Assembly: GCA_902524635.1 (NCBI GenBank)
Contig: CABZDY010000002.1
Coordinates: 1 to 63,171 of the forward strand
Length of the DNA: 63,171 bases
DNA from: an uncultured Pelagibacteraceae bacterium
GTDB taxonomy: Bacteria; Pseudomonadota; Alphaproteobacteria; Pelagibacterales; Pelagibacteraceae
Direction of reading: 5' to 3'
A program made the translations under genes and the position numbers. Shown one piece after another: positions 1 through 63,171 of the stretch. Below the pieces are notes generated by a model. That model was not told the DNA's origin. It saw nothing but the letters and a program-made list of their open reading frames with translations, and did no database searches. The first letter of the stretch is position 1. Every line of letters starts with the position of its first letter.

Positions 1-934
1 ATTTATCATTGGTTTTAATTCCATACCTTAATTTAGCTGATCTTGAAGGTGGGTTCTGCCTAATCTCACTCAAGCTTGGCAAAATAGGTTTTTTATTTAT
101 TAATTTAAAACATCTTTCTGGAAGATTTGCTTCAGGTAAATATCTTGAGGAATTTCTTTGCTCAGAATAATGTTTAAAAAAAAATTTTACTATTCTATCT
201 TCTATTGAGTGAAAACTAACTACTGCTATCATTCCACCTATGGGAATTAAATTAAATGAATAAATCAAACCATTTATTAGTTCGCTAATTTCTTTATTCA
301 CTAAAATTCTTAGAGCCTGAAAAACTTTAGTGGAATTATGTATTTTTGTTTTTTTATATTTTTTAACATCATCAATAATTTTAACCAAATCTTCTGTTTT
401 TAAAGTTTTATCTTTTCTTTTTTCTACAACTTCTCTTGCAATTTTTTTTGAGTATTTTTCATCACCAAATGTTTTAAATACTTTTGTAAGATTATTTTCA
501 TTCATATTAGATATAATCTCATTTGCTGAAAAATCGTTTTTACCCATTCTCATATTAAGTTTTCCTTTATCAGAAAATGATAAACCTTTCTGAGAATTTT
601 TAATTTGATTAAGTGAATATCCTAAATCAAAAATAATTCCTTTAATTTTATGATCTTTTAATTTGATTTGATCCAATTGGGAAAATTTAAGATTATAAAA
701 TTTAAATCTTTCATAATATTTTTTTTGAAGTTTTGATGCATTTATAAGAACATTTTTATCTCGATCTAATGCAATAATATTGTTTTTTTTATTTTCAAGA
801 ATTTTTTCAGAGTATCCACCTTGACCAAAAGTACAATCAATAAATGTGCCACCATAAAGAGGGGAAATAATGCTAATTAATTCATTTAGCAGAACTGGAA
901 AATGTTTGTTTTCCAGATTTATGGTGGCATTCAT
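1..934 (-). CDS. rsmH: 16S rRNA (cytosine(1402)-N4)-methyltransferase RsmH, 3' part cut by window edge
   Basis: Minus-strand translation from ATG at 934: MNATINLENKHFPVLLNELISIISPLYGGTFIDCTFGQGGYSEKIL..., typical RsmH N-terminus; open at position 1 so absent from ORF track. Confidence 0.93.
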   Translation of the reverse strand, partial: MNATINLENKHFPVLLNELISIISPLYGGTFIDCTFGQGGYSEKILENKKNNIIALDRDKNVLINASKLQKKYYERFKFYNLKFSQLDQIKLKDHKIKGIIFDLGYSLNQIKNSQKGLSFSDKGKLNMRMGKNDFSANEIISNMNENNLTKVFKTFGDEKYSKKIAREVVEKRKDKTLKTEDLVKIIDDVKKYKKTKIHNSTKVFQALRILVNKEISELINGLIYSFNLIPIGGMIAVVSFHSIEDRIVKFFFKHYSEQRNSSRYLPEANLPERCFKLINKKPILPSLSEIRQNPPSRSAKLRYGIKTNDK

Positions 935-952
935 TTATTTTTTTGAAGACCA

Positions 953-2416
953 TTAATTTTTTTGTCTTCTCAAAAATGCCGGAATTTCTAAGTCATCTTC
1001 TTCCTCTTTAGTTTCAATTACTTCATTTGTTAAAGAGGTCTCTTCATCCTGTTCATTGATTGATCCATCTGAATTAAATAGCTCTGGTGTCTCATCATCA
1101 AAATCAAAGTTCTCTAATCCATTTGATGGAGAGTAATTACTTTCATCTACTTCTAAAGACTTATCAGAAACCACTGACGGTTCATTTTCAAAGGTGTTGG
1201 TTTCCTCCTCTATTTTTCCCGAACTTACTTCTTCTTCTGAATTATTAATTTCAGATGTTGCTTGACTTTCAATTTCATTTTTTACTTCCTCTTCAATCTT
1301 AAGCGCATTTGCGCCATTGGTAATTATTGAGCTATTTTGATTAGAAAATGTAAATGCTTGAGAAGTGCTATTGTTAGAAAAATCAGAATATCCAGGATTT
1401 CTATTTTGTATCCTATGAACCATATTAATTACTGATTTTGGCTCTGGCTGCTGTCCATCTAATGATGTTGCTACGATTGATACTCTCATTAAACCATCAA
1501 GGGTTTCATCAGTAATTGCTCCAATTATTAGTTCTGCGTCTGGATCAACTTCTGCTCTAACTTTATTAACTGCTTCATCAACTTCAAATAATTTAAGATC
1601 TTTTCCACCGGTAATGTTAACCAATAAGCCCTTTGCTCCTTTTAAAGTATAATCATCAATTAAAGGGTTGCTTATTGCCATCTCTGCAGCTTTAACAGCT
1701 CTACCTTCTCCCTCTGCTTGACCTGTTCCCATCATAGCTTTACCCATTGAGCTCATAACTGTTTCGACATCAGCAAAATCTAAATTAATTAAACCAGGTC
1801 TTACCATAAGGTCAGTAATACTTTGAACTCCATGCTTTAATACATCATTAGAAAGTAAAAAAGACTCTTCGAAAGTAGTTTGCTCACTTGCAATTTTAAA
1901 TAAATTTTGATTTGGAACTACAATAATTGTATCCACATGTTTTCTTAACTCTTCTAGACCTTGATTAGCTTTTCTCATTCTTGATGGACCTTCATATAAG
2001 AAAGGTAAAGTCACTACTCCAATTGTTAGGATATTTAGTTCTTTAGCTGCGCGAGCAATTACATGAGCAGCGCCTGTTCCAGTTCCACCTCCCATTCCAG
2101 CAGTTATGAAAACCATATTTGACCCTTGAAGTACATTAACAATTTCATTAAGGGACTCGTCAGCAGCAGCTTCACCTATATCTAATTTTGCACCAGCACC
2201 TAATCCTTTTGTTAAATTTAGTCCCATTTGGATTTTGGTTTGTGCATGGCTCAATCTTAAATCTTGTGCATCAGTATTTACAGCTATGAACTCTACTCCT
2301 TGCAAACCGGATTCTATCATACCATTGATTGCATTTCCTCCCGCTCCTCCAATACCTAGAACTAATATTCTAGGTTTTAGTTCTTTTATATCTGGTGTTT
2401 TAAAATTAATTGTCAT
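953..2416 (-). CDS. ftsZ: Cell division protein FtsZ
   Basis: GGAGGNA, GGGTGTGA tubulin/FtsZ GTPase motifs, C-terminal [10 protein letters not shown] peptide. Confidence 0.98.
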
Positions 2417-2427
2417 TTATCCCCCAT

Positions 2428-2883
2428 TTAGTTATTAAGTTTTTGCTCCCATTTAAGGTTAGACCTATTTATGTTAGATTTTTTTCTAGCAGTGACCCTA
2501 AATTTTTCAAAACTTGTTGGTTCCCATATTTGAAAAGTTTTTCCCTGACCAACAAACAACATACTTTTTTTAATTTTTGCATGTTTTAATAATTTTTCTG
2601 TAATGAGTATTCTTCCCTCACTATCAAATTGTAAATTAATACTTTCCGATAGTATTGAGGTTGCAAAATAATCTTTTTTATCCTCAAATGGATTTAGAGA
2701 TTCTATTGCGTTTGAAATTTTTTCAATTCTGTCTTGAGGCCAAGCCTCAATTGATTGATTATTAAATGATGGAAAACATACTATTCCGTTATATCCCATG
2801 TTAGAGAGATAGCTTCTGAAACTAGCAGGCACGGACACCCTTCCTTTTTTGTCTAAATTGTTTTCGTAAGTAGATAAAAACAT
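2428..2883 (-). CDS. mraZ: Transcriptional regulator MraZ
   Basis: MFLSTYENNLDKKGRVSVPASFR (MraZ/AbrB fold signature), second SEGRILI repeat. Confidence 0.95.
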   Translation of the reverse strand: MFLSTYENNLDKKGRVSVPASFRSYLSNMGYNGIVCFPSFNNQSIEAWPQDRIEKISNAIESLNPFEDKKDYFATSILSESINLQFDSEGRILITEKLLKHAKIKKSMLFVGQGKTFQIWEPTSFEKFRVTARKKSNINRSNLKWEQKLNN

Positions 2884-2902
2884 AATCCATAAATTCCATA
2901 AT

Positions 2903-2927
2903 TGGGATTTTATGGGATAATATGGGT
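2903..2927. promoter_or_regulatory. Candidate MraZ-binding repeats (three TGGGN boxes, 10-bp period)
   Basis: TGGGA-TTTTA-TGGGA-TAATA-TGGGT read on + strand, 20 bp upstream of mraZ start codon. Confidence 0.75.
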
Positions 2928-2978
2928 TTTAAATATAATCGTCAACACTTAATATTATATCTATGTATTCTTGATTTG

Positions 2979-3000
2979 TTCTAAATTTATAAATTTAGAA
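2979..3000. repeat. Perfect 22-bp palindrome TTCTAAATTTATAAATTTAGAA
   Basis: Sequence equals its own reverse complement; lies between rnpB 3' end and mraZ upstream region. Confidence 0.8.
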
Positions 3001-3054
3001 AATTGTAAAATTTATTGAATTTAATATGAAAAAGAATTTAAAAGTTATTAATTT

Positions 3055-3410
3055 GCCAGATAAAATATAAGCCGGGTTCTGTCTTTTAAACTTATCATTT
3101 CTCTAGACCTTAAATCACTTTAAGGTTCAAGCAACTAACCCAGATGACTAGCCAAAGACTGCTTTTTGTTATTTCTAACTGTGTCATCTCTACTCAGTCT
3201 TGCTCCCAGTGGGGTTTTCCATGCGCTAGCTGTTACCAACTTAGCCGGTGTGCTCTTACCACACCTTTTCACCCTTGCCTTGATAAGGCGGTTTATTTTC
3301 TGTGGCACTATCCCTAGGGTCACCCCCGCCAGCCATTAACTGGCACTGTGTCTTTGTAGAGCCCGGACTTTCCTCTTTAATAAATTAAAGCGATAAGTCT
3401 TTTATCTGGC
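3055..3410 (-). ncRNA. rnpB: RNase P RNA
   Basis: Minus strand has GAGGAAAGTCCGGGCTC near the 5' end and ACAGAACCCGGCTTA near the 3' end; P1 helix GCCAGATAAAA/TTTTATCTGGC pairs the ends. Confidence 0.96.
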
Positions 3411-3451
3411 TAAAGCACAATATAAATTTTTTTATAAATTTCAATTATTAA

Positions 3452-4198
3452 TTATTTAATATTATAAAGGGATTTTGCAATTTTATAACATTCTAAATCT
3501 AATTTTCCATCAATTAACTCAGGCCTAAATTTCATCTGAAAAACTTTTAAAATTTTTCTCAGCTCATTTAAATTTGAATATTCCATGTGATAACCTAATT
3601 TTTTTAAATAAAATTGAAATTTTTTAAAGTTTAATTTTGATTTTCTACCTCTTGAAGACTCTAATATTTTTGAATTTATAGTGTGCCAAATTCCAATTTT
3701 TTTTTTGCTTAAAAGTTTCCAAGGGAATTTTTCACCTGGATCTTTTTTTCTCAAAGGAGCAATATCTGAATGACCTAAAATATTTTTATTTTTTATACTA
3801 TATTTTTTAATAATAGATCTTGAAATTCTAATTAGACATTTTATTTGCTTGTCACTAAATTTTTTATAACCAAATTCATGTCCGGGATTAGAAATTTCAA
3901 TACCTATTGATTTAAAATTTAAAGACTTATGATTTCCCCAGTTAGACTGTCCAGCATGCCAAGCAATATATAAATCTGGAACAATTTGAATAAGTTTTCC
4001 AGAAGCTGTTATAAAGTAATGACAACTTACTTTAGAATTAAAACTTGTTAACCTTTTAATGGCTAATTTATCATATTTCATTCCTGTATAATGATAAATT
4101 AAATAGCAAATTTTATTTTTATCTCTTTTTTTTGAATTAAAATTAGGAGAATAGTCAACAGTCATTTTTTCAACATTTTTCTGCATTATTTCTAACAA
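3452..4198 (-). CDS. N-acetylmuramoyl-L-alanine amidase, AmpD/AmiD-like
   Basis: YLIYHYTGM, VSCHYFI, AWHAGQSNWG, GIEISNPGHEFGY, LGHSDIAPLRKKDPGEKFPW amidase_2 motifs plus C-terminal peptidoglycan-binding-like region. Confidence 0.88.
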   Translation of the reverse strand: MLEIMQKNVEKMTVDYSPNFNSKKRDKNKICYLIYHYTGMKYDKLAIKRLTSFNSKVSCHYFITASGKLIQIVPDLYIAWHAGQSNWGNHKSLNFKSIGIEISNPGHEFGYKKFSDKQIKCLIRISRSIIKKYSIKNKNILGHSDIAPLRKKDPGEKFPWKLLSKKKIGIWHTINSKILESSRGRKSKLNFKKFQFYLKKLGYHMEYSNLNELRKILKVFQMKFRPELIDGKLDLECYKIAKSLYNIK

Positions 4199-4241
4199 TT
4201 AAATCTTTAAATAAATAAATGATATAATATAAATTGGATTA

Positions 4242-5045
4242 ATGAAAAAGATTTTATCAATATTTTTAATTTCAATAGTTTCTCAATTTGTAGCTTTAAA
4301 TTTATTTGCTGGATCAGACGGTGTTTTGGAAATTAATAGCAAAACAAAAGGTCAGAGTGGTGAGGTTAAAGACTGTTTTGAAACAGTTAATAGAGGTATT
4401 TTTGCATTTAATCAGGGATTAGACAAAGTTTTTTTTAAACCGATTGCCAAAGGTTATAGATATTTGCCTAAGCCAATCAGATCTGGAACAAGTAATGCTT
4501 TAAGTAACTTATCTAATGTTGTTACTATACCAAATAATATTTTACAGGGTCAAATTAAAGAAGCGGGAATAAATACTTTGAGATTTTCAATTAACACCAC
4601 TCTAGGTATTGCTGGAATTTTTGATGTAGCATCTTATTATGGATTAAATAAACTTGATAAAGAGGATTATGGTCAAACCTTTGGCACTTGGGGAGTAAAA
4701 GAAGGATGTTACTTTGTTTTACCTATCATAGGACCAACAACTGTTAGGGATTCATTAGGATCGATAATTAATTTTTCTGGTGGAGATGCATGGTATAATG
4801 TTACAATAAGTAACAATACTGAATACTTTCAAAATTCTGATTATTATTATTCAAGATTAACTGCAGGTGTAGATTTCAGAGCAAAAAATTTAGAAGCGTT
4901 TAGCAGCCTAGAACAAAATTCATTAGACCTTTATGCATCTGTTAGAAGTCTATATCTTCAAGATAGAAAAAGAAAAATTTTAAATCTTGATGTGACTACA
5001 GAAACTATGAATGATGACGATTGGGAAGAAATAGATACCCAATAA
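4242..5045 (+). CDS. mlaA: MlaA (VacJ) family lipoprotein
   Basis: FETVNRGIFAFNQGLDKVFFKPIAKGYRYLPKPIR, EDYGQTFGTWGV..GCYFVLPIIGPTTVRD. Confidence 0.92.
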   Translation: MKKILSIFLISIVSQFVALNLFAGSDGVLEINSKTKGQSGEVKDCFETVNRGIFAFNQGLDKVFFKPIAKGYRYLPKPIRSGTSNALSNLSNVVTIPNNILQGQIKEAGINTLRFSINTTLGIAGIFDVASYYGLNKLDKEDYGQTFGTWGVKEGCYFVLPIIGPTTVRDSLGSIINFSGGDAWYNVTISNNTEYFQNSDYYYSRLTAGVDFRAKNLEAFSSLEQNSLDLYASVRSLYLQDRKRKILNLDVTTETMNDDDWEEIDTQ

Positions 5046-5048
5046 CAA

Positions 5049-5648
5049 TTGATGATCAAATCCAAAAAATTTTACCTTTTTTTTTTATTTTTATTTTTAT
5101 TTTTAATAAATCCTTTGGTAGCCAAAGAACCAAGTGATTTAATTACTGAAATAGTCAATGAGGCATCTTTAATTTTATCAAGTTCTGATCCAGTTGAGTC
5201 AAAGATAATTAAACTAAATAATATTGCAGAAACAAGTGTAGACATAAATGGAATTGGTAGGTACGCATTAGGGAAATACCGCAAAAAACTGAACGATGAT
5301 CAAATAATAAAATACAAAAAATTGTTTAAAAGCTATTTCTTAAAAAGTTTTTCAAGTAGACTAGTAGATTACTCTGATCCAAAAATTAGTGTTGTTTCTG
5401 AAAAGATAATAAATGAAAAATATACGATTGTTAATACAGTTTTAGAGGAGACATCTAAAAACCCAGAAATAAAAATTGATTGGAGAATTTACACAAAAAA
5501 TCCAAATAGACCATTAATCAGGGACCTTATTGTTGAAGGATTAAGTTTAGCAAGAACTCAAAAAGAAGAATTTAAATCTATTATACAAAATAATGATGGT
5601 GATATAAATTTTTTATTCAAATCTCTCGAAGAATTTATAATTAAATAA
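5049..5648 (+). CDS. mlaC: ABC-type phospholipid transport periplasmic protein MlaC family
   Basis: Signal peptide, GRYALGKYRK, IDWRIYTKNPNRPLIRDLIVEGLSLARTQKEEFKSII typical of MlaC/Tgt2. Confidence 0.88.
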   Translation: MMIKSKKFYLFFLFLFLFLINPLVAKEPSDLITEIVNEASLILSSSDPVESKIIKLNNIAETSVDINGIGRYALGKYRKKLNDDQIIKYKKLFKSYFLKSFSSRLVDYSDPKISVVSEKIINEKYTIVNTVLEETSKNPEIKIDWRIYTKNPNRPLIRDLIVEGLSLARTQKEEFKSIIQNNDGDINFLFKSLEEFIIK

Positions 5649-5649
5649 T

Positions 5650-5726
5650 TGGTGGGCCCGCCAGGACTCGAACCTGGGACCAATACATTATGAGTGTACT
5701 GCTCTAACCAACTGAGCTACAGGCCC
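5650..5726 (-). tRNA. tRNA with CAU anticodon (elongator Met or Ile2/lysidine type)
   Basis: GGGCCTG TA GCTC AGTTGGTTA GAGC A GTACA CTCATAA TGTAT TGGTC CCAGG TTCGAGT CCTGG CGGGCCC A CCA. Confidence 0.95.
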
Positions 5727-5784
5727 AAAAATTAACTTAATTATATCATTTTTTCACAGTTATCAATTACAGATAATCATTTAA

Positions 5785-5859
5785 TGGTGGGCCGTGTTGG
5801 TTACGCTCCAACTACCCCTGCAATGTCAATGCAGTACTCTACTATTGAGCTAACGGCCC
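5785..5859 (-). tRNA. tRNA-Val(GAC) with non-canonical T and D loops
   Basis: GGGCCGT TA GCTC AATAGTA GAGT A CTGCA TTGACAT TGCAG GGGTA GTTGG AGCGTAA CCAAC ACGGCCC A CCA; all four stems pair. Confidence 0.88.
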
Positions 5860-5861
5860 TA

Positions 5862-7700
5862 TTAACTTTCCAGAAAACTTTTAAGTTGTTTGGATCTACT
5901 AGGATGTTTTAACTTTCTCAGTGCCTTTGCCTCTATTTGACGGATTCTTTCTCTAGTTACAGAAAACTGTAACCCAACTTCTTCTAAAGTATGATCTGTA
6001 TTCATTCCAACTCCAAATCTCATTCTAAGAACTCGTTCTTCTCGAGGAGTTAATGTTGATAAAATTTTTGTAGTTGCCTCACTCAAGTTTGATTTTATTG
6101 CTTGCTCTAAAGGAGCTAAAGCTTTCGTATCCTCTATAAAATCCCCAAGGCTACTATCTTCCTCATCACCAACTGGTTTCTCTAGTGAAACTGGCTCTTT
6201 TGAAATTTTTAGTACTTTCCTTACTTTCTCAAGTGGCATTCTTAATTTTTTTGCAAGTTCTTCTGGAGTTGCCTCTCTTCCAAATTCACTTAAAATTAAT
6301 CTTTGAGTTCTGACAATTTTGTTAATTGTCTCTATCATATGTACTGGTATTCTTATAGTTCTAGCTTGATCAGCAATTGATCTAGTTATTGCTTGTCTGA
6401 TCCACCACGTAGCGTATGTGGAGAATTTATATCCTCTTCTATATTCAAATTTATCAACCGCTTTCATTAAACCTATATTGCCCTCTTGAATAAGATCCAA
6501 AAATTGTAGTCCTCTATTTGTATATTTTTTAGCTATTGATATTACCAATCTAAGATTAGCTTCAACCATTTCTTTCTTTGCAATTCTAGACTCTTTTTCT
6601 CCCTTTTGAATCCTGCTAACCATTAACTTAAATTCAGTAACAGAAATTCCAAGCTTATTACTTATTTCAATCAACCTATCTCTAATATTTTTAAACTCTA
6701 TTTTATTTTTTTGGAAAAATTTTTTCCATACATCATTTGTATCAAGAAAACTTTTTAAATTTGGATTTATCTCATTACCTACATAAAATTTTATAAATTC
6801 ATCTCTTGTAATATTCTCGTTTAACGCAAGTCTTAATAAATTTCCTTCTAATGAAACTATTTTACGGTTCTCAATATAATGTTTTTGCACTAGTTCCTCT
6901 AAGACAGACGGTGACAATTGGAGTGTTTTTATATTATCTAATATTTCATCGACTATTTTTTTATAATTTTTTTCTTTTGATGGAGAAAAGTTTGTTGAGT
7001 TTAAGACACATTCTAACTTTTCATTTTGATATTTTATTAGTTTATTGTATTCTTTAGTTAAATTATAAATAGTTTGCAAAACTTTAGGTTTTATTTCTGT
7101 CTCCATTGCTGCAAGAGTTGGATTAAATTCATCGTCATCTGAATTACTACTAGTTTCTTCATTATTTTGATTATCATTTCCATCGTCAGATTTTTTTTGT
7201 TTTGCACTTTGACCAGTATCTTCATCCTCCATATAATTTGTATCAATATCAATTATTTCTCTAACTAGAATTTCATCATTTTGTAGTTTATTGTTCCAAT
7301 CAAAAAATTGTTGGGCTGTAATAGGGGTTTGTGAAAGTGCATTTAACATTACATCTTTTCCAGCCTCAATCCTTTTGGCAATTGCAATTTCACCTTCTCT
7401 AGAGAGTAATTCAACTCCCCCCATCTCTCTAAGATACATTCTTATAGGATCATCACTTTTTTCAATCGATTTGCCCTCATCTTTTGAACCGTTCTCTTTT
7501 TTTCTTAAAATTTTAAAATCGGCTTTCTTTTCAACTAAAACTATTTTTTCATCAAGAATGTGAATAAAAGCTTGTTCCAAATTTTCATCTGATAGATTTC
7601 TTTTTCCTAAAGATTTGTTTAATTCCTCATAGGTTATGAAACCCCTATGGACACCTCTGCCCATCAATCTTGCAAATGATTTTGTAATTATACGTTCCAC
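5862..7700 (-). CDS. rpoD: RNA polymerase sigma factor RpoD (sigma-70)
   Basis: [86 protein letters not shown]-type region 4. Confidence 0.98.
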
Positions 7701-7764
7701 AATAAAAAGTTCAGAATGTATATAATGGTAAAATTAGAAAAATCTATGGGATTCTGTTTTTAAT

Positions 7765-9540
7765 TTAATTGATTTTTTGTAGTTTTTTAAGCTCTTTTAA
7801 CTCATTAAATGTTGCTTCGCTTAAATCCTTTGAAAATCTTGATTCTAAATCTGTTATTCTTAATTCGAGCTCATAATTTTTAAGGTCTCTTATTAGCTCA
7901 GATAAGATTTCAAGAATTTTTTGATCATCATTTAAATTTTTAACTAATATATGCTTTACAGAAGCATATTTAAAAACTCTTTCAATTAAGCTCTGATCAA
8001 TATTTAACCTATCAATATCTATATTTTCAAAATTGTTGGTTTGGTTTAATATTTCCTCAAATAATAATTTGTTTTCACTACTAAATAGTTTCACATTTTC
8101 AATTAGATTAAAATTATCTTTTATAAGTTCTGATTTTTTTATCAGAATATATAAAAAAGAAAATTCCTTAATATCAATAGCTTTTAAAGCCTTTGTCTCA
8201 TTATAATAGTTTTGAGTTGATTTGAGCGACTTTGTGAGTTTGGTATAATATTTTTTATATTTAAAGTTTGTATTTGGCGTCAATTCGGAAACTTTTTCTA
8301 AGAAGTATTCAAGTACATATTTTTTAATTAATTCATCCTTAATTGTAGATGCTATTGTTCTAAGTTTTTTTTCAAAAATAGCTCTTGATGAAGGATTATC
8401 ATTCATGTCTTTCGAATAATGATTAAATATAAATTTATGAATAGGGACAGAATTACTTTTTGAAAAATCTTCAAAAAAATCCTTTCCCTTTTCATTTACA
8501 AAGCTATCTGGGTCATGTTTGTCGGGTAAGAATAAAAACGAAATTTCTTTTTCAGGTTTTAGTTCAATAACTGAATTTTCTGCTGCTCTTAATGCTGCTT
8601 TATATCCACTTTCATCACCATCGAAACAAACAGTGATATGTTGAAAAAATTGATTCAGAGTTAATATTTGTCTTGTAGTTAAAGAAGTGCCTAAATTTGC
8701 AACAACATTTTCCACTTTATTTTTACTAAGACCAACTACATCCATATAACCTTCAACAAGAAATATGTTATTAATATTATTTGAAAGTTTTCTGGTAAAA
8801 TCTAGATTATAAAGATTAGATCCTTTTTTAAAAAATGGAGTCTCTGGTGAATTAATATACTTAGCAAGATATTTACTATCTTTTAAAATTCTCCCTCCAA
8901 GAGCTATCGGGTCACCTGAAATATTGTTAATTGGAAAAATTACTCTTTCTTTAAACCTATCCACATATTTTTTTTTATTTTCGTCAAAATAAAATAATCC
9001 TGTTTCTTTGATTTCACTTTCAGTAAATTCTTTGAAAATCTCTTCTTTAAAAATTTCATGATTTGAAACATATCCAATTTTAAATTTCTTTACTTCTTCA
9101 ATAGTTAAACTTCTATTTTTTAAATAATTCTTTGCTTCTTTTGCTAAAGGGTTTTTAAAAAGATCATTGTGATAAAACTCCACATATTTTGCATATATTA
9201 CTTTATACTTATTCCATTTTTCTTCTCTAATCTTATCCTCTTTAGAAAATGTATAAGGCCTCATTCCTGCTAAATTTGCTAAATATTTGACTGACTCACC
9301 AAATTTAAGATTTTGGGTTTTCATGACAAAATCAAAAATATTTCCATGCTCTGCTGTACTAAAGCAGTGATAAAATTCCTTTTCATCATTTACGGTAAAA
9401 GAAGGTGTTTTTTCAGTCTTAAATGGTGAAAGTCCGACGTATTCCTTTCCTCTCTTTTTTAAATTAACAGTTTTTGAAACTACAGTTGAAATTTTTAATC
9501 TAGTTTTTATTTCTTGTAAGTACTCTTTTGGGTATCTCAT
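7765..9540 (-). CDS. dnaG: DNA primase DnaG
   Basis: MRYPKEYLQEIKTRLKISTVVSKTV, TEKTPSF, GGRILKDSKYLAKYINSPETPFFKKG, EGYMDVVGL, CFDGDESGYKAALR. Confidence 0.97.
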   Translation of the reverse strand: MRYPKEYLQEIKTRLKISTVVSKTVNLKKRGKEYVGLSPFKTEKTPSFTVNDEKEFYHCFSTAEHGNIFDFVMKTQNLKFGESVKYLANLAGMRPYTFSKEDKIREEKWNKYKVIYAKYVEFYHNDLFKNPLAKEAKNYLKNRSLTIEEVKKFKIGYVSNHEIFKEEIFKEFTESEIKETGLFYFDENKKKYVDRFKERVIFPINNISGDPIALGGRILKDSKYLAKYINSPETPFFKKGSNLYNLDFTRKLSNNINNIFLVEGYMDVVGLSKNKVENVVANLGTSLTTRQILTLNQFFQHITVCFDGDESGYKAALRAAENSVIELKPEKEISFLFLPDKHDPDSFVNEKGKDFFEDFSKSNSVPIHKFIFNHYSKDMNDNPSSRAIFEKKLRTIASTIKDELIKKYVLEYFLEKVSELTPNTNFKYKKYYTKLTKSLKSTQNYYNETKALKAIDIKEFSFLYILIKKSELIKDNFNLIENVKLFSSENKLLFEEILNQTNNFENIDIDRLNIDQSLIERVFKYASVKHILVKNLNDDQKILEILSELIRDLKNYELELRITDLESRFSKDLSEATFNELKELKKLQKIN

Positions 9541-10001
9541 TTTTGATTTAACAATTCTTTTATAATTGCTCCTGCTTTAGAAAAATCAATACTGTCAGCA
9601 TTATTTTTTTTTAATTCACCCATAACTTTTCCCATATCCTTTATTGAGTTTGCGCCTGTTAATTTAATTACCTCCTCACAAATTTTTTTGATATCATCTT
9701 CGCTAATCTGTTTAGGTAAATATTGACTAATTACACCGACTTCTTGTTCTTCTATATCCTGGAGATCCTTACGATTGTTCTTTTTATACAATTCAATTGA
9801 TTCGCTACGTTGTTTAATCATTTTTTTTAATAGTTTCTTAATATCCTCATCGTTGGTTACTTTTTTTTCCAACCCAGATCTATTGTTAATATCCAAATCC
9901 TTAATCCCAGATAATATTAACCTGTAAGTTGATATTTTATATTTATCTTTAGCTTTTAAAGCTGTTTTGTAGTCTGACTCTATACTATCTCTTAATGACA
10001 T
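9537..10001 (-). CDS. GatB/YqeY domain-containing protein
   Basis: MSLRDSIESDYKTALKAKDKYKISTYRLI...; start set to 10001 rather than ORF-track 10082 because homology begins at MSLRD. Confidence 0.9.
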   Translation of the reverse strand: MSLRDSIESDYKTALKAKDKYKISTYRLILSGIKDLDINNRSGLEKKVTNDEDIKKLLKKMIKQRSESIELYKKNNRKDLQDIEEQEVGVISQYLPKQISEDDIKKICEEVIKLTGANSIKDMGKVMGELKKNNADSIDFSKAGAIIKELLNQK

Positions 10002-10084
10002 ATTTAATTTTAGCGTATTAAGAATATTCTTCAAAAAAAAAAATATTTTATTTACAAAATATACATTAGATGTGTTGCGCAAAA

Positions 10085-10120
10085 AAAGGTTTTATTGTAT
10101 AGACCTTTAACTCATGAGTT
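10085..10120 (+). promoter_or_regulatory. Inverted repeats upstream of carA
   Basis: AAAGGT-N12-ACCTTT followed by perfect 12-bp palindrome AACTCATGAGTT ending 4 bp before carA TTG start. Confidence 0.4.
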
Positions 10121-10124
10121 GTAA

Positions 10125-11318
10125 TTGAACAAAAAACAAAAAAATAAAATTGCAATTAAACTTCAATTTCCAACAGGTATTTTAGTTCTAGATAATAAGT
10201 TAGTTTTTAAGGGGATTGGCCTTGGATATCAGGGAACCTCAACTGGCGAGGTTTGTTTTAATACATCTTTAACAGGATATCAGGAAATTATATCAGACCC
10301 ATCATATGCTGGACAAATTATAAACTTTACATTTCCTCATATTGGAAATGTTGGAACTAACAATGAAGATTTAGAATCTGATAAAGTATGGACGAGGGGT
10401 GCAATATTCAATTCTGAAATAACATCTCCATCAAATTATAGAGCTTTAAAGAGTTTAGATGAATGGCTAAAAAAAAATAAAATTGTTGGTCTAACTGGAT
10501 TAGATACTAGAAGCCTAACAAACTTGATTAGAGAAAAAGGTGCACCAAAAGGCACTATTTCAAATAATGCAAAAGGGAAATTCAATGTTAAAAAACTAAT
10601 TAATATGTCAATTAAATGGCCTGGTTTAGATGGACTAGATCTTGCAAAAGAGGTATCAACTACAAAAACTTATATCTGGAAAGGATTTAAGACTTGGAAA
10701 AAAGAAATTGGGTACAAAAAAAATATTAAAACAAAGTTTAAAATTGTTGCAATTGATTATGGTATAAAGAAAAATATTTTAAGATATTTTTCTGATTATA
10801 ACTGTGAAGTTAAAGTAGTTTCTTGTAAAAAAACCGCTGATGAAATTATGAAACTTAATCCAGATGGTATTTTTTTATCTAATGGCCCAGGAGATCCAGC
10901 GGCAACTGGAGAGTATGCAATTAATAATATAAAGAAATTAATAAAATTGAATTATCCAATTTTTGGAATCTGTCTTGGTCATCAAATTTTAGCTTTAGCT
11001 TTGAATGCAAAAACAAAAAAAATGAAATTAGGTCATAGAGGTGCCAATCATCCAGTCAAAAATTTAAGAAATAATTCAGTTGAGATTACAAGTCAAAATC
11101 ATGGATTTGTTGTTATAGAAAAAAGCTTATCTAAAAATATTCAAATTACTCATAAGTCACTTTTTGACGATTCTATTGAAGGAATTAGGTTAAAAAATAA
11201 ACCTGTCTTTTCTGTTCAGTATCACCCAGAAGCAAATCCTGGCCCTCAAGATAGTCAATATTTATTCAACAACTTTATTCAAGATGTAAAAAAACATGCC
11301 AAAAAGAAAAGACATTAA
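10125..11318 (+). CDS. carA: Carbamoyl-phosphate synthase small subunit
   Basis: [60 protein letters not shown] start. Confidence 0.98.
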
Positions 11319-14300
11319 AAAAATATTAGTTATAGGAGCTGGCCCGATAATAATTGGACAAGCATGTGAATTTGATTATTCAGGTACACAAGCTTGTAAA
11401 GCTCTTAAAGATGAAGGTTTTGAGGTAGTTTTAATAAATTCAAATCCTGCAACTATCATGACTGATCCTGGAGTTGCTGATAAAACCTATATTGAACCCA
11501 TCACAATTCCTGTTTTAGAGGAAGTTATTAAAAAAGAAAAACCTAATGCGATTTTACCAACAATGGGGGGGCAGACTGCATTAAATTTGGCAATAAGTGC
11601 AGAAAAAGCTGGATTACTTAAAAAATATAAAATCGAATTGATAGGTGCAAAATCCAAGGCAATTGAAAATGCTGAAGATCGTAAAAAATTTAGAAAAAAT
11701 ATGTCTGACATTGGTTTAGATTTGCCAAAATCAAGAATAATAAATCATTTTAAAGATGCAGCAAAATGTTTGAAGAAGATAGGATTACCAGCAATTATTA
11801 GACCATCTTTTACTTTGGGTGGTTTAGGAGGAGGTATTGCTAAAAACAAAAAAGATTTCTTTAAACTTGTCAAAACTGGGATGAACGAATCCCCTCAAAA
11901 TCAGGTTTTAATTGAAGAGTCGTTGGAAGGTTGGAAAGAATTTGAAATGGAGGTTGTAAGAGACAAAAAAGATAACTGTATAATAATTTGTTCAATAGAA
12001 AATGTAGATCCAATGGGTATCCATACAGGAGACTCTATCACGGTTGCTCCAGCATTAACCTTAACTGATAAAGAATACCAGGTCATGAGAAATGCATCTA
12101 TTGCCTGCTTAAGAAAAATTGGAGTTGAAACAGGGGGATCAAATGTTCAGTTTGCGATAAATCCTAGAAATGGAAGAATGGTTATAATAGAAATGAATCC
12201 GAGAGTATCAAGATCCTCTGCTCTTGCATCAAAAGCAACAGGTTTCCCGATTGCGAAAGTAGCAGCCAAACTTGCGGTGGGATACACTTTAGATGAATTA
12301 AAAAATGAAATTACAAAAGTGACTCCAGCTTCATTTGAACCAACAATTGATTATGTTGTTACAAAAATTCCAAGATTTACATTTGAAAAGTTTTCAGATA
12401 CTCAAGCGATGCTTGGAACTTCAATGAGATCTGTTGGTGAAGCAATGGCAATTGGAAGAAATTTCAAAGAGTCTTTTCAAAAAGCTTTGGTATCTTTAGA
12501 AACTGGATTTTCTGGATTAGATAATTATTTTAATTACTCAAAAAAAGATATTATTAAAAATTTAAAGGTTAATATTCCAAATAGACTATTATTAATTGCA
12601 GAAGCTTTTAGGAAAAATATTTCTTTAAACAAAATATACATGTTATCAAATGTTGATCCCTGGTTCTTAAATCAAATTAAGGATCTTGTGGACGAGGAGA
12701 AAAATATAAAAAAGTTAGGTATTCCTAAAACTTATAATGAATTTAACAGAATAAAATCAATTGGATTTTCAGATAAAAAGTTATCAAAAATTACTGGAAT
12801 TAAAGAAGGAATTATTAGATCTAAAAGGGTTGCACTTAAAGTTTTACCTGTATTTAAAAAGGTAGACACTTGTGCAGCAGAATTTAAATCCTTTACTCCA
12901 TATATGTATTCAACATACCAGAGGAGTTTTTCATTGAATACTGAGTGTGAGGCAGATCCTAGCAATAGAAATAAGATAATAATTCTTGGAGGAGGTCCAA
13001 ATAGAATTGGACAGGGAATAGAGTTTGATTATTGTTGTTGTCAGGCAAGCTTTTCTTTGAAAGAAGCTGGATTTGAAACAATAATGGTCAATTGTAACCC
13101 TGAAACAGTTTCGACAGACTATGACACCAGCAATAGACTGTATTTTGAGCCACTGGTTGAAGAATACGTTCAAAATATAATCTTAAAAGAAAAATCAAAT
13201 GGAAATCTGATAGGTATTATTACTCAATTTGGAGGCCAAACTCCAATTAAACTAGCAAAATTCTTACATGAAAATAAATTACCAATACTTGGTACTCAAT
13301 ATACTTCAATTGATCTTGCAGAGGACAGAGATAGATTTAGAGATCTATTGATTAAATTAAATTTAAAACAAGCAAATAGTGGAATTGCTATCAAATTTGA
13401 TCAAGCAATTAAAATAAGTGAAAAAATTGGACTGCCTGTTGTTGTTAGACCTTCATATGTTTTAGGTGGAAGAGCAATGGAAATTGTTCATGATAAAAGC
13501 CAGCTTAAAAAGTTTATTAATGAGGCTTTTAAAGCTTCAGAACAAAATCCAATTTTAATTGATAAATTTATTGATAACGCAATGGAAGTTGATGTAGATG
13601 CTATCTCTGATGGTAAAGATGTTTATGTTGCTGGTATCATGCAGCATATAGAAGAAGCAGGAGTTCATTCTGGAGACTCTGCTTGTTGCCTACCGCCAGT
13701 TTCTATCAAAGATAACCTTCTAAAAGAAATTAAGGTTCAAACAAGAAGACTAGCTTTAGCATTAAAAGTTAAAGGACTTTTAAATATTCAATTTGCAATT
13801 AAGAAAGATGAAATATTTGTTATTGAAGTAAATCCAAGAGCGAGTAGGACAGTTCCATTTGTGTCAAAAGCTAATGGTATCCCATTAGCCAAAATTGCAT
13901 CAAGAATAATGGCAGGTGAAAAACTTTCAAAATATAAATTAAAATATAAAACCAATAAAAAATTTGCTGTTAAAGAGGCTGTATTTCCATTTAATAAATT
14001 CCCAGATAGTGATCTATTGCTTGGACCAGAGATGAAATCAACAGGAGAAGTGATGGGATTTGATGATGATTTTGGAATGGCGATTGCCAAAAGTCAAATT
14101 GCAGCATCAAACTCCCTTCCTACTAAAGGTTTAGCATTTTTATCCGTAAAAGACTCTCACAAACAAGAAATTATTGGTGTCGCTCAAAGACTTATAAAAC
14201 TTGGATTTACTTTATCAGCTACTAAAGGAACAGCAGATATAATAAAAAAAAATCGAATGAAATGTAGAAAAATTAATAAGGTAAGTAGTGGAAAACCCCA

Positions 14301-14520
14301 TATAGTTGATGTTTTAAATTCTAAAAAAATTGCTTTAGTTATAAATACAGGTGGTGGAAATAGTGAAAGCAGAATTAATGACGCTTTAGCTTTAAGAAGA
14401 GGAACTTTGGCTAATAAAATTCCTTATTGCACCAATATGTCAACAGCTTACTCATTTTTAGAGGCAATAAACTCTCTAAAGACAAAAAAATTAAAGGTCA
14501 AACCCCTTCAAGAAAATTAG
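11296..14520 (+). CDS. carB: Carbamoyl-phosphate synthase large subunit
   Basis: [27 protein letters not shown], duplicated ATP-grasp halves, [29 protein letters not shown]. Confidence 0.98.
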
Positions 14521-15962
14521 GTCTCAACCACCATTGTGTCTTTTGAGCCTCCACCTTGTGAACTATTAACAATAGTACTCCCTTTCCTTAAAGCAACTCT
14601 AGTAAGTCCTCCCATTGTCACATAAGTAGACTTGCCATTTAATATAAACGGTCTTAAATCTAAATGCCTAGGCTCTATTCCATTTTCCGAGATTGTTGGA
14701 ATTGTTGATAAAATCTCCAAAGGTTGAGCTACAAATTCTCTAGGATTTTGTTTTATTTTTTTTATCATTTCTTCTCTCTCTTTTTTTGGAGCTTTAGGAC
14801 CTATCATTATCCCATAACCTCCAGAGGCATTTGCAGGTTTCACGACTAACTTAGATATATTTTCAATTACATGCTGTCTGTGAACTTTATTTTCACATAA
14901 AAATGTTTCTACTTGGTTTAATTTTGGCTGTTCCCCTAAATAATATACAATCATTTTGTTTACATAAGCGTAAACAGCTTTATCATCTGCTACACCTGTT
15001 CCAATTGCATTAATTATTCCAACATTACCTTTTTTCCAGCATTTAAATAACCCAGGCACTCCAATAAGAGAACTTTTGTTAAACACTTTTGGATCAAGAA
15101 ATGTGTCATCTAATCTTCGATATATGCAATCAACTTTTAATTTACCTTTGACAGTTTTCATAAAAACATTATCATTTTCAACAAACAGATCTTTACCCTC
15201 CACAAGAGCTATTCCCATTTGTTCGGCCAAGAACGAATGTTCAAAATAAGCAGAGTTATAAATACCTGGTGTCAAAACAACCATATGAGGATTATCTGTT
15301 TTTTTTGGAATACACTCAACCATGCTTTGATAAAGTTTGTTAGAATATTGATGAACTGACGAAACTTTATATCTTGTAAATAATTCTGGAAATACATCCC
15401 TCATAACCATTCTATTTTCTAACATGTATGACACACCAGATGGTACGCGCAGATTATCTTCAAGTACTAAATACTCTCCATTATAATTTCTTATTAAATC
15501 TATACCTGAAATGTTTGCCCAAGCTTTATACTTTGGTGAAAAACCTTCACATTCTTTCAAATAGTATGGTGAATTAAATATCAAATCCCTAGGTATAACT
15601 TTATCCTTAAAAATTTTTTTCTTGTTATAAACATCATCAATAAATAAGTTTAAAGCTTTAACCCTTTGGGTTAATCCTCTTGATATTTTATTCCATTGAG
15701 ACTTTGGTATGATTCTAGGGATAATATCTAGGGGCCACTTTTTTTCCTCTGCTCTATTATTTGCAGCATAAACTCTAAAATTTATACCTCTAGCACTTAT
15801 TGTACTTTGACAATTTTTTTCAATTTCCTGTAATTTTTTTTTTCCGTGTCTTTCTAGAATACCTGACATTATTCTAGCATGCTTTCTAAGTTTGTTATCT
15901 TCTGTCAAATATCCGTCATATGCGGACTTAGCATCATAGTTTTTCCAGAATGGAGTGACCAT
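14517..15962 (-). CDS. Circularly permuted type 2 ATP-grasp protein (DUF404/DUF407-type)
   Basis: [71 protein letters not shown]. Confidence 0.92.
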
Positions 15963-16068
15963 TCATTCATTTTTTAATAAATTATTTTACAAAACAATTG
16001 CTAAAAGCAAATAACAGCTATGTTGTAAAATATTTGAAAAATCTGGCTTTTTTAAATAAGAATTACGT

Positions 16069-16794
16069 ATGACATATTGTATAGGAATTAAAACAAACGA
16101 GGGATTGGTATTTGCATCAGATTCTAGGACCAATGCTGGTTTAGATAACGTAAACATATATTCAAAAATGTTTACGCATGATGTTGGGGATAGAACAATA
16201 GTAATTGTTACATCAGGAAATTTAGGAACATCTCAGGCAGTCTATAAATCAATCGAAAAAGATTTGAAAAGTGAGTCTGGTATAATGAATTTAAATACCT
16301 GTAAAGATTTTGAGCAAGTCGCTTCATATGTTGGATCTTTAAATATTGAGCACTCTTCTCCTCAAGGAATTAACACTGATAATGTACTTTTAGGTTCAAC
16401 TTTTATAATTGGTGGGCAAATAAAAGGACAAAAAATGGAACTGTATCTTATTTATCCACAAGGAAATTACATTAGGCCTGCGGATAGCAAACCTTATCTT
16501 GTTATTGGTGAAGTTAAATATGGAAAACCAATTCTTGATAGAGTTATTAAACCAGATGTATCAATTGGTGACGCTTCAAGATGTGCACTGATTTCAATGG
16601 ACTCAACTTTGAAAAGTGATTTAACTGTTGGACCACCAATAGATTTTGCAATTTATAAAAAAGATGAAAATAAATTAGCTTCTTTAAAGTGTCTAAGTAT
16701 AAATGATGAGGATTATTCTAAAGTTTGTAACACTTGGTCTGAGGGAATTTTTAAAGTATTTGACACTTTTCCTAGATTCGATTGGGAAGATTAA
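16069..16794 (+). CDS. Proteasome-type protease, Anbu family
   Basis: MTYCIGIKTNEGLVFASDSRTNAGLDNVNIYSKMF; Ntn-hydrolase proteasome beta fold; paired with circularly permuted ATP-grasp gene. Confidence 0.9.
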   Translation: MTYCIGIKTNEGLVFASDSRTNAGLDNVNIYSKMFTHDVGDRTIVIVTSGNLGTSQAVYKSIEKDLKSESGIMNLNTCKDFEQVASYVGSLNIEHSSPQGINTDNVLLGSTFIIGGQIKGQKMELYLIYPQGNYIRPADSKPYLVIGEVKYGKPILDRVIKPDVSIGDASRCALISMDSTLKSDLTVGPPIDFAIYKKDENKLASLKCLSINDEDYSKVCNTWSEGIFKVFDTFPRFDWED

Positions 16795-17456
16795 TCTTCT
16801 ACCTTCCAATCAGTTTTGAAAGTAACATAATTTACTTGTAAGCATCTTCTCTCTTTAATTATTTCTTTTTTTTCCATTCCATGCCAAGTATCAGGCCCAC
16901 TTGAAAAAAAATATCCATAATTATCTTTATAAGGTAATGTTTTTATAAGCTTTAAATCAATATCATAAAAATCAGTTCCTAATTCCTCACTTTCATTATG
17001 TTTATTAACAAATAACAAGCACGACATAAGTTTCTCTTTGATATCGCAATGTGGCTTTAACCAGAAACCTTCTCGATCACAAATTACTTCAACCCTTACA
17101 TATGAATTTGAAAGGTCTTTATTAATTAATTGAGATATTTTTTGATACGTTTTTTTATTTTGAAGTTCTTTAATTAGATTGGTAAGTCCTGGGAATTCAT
17201 TAGAATTTTCCTTGGTGACAAAACATCTGAATTTTAAGGCTTTCCCACCATCTGAAATACCTTCCCTAAATTTTCCCTCTCCTCCATCTATAGCTCTAGT
17301 ACCATCATAATTGAGATTATGTTTTACAGGATCTGTGATATCAGCTGCAACTATCTCATTTATTTGCTCATCTGTAAGAGGTTTGTTTAATTCCCAATGT
17401 ACGAATGGACTATCAAATTTTTTTGAGTCATTAATAATTGAATTTAAATAGGACAT
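16791..17456 (-). CDS. 2OG-Fe(II) oxygenase family protein
   Basis: HxD (LKPHCDIKEK) ... WHGMEKK ... RRCLQVNYV pattern of 2-oxoglutarate dioxygenases. Confidence 0.7.
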   Translation of the reverse strand: MSYLNSIINDSKKFDSPFVHWELNKPLTDEQINEIVAADITDPVKHNLNYDGTRAIDGGEGKFREGISDGGKALKFRCFVTKENSNEFPGLTNLIKELQNKKTYQKISQLINKDLSNSYVRVEVICDREGFWLKPHCDIKEKLMSCLLFVNKHNESEELGTDFYDIDLKLIKTLPYKDNYGYFFSSGPDTWHGMEKKEIIKERRCLQVNYVTFKTDWKVED

Positions 17457-18400
17457 TAGTTACTTATTCTCTCTTTTATGATTTTTGCTACTCTATTAGT
17501 TTCATCAAGTTTTTGATAGGTCCAAGTTTCCATATCTTCCCCAAGGTTTCTAGTGATATTTAATTCTCTAAATAAATTTCTAAATCTTTGGAATCTTATA
17601 TCATTTTTTCTAGGCAAAATATTTGCAATATAAACAGGTTTTCCAGTTAAAGCTGCTTCTGAAATCATTGAGCTAGAGTCACATGTAACAACAATATTTT
17701 CAGAAATAGCTAGAGCTGATAAATATGCACTTTTGTCAACGTTCATTATAACTGTATGATTTTTGCCAAAAAATTCTTTAGCATAGTGAATCGTATTTAG
17801 TGGAGTTCTCATTGACGGTATCACAACAAGTTGAAATTCGTATTTTTTCAAAAGTTTGTAAAATATTGAAAAAATATGTTTTATATTTTTTGTTGAATAA
17901 TCATAGTATTTTGTAGGTCCACCCATTATTAAACACCAGATTTTTCTATCATCTTTTTTTATAAAAGAGTTTAAATAATTCTTATTCTCAACTATTTCAC
18001 CTTCTGTAAGATAATGGAGAGCACCTTTAGTTGTAATTACATTGGAGCCCTTAATTCCATCATGTTCTGGAGCTACTACAAAATCAAAGTAATTTAAGTT
18101 TATTTTTGGATCTTGAATATGAATATTAAAAACTTTTTTGTTCGAAATACTTTTTAAATGGATAGACGGAATTATACTTTTTCGGCCACAAGATATTATT
18201 AAATCATAATCTGACTGATTTATTTTTTTATAGACACTTTGAGAAATTGGAGAAAATTTTGGTGTAATTAACTTCCAAAAATTGTTTAGTTCAACCTTGT
18301 GGTGAGTAAAATCTATATCTAAAGCTTTAGCTAAGCCTTCAACCTGGCTCAACATACCATGCATACCCTCGGTCAATAAAATACCTTTTAATTTGCTCAT
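17456..18400 (-). CDS. Mitochondrial fission ELM1 family protein (DUF1022)
   Basis: LTEGMHGMLSQVEGLAKAL, DLIISCGRKS, HIQDPKINLNYFDFVVAPEHDGIKGSNVITTKGALH. Confidence 0.85.
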   Translation of the reverse strand: MSKLKGILLTEGMHGMLSQVEGLAKALDIDFTHHKVELNNFWKLITPKFSPISQSVYKKINQSDYDLIISCGRKSIIPSIHLKSISNKKVFNIHIQDPKINLNYFDFVVAPEHDGIKGSNVITTKGALHYLTEGEIVENKNYLNSFIKKDDRKIWCLIMGGPTKYYDYSTKNIKHIFSIFYKLLKKYEFQLVVIPSMRTPLNTIHYAKEFFGKNHTVIMNVDKSAYLSALAISENIVVTCDSSSMISEAALTGKPVYIANILPRKNDIRFQRFRNLFRELNITRNLGEDMETWTYQKLDETNRVAKIIKERISN

Positions 18401-18420
18401 TATTAACTATATAGACCTCT

Positions 18421-19368
18421 ATGAGTGAAAAACCAACTAAACATACAAAAGTGTTAATAATTGGATCTGGTCCGGCGGGCTACACTGCTGCAGTTTATGC
18501 TGCAAGAGCTATGCTAAAACCAATGTTAGTTGCAGGTATGCAGCCAGGTGGTCAACTAACAATTACAACTGATGTTGAGAACTATCCAGGCTTTGCTGAT
18601 GTTATACAAGGACCATGGTTAATGGAACAAATGAGAGAGCAAGCAAAAGCAGTTGGAACGGATTTAGTTGAAGATCATATTCAATCTGTAAATCTAAAAG
18701 CTAAACCTTTTGAAGCTATTGGCGATGGTGGACAGAAATATACTGCAGACTCAATTATAATTTCAACAGGTGCACAAGCAAGATGGTTAAATATTGAATC
18801 TGAAGAAAAATTTAAAGGATTTGGAGTTTCGGCATGTGCAACATGCGATGGATTCTTTTTTAAAGATAAAACAGTAGCAGTTGTTGGTGGTGGAAATGCA
18901 GCAGTCGAAGAAGCAATGTTTCTTACAAAATTTGCATCAAAAGTGCAGTTAATTCACAGAAGAAATGAGCTAAGAGCAGAAAAGCTTTTGCAAAAAAAAT
19001 TAATGGAAAACAAAAAAATTGAAATTATCTGGGATTCAGTTGTTGAAGAAGTGATTGGGGATGAAGAACCGAAAAATGTAAAAGGTTTAAAAATTAAAAA
19101 TACAAAAACTAATGAAATGTCAGAGCTAAAAATTGACGGTTTATTTATAGCTATTGGTCATGACCCTGCTACTTCTCTATTTAAAGATCAATTAGAAATG
19201 GACAATACAGGTTATCTAATTACAAAAAGTGATTCTACTGAAACAAATGTTCCAGGTGTTTATGCTGCCGGAGATGTTAAAGATAAAATTTTTAGACAAG
19301 CAGTAACAGCAGCAGGAATGGGCTGTATGGCTGCCCTAGAAGCAGAAAAATATTTAGCTTCAAATTAA
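18421..19368 (+). CDS. trxB: Thioredoxin-disulfide reductase
   Basis: GSGPAGYTAAVYAARA, CATCDG, VVGGGNAAVEEA, PGVYAAGDVKDKIFRQAVTAAGMGCMAALEAEKYL. Confidence 0.98.
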   Translation: MSEKPTKHTKVLIIGSGPAGYTAAVYAARAMLKPMLVAGMQPGGQLTITTDVENYPGFADVIQGPWLMEQMREQAKAVGTDLVEDHIQSVNLKAKPFEAIGDGGQKYTADSIIISTGAQARWLNIESEEKFKGFGVSACATCDGFFFKDKTVAVVGGGNAAVEEAMFLTKFASKVQLIHRRNELRAEKLLQKKLMENKKIEIIWDSVVEEVIGDEEPKNVKGLKIKNTKTNEMSELKIDGLFIAIGHDPATSLFKDQLEMDNTGYLITKSDSTETNVPGVYAAGDVKDKIFRQAVTAAGMGCMAALEAEKYLASN

Positions 19369-19392
19369 TTTAAGATCATTTATAAGTTATCT

Positions 19393-19776
19393 ATGGAAAA
19401 TATAGTAAAACAAATCCAATTAATAGCTTTGGTAATTATACTTGCTGCTACAGTTATAGCATTTGGTATTGAGATATATCAAATGATAGTTGTTCAAAAA
19501 GTTACTTTGGCCGATTTACTTTTACTTTTTCTATACCTAGAAGTTTTAGCAATGGTAAGAGTATTTTGGGAAAGTCAATCAATTCAAATAACTCTTCCAC
19601 TATTTATTGCAATTACTGCTCTATCTAGATTTATAATTTTACAAGGAAAATCAATCAATCCAGAAGTATTATTATATGAAGCAGGTGCCATTGTTTTAAT
19701 CGCAATAGCAATCCTTGTTTTAAGATTTAGAAACTCTCCATTATTTGGTTTAGAGAAAAAGAAAAAAACTAAATAA
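19393..19776 (+). CDS. Phosphate-starvation-inducible PsiE family membrane protein
   Basis: FIAITALSRFIILQ..., LLLFLYLEVLAMVRVFWES; four predicted TM segments. Confidence 0.75.
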   Translation: MENIVKQIQLIALVIILAATVIAFGIEIYQMIVVQKVTLADLLLLFLYLEVLAMVRVFWESQSIQITLPLFIAITALSRFIILQGKSINPEVLLYEAGAIVLIAIAILVLRFRNSPLFGLEKKKKTK

Positions 19777-19787
19777 TTTTCAAAGAA

Positions 19788-24178
<4,391 letters not shown>

Positions 24179-24200
<22 letters not shown>

Positions 24201-24934
24201 TTACTGGTGGAGCCACTAGAATTGGTGCTGCTATTGCTAGAAAACTTTCAGGCAAAGGAGTAGAAATCGTAATTCATTATAACAAATCAAAAGCAAAGGC
24301 TGAAAAACTTAAAAAAGAATTATCTATAAGCGGTACGAAAGTTTATTTGATCAAAGGAGATCTAAGTGTTGAAAACGATTTAAATAAGATTGTTAAATTT
24401 GCAAAATCCAAATTAAAATATTTTGATTGTTTAATAAATAATGCCTCACTGTTTGAAAATGATAAGTTAGAAAATTTTAATACAGATAGTTGGGGACAAC
24501 ATTTAAGAACAAATCTAAGAACACCTGCACTTTTATCAAAAGAGTTTTCTAAAAATATCAAGAAAAAAAATAATAATATTATTAATATAATAGATCAAAG
24601 AGTTTTTAAGCTTACACCCTACTTTTTTTCATATACTATTAGTAAAACTGGACTTTATACTCTTACAAAAACTAGTGCTATGAGTTTGGCACCAAAAATA
24701 AGAGTTAATGGAATTGCCCCTGGTCCTACAATTAGAAATAAAAGACAAAGTGAAAAACATTTTAAAAAACAATACATGGCAACACCTCTCAAAAGACAAG
24801 TAGATGTTGAGCAAATATGCAACGCAGTTGACTTTTTTATTAAAAATATATCTATTACTGGACAGGTGCTAGCAATAGATAGTGGTCAAAATTTAAATTG
24901 GCAAACACCTGACATTATGGGTGGTAAAGAATGA
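24179..24934 (+). CDS. SDR family pteridine reductase-like protein (FolM/PTR1-like)
   Basis: [12 protein letters not shown] with Arg; [21 protein letters not shown]: Asp at the usual catalytic Ser position, as in PTR1/FolM; followed by folB-like gene. Confidence 0.75.
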
Positions 24935-25356
24935 AAAAAAATAATTTTAAAATCATTAAAATTAGCAATAACAAAAGTCTTTTTAATTACGAAAAAAAAG
25001 TAATCATTAAAGAACTTATTCTAGATTTAAAACTTGGTTATTTTGACTTTGAAAAAGAAAAACCTCAAAAAGTAAAATTTAATATAGAAGTAAATTACGA
25101 GGATAAGAAACCTTCTGACGATAAAGATATAAAATCAATTGTAAATTATGCAAAAATTGTAAGATTGATAAAAAAATTAATCAAAAATAAACATTATAAT
25201 TTTTTAGAAACATTAGCTGAAGATGTATTCGATGAACTATTCAAAGATAAAAGAATTGATAAAATAAGTCTTCAAATTGAGAAATTAGAAATTATGAAAG
25301 ATTGCTCTTCCGTAGGTATTCAAATTTCAAAAAAAAGAAGTCATGATAAGTTCTGA
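24931..25356 (+). CDS. folB: Dihydroneopterin aldolase FolB-like
   Basis: [63 protein letters not shown]. Confidence 0.8.
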
Positions 25357-27178
25357 AATAGGCAAAGAAGCAATTAAAAAAGAGCTACCACTTATACCCA
25401 AGCTTCCTGGTGTATACAGAATGTTAAATGAAAAGAATGTGATACTTTATGTTGGTAAAGCAAAAAATTTACCCAACAGATTAAAGAGTTATGTTTCGGA
25501 GAAAAATCATATTATTAGAACTGAGAGAATGCTATCTCAAACAAGGAAAATTGAGATCACAAGTACCTCTAATGAGAGTGAAGCACTTCTACTGGAGGCA
25601 AACTTAATAAAAAAATATAAACCTAAATTCAATATACTTTTACGCGACGACAAATCATTTCCATTTATTTTTATTGGAAATGAGGATAAATGGCCTCAAA
25701 TTAGAAGACATAGAGGAAAAAAAACTAGAGAGGGTTTTTACTTTGGGCCATTTGCGTCAGCTGGATCTGCAAATTGGACTATTAAAATGATCCAGAAAAT
25801 TTTTCAACTAAGAGTTTGTGATGATACAGTATTTAAAAAAAGAGAAAGACCGTGCATCCTTTATCAAATAAAGAGATGTTCTGGGCCTTGCGTTGGGTAC
25901 ATTGAAAAAGATGATTATAAACTTTCAGTAGATAGCGCAATTGAATTCGTATCTGGTAAATCAAGAAAGATACAAAAAAATTTGTCAGGACAAATGGAAA
26001 AGGCAAGTTCTGATTTAGATTTTGAAAAAGCTGCAATCTTGAGGGATAGAATTAAATCTTTAAACATCATTCAATCATCTCAAAGAATAAATGAGGCAAA
26101 TTTAGTTGAAGCAGATGTTATAGCTGGATACAAAGAGTCTGGTAAAACGTGTATTCAAGTATTTTTTTATAGATCAAAACAAAACTGGGGAAACCAAGCC
26201 TTTTTTCCTAAACACGACCCAGACGATAACCTAAAAGAAATTTTGAATTCTTTTGTTTCTCAATTTTATGAAAATAAAAGCGTACCAACCTCCATTATCT
26301 TAAGTGAAGAAATTAAGGAAAAAGTCCTAATTGAAAAAACACTTTCCCAAAAAGAAAATAAAGAAATAAATATTTCTGTTGCAAAAAGAGGTTCTAAACT
26401 AAAAGTTGTAAATCAAGCTCTAAAAAATGCAAAAGATAGCCTAAATAGAAAAATTTATGAGAGCCAAAATAATAAAGAGTTGTTTGAAAATGTTTCTAAA
26501 AAATTTAATTTAGAAAATAATATTAATCTAGTTGAGGTTTATGATAATAGTCATATCCAAGGGACTAATAGTGTTGGTGCACTTATTACTTTTGGTGAAG
26601 AAGGTTTTATTAAAAAAAGGTACAGAAAATTTAACATTAAAATTAAGAAAAATGAACAAGATGATTATGGAATGATGCAAGAGGTTTTAAATAGAAGATT
26701 TAAAAGGGCTGTTCAAGAAAAAGATAATTATTTAACAATGCCAGACTTAGTAATTGTGGATGGAGGAAAAGGACAATACTCAGTGGCTAGAGAAACACTT
26801 AATGAATTGGGATTACATGATATTCCAATGATCGCAATAGCAAAAGGTAAATTTAGGAATAGTGGTAATGAAACCTTTTTTCACAATGGTAAAGAATTTA
26901 AGTTTGAAAAAAATGATCCTACTCTCTTTTTTTTACAAAGATTAAGAGATGAGTCTCATAGATTTGCAATAAGTGCACACAGAGCCAAAAGAAAAAAAGG
27001 TATTAGTAAGTCTTTACTTGATCAAATTGATGGAATTGGATCTATTAGAAAAAGAGCACTTTTAAATCACTTTGGCTCAGCAAGGGCAGTTGAATCTGCA
27101 AGCTTAGATGAGATAAAAACAGTCGAAGGAGTTGAGGAAAAGGTTGCAAAAAAGATATATAATTACTTCCACGAGTAA
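25343..27178 (+). CDS. uvrC: Excinuclease ABC subunit C
   Basis: [36 protein letters not shown] domain; [19 protein letters not shown]-terminal HhH. Confidence 0.98.
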
Positions 27179-27181
27179 TAC

Positions 27182-27760
27182 ATGAAAATTCCAAATTATT
27201 TAACTATTGGTAGAATTATAATCGTTCCTATATTTGTATTCGCATTTTATTTACCAGGATTCTATGGAGATGTAATTCCTTTTGCATTATTTGTAATTGC
27301 CTCATTTACTGACTTCTTAGATGGATTATTAGCAAGAATGTTTAAGGAAGAATCAAAACTTGGTGAATTATTAGACCCTATTGCAGATAAAATTATTGTA
27401 GCAACTGCATTAATATTACTTGTTATGGATGGAACTATTAAAAACTATGAAGTTATTGCCGCAATAATAATACTTACTAGAGAGGTACTAATTTCTGGTT
27501 TAAGAGAGTTTTTAGCTAAAGGAAGTGTTAAACTTCCAGTTTCAAGTCTAGCAAAAGTAAAAACTTTTCTTCAAATGTTTTGTATTTCTGTTTTGCTCAC
27601 TGGAGAAACTGGAAATAAAATTATAAATTTTCAAGACTATAATGCTCAAACAATTGGAATAATTTTATTATGGCTATCTGCTTTTCTTACTTTGTATACT
27701 GGATATGAATATTTAAGGAAAGGTATAGACCACGCGATATCTGAGGATAATAAAGATTAA
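27182..27760 (+). CDS. pgsA: CDP-diacylglycerol-glycerol-3-phosphate 3-phosphatidyltransferase
   Basis: NYLTIGRIIIVPIFV, DFLDGLLARMFKEESKLGELLDPIADKI (CDP-alcohol phosphotransferase motif). Confidence 0.96.
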   Translation: MKIPNYLTIGRIIIVPIFVFAFYLPGFYGDVIPFALFVIASFTDFLDGLLARMFKEESKLGELLDPIADKIIVATALILLVMDGTIKNYEVIAAIIILTREVLISGLREFLAKGSVKLPVSSLAKVKTFLQMFCISVLLTGETGNKIINFQDYNAQTIGIILLWLSAFLTLYTGYEYLRKGIDHAISEDNKD

Positions 27761-28638
27761 GCAGCTCTTTTTTTTCTTACTAATTTACCATAACTTGCTG
27801 ATAAATCTAAAATAAGATCACAAACTTTATAGTTATTTTCAGCAATTTGTGAAATTGGTGTTATCTCAGCAGCTGTACCAGTTAAAAAGCATCCATCAAA
27901 GTTTTGTAATTCATTTGGTTTAATTTTTCTCTCATGGACTTTGATATTTTTTGATTTTGCTAATTCAATAACAGTTTGTCTTGTGATACCATTTAAGAAT
28001 GAATCTGGAATTGGCGTATGAAGTTCACCATTTTTATCTTTAAAAAATATGTTTGCACTTGTTGACTCAGCTACATTATCCTCATGGTCTAACATTAATG
28101 ACTCGCTGTATCCTTGCCTTTCCGCTTCGTGCTTTGAAAGAGTACAAATCATATATAAACCGGCAGCTTTACTATCCCATGGTATAGTATTTGGAGCTGG
28201 TCTTCTCCAATTAGAAATATTTAATTTAATACCTTCAATTTTCAACTTAGGATCGAAATAGTCGCCCCACTCCCAAGTAGCTACCGCCACATTTATTTTT
28301 GTTTTTTGAGCAGATACACCCATCATTTCACTGCCTCTCCAAGCAAAAGGTCTCAAATAACCATTCTGTACATTTTGAATTTTTATTATTTGGTTACAAG
28401 CTTTGTTTATTTCTTCTTTTGTATAAGGAATTTTCATATCCATTCTTTTCGCCGAATGATATAATCTATCTGTATGTTCTTGTAACTTGAAAATTTCACC
28501 ATCATACACCCTCACACCCTCAAAAACTAAACTTGCATAGTGTAGTCCATGACTGATGACATGCAGCTTTGCATCCTGCCACTCAACAAGATCACCATTG
28601 TACCAGATTTTTCCATCTCTTTTATCGTAAGGTATCAT
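27757..28638 (-). CDS. ilvE: Branched-chain amino acid aminotransferase
   Basis: GLHYASLVFEGVRVYDG, YLRPFAWRG, WRRPAPNTIPWDSKAAGLYMICTLSKHEAERQGY. Confidence 0.95.
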   Translation of the reverse strand: MIPYDKRDGKIWYNGDLVEWQDAKLHVISHGLHYASLVFEGVRVYDGEIFKLQEHTDRLYHSAKRMDMKIPYTKEEINKACNQIIKIQNVQNGYLRPFAWRGSEMMGVSAQKTKINVAVATWEWGDYFDPKLKIEGIKLNISNWRRPAPNTIPWDSKAAGLYMICTLSKHEAERQGYSESLMLDHEDNVAESTSANIFFKDKNGELHTPIPDSFLNGITRQTVIELAKSKNIKVHERKIKPNELQNFDGCFLTGTAAEITPISQIAENNYKVCDLILDLSASYGKLVRKKRAA

Positions 28639-28699
28639 TTGATTTATTTTTTAGAAAAAATATCTTTGTATATATAATATGTCAATATAACTTACCATT

Positions 28700-29143
28700 A
28701 TGAAAAAACTTTTATATCTTAAAGATCATCAATTAAAAGAATATATCGAAAAAATATTCAATGGATATAGAGAAACTGTCGCTGATGCTAAAAAAGTTTT
28801 AGATAAACATGCTTTAGGAACTGCTCACAATAAAGTAATTCACCTTATATCTTTGTATGAAGGCATAACTATTTCAAGTTTATTAAGAAAGCTTAAGGTT
28901 ACAAAACAAAGTTTAAATAGAGTTCTTAATGATTTGGTAGTGATTAAGGCTATAGAATTTAAAAGAGACAAAATAGATACAAGAGTTAAACATGTATACT
29001 TAACAGAAGAAGGGGAAAAAATATTTGATGAAATTTTTTCTGCTCAAAAAAAAAGAATTTATGATGCATTTTTAAGTTCTGAGTCTAACGATGTTGTAAG
29101 TTTTGATAAAGTACTTAAAAAAATTATTAATGAAAAACTTTAA
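28700..29143 (+). CDS. MarR family transcriptional regulator
   Basis: LRKLKVTKQSLNRVLNDLVVIKAIEFKRDKIDTRVKHVYLTEEGEKIFDEI winged-helix. Confidence 0.88.
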   Translation: MKKLLYLKDHQLKEYIEKIFNGYRETVADAKKVLDKHALGTAHNKVIHLISLYEGITISSLLRKLKVTKQSLNRVLNDLVVIKAIEFKRDKIDTRVKHVYLTEEGEKIFDEIFSAQKKRIYDAFLSSESNDVVSFDKVLKKIINEKL

Positions 29144-29807
29144 AGCACATATATTAATTGTAGATGATGATGATAGAATTAGAGATTTGGTAAGAGAATA
29201 TTTAAATCAAAATAATTATCTTGTTTCAACTGCTAAAGATTCAAATGATGCTTTTGAAAAGACTAAAGTCATTAAATTTGACTTAATAGTACTAGATATA
29301 ATGATGCCAGGTAAAACTGGACTAGAGTTTACTCAAGATTATAAAAAAAGAATTGATACACCAATTTTATTATTATCAGCAAAGGGAGAACCAACAGAAA
29401 GAATTGAAGGACTTGAGGTAGGTGCAGACGATTATTTAACAAAACCTTTTGAACCAAAAGAATTAATCTTAAGAATAAATAATATTTTAAATAAAACTAA
29501 ATCATTAGAAATAAAAAGAGTTATTGAATTTGGCAACATAAAAATAGACCTAAAAAAGCTTTTTATCTTAAAAGATGACCAAAGACTAAAAATAAACAAC
29601 ACCGAAAAACTAATTTTAGAAAAAATGATAAATTCTCCTGGCAAGATCTATAAAAGAGATGAAATTGCAAGTTTAATAGATCTAAATAAAGAAAGATCAA
29701 TAGATGTTATTATTACTAGATTAAGAAAGAAAATTGAAGAAACTCCAAAAAGTCCTAAATATTTGCAAACCATAAGAGGAGAGGGTTATGTTCTTTGGAT
29801 TGAATAG
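29130..29807 (+). CDS. OmpR-family response regulator
   Basis: ILIVDDDDRIRDLVREYL, DLIVLDIMMPGKTG, GADDYLTKPFEPKEL, C-terminal Trans_reg_C. Confidence 0.95.
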   Translation: MKNFKAHILIVDDDDRIRDLVREYLNQNNYLVSTAKDSNDAFEKTKVIKFDLIVLDIMMPGKTGLEFTQDYKKRIDTPILLLSAKGEPTERIEGLEVGADDYLTKPFEPKELILRINNILNKTKSLEIKRVIEFGNIKIDLKKLFILKDDQRLKINNTEKLILEKMINSPGKIYKRDEIASLIDLNKERSIDVIITRLRKKIEETPKSPKYLQTIRGEGYVLWIE

Positions 29808-31104
29808 AGTTTTAAAGAACATATTGCCTAAAAGATTATTTTATAGAGGATTGCTAATTGTTGCTGTCCCGATATTAATTCTACAAGTTACAATCTCTTT
29901 AGTTTTTTTTGACAGTTTATGGATTAAAACCAATAAAGGCTTAACAAGAGCGCTTGTGAGTGAAATAGTTACTATTATTGATATTTATGACAATGAAAGT
30001 GAATATAATAAAAAAATAGTTACCGACCTTTACAATAAAAATTTTAGCTTTTCAGTAAGGTTTTTAGACAATGAAAAATTACCAGATATAAAAGTTGAAA
30101 GATGGTTTAGTCCTATGGATAGGACATTGAGAAGAGAATTAAAACCTAAAATTGGTGAACATTGGTTTAATACAATTTCATACAAGGAAGTTGTAGATTT
30201 AAGAATAAAATTTAGAGATGGAGTTTTGCAAATATTTTTTCCAAAGGAGAGAATTCAAGCATCTTCAATAAGAATTTTTGCATTTTGGATTACAGTTCCC
30301 GCAATTTTGATGCTAGCAGTAGCGATGATTTTCTTAAAAAATCAAACTAGACCTATAACAAAATTAGCTCAAGCATCAGAGAGGTTTGGTAGAGGTGAGG
30401 ATGTTGAGGAGTTTAGGCCATCAGGAGCTTTGGAAATAAGAAAAGCAGGTCTGGAATTTGAAAAGATGAGAAAAAGAATTCTAAGACATTTAAACCAAAG
30501 ATCTGAGATGCTATCCGGAATAAGTCATGATTTAAGAACACCTCTTACACGAATTAAACTACAACTTGCTGTTATTAAGGATAAAGATCTTTCAGAAAAA
30601 ATATCAAAGGATGTTGATGAAATGGAAAAAATGCTAAATGAATACCTTCAGTTTGCAAGTACAGGTGCTAAAGATAAAACTGAAACTTTTGATATCTCAG
30701 AACTTTTGGATGAAATTATTCTTAAGTTTGAAAATGAAAATATTCAGAAAAAATTAAAGAAAAATACATATTTCAATGGAAGAAGAAATTTAATCACGAG
30801 GTGTATCAATAATTTGCTAGATAATTCAATTAAGTATGCAAAAAAAATTTCAGTAAATTTAGAAAAAAAAAATTCAACCATTCTTATATCAATTGATGAC
30901 GACGGCCCTGGAGTTAAAAAATCAGAATTTCAAAATATTACAAAACCATTCTATAAAATTGATAAAAGTAGATCGGAATCAAAATCAAGTGTTGGTTTAG
31001 GATTGTCTATATCATCTGACATTATAAGGTCTCATGGGGGAGATATTAACTTTAATAAGTCAAAATTAGGTGGTTTGAAAGTAACTATTTCTTTGCCTTG
31101 CTAG
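29788..31104 (+). CDS. Sensor histidine kinase (EnvZ-like, HAMP + HisKA + HATPase)
   Basis: HAMP region, EMLSGISHDLRTPLTRIKLQL H-box, DDDGPGVKKSE, SVGLGLSISSDIIRSHGG. Confidence 0.95.
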   Translation: MFFGLNRVLKNILPKRLFYRGLLIVAVPILILQVTISLVFFDSLWIKTNKGLTRALVSEIVTIIDIYDNESEYNKKIVTDLYNKNFSFSVRFLDNEKLPDIKVERWFSPMDRTLRRELKPKIGEHWFNTISYKEVVDLRIKFRDGVLQIFFPKERIQASSIRIFAFWITVPAILMLAVAMIFLKNQTRPITKLAQASERFGRGEDVEEFRPSGALEIRKAGLEFEKMRKRILRHLNQRSEMLSGISHDLRTPLTRIKLQLAVIKDKDLSEKISKDVDEMEKMLNEYLQFASTGAKDKTETFDISELLDEIILKFENENIQKKLKKNTYFNGRRNLITRCINNLLDNSIKYAKKISVNLEKKNSTILISIDDDGPGVKKSEFQNITKPFYKIDKSRSESKSSVGLGLSISSDIIRSHGGDINFNKSKLGGLKVTISLPC

Positions 31105-31327
31105 TTTTTTTTCTTTTCTTTTTTTCTTGTAGTTTTTTTTCAAGGTTGCTTATTCTCTTATTCAAAATATCTACTTCTTCTTTACTTGCTAGTTTCATTT
31201 TAAATACAATCTCATCTCGCTTTGATTTTAGAATTGAAATTACTTCATCAGATACATCTTTGTAATTAATCAGACCTTGTTCAATTAGTTTTGCAAATTT
31301 ATCGAATACGAATCTTGATTTTGACAT
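31085..31327 (-). CDS. ubiK: Accessory factor UbiK family protein (BMFP)
   Basis: 80 aa, VISILKSKRDEIVFKMKLASKEEVDILNKRISNLEKKL typical of UbiK/YqiC. Confidence 0.78.
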   Translation of the reverse strand: MSKSRFVFDKFAKLIEQGLINYKDVSDEVISILKSKRDEIVFKMKLASKEEVDILNKRISNLEKKLQEKKKRKKTSKAKK

Positions 31328-31377
31328 AATAATTATTTACTAGAATTATATTTAATAGCTTATAATAAATTTTACAA

Positions 31378-32163
31378 ATGTTTACTAATAATTTTGACCC
31401 AGTAGCTTTTGAAATATTCTCTTTAAGTGTCAGGTGGTATTCACTAGCATATATTTTTGGGATTATTTTTGGCTGGGTATATTGTAAAAAAATACTAATT
31501 AAAAATGATATAATTCAAAAATTATTTGAAGATTATATTTCATATTTGATAATAGGAATTATCATTGGAGGAAGGCTGGGGTATGTAATTTTTTATAATT
31601 TTCCTTATTTTCTGAATAATCCAAATGAAATTTTTATGATATGGAACGGAGGCATGTCATTTCATGGAGGGTTAATTGGTATAATTATTGCTAGTTATTT
31701 ATTTTCAAAAAAGAATAAGAAAGATATTTTTATTTTTTTAGATTTAGTATCTATTACTGCACCAATAGGCATTTTATTTGGTAGGATTTCAAATTTTATA
31801 AATGGAGAATTAGTTGGAAAAGTTACAAATTCTAATTGGGGAGTTTTTTTTCTAAACTATGATGATAAATTAAGACACCCTTCTCAATTATATGAAGCAT
31901 TTTTAGAAGGTATTATTTTATTTATTTTAATGAATTTAATTTTTTTTAATAAAAATTATAAAATTGGAACCTGTTCATTCATGTTCTTAATACTTTATGG
32001 ATGTTTTAGAATTACCACTGAAATTTTTAGAGAGCCAGATATACAAATTGGATATTTATTTGGACATGTAAGTATGGGTATCCTTTTAAGTGCCATAATG
32101 ATTTTAATTGGGTTTATAATTTATTTTAAAAGAAATGATGAAACCAAATCTCAAAAAATTTAA
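31378..32163 (+). CDS. lgt: Prolipoprotein diacylglyceryl transferase
   Basis: SVRWYSLAYIFGI, IGGRLGYVIFYN, GGMSFHGGLIG, GRISNFINGELVG, RHPSQLYEAFLEG. Confidence 0.97.
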   Translation: MFTNNFDPVAFEIFSLSVRWYSLAYIFGIIFGWVYCKKILIKNDIIQKLFEDYISYLIIGIIIGGRLGYVIFYNFPYFLNNPNEIFMIWNGGMSFHGGLIGIIIASYLFSKKNKKDIFIFLDLVSITAPIGILFGRISNFINGELVGKVTNSNWGVFFLNYDDKLRHPSQLYEAFLEGIILFILMNLIFFNKNYKIGTCSFMFLILYGCFRITTEIFREPDIQIGYLFGHVSMGILLSAIMILIGFIIYFKRNDETKSQKI

Positions 32164-33217
32164 AATTACATCAAAAAAACCTTTTCCTGTTGATGATTTT
32201 ATTGAAAAAATTCTTTATGAACCTAAGATAGGTTATTATTCTAGCAAAGATCCATTTGGCAAAAAAGGAGATTTTATAACATCCCCTACTATTTCAAATC
32301 TATTTTCGGAAATTATTGGCATATGGTTGATTTCTGCATGGGAAAAAATGGATAAACCTAAAGTATTTAATTTTGTAGAACTTGGGCCAGGTGATGGAAG
32401 TTTAACTAAAGTTATAATTAGTACCTTAAAAAAATTTCCAGAATTAAATAAAGCTATAAAAATTTACTTATATGAAAGAAGTTTATTTTTAAAAAAATTA
32501 CAAAAGCAAAACATAAATAATAAACGAATTAGATGGATCAAAAACTTTAACTCAATAAAAAAGGGGCCTGTTATTTTTTTTGGTAACGAGTTTTTTGATG
32601 CAATACCAATTAAGCAGTTTTCGAATATAAATAATGAGTTATTTGAAAAATGTTATTTAGTGAAAGACAATGTTGATATTATTGAAAAGTTTATAAGAAG
32701 TAATCAAAAAGATGTTGCTCAAATAATGACTTTTGAGACATTAAAAAAACTTAAATTTATTGAATTTCCTAAAAAGGGATTAATAGAGTTAAATCCAATA
32801 ATAAAGAAAATCAATAAACTTTCTGGTGGTATTTTACTTATAGATTACGGTTATTTGAATAGTAATAACTCAAATACCATTCAGGCAGTAATGAAAAATA
32901 AAAAAATTTCAACTGAGACAATGTTAAAAAATCTTGGTAAAGCAGATATAACTTCACTAGTAAATTTTAATCTATTAAAAGAGTACTTCCTTAAAAATAA
33001 TCTTAAAGTAAAAAAAATAGTCACTCAAAGGTTTTTTCTTGAAAGAATGGGTATAATTGAAAGAGCGCAGATTTTACAAAAAAGAAGGACTAATAAAGAG
33101 CAGAAATATATGAAAGAATCTTTGACACGGCTACTAGAGGAAAAACAAATGGGCAACCTCTTTAAGGTAATTTTTGGATACAAAAATAAAAATAATAATT
33201 TTTTTGGTTTTGAATAA
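32135..33217 (+). CDS. Class I SAM-dependent methyltransferase, MidA/NDUFAF7 family
   Basis: YYSSKDPFGKKGDFITSPTISNLFSEIIGIW, VELGPGDGSL, GNEFFDAIPIKQF, LLIDYGY. Confidence 0.92.
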   Translation: MMKPNLKKFKITSKKPFPVDDFIEKILYEPKIGYYSSKDPFGKKGDFITSPTISNLFSEIIGIWLISAWEKMDKPKVFNFVELGPGDGSLTKVIISTLKKFPELNKAIKIYLYERSLFLKKLQKQNINNKRIRWIKNFNSIKKGPVIFFGNEFFDAIPIKQFSNINNELFEKCYLVKDNVDIIEKFIRSNQKDVAQIMTFETLKKLKFIEFPKKGLIELNPIIKKINKLSGGILLIDYGYLNSNNSNTIQAVMKNKKISTETMLKNLGKADITSLVNFNLLKEYFLKNNLKVKKIVTQRFFLERMGIIERAQILQKRRTNKEQKYMKESLTRLLEEKQMGNLFKVIFGYKNKNNNFFGFE

Positions 33218-33969
33218 TGTTTAAATCGAAAAAACTTTCTAAATTTAAGATGATAAGACATGGTTTTTTTAATCGATTTGGAGGTGTCTCAAAAGGTATT
33301 TATAAAGGTTTAAATTGTGGTCTAGGATCTGATGATAAAATTAGAGATGTTAAGAAGAATATAGAAAAGGTTTGCCAAAAAATTGGCTGTAATAAAAATA
33401 ATCTTGTATTGTTAGATCAAATTCATAGTAATAATGTTTATAAAATAAGCAAAATTCCAAAGAAAAAATTAAAAGGTGACTCCTTAATAACAAATAAAAA
33501 TGGTATCGCTTTAGGAATTTTGACAGCTGATTGTGCTCCTGTATTTATATATGACCCAGTTAATAATTTAATTAGCGCGCTACATGCAGGATGGAAGGGA
33601 GCATACAAAAAAATAATATCTACTACGTTAAAAAAATTTAAGTCAAGTGGTAGTAATTTTAAAGATTTAATAGTTGTAATTGGACCTTGTATAGGAAAAG
33701 AAAGCTATGAGGTAAAAAATGATTTTTTGGATAAATTTATTAATCAGGAAAGTTCTAATAAAAAATTTTTTAAATTCAAAAGAAATAAAATATATTTCAG
33801 TTTAAAGGATTATATTAGAGAGCAACTTATGAAATTTGAGGTTAAAAACATTGAAATTATCAAAAAAGATACATATTTATTAAGTAACAATTTTTTCAGT
33901 GCTAGAAGATCAATTAAACATAAACTAAATGATTATGGTAGAAATATTTCTGTAATTATGATTAAATAA
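33217..33969 (+). CDS. pgeF: Peptidoglycan editing factor PgeF (YfiH/laccase-domain)
   Basis: FFNRFGGVSKGIYKGLNCG, LLDQIHSNNV, ILTADCAPVFIYD, LHAGWKGAYKKI, GPCIGKESYEV. Confidence 0.95.
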   Translation: MFKSKKLSKFKMIRHGFFNRFGGVSKGIYKGLNCGLGSDDKIRDVKKNIEKVCQKIGCNKNNLVLLDQIHSNNVYKISKIPKKKLKGDSLITNKNGIALGILTADCAPVFIYDPVNNLISALHAGWKGAYKKIISTTLKKFKSSGSNFKDLIVVIGPCIGKESYEVKNDFLDKFINQESSNKKFFKFKRNKIYFSLKDYIREQLMKFEVKNIEIIKKDTYLLSNNFFSARRSIKHKLNDYGRNISVIMIK

Positions 33970-33983
33970 GATAATCTCAAAAA

Positions 33984-34916
33984 ATGAAGATTCTCACAGG
34001 AAATAGCAATAAACAGCTAAGTAATAAAATTTCAAAAAATTTAAAAAATAAATTAGTCAATACCAGTATTAGAAAATTCGCAGATGGTGAGATCTATATT
34101 GAAATTAATGAAAATATAAGAGGTAACAGTATTTTTATAATTCAATCAGTTTCCTCACCAGCAAATGATAATTTAATGGAACTGCTTCTTTGCATAGATG
34201 CACTTAAAAGATCATCTGCAAAAAATATCACTACTGTAATTCCTTATTTTGGCTATGCCAGACAAGATCGTAAGGTTGTGCCAAGAACTTCTATTTCTGC
34301 AAAATTAGTCTCAAACTTAATCACAAATGCAGGAGCTGACAGAGTAGTGACGGTAGATTTACACGCAGGACAAATTCAAGGTTTTTTCGATATCCCAGTT
34401 GATAACCTTTTTGCTACCCCAATCTTTGCAAAACATATTAAAAGGAAAATTAAAAGTAATAATATAATTTGTGTTGCACCTGATGTTGGAGGTGTTGAAA
34501 GAGCAAGAGCTTTAGGAAAAAAATTAGACGTTGGTTTAGCAATAGTTGACAAAAGAAGACCTAGTCCTGGGAAGTCACAAGTTATGAATGTTATTGGAAA
34601 TGTTAAAAACAAAATTTGTATTTTAACTGATGATATAATTGATTCTGGAGGAACAATTGTTAATGCAGCTGACGCTTTATTAAAAAGAGGTGCAAAAGAG
34701 GTTCATGTATATGCAACTCATGGTGTTTTTAGTGGCGATGCAGTTAAAAAGATAAAGAATTCAAAAATTAAAAATTTAGTTATTACAGATAGTATAGATA
34801 GTTCAGATAAATTAAAAAAAGTAAGAAATATTGAAGTATTATCAATATCAATATTATTGGCTGAGGCTATTAAAAGGATTTCTAATTCAACATCTGTTTC
34901 AGATCTATTTAAATAA
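33984..34916 (+). CDS. prs: Ribose-phosphate pyrophosphokinase
   Basis: FADGEIYIEINENIRG, PYFGYARQDRKVVPR, VDLHAGQIQGFFDIPVDNLFA, ILTDDIIDSGGTI. Confidence 0.97.
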   Translation: MKILTGNSNKQLSNKISKNLKNKLVNTSIRKFADGEIYIEINENIRGNSIFIIQSVSSPANDNLMELLLCIDALKRSSAKNITTVIPYFGYARQDRKVVPRTSISAKLVSNLITNAGADRVVTVDLHAGQIQGFFDIPVDNLFATPIFAKHIKRKIKSNNIICVAPDVGGVERARALGKKLDVGLAIVDKRRPSPGKSQVMNVIGNVKNKICILTDDIIDSGGTIVNAADALLKRGAKEVHVYATHGVFSGDAVKKIKNSKIKNLVITDSIDSSDKLKKVRNIEVLSISILLAEAIKRISNSTSVSDLFK

Positions 34917-34958
34917 AACTTGTAAAATTAGCGAACTTCGGTTAAAAACCAGCACTTT

Positions 34959-35678
34959 ATGAGCACAATACAAGCAACAATTAGAGAAACAAAAACTAAA
35001 GGTCAAGTGAACGACCTAAGAAGCAAAGGCAATGTTCCAGGTATAGTTTATGGTGGAGAGCAGCCAAATGAAAAAATTTCAATTACAACTAAAGAACTAA
35101 AGAATTTAATAAATAAAGAAAATTTTCTATCTAATGTAATTTCTATTAATTTAGATGGGAAAGAACAAAAAGTCTTAACAAGAAATATTGATTTTGACAC
35201 TATCACTGATGAGCCAATTCATTTCGACTTAATGAGAATTGTTAAAGGTGGAAAGATTATTTTAGAAATACCTGTAAAATTTATAAATAATGAATTATCA
35301 CCAGGGCTTAAACGTGGGGGAGTACTAAATATTGTAAGACGTAAGGTTGAGCTAAAGTGCCCTGCAGAAAATATTCCAACTGAGCTAGTAGTAGATTTAG
35401 AAGGTTTAGATATTGGCACAAGTATAAAAATTTCTTCAATTAATTTACCTGAAAATGTTACCCCTACAATTCAAGGAAGAGACTTCGTAATTGCAACAGT
35501 TGCTGCACCTACGGTGGTTAAAGAGCCTGAAAAAACAGCAGAAGCGGCCGAGGGAGAGGCTAGTGAAGGAGCAGAGGCAGCTGCAGAAAGTGGTGATAAA
35601 ACTTCAACTGATGGTGGTGATAAGGCTGAGGGCGAGAAATCTAAAGAAGAAGATAAATCTTCATCAGATAAAAAATAA
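34959..35678 (+). CDS. rplY: 50S ribosomal protein L25/general stress protein Ctc
   Basis: RSKGNVPGIVYGG, ILEIPVKFINNELSPGLKRGGVLNIVRRKVELKCPAENIP, acidic low-complexity C-terminus. Confidence 0.95.
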   Translation: MSTIQATIRETKTKGQVNDLRSKGNVPGIVYGGEQPNEKISITTKELKNLINKENFLSNVISINLDGKEQKVLTRNIDFDTITDEPIHFDLMRIVKGGKIILEIPVKFINNELSPGLKRGGVLNIVRRKVELKCPAENIPTELVVDLEGLDIGTSIKISSINLPENVTPTIQGRDFVIATVAAPTVVKEPEKTAEAAEGEASEGAEAAAESGDKTSTDGGDKAEGEKSKEEDKSSSDKK

Positions 35679-35714
35679 TAAATAGTGAAATTTTTTTTCC
35701 AGATTTAATTTGAT

Positions 35715-36275
35715 ATGTTGTTACTTGTTGGTTTAGGAAATCCGACTCCAAATAGTCAAAATAACAGACATAACATTGGTTTTAAGATTGTGGATGCAAT
35801 TAACCAAAAATTTGGATTGTCTAAACAAAAACCGAAATTTAAAGGATTATTAACTACCGGAAATATTGGTGATAAGAAAATATATGCAATCAAGCCTCTA
35901 ACATTTATGAATAATTCGGGCATTTGTATTAGAGAACTACTTGAATACTTCAAAATTGATGCCGAAGATGTGATTGTATTTCATGATGACCTGGATATTG
36001 AATTTGGAAAAATTAAAGCAAAGTTTGGTGGGTCAAGTGCAGGTCATAACGGCATCGCATCAATTGATAAATTTATCGGTAAAGAATATTCAAGAGTTCG
36101 TATTGGCATAGGAAAGCCAGAAAATAAAATATCTGTCTCTGATTATGTACTAAACGACTTTAATGAGGATGAACAAGTTCATTTAGACTCGATAACAAGT
36201 AACATAATTGAGTCTTTATCTATATTGATTGATAAGAAATTAGACTTATTTTCTAGTACTGTTAACAACAATTAA
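35715..36275 (+). CDS. pth: Peptidyl-tRNA hydrolase
   Basis: LLVGLGNPTPNSQNNRHNIGFKIVD, KPLTFMNNSG, VFHDDLDIEFGKIKAKFGGSSAGHNGI. Confidence 0.97.
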   Translation: MLLLVGLGNPTPNSQNNRHNIGFKIVDAINQKFGLSKQKPKFKGLLTTGNIGDKKIYAIKPLTFMNNSGICIRELLEYFKIDAEDVIVFHDDLDIEFGKIKAKFGGSSAGHNGIASIDKFIGKEYSRVRIGIGKPENKISVSDYVLNDFNEDEQVHLDSITSNIIESLSILIDKKLDLFSSTVNNN

Positions 36276-37352
36276 ATGGGTTTTAAATGTGGAATAGTTG
36301 GATTGCCAAATGTTGGTAAGTCTACTTTATTTAACGCTTTAACAAACTCTAATATAGCACAAGCAGAAAATTTTCCCTTTTGCACAATTGATCCAAATAT
36401 TGGCATTGTAGCAGTTCCGGACGAGAGACTTGATAAACTAGCTGAGATTTCGATTTCAAAAAAAAAAATTAATACTACAATCTCATTTGTTGATATCGCG
36501 GGTCTTGTTAAAGGAGCCTCTAAAGGGGAAGGATTGGGCAATAAATTCTTATCTCACATCAGAGAAGTTGATGCAATTATTCATATGATCAGATGTTTTG
36601 AGTCGGATGACATTCAAAATGTTAACCCTACTGTTGATCCTGTAAGAGATTTGGAGATTATAGAAACTGAAATGAAGTTAGCTGATTTAGTATCAATTCA
36701 AAAGAGACTTGATAAAAAAAATAAAAAAAATGTTGATATTGAAGAGCTCAAATTACTAGAAGCAGCCCAAAAGATAATCGATGAGGATGGAGATTTAACA
36801 TTGATCACAAATGAATTTGATGAAAAACTTTTAAAAAATAGCGGACTTCTTAGTACTAAACCAAAACTATACGTTTGCAATGTAGACGAGGACAGTATTA
36901 AGTCAGGCAACAAATATACTGAGGACTTTATAAAAAAATTTGATGAAAAAAACACATTGGTAATTTCTGCGGATATAGAAAATCAAATAAACCAATTAGA
37001 GGATGAAAATGAAAAAAAAAATTATATGAAAATGATCAATATGACAGAGACAGGACTTAATTCATTAATAAGGAAAGGATATGAACTTTTATCCTTACAA
37101 ACTTTTTTCACATCTGGACCAGAAGAGACTAGAGCTTGGACTATTACAAAGGAGTCTACAGCACCAAATGCTGCAGGAGAAATTCATTCTGACTTTGAAA
37201 AAGGATTTATTAGAGCCGAAACAATTTCTTATGAAGATTTTTTAAATAATCAAGGATGGTTAAAATCTAAAGAAGCCGGAAAAATGAGATTGGAAGGTAA
37301 AGAATATATTGTTAAAGACGGAGATATTTTAAACTTTCGTTTCAATACGTGA
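36276..37352 (+). CDS. ychF: Redox-regulated ATPase YchF
   Basis: MGFKCGIVGLPNVGKSTLFNALT, DIAGLVKGASKGEGLGNKFLSHIREVDAI, TGS domain. Confidence 0.97.
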   Translation: MGFKCGIVGLPNVGKSTLFNALTNSNIAQAENFPFCTIDPNIGIVAVPDERLDKLAEISISKKKINTTISFVDIAGLVKGASKGEGLGNKFLSHIREVDAIIHMIRCFESDDIQNVNPTVDPVRDLEIIETEMKLADLVSIQKRLDKKNKKNVDIEELKLLEAAQKIIDEDGDLTLITNEFDEKLLKNSGLLSTKPKLYVCNVDEDSIKSGNKYTEDFIKKFDEKNTLVISADIENQINQLEDENEKKNYMKMINMTETGLNSLIRKGYELLSLQTFFTSGPEETRAWTITKESTAPNAAGEIHSDFEKGFIRAETISYEDFLNNQGWLKSKEAGKMRLEGKEYIVKDGDILNFRFNT

Positions 37353-38114
37353 CCAGATTTTTTTCATACTGAAATAAACTAAAATTGTTAAAACAGATAG
37401 ATATATTATTACTCTAAAACCTAGTTTGTGTCTTGTTTCTAAGTGAGGTTCAGCTGTCCACTGTAAAAAAGTTGTTACATCTCTAGCCATTTGATCTACT
37501 GTTGCTTTTGTTCCATCAGAGTATTCTACAATGTCATCGTCTAAAGGAGATGACATTTTAATTTTGTTACCATACATATATTTATTGTAATAAACACCAT
37601 CATCTAACTCCATTCCTGCTGGTGGTTCATCATAACCCATTAAAACAGAGTAAATGTAGTTTGCTCCACCACTTCTTGCTTTTACGAGCACTGACATGTC
37701 TGGAGGATATGCTCCACCATTAGCAGCAATTGCTTCCTGAACATTTGCATAAGGCATTACAAATTTATCAGACAATTTAGCTTGCCTTTCAAACATTTCT
37801 CCATCACTATTTGGCCCGTCTATTACTTCGAAATTTGAAGCAATTGCTTTAGCTTCAAGCTCAGTAAACTCTGGTCCACCTTTCTCAGCAAGATTTCTAT
37901 AACTTAGATGTTTTAGTGAATGGCAAGAAGCACAAACTTCTGTATAAACTTGATATCCTCTTTGTAAGGATGCTCTATCGAATTTTCCAAAGAAGCTTTT
38001 GAAAGACCAATCTACCTCTAGTAGATCATGCTGATCTCCAGCTGCATTAACTTTTGTACAAAATAAAGATGAAACTAAAATAAAAAAAAAAGATAATTTT
38101 ATTAAGCTTCTCAC
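37329..38114 (-). CDS. petC: Cytochrome c1
   Basis: [58 protein letters not shown]. Confidence 0.96.
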
Positions 38115-39379
38115 AGTTTTTCTTTGAAGTTAGAATTATTTTTGGCCATTGCCATATCCGGCGATCCACCCAAAATAGGTTCAGTTATGCTCATTGGTAA
38201 TGGGGTAGTTTTCTCTTTAAAACCTAAAAATGGAAGAATTATTAAGAAATGCGCAAAATAATAAGCCGTAGCAACTCTCGCTATCAATAAGTATATCCCT
38301 TCTGCTGGCATTGCTCCCACATAACCAAGTATTAATACGTCAGCAACTAAAAACCAGTAGAACTGCTTATATATAGGTCTAAACACTGTTGATCTAACTT
38401 TAGAAGTATCTAACCAAGGTAAAATCACGAGCACAAATATTGCAGCAAACATTGCGATTACTCCAAGCAGTTTATCAGGGACTGATCTTAAAATTGCATA
38501 AAATGGTAACAAGTACCATTCAGGAACAATGTGGGCAGGAGTGACTAGCGGGTTTGCCTCTATATAGTTATCTGCATGACCAAGTATATTAGGTGAAAAG
38601 AATACAAAGAATGCAAATATTAATAAAAATATTAAAAGTGCAAATGCATCTTTAATTACTATATACGGATGAAAAGGAACAGTATCCTTAGATGGTTTCT
38701 TTATATCTATTCCGATAGGGTTATTATTTCCGGGAACATGAAGTGCCCAAATATGAAGAACTACTAATCCCAAAATTAAAAATGGAAATAAATAGTGTAA
38801 ACTAAAAAATCTTGTTAAAGTAGGATTATCAACTGAGTAACCTCCCCAAAGCCAATTCGTGATACTCTCACCTACCAAAGGAATGGCACTAAATAGGTTT
38901 GTAATCACTGTTGCACCCCAGAAACTCATCTGTCCCCAAGGAAGAACATACCCCATAAATGCAGTTGCCATCATAAGGAAATAAATCAACATACCTATAA
39001 TCCAAATAACTTCTCTTGGTGATTTATATGAGCCATAATACAAAGACCTAAAGATATGGATATATACAGCTAAGAAAAACATTGATGCACCGTTTGCATG
39101 CACATATCTAATTAACCAACCATAATTTACATCTCTCATAATATGCTCTACACTCTGAAACGCTAAATCAGCGTGAGCGACATAATGCATGCCTAAAACA
39201 ATTCCTGTGATTATTTGTGTAATTAAGCAAAAAGTAAGAATTCCTCCAAATGTCCACCAGTAATTTAAATTTTTGGGAGTAGGATAATCTGTTAAATGGT
39301 TTGCAAGTGTTAATAGTGGAAGTCTATCATTAAACCATTTTCCAACTTTTGATTTAGGTGTGTATTCGTGATCGCTCAT
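38111..39379 (-). CDS. petB: Cytochrome b (bc1 complex)
   Basis: [71 protein letters not shown]. Confidence 0.98.
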
Positions 39380-39387
39380 AAATTTTT

Positions 39388-39906
39388 CTATCCAATTTTT
39401 ATAGTGTTACTATTTACAAATTCGTATTTTGGTACTTCCATATTAGTAGGTGCTGGTCCTTTTCTAATTCTTCCAGATGTATCGTAGTGTGAACCATGAC
39501 ATGGACAAAACCATGCGCCATAATCTCCTTTATCATTTAAAGGTACACAGCCAAGGTGAGTACATACTCCTAACATTACAAGCCACTCGGGATTTTTTGC
39601 TCTGTCTTCATCTTTTTCGGGATGTTTCAGTTCGCTTAAATCTACAGCTCTTGCACTTTCAATTTCTTCTTTAGTTCTTCTTTTTATAAAAACTGGTTTA
39701 CCTCTCCACAGAACTGTTATCGATTGTCCTGGCTCTACTGCGCTTATATCTACTTCTGTGCTTGCTAATGCTTTTACTGAAGCATCTGGGTTCATTTGAT
39801 CAACTAACGGCCAAACAACCGCACCGACACCTACTGCACCTGCTGCTGTTGTTGCGGTCACTATAAAATCTCTTCTATTTGGCTTCTTTTTTTCTGATTC
39901 GGACAT
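39388..39906 (-). CDS. petA: Ubiquinol-cytochrome c reductase iron-sulfur (Rieske) subunit
   Basis: [13 protein letters not shown] Tat signal; [18 protein letters not shown]. Confidence 0.97.
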
Positions 39907-39928
39907 TTAATATTTTAATTTTTTCTTA

Positions 39929-39946
39929 ATATATGATTTCATATAT
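39929..39946. repeat. 18-bp inverted repeat ATATATGA-TT-TCATATAT in petABC/trmL divergent promoter region
   Basis: 8-bp perfect arms with 2-bp spacer. Confidence 0.6.
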
Positions 39947-40000
39947 GAAGAAAAACGTTATTTTTCCATGGTAACAATGACACACAAAAAAACTAAATCG

Positions 40001-40462
40001 ATGCCTAAAATAGCACTTTACGAGCCTGATATACCGCAAAATACAGCAGCCATAGCTCGAACTTGCTCTTGCCTTGGAGCTGTTCTTGAAATTATAGAGC
40101 CTTGTGGATTTTTACTAAGTGACAAGCGTTTTAAAAGAGTTGTGATGGATTATCTGGATGAGAAAATGATGAAGATTTACAGAAGTTCAGATGAATTTTT
40201 TGAAGCAAAAAAAAATGATAGAGTAGTTTTAATGACTACTAAGGCAAGTAAAATTTATACTGAATTTAAATTTAGAAACAACGATACCTTGCTCTTTGGA
40301 AGAGAAAGTGCCGGCGTTCCGAATGAGGTCTATAAAAGGTTAGAAAATAGGATAAAAATACCCATGATTGAAAAAAAAAGATCCTTGAACCTGGCATCTT
40401 CAGTTGCAATAGTATTGTCAGAAAATATAAGACAATCAAATACTTATGGACCAAACAATTAA
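40001..40462 (+). CDS. trmL: tRNA (cytidine(34)-2'-O)-methyltransferase
   Basis: IALYEPDIPQNTAAIARTCSCLGAVLEIIEPCGF, LLFGRESAGVPNEVY, RSLNLASSVAIVLSE; likely start 40001. Confidence 0.93.
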   Translation: MPKIALYEPDIPQNTAAIARTCSCLGAVLEIIEPCGFLLSDKRFKRVVMDYLDEKMMKIYRSSDEFFEAKKNDRVVLMTTKASKIYTEFKFRNNDTLLFGRESAGVPNEVYKRLENRIKIPMIEKKRSLNLASSVAIVLSENIRQSNTYGPNN

Positions 40463-41273
40463 AAAAAAATTAGCTCGAAATTGGTTTAAGACTTTGCAAG
40501 AAGTAATTTGTCAAGAAATAGAGGAATTAGAAGCAAAAAAAAATATCTTCAAAATTAAAAATTGGGAAAGAGGAAAAAACTCAAATGAAGGTGGAGGCCA
40601 ATTTAGAATATTGGAAAATGGAAAAATTTTTGAAAAAGTAGGTGTAAATTTTTCAGAAGTTTATGGAAAATTTTCAAAAGAATTTAGAAATAGAATTCCT
40701 GGGGTAGATAAAAATCCAAACTTTTGGGCAGCAGGTATATCGGTAGTGATGCATATGAAAAATCCCCATGTTCCTGCTATGCATTTTAACACTAGGTATA
40801 TTTATACTTCTCATGGATGGTTTGGTGGAGGGATGGATGTTACCCCTTGCCTGAAAGATAAAAGTTTAGAAAAATGGTTTCATAATGAATTAAAGAAATC
40901 TTGTAATAAACATAATAAAAATTTTTATAAAAAATATAAAAAATGGTGTGACGAATATTTTTACTTACCGCATAGGAAAGAACCAAGAGGTATAGGGGGA
41001 ATTTTTTTTGATTATAAAAAAGAAAATTGGGAAAAAGATTTTAGTTTTGTAAGAGAAGTAGGAATAAGTTTTAAAAACATTTTTAGAGAAATTATATTAA
41101 GAAAATATAAAAAAAAATGGTCAAATAAACAAAAAGAAATTCAATTAGAAAAAAGAGGTCGATATGTTGAATTTAACTTACTTTATGATAGAGGTACCAA
41201 GTTTGGTTTGCAAACGAATGGTAATGTTGAGGCAATTTTAATGTCATTACCACCTCTTGCAAAATGGAAATAA
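40446..41273 (+). CDS. hemF: Oxygen-dependent coproporphyrinogen oxidase
   Basis: GGGQFRILENGKIFEKVGVNFSEVYG, NPHVPAMHFNTRYI, WFGGGMDVTPC, HRKEPRGIGGIFFDY, YVEFNLLYDRGTKFGLQT. Confidence 0.97.
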   Translation: MDQTIKKKLARNWFKTLQEVICQEIEELEAKKNIFKIKNWERGKNSNEGGGQFRILENGKIFEKVGVNFSEVYGKFSKEFRNRIPGVDKNPNFWAAGISVVMHMKNPHVPAMHFNTRYIYTSHGWFGGGMDVTPCLKDKSLEKWFHNELKKSCNKHNKNFYKKYKKWCDEYFYLPHRKEPRGIGGIFFDYKKENWEKDFSFVREVGISFKNIFREIILRKYKKKWSNKQKEIQLEKRGRYVEFNLLYDRGTKFGLQTNGNVEAILMSLPPLAKWK

Positions 41274-41276
41274 ATT

Positions 41277-41753
41277 ATGGATAAAGAGCCAATCACAGTT
41301 AGAGGATTAGAAAAATTAAAAAAGGAATTAATTTTCTTGAAAGAAAAGAAAAGACCCGAGATAGTTGCGGCCATAGCTGAAGCAAGATCACATGGGGATC
41401 TTAAAGAAAATGCTGAATATCATGCTGCAAAAGAACAACAATCTCACAATGAAGGAAGAGTTCAAGAAGTTGAGGATATTATAGCTAGAGCAAATGTTAT
41501 TGACGTTTCTAAATTAGATAACGATGGAAAAGTTATATTTGGTTCAACAATCATGCTACAAAATTTAGATACTGAAGAAAGTTTAAAATATAAGATTGTT
41601 GGAAAAGATGAAGCAGATTTGAAAGAAAAACTAATATATTTTAAATCGCCAATAGGCATGGGTCTAATTGGTAAAAATAAGGGTGATTTAGTTGAAATTA
41701 AAACGCCCGCAGGAGTAAAAAATTTTGAAATAAAAGACGTTAAATATATTTAA
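41277..41753 (+). CDS. greA: Transcription elongation factor GreA
   Basis: [46 protein letters not shown]. Confidence 0.97.
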
Positions 41754-43024
41754 TTATTTAATACGTTATCAATTTCTTTATTACTTAATTTAAAGTTGTT
41801 ATTTAACCACAAGTCCTCGAGTAATCTAATTTTTTGTCCAAATTCTTTACCTTCTTTTAAGTTATATTTTTCAAGTAAATCCAGTGCTTTTAAGGGAAAA
41901 ATAGGCTTCTCAAACTGTTCAAAATATTTTTTTAATTCAATTATTTTTTTTGGTGCTTTTTTTGAGTTAAAAATTTTTAAATCTAATAAATCAATAACGT
42001 AAGATTTATTATTAAAATAAAAAATCCTTTGAAGATTTTTTTTATCGAAATAGTCTTTTTCAGAGAATAATTCATAATTTTCAATAAGAAACTTTATTCT
42101 TTTTTTATCTTCATTTGATAAATTATACTTAAATAAAAAATAATTAGCGTTATCAGTTTCATCTATAATTAAGTAAGAAATTAAAAAAATAAATGTTTTT
42201 TTGTAAAATATATTCTTTGAGTAGTCATTCATTTTTTCTAAATTATTAAGATTAACAAGCTGAGGAAAAATTGTTGTTAAAGTTTCTAATGAAAAAGAGT
42301 CTTTTGATAGTTGTAAAAAATTTTTAGATAAAATAATTTTTTTTAATTCACTCATTAATCTTTCTTTTGAAAGATTGGCTACACCAGATATGTTTTGCTT
42401 GATTGATTTTTTTACTGATAAATTATGGGGGTGATTACTATAATTTATAAAGAATCTCACATATCTCAAAATTCTTAAATAATCTTCCTGAATTCTATTA
42501 TCTGCATTACCAATAAAAATTACCTTTCCCTCTTCTATATCTTTGGCACCTCCATTTGGATCAAATAAATTACCATCTTTATCAGCATAAATAGAATTAA
42601 TGGTAAAATCTCTTCTTGATGAATCTTTCAACCAGTCTGTTGTATATCTAACGTTTGCATGTCTTCCATCGGTATCAACATCTTCTCTTAATGATGTGAT
42701 CTCAAAATATTTTTGTCCTATATTTGCAGTAATAGTTCCGTGTTTTATGCTAGTTTCAAAGAATTTAATGTTATTTGATTGCAAACATTCTTTAACTTGA
42801 TTTGGATTTAAATTTACAGCTAAATCAATATCATCCACATCCTCTTGATTTAAAATTTTTCTTACACAACCCCCTACATATCTAATTTCACTTGTGTCAT
42901 TAAAGTTAGATATCGAGTCAAAAAGTTTTGAAATATCAGTGCTTTTATAAATCTTTAAAAAAGATCTATCTTTAAGAGTAAGTTTTTTATTTGTTTTAAA
43001 GATTTTTTTAAAAAATTTGTACAT
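41750..43024 (-). CDS. cca: CCA tRNA nucleotidyltransferase/poly(A) polymerase family protein
   Basis: [76 protein letters not shown]. Confidence 0.93.
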
Positions 43025-43027
43025 AAG

Positions 43028-43100
43028 TGGCTGGGGTGCTAGGATTCGAACCTAGGATGGCGGTACCAAAAACCGCTGCCTTACCACTTGGCTACACCCC
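43028..43100 (-). tRNA. tRNA-Gln(TTG)
   Basis: GGGGTGTAGCCAAGTGGTAAGGCAGCGGTTTTTGGTACCGCCATCCTAGGTTCGAATCCTAGCACCCCAGCCA; anticodon TTG; encoded CCA. Confidence 0.96.
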
Positions 43101-43133
43101 AAAATTAATTTCATATATCACAAAAAAAAAGCT

Positions 43134-43982
43134 TTATATAGTTTTTGATAAATTACACCAATAGTTTTTATAATTTTTTCTTAATAATTTCTTTGCATTT
43201 AGTGCGGCTTTTTTGGACTTAAAATACCCAACGATTGTTGAGCCAGATCCTGACATTCTTACATATGAATTTTTATCAATATTTAAAAAATAATCTCTAA
43301 GTTTCTGAAGTCTAGGATATTTTTTTGTAGATATGATTTCTAAATCATTTTTTAACTTTGACATTAAATTAAAGTCAATATTTTTTGACTTTATTTTTGA
43401 TAATTGTGGTTTTGAGTAATGTCTAACTCGATTAAAGATAACTTTTGTAGAACAGCCAAAATTAGGTTTAACCATTAAAACGAACATTTTTAAATTTTTT
43501 TTAATTTTTGTAATTTTTTTTTTGTAAGAAATAATTAAATTTTTTTGATCAATACCCAAAATTACATCTGAGCCTATTTTTGAACATAAATTATGTCTCT
43601 CCTTTAATGTTAAATTGATTTTGTTTTTTTTTTCAAAGTAATTTATTAAAGAGGCCGCATTCATAGAGCCCCCGCCAAGTCCAGCTTTTTGAGGAATATT
43701 TTTTTTTATTAAAATTGAATATTTATGATTTTTTAATTTTTTTTTTTTATCTAGGATATTTAACAAATTACTAACAGTATTTACTTTTGGTACTTTATTA
43801 GAAAAATGTCCTAAAAATCTTACTACATGATTTTTATTGTTTATTCTTTTTATATAAATTTGATCATGTAAATCAACAAAAGCAACTAGAGTTTCTAAAT
43901 TATGAAGTTTTGACTTTCGTTTTCCTAGCACGTTAAGTGATAAATTAACTTTTGCATGTGATTTAATCTTTTCAAATCTCAT
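43134..43982 (-). CDS. ispE: 4-(cytidine 5'-diphospho)-2-C-methyl-D-erythritol kinase
   Basis: SHAKVNLSLNVLGKRKSKLHNLETLVAF, KKNIPQKAGLGGGSMNAASLI, VRMSGSGSTIVGYF. Confidence 0.95.
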   Translation of the reverse strand: MRFEKIKSHAKVNLSLNVLGKRKSKLHNLETLVAFVDLHDQIYIKRINNKNHVVRFLGHFSNKVPKVNTVSNLLNILDKKKKLKNHKYSILIKKNIPQKAGLGGGSMNAASLINYFEKKNKINLTLKERHNLCSKIGSDVILGIDQKNLIISYKKKITKIKKNLKMFVLMVKPNFGCSTKVIFNRVRHYSKPQLSKIKSKNIDFNLMSKLKNDLEIISTKKYPRLQKLRDYFLNIDKNSYVRMSGSGSTIVGYFKSKKAALNAKKLLRKNYKNYWCNLSKTI

Positions 43983-43985
43983 TAA

Positions 43986-45659
43986 TTATGATTTTTCTAA
44001 ACCCTCTAATAATTTAGATTTTATTTTTAATTTCATATTATCTTCTGTTTCCTCAAACCCTAAAACAGCCCGCCAATAATAGTTTGCTTGTAGTTTTTTA
44101 TTTAGTTTCCAAAGAACATCGCCATAATGATCGTTAACAATTGGATCGTCTGGCATAAGCTGCAAAGCTCTTTTTAAGTATTTTTCAGCATTAATATAAT
44201 CACCAATCAAATAATATCCCCAACCAACAGAGTCTGTTATATATGGATCATCTTCTTTTTGTTTGTAGGCCGACTGTATCATTTCTATTGCTTCATCTAT
44301 TTTGTGATTTCTTTCTAGCCAACTATAAGCAAGATAATTCATAGTATATGGTTCATTTGGATATATTTTTAAACTCTCCAACATATCTTTGTCCGCTTTT
44401 TCATAATTTCCCATCCTTTCATAGCTGCTACCTCTTCTGTATAGGATCCTTGAGAGTGCATAAGAATTCTTTTCAACTTTTTTCATTAATTCAGTGTAAT
44501 ATTCGATAGCAATTTCATAATTTTCAAAACCTTTGTTAATATTCGCATAGTCATAAAGGATTTTTAAAGTTGGAGACTTTATAGAATTGAAATGCATCTT
44601 AATATAAATTGCAGCTTCTTCTTCTGAATTATCTTCAGACAGTATTCTTCCAATCTTTTTTGTTTTATACCAAAAGTATAATTTATCTTTTTTTTTGAAA
44701 TCTTCTAAAATTTTATTAGCTTGGTAATTATTCTTATTTAAGTAATAATTTTCAGCAAGCAAGGTCCGATTAAAATAAAATTCAGGATTTAAGTATTCTG
44801 ATATTCTTAAATAAAAATTTGACTGATCAAAAATATTTTGAGTAGAAAATAAGTTAGATACCAAATAAAAGATCTCAGCCAAAATATCATTTTCATTTTT
44901 ACAAGAGAAATGAGTTTTAAATTTTTTATAATCTTCATTATCGATCCAATCTTTTATTTGATGTAATAATATACTATCTCCCAAAGGTTCAATTCTTTTA
45001 GATACTTCATTTACTTTTTTAAGTTCTTTATTCTCAATCAGATTTGCAAAATAAAAAAACATATATCTCGAATAATCTCCATCAGAGCTATTTAACAACC
45101 TTTCAAAATATGAATTTGTTTTTTGTGAGTTTAAATAACAATTCTGAAAAGCAGTTGAAATTAAACTTAATGATCCATATTTATTATCTTCAATAGCCTC
45201 TTTTTTAATAAACAGATAATTAAAATCTTTTAAAATTTTGTAAATTACGTATTCGTAAGTTCCATCATCTTTGACCATTTGAAACTCTTTGATTCTTTTA
45301 TTGGCTTGTTTAAAATCTTTTTTCTTAAAGCTATCAACTAAAAGGAGAAGGTTGAGCTCAAAGGTATTTGAATTAATATCATTTTTTGAAATTTTTATTT
45401 GGTCTATTCCTTTTTTAACTTGTCCATTTAAAACTAATGAAAATACGTACTTTTTTAAAAAATTATCATGTTTTTGGATAAGAAATTTAGATGAATTAAA
45501 ATAATCAAGTGCTGCCTCATTTTTTTGATTGCCTGATGAAACTAAAGCAGAAAAATAATTAGAGAGATACTTTTGATTGAATTTATTTTCTTCAGAATTA
45601 CTTGAATATGTACTGGTCTGCAGTGCTAAAAGTGATAAAATTACAAAAAAAATTTTCAT
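43986..45659 (-). CDS. Tetratricopeptide-repeat protein, exported
   Basis: Signal-like N-terminus MKIFFVILSLLALQTSTYSS; TPR repeats e.g. ALSRILYRRGSSYERMGNYEKADKDMLESLKIYPNEPYTMNYLAYSW; start moved from 45686. Confidence 0.85.
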   Translation of the reverse strand: MKIFFVILSLLALQTSTYSSNSEENKFNQKYLSNYFSALVSSGNQKNEAALDYFNSSKFLIQKHDNFLKKYVFSLVLNGQVKKGIDQIKISKNDINSNTFELNLLLLVDSFKKKDFKQANKRIKEFQMVKDDGTYEYVIYKILKDFNYLFIKKEAIEDNKYGSLSLISTAFQNCYLNSQKTNSYFERLLNSSDGDYSRYMFFYFANLIENKELKKVNEVSKRIEPLGDSILLHQIKDWIDNEDYKKFKTHFSCKNENDILAEIFYLVSNLFSTQNIFDQSNFYLRISEYLNPEFYFNRTLLAENYYLNKNNYQANKILEDFKKKDKLYFWYKTKKIGRILSEDNSEEEAAIYIKMHFNSIKSPTLKILYDYANINKGFENYEIAIEYYTELMKKVEKNSYALSRILYRRGSSYERMGNYEKADKDMLESLKIYPNEPYTMNYLAYSWLERNHKIDEAIEMIQSAYKQKEDDPYITDSVGWGYYLIGDYINAEKYLKRALQLMPDDPIVNDHYGDVLWKLNKKLQANYYWRAVLGFEETEDNMKLKIKSKLLEGLEKS

Positions 45660-45669
45660 ATTTAAACTT

Positions 45670-46374
45670 ATGACTTTAAATCTCAAAAATCAAAATGACA
45701 TATTAAACCTTGAAAATCTTAACTCAAATGAAATTGAATATATATTTAACGATAAACCAATTAACAGACTTAAAACTAAACCAGAGCTAGAAGATAAAAA
45801 AAAACTTCTTTTAAAATTAAAGAGTGAAATTGAAAATATAGATAATTGTGAACTGAAAAATAATGCTACGCAACTTGTATTTGCTGATGGGAACAGCAAA
45901 AGTAAAATTATGGTAATCGGTGAAGGTCCGGGCCAAAAAGAAGACGAGCAAGGGAAGCCATTTGTGGGAGACGCTGGGTTATTATTAAATAAAATGTTAG
46001 AGGCTATTCAAATAAAAAGAGATAATATTTATATTACTAATGTGGTTAACTATCGACCACCAAATAACAGAAAGCCTGAGCCTTCAGAAATTAATAGATA
46101 TTCGAATTTTCTTCGAAAACATATTTCAATTATTGATCCTAAAATTTTAATTCTGATGGGTAGTACAGCCATGGAATCACTTTTTGGATCTAAGATAAAA
46201 ATTTCAAAAGAAAGAGGTGTTTGGAAAGATTTAATCATTCATAATAAAACATACTTGACAATGATCACATTTCACCCAGCATATTTATTAAGACAAGCTG
46301 AACAAAAAAAATATTCTTGGGCTGATTTAAAACAAATCAGGAAGAAAATTGATCAATTAAGAATATCAGTCTAA
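45670..46374 (+). CDS. Uracil-DNA glycosylase, family 4-like, lacking Fe-S cysteines
   Basis: VIGEGPGQKEDEQGKPFVGDAGLLLNKML, YITNVVNYRPPNNRKPEPSEI, TFHPAYLLR; start moved from 45577. Confidence 0.92.
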   Translation: MTLNLKNQNDILNLENLNSNEIEYIFNDKPINRLKTKPELEDKKKLLLKLKSEIENIDNCELKNNATQLVFADGNSKSKIMVIGEGPGQKEDEQGKPFVGDAGLLLNKMLEAIQIKRDNIYITNVVNYRPPNNRKPEPSEINRYSNFLRKHISIIDPKILILMGSTAMESLFGSKIKISKERGVWKDLIIHNKTYLTMITFHPAYLLRQAEQKKYSWADLKQIRKKIDQLRISV

Positions 46375-46381
46375 CTTAACG

Positions 46382-46516
46382 ATGATAGAAATACATAAAA
46401 AATATGTAAATTGGTGGAGAGAAAAACTTAATCTTTCAAATTATGGATTATTGTGGATTACTTTTATTAAAGGTTTGATAATTGGAGTACTTTTGTATCA
46501 TTTTTTTATTACTTAA
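46382..46516 (+). CDS. Small single-TM protein (44 aa), translationally coupled to rnhB
   Basis: MIEIHKKYVNWWREKLNLSNYGLLWITFIKGLIIGVLLYHFFIT*; TAATG overlap with rnhB start; below ORF-track length cut-off. Confidence 0.65.
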   Translation: MIEIHKKYVNWWREKLNLSNYGLLWITFIKGLIIGVLLYHFFIT

Positions 46517-47094
46517 TGAGAAAAATTGTAGCTGGAGTTGATGAAGTTGGTAGAGGAAGTTTAATTGGTCCAGTATATGCTGCAGCTGTTATTCTTAAAA
46601 AAAATATTAAAAAGAAAGAGATCAAAGATTCAAAGAAGTTAAATAAGATTGATAGAGAAAAATTAGCAAAATTTATAAAAAAAAATTCTACTTGGGCAAT
46701 AGGATCTGCCTCGGTTAAGGAAATAGAAAAACTAAATATTTTAAGTGCTAGTTTATTAGCCATGAAGAGAGCTATAAAAAAACTAAAAGTTAAACCTAAT
46801 TTAGTGCTTATTGACGGGAATAAATCACCAGAATTAAGTAATTATCTTATTAAAACAATAATTAAAGGAGACCAAAAAATTAAAGAAATATCAGCAGCAT
46901 CAATAATTGCAAAAGTTTCAAGGGATAAACTGATGCTCAAAATGTCAAAAAGTTTTAAGAAATATAAATGGTATTTAAATGCTGGTTATGGAACTAGAGA
47001 TCACATTAATGCTATTAGAAAATATGGAGTAACTAGATTTCATAGAAAAACATTCAATCCTATACACAACATATTGAGTCACAGAAAAAAATAG
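46516..47094 (+). CDS. rnhB: Ribonuclease HII
   Basis: VAGVDEVGRGSLIGPVYAAAVIL, IDGNKSPEL, AASIIAKVSRDKLM, NAGYGTRDHINAI. Confidence 0.97.
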   Translation: MRKIVAGVDEVGRGSLIGPVYAAAVILKKNIKKKEIKDSKKLNKIDREKLAKFIKKNSTWAIGSASVKEIEKLNILSASLLAMKRAIKKLKVKPNLVLIDGNKSPELSNYLIKTIIKGDQKIKEISAASIIAKVSRDKLMLKMSKSFKKYKWYLNAGYGTRDHINAIRKYGVTRFHRKTFNPIHNILSHRKK

Positions 47095-47127
47095 TAACAA
47101 GTAGACTCAAAATAATTCAATCTCAGG

Positions 47128-47156
47128 TTGACGGAGACTCTACTCTGGAGTCTAAT
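47128..47156 (+). promoter_or_regulatory. Candidate sigma-70 promoter of ccrM (TTGACG-N17-TCTAAT) with embedded GANTC inverted repeat
   Basis: -35 TTGACG 47128-47133; -10 TCTAAT 47151-47156; inverted repeat AGACTC-N7-GAGTCT 47135-47153. Confidence 0.65.
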
Positions 47157-47169
47157 TAATAATTAAAAA

Positions 47170-48243
47170 ATGAGTAATCAAACTTTAAAAAACAAAATTA
47201 TTAATGGAAATAGTTTAAAGGAATTAAAAAAAATTCCTGATGAAACTTTTGATCTTATTTTTGCTGATCCTCCGTACAACCTTCAATTAAAAAAAGAATT
47301 GAGAAGACCAGATACATCTAAAGTAGATGCTGTAGTCGATAAATGGGATCAATTTGAAAGTTTTAAAAGTTATGATGAATTTACTTTTGATTGGTTAAAA
47401 GAATGTAAGAGAATATTAAAAAAGAATGGATCGATTTGGGTAATTGGTAGTTATCACAATATTTTTAGAGTGGGTGCTACAATCCAAGATTTAGGTTTTT
47501 GGATACTAAACGATGTAATTTGGAATAAAAATAATCCAATGCCAAATTTTAGGGGAACAAGGTTTACTAACGCACATGAAACACTTATTTGGGCATCAAA
47601 AAGTGAGGGGTCGAAATACACTTTCAATTATCAATCATTGAAATGCTTAAATGATGATCTCCAAATGAGATCTACATGGAGCATTCCAATCTGTAATGGC
47701 AAAGAAAGATTAAAAAATAATGGAAAAAAAGTCCATTCTACTCAAAAACCAGAAGCGTTACTCCATAGAATAATATTAGCCTCATCAAATAAAAATGATT
47801 TTATTTTAGATCCATTTATAGGATCAGGTACCACAGCTGTTGTTTCTAAAAAATTAGGTAGAAAGTATTTTGGAATTGAAAAGGAAAAAAATTATTTTGA
47901 TGCTACAAGAAAAAGATTAGACAATACATATGTTATAAAAGATGAATATCTGGATACACTTCAAAATAATAGATCAAAACCAAGAATTCCTTTTGGATCA
48001 TTAGTTGAAATGGGTTTGATTAAACCTGGAACAGAAATTTATGATCAAAAGAAAAAAGTAAATGCTAAAATTATGGTGGATGGAAGTATAAAATATCAAC
48101 AATCAGAGGGTTCAATCCATAAAGTTGCAGCAAAAATTATTGGTGCAGAAAGTTGTAACGGATGGACTTTTTGGCATTATAAATCTGGAAATTCTTTAAA
48201 ACCAATTGACGATTTGAGACAAAGATTAAGGCCTACAAATTAA
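47170..48243 (+). CDS. ccrM: Adenine-specific DNA methyltransferase, CcrM-like (predicted GANTC)
   Basis: IINGNSLKELKKIPDETFDLIFADPPYNLQL, STQKPEALLHRIILASSNKNDFILDPFIGSGTTAVVSKKLGR, C-terminal CcrM-specific domain GSIHKVAAKIIGAESCNGWTFWHY. Confidence 0.95.
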   Translation: MSNQTLKNKIINGNSLKELKKIPDETFDLIFADPPYNLQLKKELRRPDTSKVDAVVDKWDQFESFKSYDEFTFDWLKECKRILKKNGSIWVIGSYHNIFRVGATIQDLGFWILNDVIWNKNNPMPNFRGTRFTNAHETLIWASKSEGSKYTFNYQSLKCLNDDLQMRSTWSIPICNGKERLKNNGKKVHSTQKPEALLHRIILASSNKNDFILDPFIGSGTTAVVSKKLGRKYFGIEKEKNYFDATRKRLDNTYVIKDEYLDTLQNNRSKPRIPFGSLVEMGLIKPGTEIYDQKKKVNAKIMVDGSIKYQQSEGSIHKVAAKIIGAESCNGWTFWHYKSGNSLKPIDDLRQRLRPTN

Positions 48244-49370
48244 GCTCTGTAAATTTTACCCAAATAATTTTCAAGAAATGTTTCATTTTTTGAAAGATAT
48301 TTCAAAATTTTATTTCTAATAAAAATATTAATGGGATTTGATAAGTGAAATGAAAAATGATTTAATTTTGATTTATTATTTATAGAAGAAATACAACGAA
48401 TCCTTTCTTGATAGAATTCATTTGTACCACTCAAAATACTTTTTAATATATCGTTTGCGGTTTCAATGCTTTGGGAAGCTCCTTGAGCAAATGATGGGGG
48501 GAAAGTGAATAGAGCATCGCCTGAAAAAAATATATTTTTTTTATTAAGACTTGGAAAGTCGTTGCTAACGTAAACAGGAAATGATTTTAATTCACTTAAA
48601 TTTTCTGCAGTTATTTGAGATGTTTTTTGCAAACCTAATACTAAAGATGCTAAAAATTCCTCAGATTTGAATAAATCATAATTTTTTAATTCATCTGATG
48701 ATAATTTTTTTTTTATGATAGCTACAAAATTATGTTCATTATTTTGATTTACAGGATAGGTCACATAGTGACTATTTGATCCCATGTATATTGAAATATC
48801 ACTACCATGATGACCTATTAATTTACCTCGTAGTGCAACATTAAAATTATATTTTGGACTTTTAATTTCATTCAATATTAATGACTTTGTTTTTGAAAAA
48901 ATACCATCAGAAATAATTAAGTAATCAAATTCTTCATTTTTATTATCCCCAAAAGTAACTGAAAGGCCACTTGAATTTTCTATTTTTGTTATATTTGAAT
49001 TAAATTTAATTTTTTGTTTTGGTACGTTTTGAAATAAGAATTTTAATAATGTTGATCTTTTTAGTGTTGTGTATCTATTAGAGTAATCATTAAATTGTGT
49101 AAGATCTATGTCACAGATTTTTTTTGAATTATTTGCTTGTATAAAATTAACTTTTGAAGGAAAGTTAAAATCAGATGCAGGTAGATTTTTAAATCCTATA
49201 CTATTTAATAATTTTATACTATTTACTGATAATTGAATTCCATAACCTTCAAGGAAATTATAATTATCTTTTTTTTCAAATATTTTATATTCAAAATCTT
49301 TTTGATTATTTAAAAGATTTGCAAAATATAAGCCTGATATACCTCCACCAATGATTGCAATTTTTTTCAT
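48240..49370 (-). CDS. FAD-dependent monooxygenase (UbiH/salicylate hydroxylase-like)
   Basis: IAIIGGGISGLYFANLL, YGIQLSVNSIKLL, FFSGDALFTFPPSFAQGASQSIETAN. Confidence 0.88.
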   Translation of the reverse strand: MKKIAIIGGGISGLYFANLLNNQKDFEYKIFEKKDNYNFLEGYGIQLSVNSIKLLNSIGFKNLPASDFNFPSKVNFIQANNSKKICDIDLTQFNDYSNRYTTLKRSTLLKFLFQNVPKQKIKFNSNITKIENSSGLSVTFGDNKNEEFDYLIISDGIFSKTKSLILNEIKSPKYNFNVALRGKLIGHHGSDISIYMGSNSHYVTYPVNQNNEHNFVAIIKKKLSSDELKNYDLFKSEEFLASLVLGLQKTSQITAENLSELKSFPVYVSNDFPSLNKKNIFFSGDALFTFPPSFAQGASQSIETANDILKSILSGTNEFYQERIRCISSINNKSKLNHFSFHLSNPINIFIRNKILKYLSKNETFLENYLGKIYRA

Positions 49371-49374
49371 TAAT

Positions 49375-50361
49375 TTATTTAATACTATTAAGTATTTTCT
49401 TTGTAAACGAAGGTAAAGTCCAATTACTTAAATCTTTAACATTAATAAAAAATCCATCGCTATTTTCCGGTAAATTATTTTTCATATTAATTGCGATTCT
49501 CATTTCCATATTTGACATTTTTATATTGATCCTTTTTCCTAAATGATTTTTAAATTTTGTCTTAGGTATCTCATTCATAGGGAATATAGGCATATCTTTT
49601 AAAAAGTTAAATTTTCTGTTTTTTAAAAGATAGTAATTATTCTTTTTATTTTGAAAAATATTTGCTTCAAAAAACTTTTGTTTATTAAATTTATTTATTT
49701 TAATTATTTCAAAGTCATTTTTTTTAAAGGATTTGCAACTTGTTGAGATGGGACATTGATCACAAAGTGGATTAGAAGGTTTGCAGATTAATGCACCTAT
49801 TTCCATTATAGCTTGAGCATAATCACTAGCTCTAATTGTTTCTTCAAAAAAAGTTTTTTTTTTATGTAAATTTTCTTTAGAAATTTCTTTTTTTTTTTTT
49901 AAATAAAATACCCTTTTTAAAACTCTTTCAACATTTCCATCTAAAGGGATTATTTTCTTATTGAATGCAATTGCCATAATTGCTTTAGATGTATAATCTC
50001 CAATCCCAGGAAGAGATTTTAAATCTTCCTCATTTTTTGGAATATGGCCCATAAATTCATTTATAATTTTTTTTGCTGATTTTTTAAGATTTCTTGCTCT
50101 TGAATAATAACCTAATCCTTCCCAACATTTCATCAATTTATCATCTCTAACTCTTGATAAACTTTTTAAATCTGGGATTTTTAAAATAAAATTTTCAAAA
50201 TAAGGTATTACGGTTTTAACTTGAGTTTGCTGCAACATAAATTCACTCACTAAAGTAAAGTATTCTTTTTGGACTCTAGAGACTTTCCTTCGCCAAGGCA
50301 GATCTCTCTTATTATTATCGTACCAATTTAAAATTTTATTTGGTATGTTTTGGCTTGTCAT
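49375..50361 (-). CDS. mutY: A/G-specific adenine glycosylase
   Basis: NILNWYDNNKRDLPWRRK-type start, EFMLQQTQVKTVIPYFENF, LPGIGDYTSKAIMAIAF, CKPSNPLCDQCPISTSC Fe-S loop; start moved from 50406. Confidence 0.96.
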   Translation of the reverse strand: MTSQNIPNKILNWYDNNKRDLPWRRKVSRVQKEYFTLVSEFMLQQTQVKTVIPYFENFILKIPDLKSLSRVRDDKLMKCWEGLGYYSRARNLKKSAKKIINEFMGHIPKNEEDLKSLPGIGDYTSKAIMAIAFNKKIIPLDGNVERVLKRVFYLKKKKEISKENLHKKKTFFEETIRASDYAQAIMEIGALICKPSNPLCDQCPISTSCKSFKKNDFEIIKINKFNKQKFFEANIFQNKKNNYYLLKNRKFNFLKDMPIFPMNEIPKTKFKNHLGKRINIKMSNMEMRIAINMKNNLPENSDGFFINVKDLSNWTLPSFTKKILNSIK

Positions 50362-50841
50362 ATGAATTTTAAATATAATACTAAGCAGAGAACTAAATCT
50401 GTTCAAGGGCTAAGATCTTTTAAAGATACTTTGCCCCAAGAAGCAAAAAGAATATTGAATAAAAAAGGTCAAATTTATTCAAATACTTTGGATAATTGGA
50501 AATTTCTTGTCGGTAAGGAATTATTTAATGTTTCCTATCCAAGATCATTTAAAAATTCTAAATTAAATGGAATCTGTTTAAACATAATGGTCAAAAGAGG
50601 AAATGAAGTAGATCTTGAATACTCTAAAAAAGAAATAATAAAAAAAATGAATATATTTTTTGGTTATAATGTAGTTGACGATATAAAATTAAAGACTTTT
50701 GAAGGAGAGTTTGAAAAAATTAAAGAAGATAAAATAAATAATGCGACAAATAATAAAAATATTAAGAAGATTACCAATATTAAAAATGATAAAATAAAAC
50801 AATCACTATTAGAATTAAATAAATTATTAAAATCGAGATGA
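50362..50841 (+). CDS. DUF721/DciA-like protein
   Basis: ILNKKGQIYSNTLDNWKFLVGKELFNVSYPRSFKNSKLNGICLNIMVKRGNEVDLEYSKKEIIKKMNIFFGYNVVDDIKLK; position next to mutY and dsbA-smc. Confidence 0.75.
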   Translation: MNFKYNTKQRTKSVQGLRSFKDTLPQEAKRILNKKGQIYSNTLDNWKFLVGKELFNVSYPRSFKNSKLNGICLNIMVKRGNEVDLEYSKKEIIKKMNIFFGYNVVDDIKLKTFEGEFEKIKEDKINNATNNKNIKKITNIKNDKIKQSLLELNKLLKSR

Positions 50842-51419
50842 AAAAAATATTAATACAAACATTTATAATATCTTTATTTTTTGTTAGCCTTTATGCAAAA
50901 GCAGATATTAAATCGATCATAGAGGGTGATGTAGATGCAAAAGTAAAACTTATAGTTTTTGAATCTTTAACATGTAGTCATTGTGCAGATTTCCATAAAA
51001 ATGTTTATCCTAGCTTAAAAACTGATTTTATAGATAAAGGTTTAATTTTAATCGAATTTAGAAATTTTCCATTAGATATGGCTGCATTTAATGCATCAAA
51101 AATAGCTCATTGTAAGAATGATGGAAATTCAGAAATACTTCATCATTTATATAAAAATCAAAGTAGCTGGGTAAGAGGAAGTACTATTGAAGATCTCAAC
51201 AAAAATCTAAAGAAGGTAATTCAAGAATCAAATTTTAAATTAGATTTTGATAAATGTATAGCAGACTCAAAAATTGAAGATTTTATTTTAGAAGACCGAA
51301 TCAACGGAGCTAAAAACTACAAAATAGAGGCAACACCAACACTTATAATCAATGGTGAAAAGTTCGAAAATACATCCAACTATAAAAAATTAAAAAAATA
51401 TATAGAAAAACTGATATAA
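50838..51419 (+). CDS. DsbA family thiol:disulfide protein
   Basis: Signal peptide; FESLTCSHCADFHKNVYP; ATPTLIINGE cis-Pro. Confidence 0.92.
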   Translation: MKKILIQTFIISLFFVSLYAKADIKSIIEGDVDAKVKLIVFESLTCSHCADFHKNVYPSLKTDFIDKGLILIEFRNFPLDMAAFNASKIAHCKNDGNSEILHHLYKNQSSWVRGSTIEDLNKNLKKVIQESNFKLDFDKCIADSKIEDFILEDRINGAKNYKIEATPTLIINGEKFENTSNYKKLKKYIEKLI

Positions 51420-51427
51420 GTCATTGA

Positions 51428-54001
51428 ATGGAGTTTAAAAAAATCCAATTAAATGGCTTTAAGTCTTTTGCGGAGAAAACTAACTTTTTAATTGAAAAAG
51501 GCCTTACAGGAATTGTTGGTCCTAACGGTTGTGGAAAGTCAAACATAGTTGAATCTCTTAGATGGTGTATGGGGGAGACTTCGGCAAAAAGCATGAGAGG
51601 GTCTGGGATGGAAGATGTTATATTTTCAGGCACATCAAATAAACCATCAAAAAATATTGCAGAAGTAGTTTTAAGCTTGAACAATGAAAATAAGGATGGA
51701 CCACACCAATACAACGATCTAGAGGAAATACAAATTCGAAGAAAGATTGAAAAAGATAAAGGATCAAAGTTTTACATAAACAACAAAGAAGTTAGAGCTA
51801 AAGATGCACAGATGTTTTTTGCAGATCTATCTACAGGGGCTCATTCGCCATCATTGATCAGTCAAGGCAGAATTGGATCATTAGTTACAGCAAAACCATC
51901 TGATAGAAGAGCTATACTTGAAGAAGCTGCTGGAATAGCTGGTTTGCATGTTAGAAGACATGAAGCTGAAATTAGATTAGGAGCAGCAGAAAATAATTTA
52001 AAGAGAGCCGACGAACTTAGAAGACAACAAGAAAAACAATTAGCAAATTTAGAAAAACAAGCTGAGGAAGCTGCAAAGTATAAATTAATTTCAGAAGAAA
52101 TAAAAAAAGTTGAGGCAGGACTTTATTATTTAAGACTTCTAGAAATTGATAAAGAAATCACTTTAGAAAATGAAGTAAATAATGAGGCAGATAGAAAAGT
52201 AGAAGAATTTAATAGACAAATTGAAGAATTAGAAACTAAAATTAAAAATGAAATTGAAAGAGTAGAGCCAATAAGACAAAAAAATATTGAAAATTTATCT
52301 AAGATTCAAAGGTTAAACCTTGAGCTGAAAGCTTTAGATGAGGAAAGTTCAAGAATAAATGAGGAAATAGATATAATAAAAAGCTCTATAAAAGTTATAG
52401 ATGAAGACATAGATAGAGAAAAAAGCATAGTAATTGATGCAAATTCTAACGAAAAAAGATTAAAAGAGGAGAGAAATATTTTAGTTAATACAGACTCAAA
52501 ATATTATGAAACAGAAAAACTTTCCAATCAAGACCTAGAAAACTCAAAATCAAAATTAAAAAGTGAACAAGATAGAATGGATGAATTATTTGAGGGATTC
52601 AGCGCTGAATCTCTGCAAAAAAATAATGAGATTATTAGCAATATAAAAAGTCAAATCGAAGAAGTGAAAAAATTAATTTCAGAAAATAGAAATCATCAGA
52701 CAATAAAAATATTAGACGAATGTATAATTAACTTGTCCTATTTAACTATGAAAGTTAAAGAAGTTGAGAATGATAATGTAATTTCAACTCTAACATCAAA
52801 AAGTGATCAAATAAAAAAATTACAGGATGATTATGCTGAAACTTATAGTAAAAACCAAAACATAAAAAATGAGTCTGTCAAAAGAAAAGAGAGAATTAGT
52901 ATAATTGATCAAGAATTTGAAAGCTGGCAAAATCTTTTAACTAATTCTGGAAAAATGGTAAATGAACTTAATACCAGAAAAAATAAACTTGTAGAAAAAT
53001 TGAATGCTCTGGAAAAACAACCTCAATCTCAAGCAGAAAAAAAAGGGAAAATTTCAGAAAACTTAAGGATTTCAGAAAATGAAAAAAATGAGAATGAAAT
53101 TTTAGTTGAAAAAATTGATAATAATATTGTGGAAATTAGAAACCAATTAAACAACACAAAAGAAAATTCAATTGAAATTAGAGAAAAGAAAGCAAGCTCT
53201 GGAGCGACCATTGAAGGTTTAAATAAAAGGAGAAATGATCTTTTAGAAAGAGTTATGACAGATTTGAATGTTGAAGAAGGCAATATACTTAATTATTCAA
53301 ATCTTGAAAAAGATGCTGAATTTCCTGACTTAGTTACTCAAGAAGAATTACTAGATGAAAAAAAGAGGGAAAGAGAGAAGCTTGGATCTGTTAACTTAAG
53401 AGCAGATGATGAAACTGAAAAATATAAAACTGAAATAAAAAAAATGGAACAAGATAGACAAGATCTTGTTACAGCAATATTAAAATTAAAAGAGAGCATA
53501 ACAGAACTTAATCAAAAAGGTCGAGAAAGATTGTTAGATGCTTTTGAAAGAGTTAGTAGAAAATTTAATGAGGTCTACACGAAATTGTTTAATGGAGGAA
53601 GCGCAAAATTGGAACTCGTAGACTCTGATGACCCACTAGATGCTGGTTTAGAAATGCTAGTCAGTCCTCCAGGAAAAAGACTGCAGTCAATTACTTTACT
53701 TTCTGGTGGTGAACAAGCTTTGACAGCATTGTCCCTAATATTTGCAGTATTTCTTACTAACCCATCCCCTATTTGTGTACTAGACGAAGTCGATGCACCA
53801 CTGGATGATGCCAACGTAACAAGATTTTGTAATCTATTAAATGAACTGATAAAGATTACTTCTACAAGATTTATAATAGTAACCCACCATGCATTAACCA
53901 TGTCAAAGATGGATAGATTGTATGGGGTTACAATGCCAGAGAAAGGAATAAGTCAACTAGTTGCTGTTGATCTTCAAAAAGCTGAGAGCATGGTAGCTTA
54001 G
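51428..54001 (+). CDS. smc: Chromosome segregation protein SMC (shortened, hinge not recognisable)
   Basis: MEFKKIQLNGFKSFAEKT, GIVGPNGCGKSNIVESLRWCMGE, SPSLISQGRIGSLVTAKPSDRRAILEEAAGI, LLSGGEQALTALSLIFAVFLTNPSPICVLDEVDAPLDDANV. Confidence 0.95.
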   Translation: MEFKKIQLNGFKSFAEKTNFLIEKGLTGIVGPNGCGKSNIVESLRWCMGETSAKSMRGSGMEDVIFSGTSNKPSKNIAEVVLSLNNENKDGPHQYNDLEEIQIRRKIEKDKGSKFYINNKEVRAKDAQMFFADLSTGAHSPSLISQGRIGSLVTAKPSDRRAILEEAAGIAGLHVRRHEAEIRLGAAENNLKRADELRRQQEKQLANLEKQAEEAAKYKLISEEIKKVEAGLYYLRLLEIDKEITLENEVNNEADRKVEEFNRQIEELETKIKNEIERVEPIRQKNIENLSKIQRLNLELKALDEESSRINEEIDIIKSSIKVIDEDIDREKSIVIDANSNEKRLKEERNILVNTDSKYYETEKLSNQDLENSKSKLKSEQDRMDELFEGFSAESLQKNNEIISNIKSQIEEVKKLISENRNHQTIKILDECIINLSYLTMKVKEVENDNVISTLTSKSDQIKKLQDDYAETYSKNQNIKNESVKRKERISIIDQEFESWQNLLTNSGKMVNELNTRKNKLVEKLNALEKQPQSQAEKKGKISENLRISENEKNENEILVEKIDNNIVEIRNQLNNTKENSIEIREKKASSGATIEGLNKRRNDLLERVMTDLNVEEGNILNYSNLEKDAEFPDLVTQEELLDEKKREREKLGSVNLRADDETEKYKTEIKKMEQDRQDLVTAILKLKESITELNQKGRERLLDAFERVSRKFNEVYTKLFNGGSAKLELVDSDDPLDAGLEMLVSPPGKRLQSITLLSGGEQALTALSLIFAVFLTNPSPICVLDEVDAPLDDANVTRFCNLLNELIKITSTRFIIVTHHALTMSKMDRLYGVTMPEKGISQLVAVDLQKAESMVA

Positions 54002-54005
54002 GCTA

Positions 54006-54281
54006 ATGGAAGAAGAAGATTTTAAAACTCGCCTTAAAAGTGCAAAAAACAGAGCAAAATCCAAATATTCTGAAAGTAAAGAACCCTCAACATCAGGAAT
54101 GGGTCACGCTTTTAAAATGAGCACAGAATTAGTTGCAGCAGTAGCTGTTGGGACAATTATTGGGTTTATTTTAGACAATTGGTTTGGTACTAAGCCATGG
54201 TTAATTTTAATATTTTTTTTTGTAGGAGTAATTGCAGGAATAATGAATGTAATTAAATCAGCAAAAAAAATGCAAAAATAA
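54006..54281 (+). CDS. atpI: ATP synthase protein I (AtpI/AtpZ-like)
   Basis: ELVAAVAVGTIIGFILDNWFGTKPWLILIFFFVGVIAGIMNVIKSAKK, directly upstream of atpB. Confidence 0.9.
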   Translation: MEEEDFKTRLKSAKNRAKSKYSESKEPSTSGMGHAFKMSTELVAAVAVGTIIGFILDNWFGTKPWLILIFFFVGVIAGIMNVIKSAKKMQK

Positions 54282-54294
54282 ATAAGAGAATATA

Positions 54295-55029
54295 ATGGCA
54301 TCAAATCCAATGTACCAATTCAATGTTTATCGAATTGGTCCAGAAATTAAATTAGGCTCAGTCGATATTTCTTTCACTAATGCAAGTTTATTTATGGTTA
54401 TTAGTTCTTTAGCCATTTTGATAATTTTTAATCTAGGAGCAAAGAAAAAAACCCTAATACCTGATAAATTACAATTATTATCGGAATTAAGTTATTCTTT
54501 TGTAGCCAAAATGATTAGTGACACAGCAGGATCAAAAGCAAAACCTTACTTTTCATTTATTTTCTCACTTTTTATGTTTGTGCTTTTTTGTAACATGTTT
54601 GGAATGATACCTTACGCATTTACAGTCACTAGCCATATTATAGTTACATTTGTATTGGCAGCATTTATTTTCATTGGAGTGACAATTATTGGATTTATGA
54701 AACATGGATTGGGATATTTAAAATTATTTGTACCAAGTGGAGTTCCAATGGTTTTACTTCCATTAATTGTAGTTATTGAAATTATTTCGTATTTAAGTAG
54801 ACCAATTAGTTTATCTGTAAGATTGTTCGCTAATATGATGGCTGGTCACACAATGATGAAGGTATTTGGAGGCTTTGTTATAAGCTTAGGAATTGTAGGT
54901 GGATGGCTTCCACTTAGTTTTTCGGTTGCGCTTACTGGTTTGGAGATACTAGTTGCTTTTCTTCAAGCGTATGTATTTGCAATTTTAACATGCATTTATT
55001 TAAATGATGCATTAAATCTACACCATTAA
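54295..55029 (+). CDS. atpB: F0F1 ATP synthase subunit A
   Basis: FANMMAGHTMMKVFGGF, VALTGLEILVAFLQAYVFAILTCIYLNDAL. Confidence 0.98.
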   Translation: MASNPMYQFNVYRIGPEIKLGSVDISFTNASLFMVISSLAILIIFNLGAKKKTLIPDKLQLLSELSYSFVAKMISDTAGSKAKPYFSFIFSLFMFVLFCNMFGMIPYAFTVTSHIIVTFVLAAFIFIGVTIIGFMKHGLGYLKLFVPSGVPMVLLPLIVVIEIISYLSRPISLSVRLFANMMAGHTMMKVFGGFVISLGIVGGWLPLSFSVALTGLEILVAFLQAYVFAILTCIYLNDALNLHH

Positions 55030-55046
55030 TAAAAAAAGGAGGAAAA

Positions 55047-55274
55047 ATGGAATTAGAAGCAGCAAAAATGATAGGAGCAGGATTAGCAGCTATCGCACTA
55101 GCAGGCGCGGGAGTTGGTATTGGAATTATCTTTGGTAATTACTTATCTGGTGCTATGAGAAATCCATCTGCAGCTCAAAAACAATTCCCTAACTTATTAT
55201 TAGGATTTGCTTTAGCTGAAGCAACAGGATTGTTTGGACTAGTAGTTGCGTTGATTATTTTATTTGCATTTTAG
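55047..55274 (+). CDS. atpE: F0F1 ATP synthase subunit C
   Basis: AAKMIGAGLAAIALAGAGVGIGIIFGNYLSGAMRNPSA...LGFALAEATGLFGLVVALIILFAF. Confidence 0.98.
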   Translation: MELEAAKMIGAGLAAIALAGAGVGIGIIFGNYLSGAMRNPSAAQKQFPNLLLGFALAEATGLFGLVVALIILFAF

Positions 55275-55277
55275 TTA

Positions 55278-55865
55278 ATGTTAAAAAAAATAGTTATTTT
55301 ATTATTCGTTACATGCTTTGCATGTTTTAATACAGTATTTGCCGCTGAAAGTGGTGGTATGCCTCAACTTAATCCAGAGTTTTGGATTTCTCAAATCTTC
55401 TGGCTTATCATCACGTTTGGAATACTTTTTATTGTTTTGACGAAAGTTATATTGCCTAAGATTAGCGATAATTTAGAAACTAGAAAATCTCAAATACTTG
55501 AAAATATTGAGACTGCAGATAAACAAAAAGAAGAAAGTCAAAAAAAAATTGACGAATATGAAAAGATTATTTTAGACAGCAAACTTAAAGCTAAAAATTA
55601 CATTAATGAAGCTAGAGAAAAGATTTTGGATGATATTAATAAAAAAAGAGCTGCATTAGAGAAAGATCTTGATGAAGAAATAAGTGAAGTAGAAAAGGAA
55701 TTGTCTGATCTAAAGCAGAAGTCAGGGGAAAAAATAAACAAAATTGCAGCTGAAACATCTGCTGAGTTAATAAAAGAGCTAATTGATGAAGAAGTTAATA
55801 GTAGTAGCATAGCAGCAATCGTAGAAGACCAATCAAAAATAAATAGAGAGAGAAAAGATGTTTGA
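55278..55865 (+). CDS. F0F1 ATP synthase subunit B'
   Basis: MPQLNPEFWISQIFWLIITFGILFIVLTKVILPKI followed by coiled coil; between atpE and second b subunit. Confidence 0.94.
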   Translation: MLKKIVILLFVTCFACFNTVFAAESGGMPQLNPEFWISQIFWLIITFGILFIVLTKVILPKISDNLETRKSQILENIETADKQKEESQKKIDEYEKIILDSKLKAKNYINEAREKILDDINKKRAALEKDLDEEISEVEKELSDLKQKSGEKINKIAAETSAELIKELIDEEVNSSSIAAIVEDQSKINRERKDV

Positions 55866-56352
55866 TGCAACTTTTTGGGTAGCAATATCGTTTTTTATTT
55901 TTATAGGTCTATTGGTATATTTTAAAATACCTCAGAATATAAACAATCTCCTAACAAAAATGATAGGAGATATAAAAAAAGAAATCGATGAAAGTGAAAA
56001 GTTAAGGGTTGAGTCAAAAAAACTATTAGATGAAGCTCAGGCTAAACTTAATTCCGTTGAGGGAGAGTCCAAAAAGATCCTTGATCAAGCTAAAGCTGAG
56101 TCTGAACAACTTATTATAAACATGAATGAAAAATTTCATAAATCTTCTGAAATAAAGAAGAATTTAACTCAAACAAAAATTAATCAGATGAAAGAAGGAG
56201 CAATTAAAGAAATCAAAGATACTTCTATTAAAATTGCCCTAGAGTCTGTAAAAAAAATAATAACAACTACAGTTGATAAATCTAAATTAGATAATCTATT
56301 TGAAAAAAATCTTAAAGAAGCAAAGACTGAATTAAAAAAAATTAATTCATAA
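55858..56352 (+). CDS. atpF: F0F1 ATP synthase subunit B
   Basis: MFDATFWVAISFFIFIGLLVYFKIPQNINNLL + coiled coil, last gene of F0 operon. Confidence 0.94.
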   Translation: MFDATFWVAISFFIFIGLLVYFKIPQNINNLLTKMIGDIKKEIDESEKLRVESKKLLDEAQAKLNSVEGESKKILDQAKAESEQLIINMNEKFHKSSEIKKNLTQTKINQMKEGAIKEIKDTSIKIALESVKKIITTTVDKSKLDNLFEKNLKEAKTELKKINS

Positions 56353-56396
56353 CTAAATTACGTTACATTTTCTTAAAATAATATAAAATCCAAATT

Positions 56397-57854
56397 ATGA
56401 ATTCGATAGTAATAGGATCAGGTTTTGGTGGTATGGCTGCAGCATTAAGGTTAAAAGCTAAAGGCCATAATGTAACCCTGATTGAAAAACAAGAAGATTT
56501 AGGTGGACGGGCTAGAGTTTTTAAAAAAAATGGATTTACATTTGATGGTGGTCCAACTGTGATAACAGCACCCTACCTAATTGATGAATTATTTCAACTT
56601 TTTAACAAAAATTCAAAAGATTATTTAGAAATAAAATCTTTAAAAACTTGGTATCAGTTTGTTTTTGAAGATGGTTTTAAGTTTGACTATTCTGGAGATG
56701 AAGAAGAAATGGTTAATCAAATAAAAAAGATTAACGAAAAAGATGTAAACGGATATAAAAATTTAGTTAATTTTACAAAGAAGATTTTTGATAAAGGTTT
56801 TACTGAACTATCAGATGTTCCATTTGATAAACCATCTTTTATGTTAAAGCAGATACCATCTTTATTTAATTTAAAGAGTTATAAATCTGTTTATAGTTTG
56901 GTTTCCTCTTACATAGAAAATGAAAAATTAAGAAGATTACTTAGTATGCATCCATTATTGGTAGGTGGTAATCCTTTCACAACAACATCAATATATGGAT
57001 TAATTTTATATTTAGAAAAAAAATGGGGAATTCATTATTCAATGGGTGGTACTGGTCAAATAATAAATGGCATGGAAAAACTAATGAATGAAGAAAATAT
57101 AAAAATATTAAAAGGTTGCGAAGTAAATAAAATCATATCAAATAAAAATAAAATAACTGGGGTTGAACTAAACAATGGGAATAAAATAGAAACAGATAAT
57201 GTTATTTGTAACGCAGATCCACCTGCTGTTTACTCAAAATTAGCAAACACAAATAGTAGTAATTCTATTTTTAATTGGAAAATGAAAAGAATGGAATATT
57301 CAATGGGTTTGTTTGTTTATTACTTTGGAACCAAAAAAGTTTACGACGATGTTGAACATCATACAATCAAATTTGGAGATAAGTACAAGGAACACTTGGA
57401 TGATATTTTTAACAATAAAAAATTAAATGATGATATTAGTTACTATTTACATAGACCCACAGCTACAGACAAATCGATGGCGCCTGATAATCATGATTGT
57501 TTTTATGTGTTGGTGCCAGTTCCTAATAACCAATCTGGTATAGACTGGTCTATTGAGGGAGATAAAATGAAAAACTTAGTTATTAAAAAAATGGAGGAAA
57601 GTTTACTACCTAATCTAAGTGAAAATATTGTTGAGGATTTTTACTTAACTCCTGATTATTTTGAGAAAGAGTTAAATACAAAATATGGCTCAGGTTTTTC
57701 TATTCAACCAAAATTTACTCAATCAGCTTATTTTAGATTTCATAATAAATCGGAGATTTTTGATGGTTTATATTTTGTTGGAGCAGGTACTCACCCTGGA
57801 GCAGGTGTACCAGGAGTACTATCTTCAGCAAAAGTCTTAGACAAAATTTTGTAA
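56397..57854 (+). CDS. crtI: Phytoene desaturase
   Basis: VIGSGFGGMAAALRLKAKGHNVTLIEKQEDLGGRARVFKKNGFTFDGGPTVITAP, YFVGAGTHPGAGVPGVLSSAKV. Confidence 0.97.
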   Translation: MNSIVIGSGFGGMAAALRLKAKGHNVTLIEKQEDLGGRARVFKKNGFTFDGGPTVITAPYLIDELFQLFNKNSKDYLEIKSLKTWYQFVFEDGFKFDYSGDEEEMVNQIKKINEKDVNGYKNLVNFTKKIFDKGFTELSDVPFDKPSFMLKQIPSLFNLKSYKSVYSLVSSYIENEKLRRLLSMHPLLVGGNPFTTTSIYGLILYLEKKWGIHYSMGGTGQIINGMEKLMNEENIKILKGCEVNKIISNKNKITGVELNNGNKIETDNVICNADPPAVYSKLANTNSSNSIFNWKMKRMEYSMGLFVYYFGTKKVYDDVEHHTIKFGDKYKEHLDDIFNNKKLNDDISYYLHRPTATDKSMAPDNHDCFYVLVPVPNNQSGIDWSIEGDKMKNLVIKKMEESLLPNLSENIVEDFYLTPDYFEKELNTKYGSGFSIQPKFTQSAYFRFHNKSEIFDGLYFVGAGTHPGAGVPGVLSSAKVLDKIL

Positions 57855-58705
57855 TGGAGAAAAAGAGTTTTCTATCAATATACGCAAAATCATTTAATTG
57901 GGCTGGTTTTTTTCTTCCAAAAGAAACTTATTTGAAATGTTCTAATTTATACGATTTTTGTAGAACTTTAGACAATATAGCAGACGACGAAGGTATAATT
58001 GATGTTAAATTAAGAAGATTTTTAAACTTCAAAAATAATTTTATCAATAAAGAATTTCAGAACCATATAATTAAAAATATGTGGGTATTAATGGATGAAT
58101 ATAATATTTCCACAAAAATTGTAGAAGACTTATTCGATGGTGTGGAGTCTGATATTCAAAATGAAATAAGATTAAATTCAAAAAAGGAATTATTAATTTA
58201 TTCATACAGAGTAGCAGGAACTGTTGGATTGATGATGGCAAAAATTTTAAATGTTACAAGCTATGATTCTTTTAAATCAGCTATAGATTTGGGTATAGCC
58301 ATGCAACTAACAAATATTTCTAGAGATGTGATAGAGGATTCTAAAATTAAAAGGTTTTATATAAAACATGATTTTGAAACCATAAAAGAAACATTGGCTA
58401 CTGCAGATTTATTTTATGATAGTAGCTTTTCTTCAATAAAGGATATTCCATTAAGTCTTAGGTTTTCAATTTTAGTTGCAAGAAGAGTTTATAGGCAAAT
58501 TGGTAAAAATATTATTAAAAAACAAACAATCCAAAATTACAATCAATCAGGTAAAATTTTTGTTAGTAATGGTGGCAAAATATTTCAAACAATATTATCT
58601 ATATATGACTTGCTAAAACTATCATTGATAAAAAAACATTATCATCTTAGAGATAAAGAACATGAATTAATTAATGAAGAAATAAGTTTAAATGAAAGAT
58701 TTTGA
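57854..58705 (+). CDS. crtB: Phytoene synthase
   Basis: YDFCRTLDNIADDE, YSYRVAGTVGLMMAKIL, AIDLGIAMQLTNISRDVIED. Confidence 0.96.
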   Translation: MEKKSFLSIYAKSFNWAGFFLPKETYLKCSNLYDFCRTLDNIADDEGIIDVKLRRFLNFKNNFINKEFQNHIIKNMWVLMDEYNISTKIVEDLFDGVESDIQNEIRLNSKKELLIYSYRVAGTVGLMMAKILNVTSYDSFKSAIDLGIAMQLTNISRDVIEDSKIKRFYIKHDFETIKETLATADLFYDSSFSSIKDIPLSLRFSILVARRVYRQIGKNIIKKQTIQNYNQSGKIFVSNGGKIFQTILSIYDLLKLSLIKKHYHLRDKEHELINEEISLNERF

Positions 58706-59756
58706 TTTTGTAATAATTGGCGGAGGTTGTGCGGGCTTATCCTTAGCTTATGAGCTAGAAATAAATGAAAAATTAAAAAATAAAACTTTAGCGATTATTG
58801 AACCAAGAGAGGAATACAAAAAAGATAAAACATGGTCCTTTTGGAAAACATATTCACATAATTTTGATGACTGTGTAAAAAAAAACTGGAAACATTTTTC
58901 TATAAATATACCACAAAAAACTAAACATCTAGAGTGTGGTAGTTTTCCATATCAAACCATAGACAGTGGATTATTTTATGAGAAAATAAATACTAAATTA
59001 AAAGAAAATAAGAATATTTATTTTTATAAAAATGATGAAAACATAGATTTAGAAAATTCATTGGTTTTTAATAGTGTCCCAAATTTAAACAATCAAAATA
59101 ATACCCTCTGGCAACATTTCTGCGGTGTGGAAATAGAAACAAAAAAAGATTTTTTTGACGAAGAAATCATGAATTTAATGGATTTTGACTGTGAACAAAG
59201 AGGGAGTGTTCACTTTTTTTATACTCTTCCCTATTCAAAAAAAACAGCATTAATTGAAACTACCTGGCTATCTGAAATGAAGGATAACTCTCAAAAGGAT
59301 TATGATAAGCAAATTAAAGAATATATTGAAAACAATTTAAACTTAAAAGATTATAAGATTACTTATAAAGAAGAAGGTGCAATACCCCTATTTTATCCTT
59401 TTAATCAAAAAATTAAGAATAGAATAAATATTGGAACAGCAGGTGGTATGACAAGACTAAGCACTGGTTATACTTTCCTGAATATCCAGGAACAAAGTAA
59501 GTTCATAACAGAAAATATTGAAAGTATTGATAAATTAGAAATATTTCAAATTAAAAAAAAGTATCATTTTTTAGACAAAATTTTTTTAAAAGTACTTAAA
59601 AATAATCCATCTAAAATGCCAAGTATATTTTTTAGAATGTTTAACAATAAATCTAATAAAGTAATTAAATTTTTATCTAATAAGAGTAATTTTTTGGAAG
59701 ATTTTTCTATAATATTAAAAATGCCTAAATGGATTTTTATAAAAGCTCTTTTCTAA
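58692..59756 (+). CDS. crtY: Lycopene beta-cyclase
   Basis: DFVIIGGGCAGLSLAYEL, KTWSFWK, ALIETTWLS, GTAGGMTRLSTGYTFLNIQ. Confidence 0.95.
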   Translation: MKDFDFVIIGGGCAGLSLAYELEINEKLKNKTLAIIEPREEYKKDKTWSFWKTYSHNFDDCVKKNWKHFSINIPQKTKHLECGSFPYQTIDSGLFYEKINTKLKENKNIYFYKNDENIDLENSLVFNSVPNLNNQNNTLWQHFCGVEIETKKDFFDEEIMNLMDFDCEQRGSVHFFYTLPYSKKTALIETTWLSEMKDNSQKDYDKQIKEYIENNLNLKDYKITYKEEGAIPLFYPFNQKIKNRINIGTAGGMTRLSTGYTFLNIQEQSKFITENIESIDKLEIFQIKKKYHFLDKIFLKVLKNNPSKMPSIFFRMFNNKSNKVIKFLSNKSNFLEDFSIILKMPKWIFIKALF

Positions 59757-59760
59757 ATAA

Positions 59761-60654
59761 ATGACTAAAATTAATTTTTATCATTCTTTAATTTTTTTTA
59801 ATCTATGCATAACATTGGCAGGAATAGAACATCTAAGAGAGGGTAGTTTTTTAATACTTTCTTTATTTTTAATTTTAACAATTGGGATATCGCATGGATC
59901 ATTAGATAACATTAAAGGAAAGAAGCTTATTAAATATCTAGGGTATAGATCAATTAGTTTTTTTTATTTAGGTTATATTTTAGTCGGTATATCCACTATA
60001 ATTATTTGGTTAATATTTCCAAAGTTCTTACTATTTTTGTTTTTGATTGTTGCCGCCTTTCATTTTGGTAAAGAAGACTCAGCATTTATTGATAAAAAAA
60101 AAAAAATTGAACTTGTTTATTTTTTGAAGGGATCGTTGATAATTAGTACTCCTTTATTTTTTCATAAAGGAGAGACACTTGCAATTTTTGAAACTATAAA
60201 TTTCAACATTTCAAATAGTTTTCTAATAGCTGATGAAATATTAATTATATTTATTCTTTTATCTCTAATTTCTGGTGTTTTTTTATCTTTAAAAAAAAAT
60301 ATTGAGGTAAAATCTCTTTTATTGATGGATTATTTATCAATATTAGTACTTAACTATTTCCTCAATCCTATTATCGCTTTTACAGTTTATTTTTGTTTTT
60401 TACACTCCATTAGACACTCCATGTCTTTAATAAATGAAATAAACAAAAATTTAAAAAAAGGTTTACCTATATTTATCAAAAAAGCACTACCATTAACAAT
60501 TTTAACAATTATTGGTTATATTTTGTCTATATTAGTTCTTAATAATTATAACGAGCTTAACGAGACCATTTATCAAGTTATTTTTATTGGATTGGCGTCA
60601 TTAACTTTTCCACATATATTGCTCGAGTATTTAATTGAAAAAAATGAGCAATAA
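59761..60654 (+). CDS. blh: Brp/Blh family beta-carotene 15,15'-dioxygenase
   Basis: IGISHGSLDNIKGKKL, AAFHFGKEDSAF, CFLHSIRHSM, FPHILLEYL; membrane protein after crtY. Confidence 0.92.
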   Translation: MTKINFYHSLIFFNLCITLAGIEHLREGSFLILSLFLILTIGISHGSLDNIKGKKLIKYLGYRSISFFYLGYILVGISTIIIWLIFPKFLLFLFLIVAAFHFGKEDSAFIDKKKKIELVYFLKGSLIISTPLFFHKGETLAIFETINFNISNSFLIADEILIIFILLSLISGVFLSLKKNIEVKSLLLMDYLSILVLNYFLNPIIAFTVYFCFLHSIRHSMSLINEINKNLKKGLPIFIKKALPLTILTIIGYILSILVLNNYNELNETIYQVIFIGLASLTFPHILLEYLIEKNEQ

Positions 60655-60817
60655 AAAAATTAATTTCATTGGATGGATTTTATTTATTATTTCTGCGTTA
60701 GGTTTTATTATATCAAGTATTGGAAGTTTTTGGGCAATGTTTGGTAGTTTTTTTTTTCTTATTGCTTGTATTATCTTTTTAATTCCTTTTTTTAGGAAAG
60801 AAGAAAATGAAAAATAA
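60644..60817 (+). CDS. Small two-TM membrane protein (57 aa)
   Basis: MSNKKINFIGWILFIISALGFIISSIGSFWAMFGSFFFLIACIIFLIPFFRKEENEK; overlaps both blh 3' end and ispH 5' end. Confidence 0.75.
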   Translation: MSNKKINFIGWILFIISALGFIISSIGSFWAMFGSFFFLIACIIFLIPFFRKEENEK

Positions 60818-61751
60818 GTATTTAAAAATAATGTTAGCAGCTCCAAGAGGTTTTTGTGCGGGTGTTGATAGAGCTATAGAGATTGTTAAAAAAAGTATAG
60901 AAAAATACGGTGCACCAGTTTATGTACGTCATGAGATAGTCCATAACAAGCACGTAGTTGATAGTTTAAAAAAGATCGGAGCTATTTTTGTTGAGGAGAT
61001 TGAAGAGATTACTGACAAAACCAGACCAGTAATTTTTTCTGCTCATGGGGTACCAAAATCTGTCCCAAAAGAAGCATCAAATTTAAAAATGATTTATGTA
61101 GATGCAACATGCCCTTTGGTCTCTAAGGTTCACAGAGAAGCGGAAAACCTTAACAAGATGGACATACATATTTTACTTATTGGACATAAAAATCATCCTG
61201 AAGTAATAGGCACTATGGGCCAACTTCCAGATGGAAAAATTGATTTAATAGAAACAATTAAAGATGCTCAAAAATTTGAAAAGAAACAAAATGAAAAACT
61301 TGCTTACATAACTCAAACAACTTTATCTGTTGATGATACCAAAGATATTATAAATGTTTTAAAAGAAAAATTTCCAGATATTCATGAGCCTAAAAAGGAT
61401 GATATTTGCTATGCAACAACTAATAGGCAAGCTGCTGTGAAAAAAATAGCTAAAGATTGTGATAATTTTTTTGTTATAGGCAGTAGAAATTCTTCAAACT
61501 CAGTTAGATTAGTTGAAGTTGCTAAAAATAATGGCTGTGGTGATGCTGAATTAATTCATTCAGAGAGCATATTTCCTGTTGAGAAAATTTCTAAATGCAA
61601 AACTATAGGTATTTCATCAGGAGCATCAGCGCCTGAAGTTTTGGTTAAAGAATTCATAGATAACATTAAAAAAGAATTTACTGTACAAATTGAAGAAGTA
61701 GAAATAGTAAAAGAAGACGTAACATTTAAAATCCCAGGAAAATTGAATTAA
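60807..61751 (+). CDS. ispH: 4-hydroxy-3-methylbut-2-enyl diphosphate reductase
   Basis: LAAPRGFCAGVDRAIEIV, VDATCPLVSKVHREA, ICYATTNRQAAVKKIA, GISSGASAPEVLVKEFI. Confidence 0.98.
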   Translation: MKNKYLKIMLAAPRGFCAGVDRAIEIVKKSIEKYGAPVYVRHEIVHNKHVVDSLKKIGAIFVEEIEEITDKTRPVIFSAHGVPKSVPKEASNLKMIYVDATCPLVSKVHREAENLNKMDIHILLIGHKNHPEVIGTMGQLPDGKIDLIETIKDAQKFEKKQNEKLAYITQTTLSVDDTKDIINVLKEKFPDIHEPKKDDICYATTNRQAAVKKIAKDCDNFFVIGSRNSSNSVRLVEVAKNNGCGDAELIHSESIFPVEKISKCKTIGISSGASAPEVLVKEFIDNIKKEFTVQIEEVEIVKEDVTFKIPGKLN

Positions 61752-62476
61752 TGGCCGTATATACTAGAATTTATGAGAGTGATTTAAGCCTGATAGAAAA
61801 AAATTTTCAAATAGGAAAAATTCTGTCATTTTCAGGAATAAAAAAAGGGATTGAAAACACTAATTACTTAATAAGAACAAATAATAAAAAAATAATACTA
61901 ACTATATTTGAAAAAAGAGTTCTAAAGAAAGATCTACCTTTTTTTATGGATCTTATGTTTGGATTATCTAAACAAAAAATTAAATGTCCAGAGCCCTTAA
62001 AAAATAGAAAAGGCAAATATTTATTTAAAATTAAAAAAAAAACTGCATGTTTGGTTAGTTTTCTTGAAGGAAATGATAAAGTTAAGCTAACAAATAAAGA
62101 TTGTTATACTGTCGGAAAAAACGTAGCTCTATTACACTTAGCTGCTAAGAAATTAAAATTATATAGAAAAAATTCTTTATCAGTAAATTCTTGGGGAGCA
62201 TTACTTAATAGAATTGACAAAAGAATTAATAGACTTTCAAGTAATTTAATAAATATCATGAAAAATGACTTATTTGATATAAGGGCAAAGTGGCCAAAAG
62301 ATATGCCAAATGGAATAATTCATAGCGACCTATTCATAGACAATATTTTTTTTTATAAAAATAGATATTATGGATTTATTGATTTTTATTTTTCTGCAAA
62401 CGATTTTTTAGCTTACGAACTAGCGACATGTGTAAATGCATTGTGTTTTAAAAAAGGAATAAAATTTTTATGCTAG
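61751..62476 (+). CDS. thrB: Homoserine kinase ThrB, N-terminal ~3/4 (frameshifted)
   Basis: MAVYTRIYESDLSLI...FSGIKKGIENTNYLIRT, GIIHSDLFIDNIFFYKNRYYGFIDFYFSANDFLAYELATCVNAL; stops early. Confidence 0.9.
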   Translation: MAVYTRIYESDLSLIEKNFQIGKILSFSGIKKGIENTNYLIRTNNKKIILTIFEKRVLKKDLPFFMDLMFGLSKQKIKCPEPLKNRKGKYLFKIKKKTACLVSFLEGNDKVKLTNKDCYTVGKNVALLHLAAKKLKLYRKNSLSVNSWGALLNRIDKRINRLSSNLINIMKNDLFDIRAKWPKDMPNGIIHSDLFIDNIFFYKNRYYGFIDFYFSANDFLAYELATCVNALCFKKGIKFLC

Positions 62477-62715
62477 ATAAAAATAAATCTACTCATTTAC
62501 TAAAAGGCTACCAATCAGTTCGTAAATTAAATTCTAAAGAAAAAAATAATTTTAATACACTATGTAGAGGTTCAGCGCTAAGATATTTACTTACTAGATC
62601 TTATGATTATTTAAATACTCCTAAAAAGGCATTGATTAAAATAAAAGATCCAAAAGAATATTTAGATAAATTAAATTTTCATAGAAAGTTAAATTCTTTT
62701 AAGGATTATTCCTAA
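62470..62715 (+). CDS. thrB: Homoserine kinase ThrB, C-terminal part in another frame
   Basis: LLKGYQSVRKLNSKEKNNFNTLCRGSALRYLLTRSYDYLNTPKKALIKIKDPKEYLDKLNFHRKL matches the C-terminal region expected of ThrB. Confidence 0.88.
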   Translation: MLDKNKSTHLLKGYQSVRKLNSKEKNNFNTLCRGSALRYLLTRSYDYLNTPKKALIKIKDPKEYLDKLNFHRKLNSFKDYS

Positions 62716-63140
62716 TGATAAAAATCTATACTGATGGATCGTGCTTAGGTAATCCAGGAAATGGCGGATGGGCTGCGATTATTATTGATGATAAAAAAAA
62801 AATTCAGATAAAGGGTAGCAAAAAAGATACTACAAATAATCAAATGGAGTTGCTTGCTCCAATAAAAGCTCTTAAAAAGATTCCTAAAGGAAGTGATGTT
62901 CAAATTTTTACAGACTCCAAATACGTTAAATCAGGAATAACAGAGTGGATACATAACTGGAAAAAAAATGGTTGGAAAACTGCAAATAAGCAACCTGTAA
63001 AGAACAAAGAACTTTGGCATGAATTGGATATTATGACTAAGGATTTTGAGATCAAATGGAGTTGGGTAAAGGGTCATTCTACAAATAAATTAAATAATGA
63101 AGTTGATTTAATTGCTAGAGAAGCTGCATTTTCAAGATAA
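62715..63140 (+). CDS. rnhA: Ribonuclease HI
   Basis: IYTDGSCLGNPGNGGWAAII, NNQMELLAPIKAL, FTDSKYVKSGITEWIHNWKKNGWKTANKQPVKNKELW, WVKGHSTNKLNNEVDLIAREAA. Confidence 0.98.
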   Translation: MIKIYTDGSCLGNPGNGGWAAIIIDDKKKIQIKGSKKDTTNNQMELLAPIKALKKIPKGSDVQIFTDSKYVKSGITEWIHNWKKNGWKTANKQPVKNKELWHELDIMTKDFEIKWSWVKGHSTNKLNNEVDLIAREAAFSR

Positions 63141-63171
63141 TTTATGCTAGATGTCCCTTTCTAGGGGCACC

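Follow-up and report, generated by a model that had tools for sequence, protein, structure and literature searches.

Elbow contacts in described tRNAs

The elbow of canonical elongator tRNAs is held by the contacts G18:Psi55, G19-C56 and U54:A58 (PMC4810234, PMC7912444). The outer pair, G19-C56, is touched by the ribosome, RNase P and others (PMC4810234), and the 18-55 pair has been reported as needed for rapid translocation (Pan et al. 2006, as cited in PMC4810234). Eukaryotic tRNA-Ala(AGC) carries R15/A48 and A54/A58 (Westhof et al. 2020, PMC7566577), and both R15/A48 and the purine-purine A54/A58 are described there for eukaryotic tRNAs and stated to be absent in bacteria. Positions 48 and 54 lie on one strand, and the same authors propose that a change from pyrimidine to purine at one of them should draw in the other (PMC7566577). 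tRNA-Pyl lacks both G18-G19 and T-Psi-C and uses other D/T contacts (PMC7609411). In the literature searched, most subscription journals being outside its scope, we found no description of A18:G55, of A54:U58 or of both together. Steinberg and co-workers have reportedly carried out selection experiments with suppressor tRNAs whose D/T contacts were altered.

A SAR11 tRNA-Val(GAC) with an exchanged elbow

The whole stretch of DNA analysed, 63,171 nucleotides from an uncultured Pelagibacteraceae bacterium (hereafter the window), contains a 75-nt gene at 5785-5859 on the minus strand that is called tRNA-Val(GAC) by both ARAGORN and Rfam RF00005 (53.6 bits, gathering score 29). Read 5' to 3', it consists of GGGCCGU, UA, the D-arm GCUC-AAUAGUA-GAGU, A, the anticodon arm CUGCA-UUGACAU-UGCAG, the variable loop GGGUA, the T-arm GUUGG-AGCGUAA-CCAAC, ACGGCCC, A and CCA. 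The anticodon loop lies at 5823-5829 with the anticodon GAC at 5825-5827, A73 is at 5788 and the encoded CCA end at 5785-5787. Its minimum-energy fold is a perfect cloverleaf with all stems paired (z = -3.3 against shuffles). The gene thus has the 7-4-5-5 bp stems of a type I elongator together with a score above gathering, and the anticodon GAC, A73 and orthology to canonical Val-GAC genes that define its identity. What it lacks are the T-loop UUCRA and the D-loop G18-G19, which belong to the near-universal tRNA consensus but are not strict criteria of the Rfam tRNA model; in their place are AGCGU and A18-G19. The original prediction, made from the sequence alone, had described the identity, the two loops, the encoded CCA and the pairing of the four stems correctly, as well as the canonical T-loops TTCGAGT and TTCGAAT of the other two tRNAs in the window.

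In standard numbering, the D-loop AATAGTA (5840-5846) reads A14 A15 U16 A18 G19 U20 A21 and is conserved across the genes with this elbow, and the T-loop (5801-5807) reads A54 G55 C56 G57 U58 A59 A60. The departures from the norm are therefore A18 for G18, A54, G55 and U58 for U54, U55 and A58, A48 (at 5813, in the variable loop at 5813-5817) facing A15, and A60 in place of the usual pyrimidine, whereas G19 and C56 are kept. Altogether six elbow or core positions (15, 18, 48, 54, 55 and 58) are involved or off-norm, plus position 60. The A15/A48 combination and A60 had been missed in the original prediction. We refer to the A18:G55 elbow of the window as type A and to genes with the canonical elbow as type B.

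Compared with the canonical elbow, the window tRNA-Val shares the cloverleaf, G19-C56, the 7-nt T-loop, R57 and G53-C61, but differs in A18:G55, A54:U58, A15/A48 and A60, and has no modifiable uridine or adenosine at 54, 55 and 58. With eukaryotic tRNA-Ala(AGC) and the initiator tRNA (A54-A58) it has in common a purine at 48, A54 and a purine at 60 together, including A15/A48, whereas the eukaryotic tRNAs keep A58 (m1A58) and G18:Psi55. Of the features of the R15/A48 and A54/A58 class it thus has A15, A48, A54 and A60, but not A58. A15 goes with A48 in 15 of 15 distinct A18 genes; the link between 48 and 54 is not strict, since A48 is often retained in type B SAR11 genes together with a pyrimidine at position 15. 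Like tRNA-Pyl it departs from G18-G19 and T-Psi-C, but tRNA-Pyl has a 5-nt D-loop, a long anticodon stem and no G19/C56, while the window tRNA has standard geometry (7-nt D-loop, 5-bp anticodon stem) and keeps both G19 and C56, so that it is not Pyl-like.

Directly upstream of the gene lies rpoD (sigma-70; ORF at 5862-7700, minus strand), a neighbour in type A and type B genomes alike that we used as synteny anchor. Downstream, at 5650-5726 on the same strand, there is a tRNA with a canonical elbow called Met(CAT), probably a tRNA-Ile2, as it is one of three CAT tRNAs in the complete sibling genome G012. The window also contains an RNase P RNA (class A) at 3052-3409 (minus strand) and a match to the bablM sRNA (51.3 bits) at 47104-47173 (plus strand).

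Conservation and compensatory change

The gene was matched in 29 of 61 relatives, and in about 20 of these, same-genus genomes of sibling species, it is identical over 75/75 positions. A recognisable Val-GAC was found in 294 of 399 sampled genomes of the genus, many of them incomplete (MAG and single-cell assemblies), and among the matches listed nearly all are type A. When the exact Val T-arm pattern was searched across 85,462 species, all 80 named records among the matches listed belonged to the Pelagibacteraceae or Pelagibacterales. The same D- and T-loops are found in nearly all named SAR11 records examined which, together with the 75/75 identity, indicates that these loops are not there by chance.

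The lower Rfam score (53.6 bits against 72.7 and 65.3 for the other two tRNAs in the window) could suggest a pseudogene, a decayed att-site copy or a sequencing or assembly error, and genuine 5'-truncated fragments are present in two further SAR11 genomes (L029, 1501-1532, and L222, about 5210-5265, both 3' fragments of type A tRNA-Val, as left by integration at the tRNA gene or by decay). However, the type A gene is conserved in hundreds of genomes and is found in single-contig genomes (G012, G066, G067 and G062, the sibling G066 having the same elbow as the window) and in single-cell and metagenome assemblies alike. Furthermore, 12 distinct divergent type A sequences were compared, and each of them forms the full set of 21 stem pairs; 12 stem pairs have changed on both sides, giving 44 double-change cells where shuffles give 13.8 +- 2.5 (0 of 500 shuffles as high). 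By contrast with these drifting stems, the D-stem, most positions of the loops and the A47/A48 region are near invariant, with little variation in D-loop and T-loop. We consider that conservation and compensatory stem change rule out decay or error, a reading with next to no probability left. Since the stems drift with compensation while the odd loops stay fixed, the pattern points to type A Val-GAC as a selected, working RNA.

The two contacts change in pairs

Of 31 distinct Val-GAC genes of the Pelagibacterales, 15 have A:G at positions 18/55 and the other 16 have G:U, A:U and G:G being absent. At 54/58, U:A and A:U are found in 15 of these genes each and G:G in a single one (G412), and neither U:U nor A:A occurs; these counts are inflated by relatedness and do not correspond to independent events. 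U58 accompanies A18 in 14 of the 15 distinct A18 genes, that of the window included, and G58 in one. A targeted scan of the Val-GAC genes in the 399 genus genomes, for which a pattern control was run, found G18 in 9 genes, all 9 with U55, and no A18 with a base other than G55.

One gene, that of G426, is canonical at G18:U55 and swapped at A54:U58 (D-loop AAAGGUA, T-loop AUCGUUA). Its stems are identical to those of the main type A gene, the differences being confined to D-loop and T-loop positions, and it shows that between type A and the canonical elbow there are at least two populated steps, in each of which two bases change as a pair. By comparison of the genes, 18/55 and 54/58 appear as two separable contacts that switch in separate steps, both bases of a contact changing together. 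The coordinated rewiring that had been proposed is therefore borne out, 18 changing with 55 and 54 with 58 in every case and G426 standing between both steps. It had also been argued that orthologs with a normal T-loop would be a sign of error or of a pseudogene; such orthologs exist, but their D-loops are normal too, which supports coordination rather than error. A Watson-Crick mini-helix between the D- and T-loops (G19-C56 plus U20:G55) was considered but is not supported, as canonical genes have U at position 20 as well and L023 has A there.

The same exchange in other SAR11 and phage tRNAs

In the complete sibling genome G012, A18 is present in exactly 3 of 32 tRNAs, Val-GAC, Phe-GAA (loops AGGAGUA / UGCGAAU) and Thr-GGU (loops AGGUAGUA / UGCAAGU). 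G55 is found only in these three and U55 in the other 29. A18 together with G55 also occurs in the tRNA-Phe of G144, in the tRNA-Phe of G076, from another genus, and in the tRNA-His of G061, from a third one, and in G093 and G065 both sites of the corresponding Phe and His genes are canonical. Various Pelagibacteraceae (L065, L074, L310, L323 and L316) carry tRNA-Phe(GAA), tRNA-Thr(GGU) and tRNA-His with A18:G55 and a normal U54:A58. When one common D-arm pattern was searched in 165 genomes across the class, an A18-type D-arm within a tRNA was found only in the window's own genome; the one match outside SAR11 (L309) was not called a tRNA.

Phage tRNAs with AGCRU, AUCRU and UGCRA T-loops in IMG/VR have the same A18:G55 and A54:U58, also in Val-GAC, although they are viral and mostly isoacceptors other than Val. 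Counting distinct tRNA-like genes among the matches listed, which makes the ratios rough, we found at least 82 with A18:G55 and U54:A58, at least 63 with both swaps and at least 115 with A54:U58 and G18:U55. Broken combinations were rare among the same matches, with G18:G55 in 4 genes and U54:U58 in 1, while A54:A58 was found in at least 74 and A18:U55 in 45, of which 31 have 9-nt D-loops of ambiguous register and 14 have loops of 7-8 nt. From these numbers, G55 would almost require A18 and U58 almost require A54 in phage tRNAs. The reverse rules seem weaker, because of the 14 A18:U55 genes with 7-8 nt D-loops and because A54:A58 is common, so that A54 does not force U58. The isoacceptors are diverse and include Val-GAC; both swaps are found mostly in Ile-GAT, the 18/55 swap alone in Gly-GCC and Phe, and the 54/58 swap alone in Ile and Asn.

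ARAGORN fails to call about 40 clear type A phage tRNAs with both swaps, mostly Ile(GAU) (IMG/VR, L513-L629). Tools trained on the canonical elbow under-call such genes, and the tRNA counts of phages with both swaps are too low. Erythrobacter phage vB_EliS-L02 has an unannotated Val-GAC (OL955261.1, 72153-72227; L880, 31-105) with loops AGCAGUA / GGCAGCA, close to the SAR11 gene of G412 (GGCAGTA). A T-loop AUCGUAA is found in the tRNA-Val of Pseudomonas phage Astolliot and in a Val-GAC of the uncultured 635-kb phage LR745206. A first set of IMG/VR matches to the Val T-arm proved to be chance matches in coding DNA, and named phages with similarity over the 5' half (Vibrio, Streptomyces, Caulobacter, Sphingobium, Agrobacterium and Stenotrophomonas) had canonical elbows.

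Repeated switching at one locus

The type B Val-GAC genes of G081, G082, G151, G315, G326 and G436 lie at the same locus, beside rpoD in 6 of 6, and the CAU tRNA was found in the stretch taken for 5 of the 6. In an RpoD tree of 47 rows, type B genomes are scattered among type A genomes and the well-supported branches force at least 8 state changes, a count that comes from RpoD alone in a tree with many weak inner forks. Because type B genes at this rpoD-linked locus turn up in scattered places within the type A tree, the elbow has switched repeatedly. In the sister family f2, as in most of the family's other genera, Val-GAC is canonical, for which reason the canonical elbow was probably ancestral and type A probably arose no later than at the base of the genus.

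In a comparison of the window with L021, L034, L143 and L146, the gap separating tRNA-Val from the CAU tRNA ranges from about 60 bases (5727-5784 in the window) to more than 900 (G012, G081), which suggests insertions downstream of tRNA-Val. One possible origin, to which we give a minor share of the probability, is uptake of the type A gene from phage tRNAs, the switching within SAR11 reflecting gene replacement or recombination instead of stepwise mutation. Full type A elbows in IMG/VR tRNAs, Val-GAC included, the scattering of type B genes and the variable spacing and 3' fragments expected of an integration site would all fit. However, the G426 gene, with its differences limited to the two loops, looks stepwise, several type B genes have the same acceptor and anticodon stems as type A, and a BLAST search for a source of the SAR11 gene among 50,697 phage records and among plasmids found no match. 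This alternative concerns origin and is compatible with the explanation of function preferred below.

The same fragments and variable gaps, which suggest integrations at the tRNA-Val gene, and the frequency of the alternative elbow in phage tRNAs could also indicate that the elbow changed to escape a reader of the gene or of the tRNA, for example an integrase att site or a tRNA-targeting toxin. We regard this as unlikely, since no integrase, toxin or defence gene was tied to the locus, and long-term identity of the loops over the genus would make them a fixed target again.

Function of the exchanged elbow

GUU and GUC make up 59% of the valine codons in the larger ORFs of the window, GUU being the commonest, so that tRNA-Val(GAC) reads the main valine codon. 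No second Val-GAC was found in the complete sibling G012, in agreement with the original prediction of a sole gene. The suggestion that it is a specialised tRNA did not hold, given this codon usage and the presence of the 18/55 swap in Phe, Thr, His and phage tRNAs. Val-UAC is also present in G012, where Ala and Pro are read by one UNN tRNA each, and for this reason Val-GAC may be dispensable and could have another job. In G093 (97% complete, 26 tRNAs called) Val-GAC was not found by two patterns, so that the gene has either been lost or falls into a gap of the assembly; a loss would leave Val-UAC as the only reader of the valine codons there.

Staphylococcal peptidoglycan tRNA-Gly also lacks G18 and the T-loop UUC. 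This likeness, and the fact that the canonical Val-UAC could in principle read all valine codons, would fit a tRNA with a job outside translation, freed of the constraints of elongation on its elbow. We find this improbable, as Val-GAC is the cognate reader of the commonest valine codon and has no second copy in G012, the tRNA-Phe with the 18/55 swap is the only tRNA-Phe seen in G012 and must translate, and canonical alleles take the place of type A ones, and the reverse, at a single locus.

The gene is very probably an elongator tRNA-Val(GAC) that reads GUU and GUC and has an elbow in which a compensated alternative set of contacts links D-loop and T-loop. Such an elbow would keep the outer exposed pair G19-C56, join positions 18 and 55 by A18:G55 where canonical tRNAs have G18:Psi55, and close the T-loop with A54:U58 where they have U54:A58; position 60, usually a pyrimidine, is A. 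Positions 18/55 and 54/58 would still touch in three dimensions, with an A18/G55 and an A54/U58 geometry. Since the bases at 54, 55 and 58 are A, G and U, the modifications m5U54, Psi55 and m1A58 cannot form, and we infer that the type A tRNA-Val is expressed, charged and works without them.

Taking cellular and phage tRNAs together, we favour with some confidence the existence of a second working elbow code, in which A18:G55 and A54:U58 are independent substitutes usable in many tRNA identities and competent in translation without the T-loop modifications. SAR11 would have fixed this code in the tRNA of its main valine codon and switched it back and forth repeatedly. G18:Psi55 and U54:A58 are taught as near-universal and, if this reading is true, at least one working alternative exists to a part of tRNA that is supposed to be universal. 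The conserved bacterial tRNA and the many phage tRNAs provide natural paired variants for testing what the elbow and its modifications do, and the bacterium that carries the swapped-elbow tRNA-Val, Pelagibacter (SAR11), is an abundant one in the ocean.
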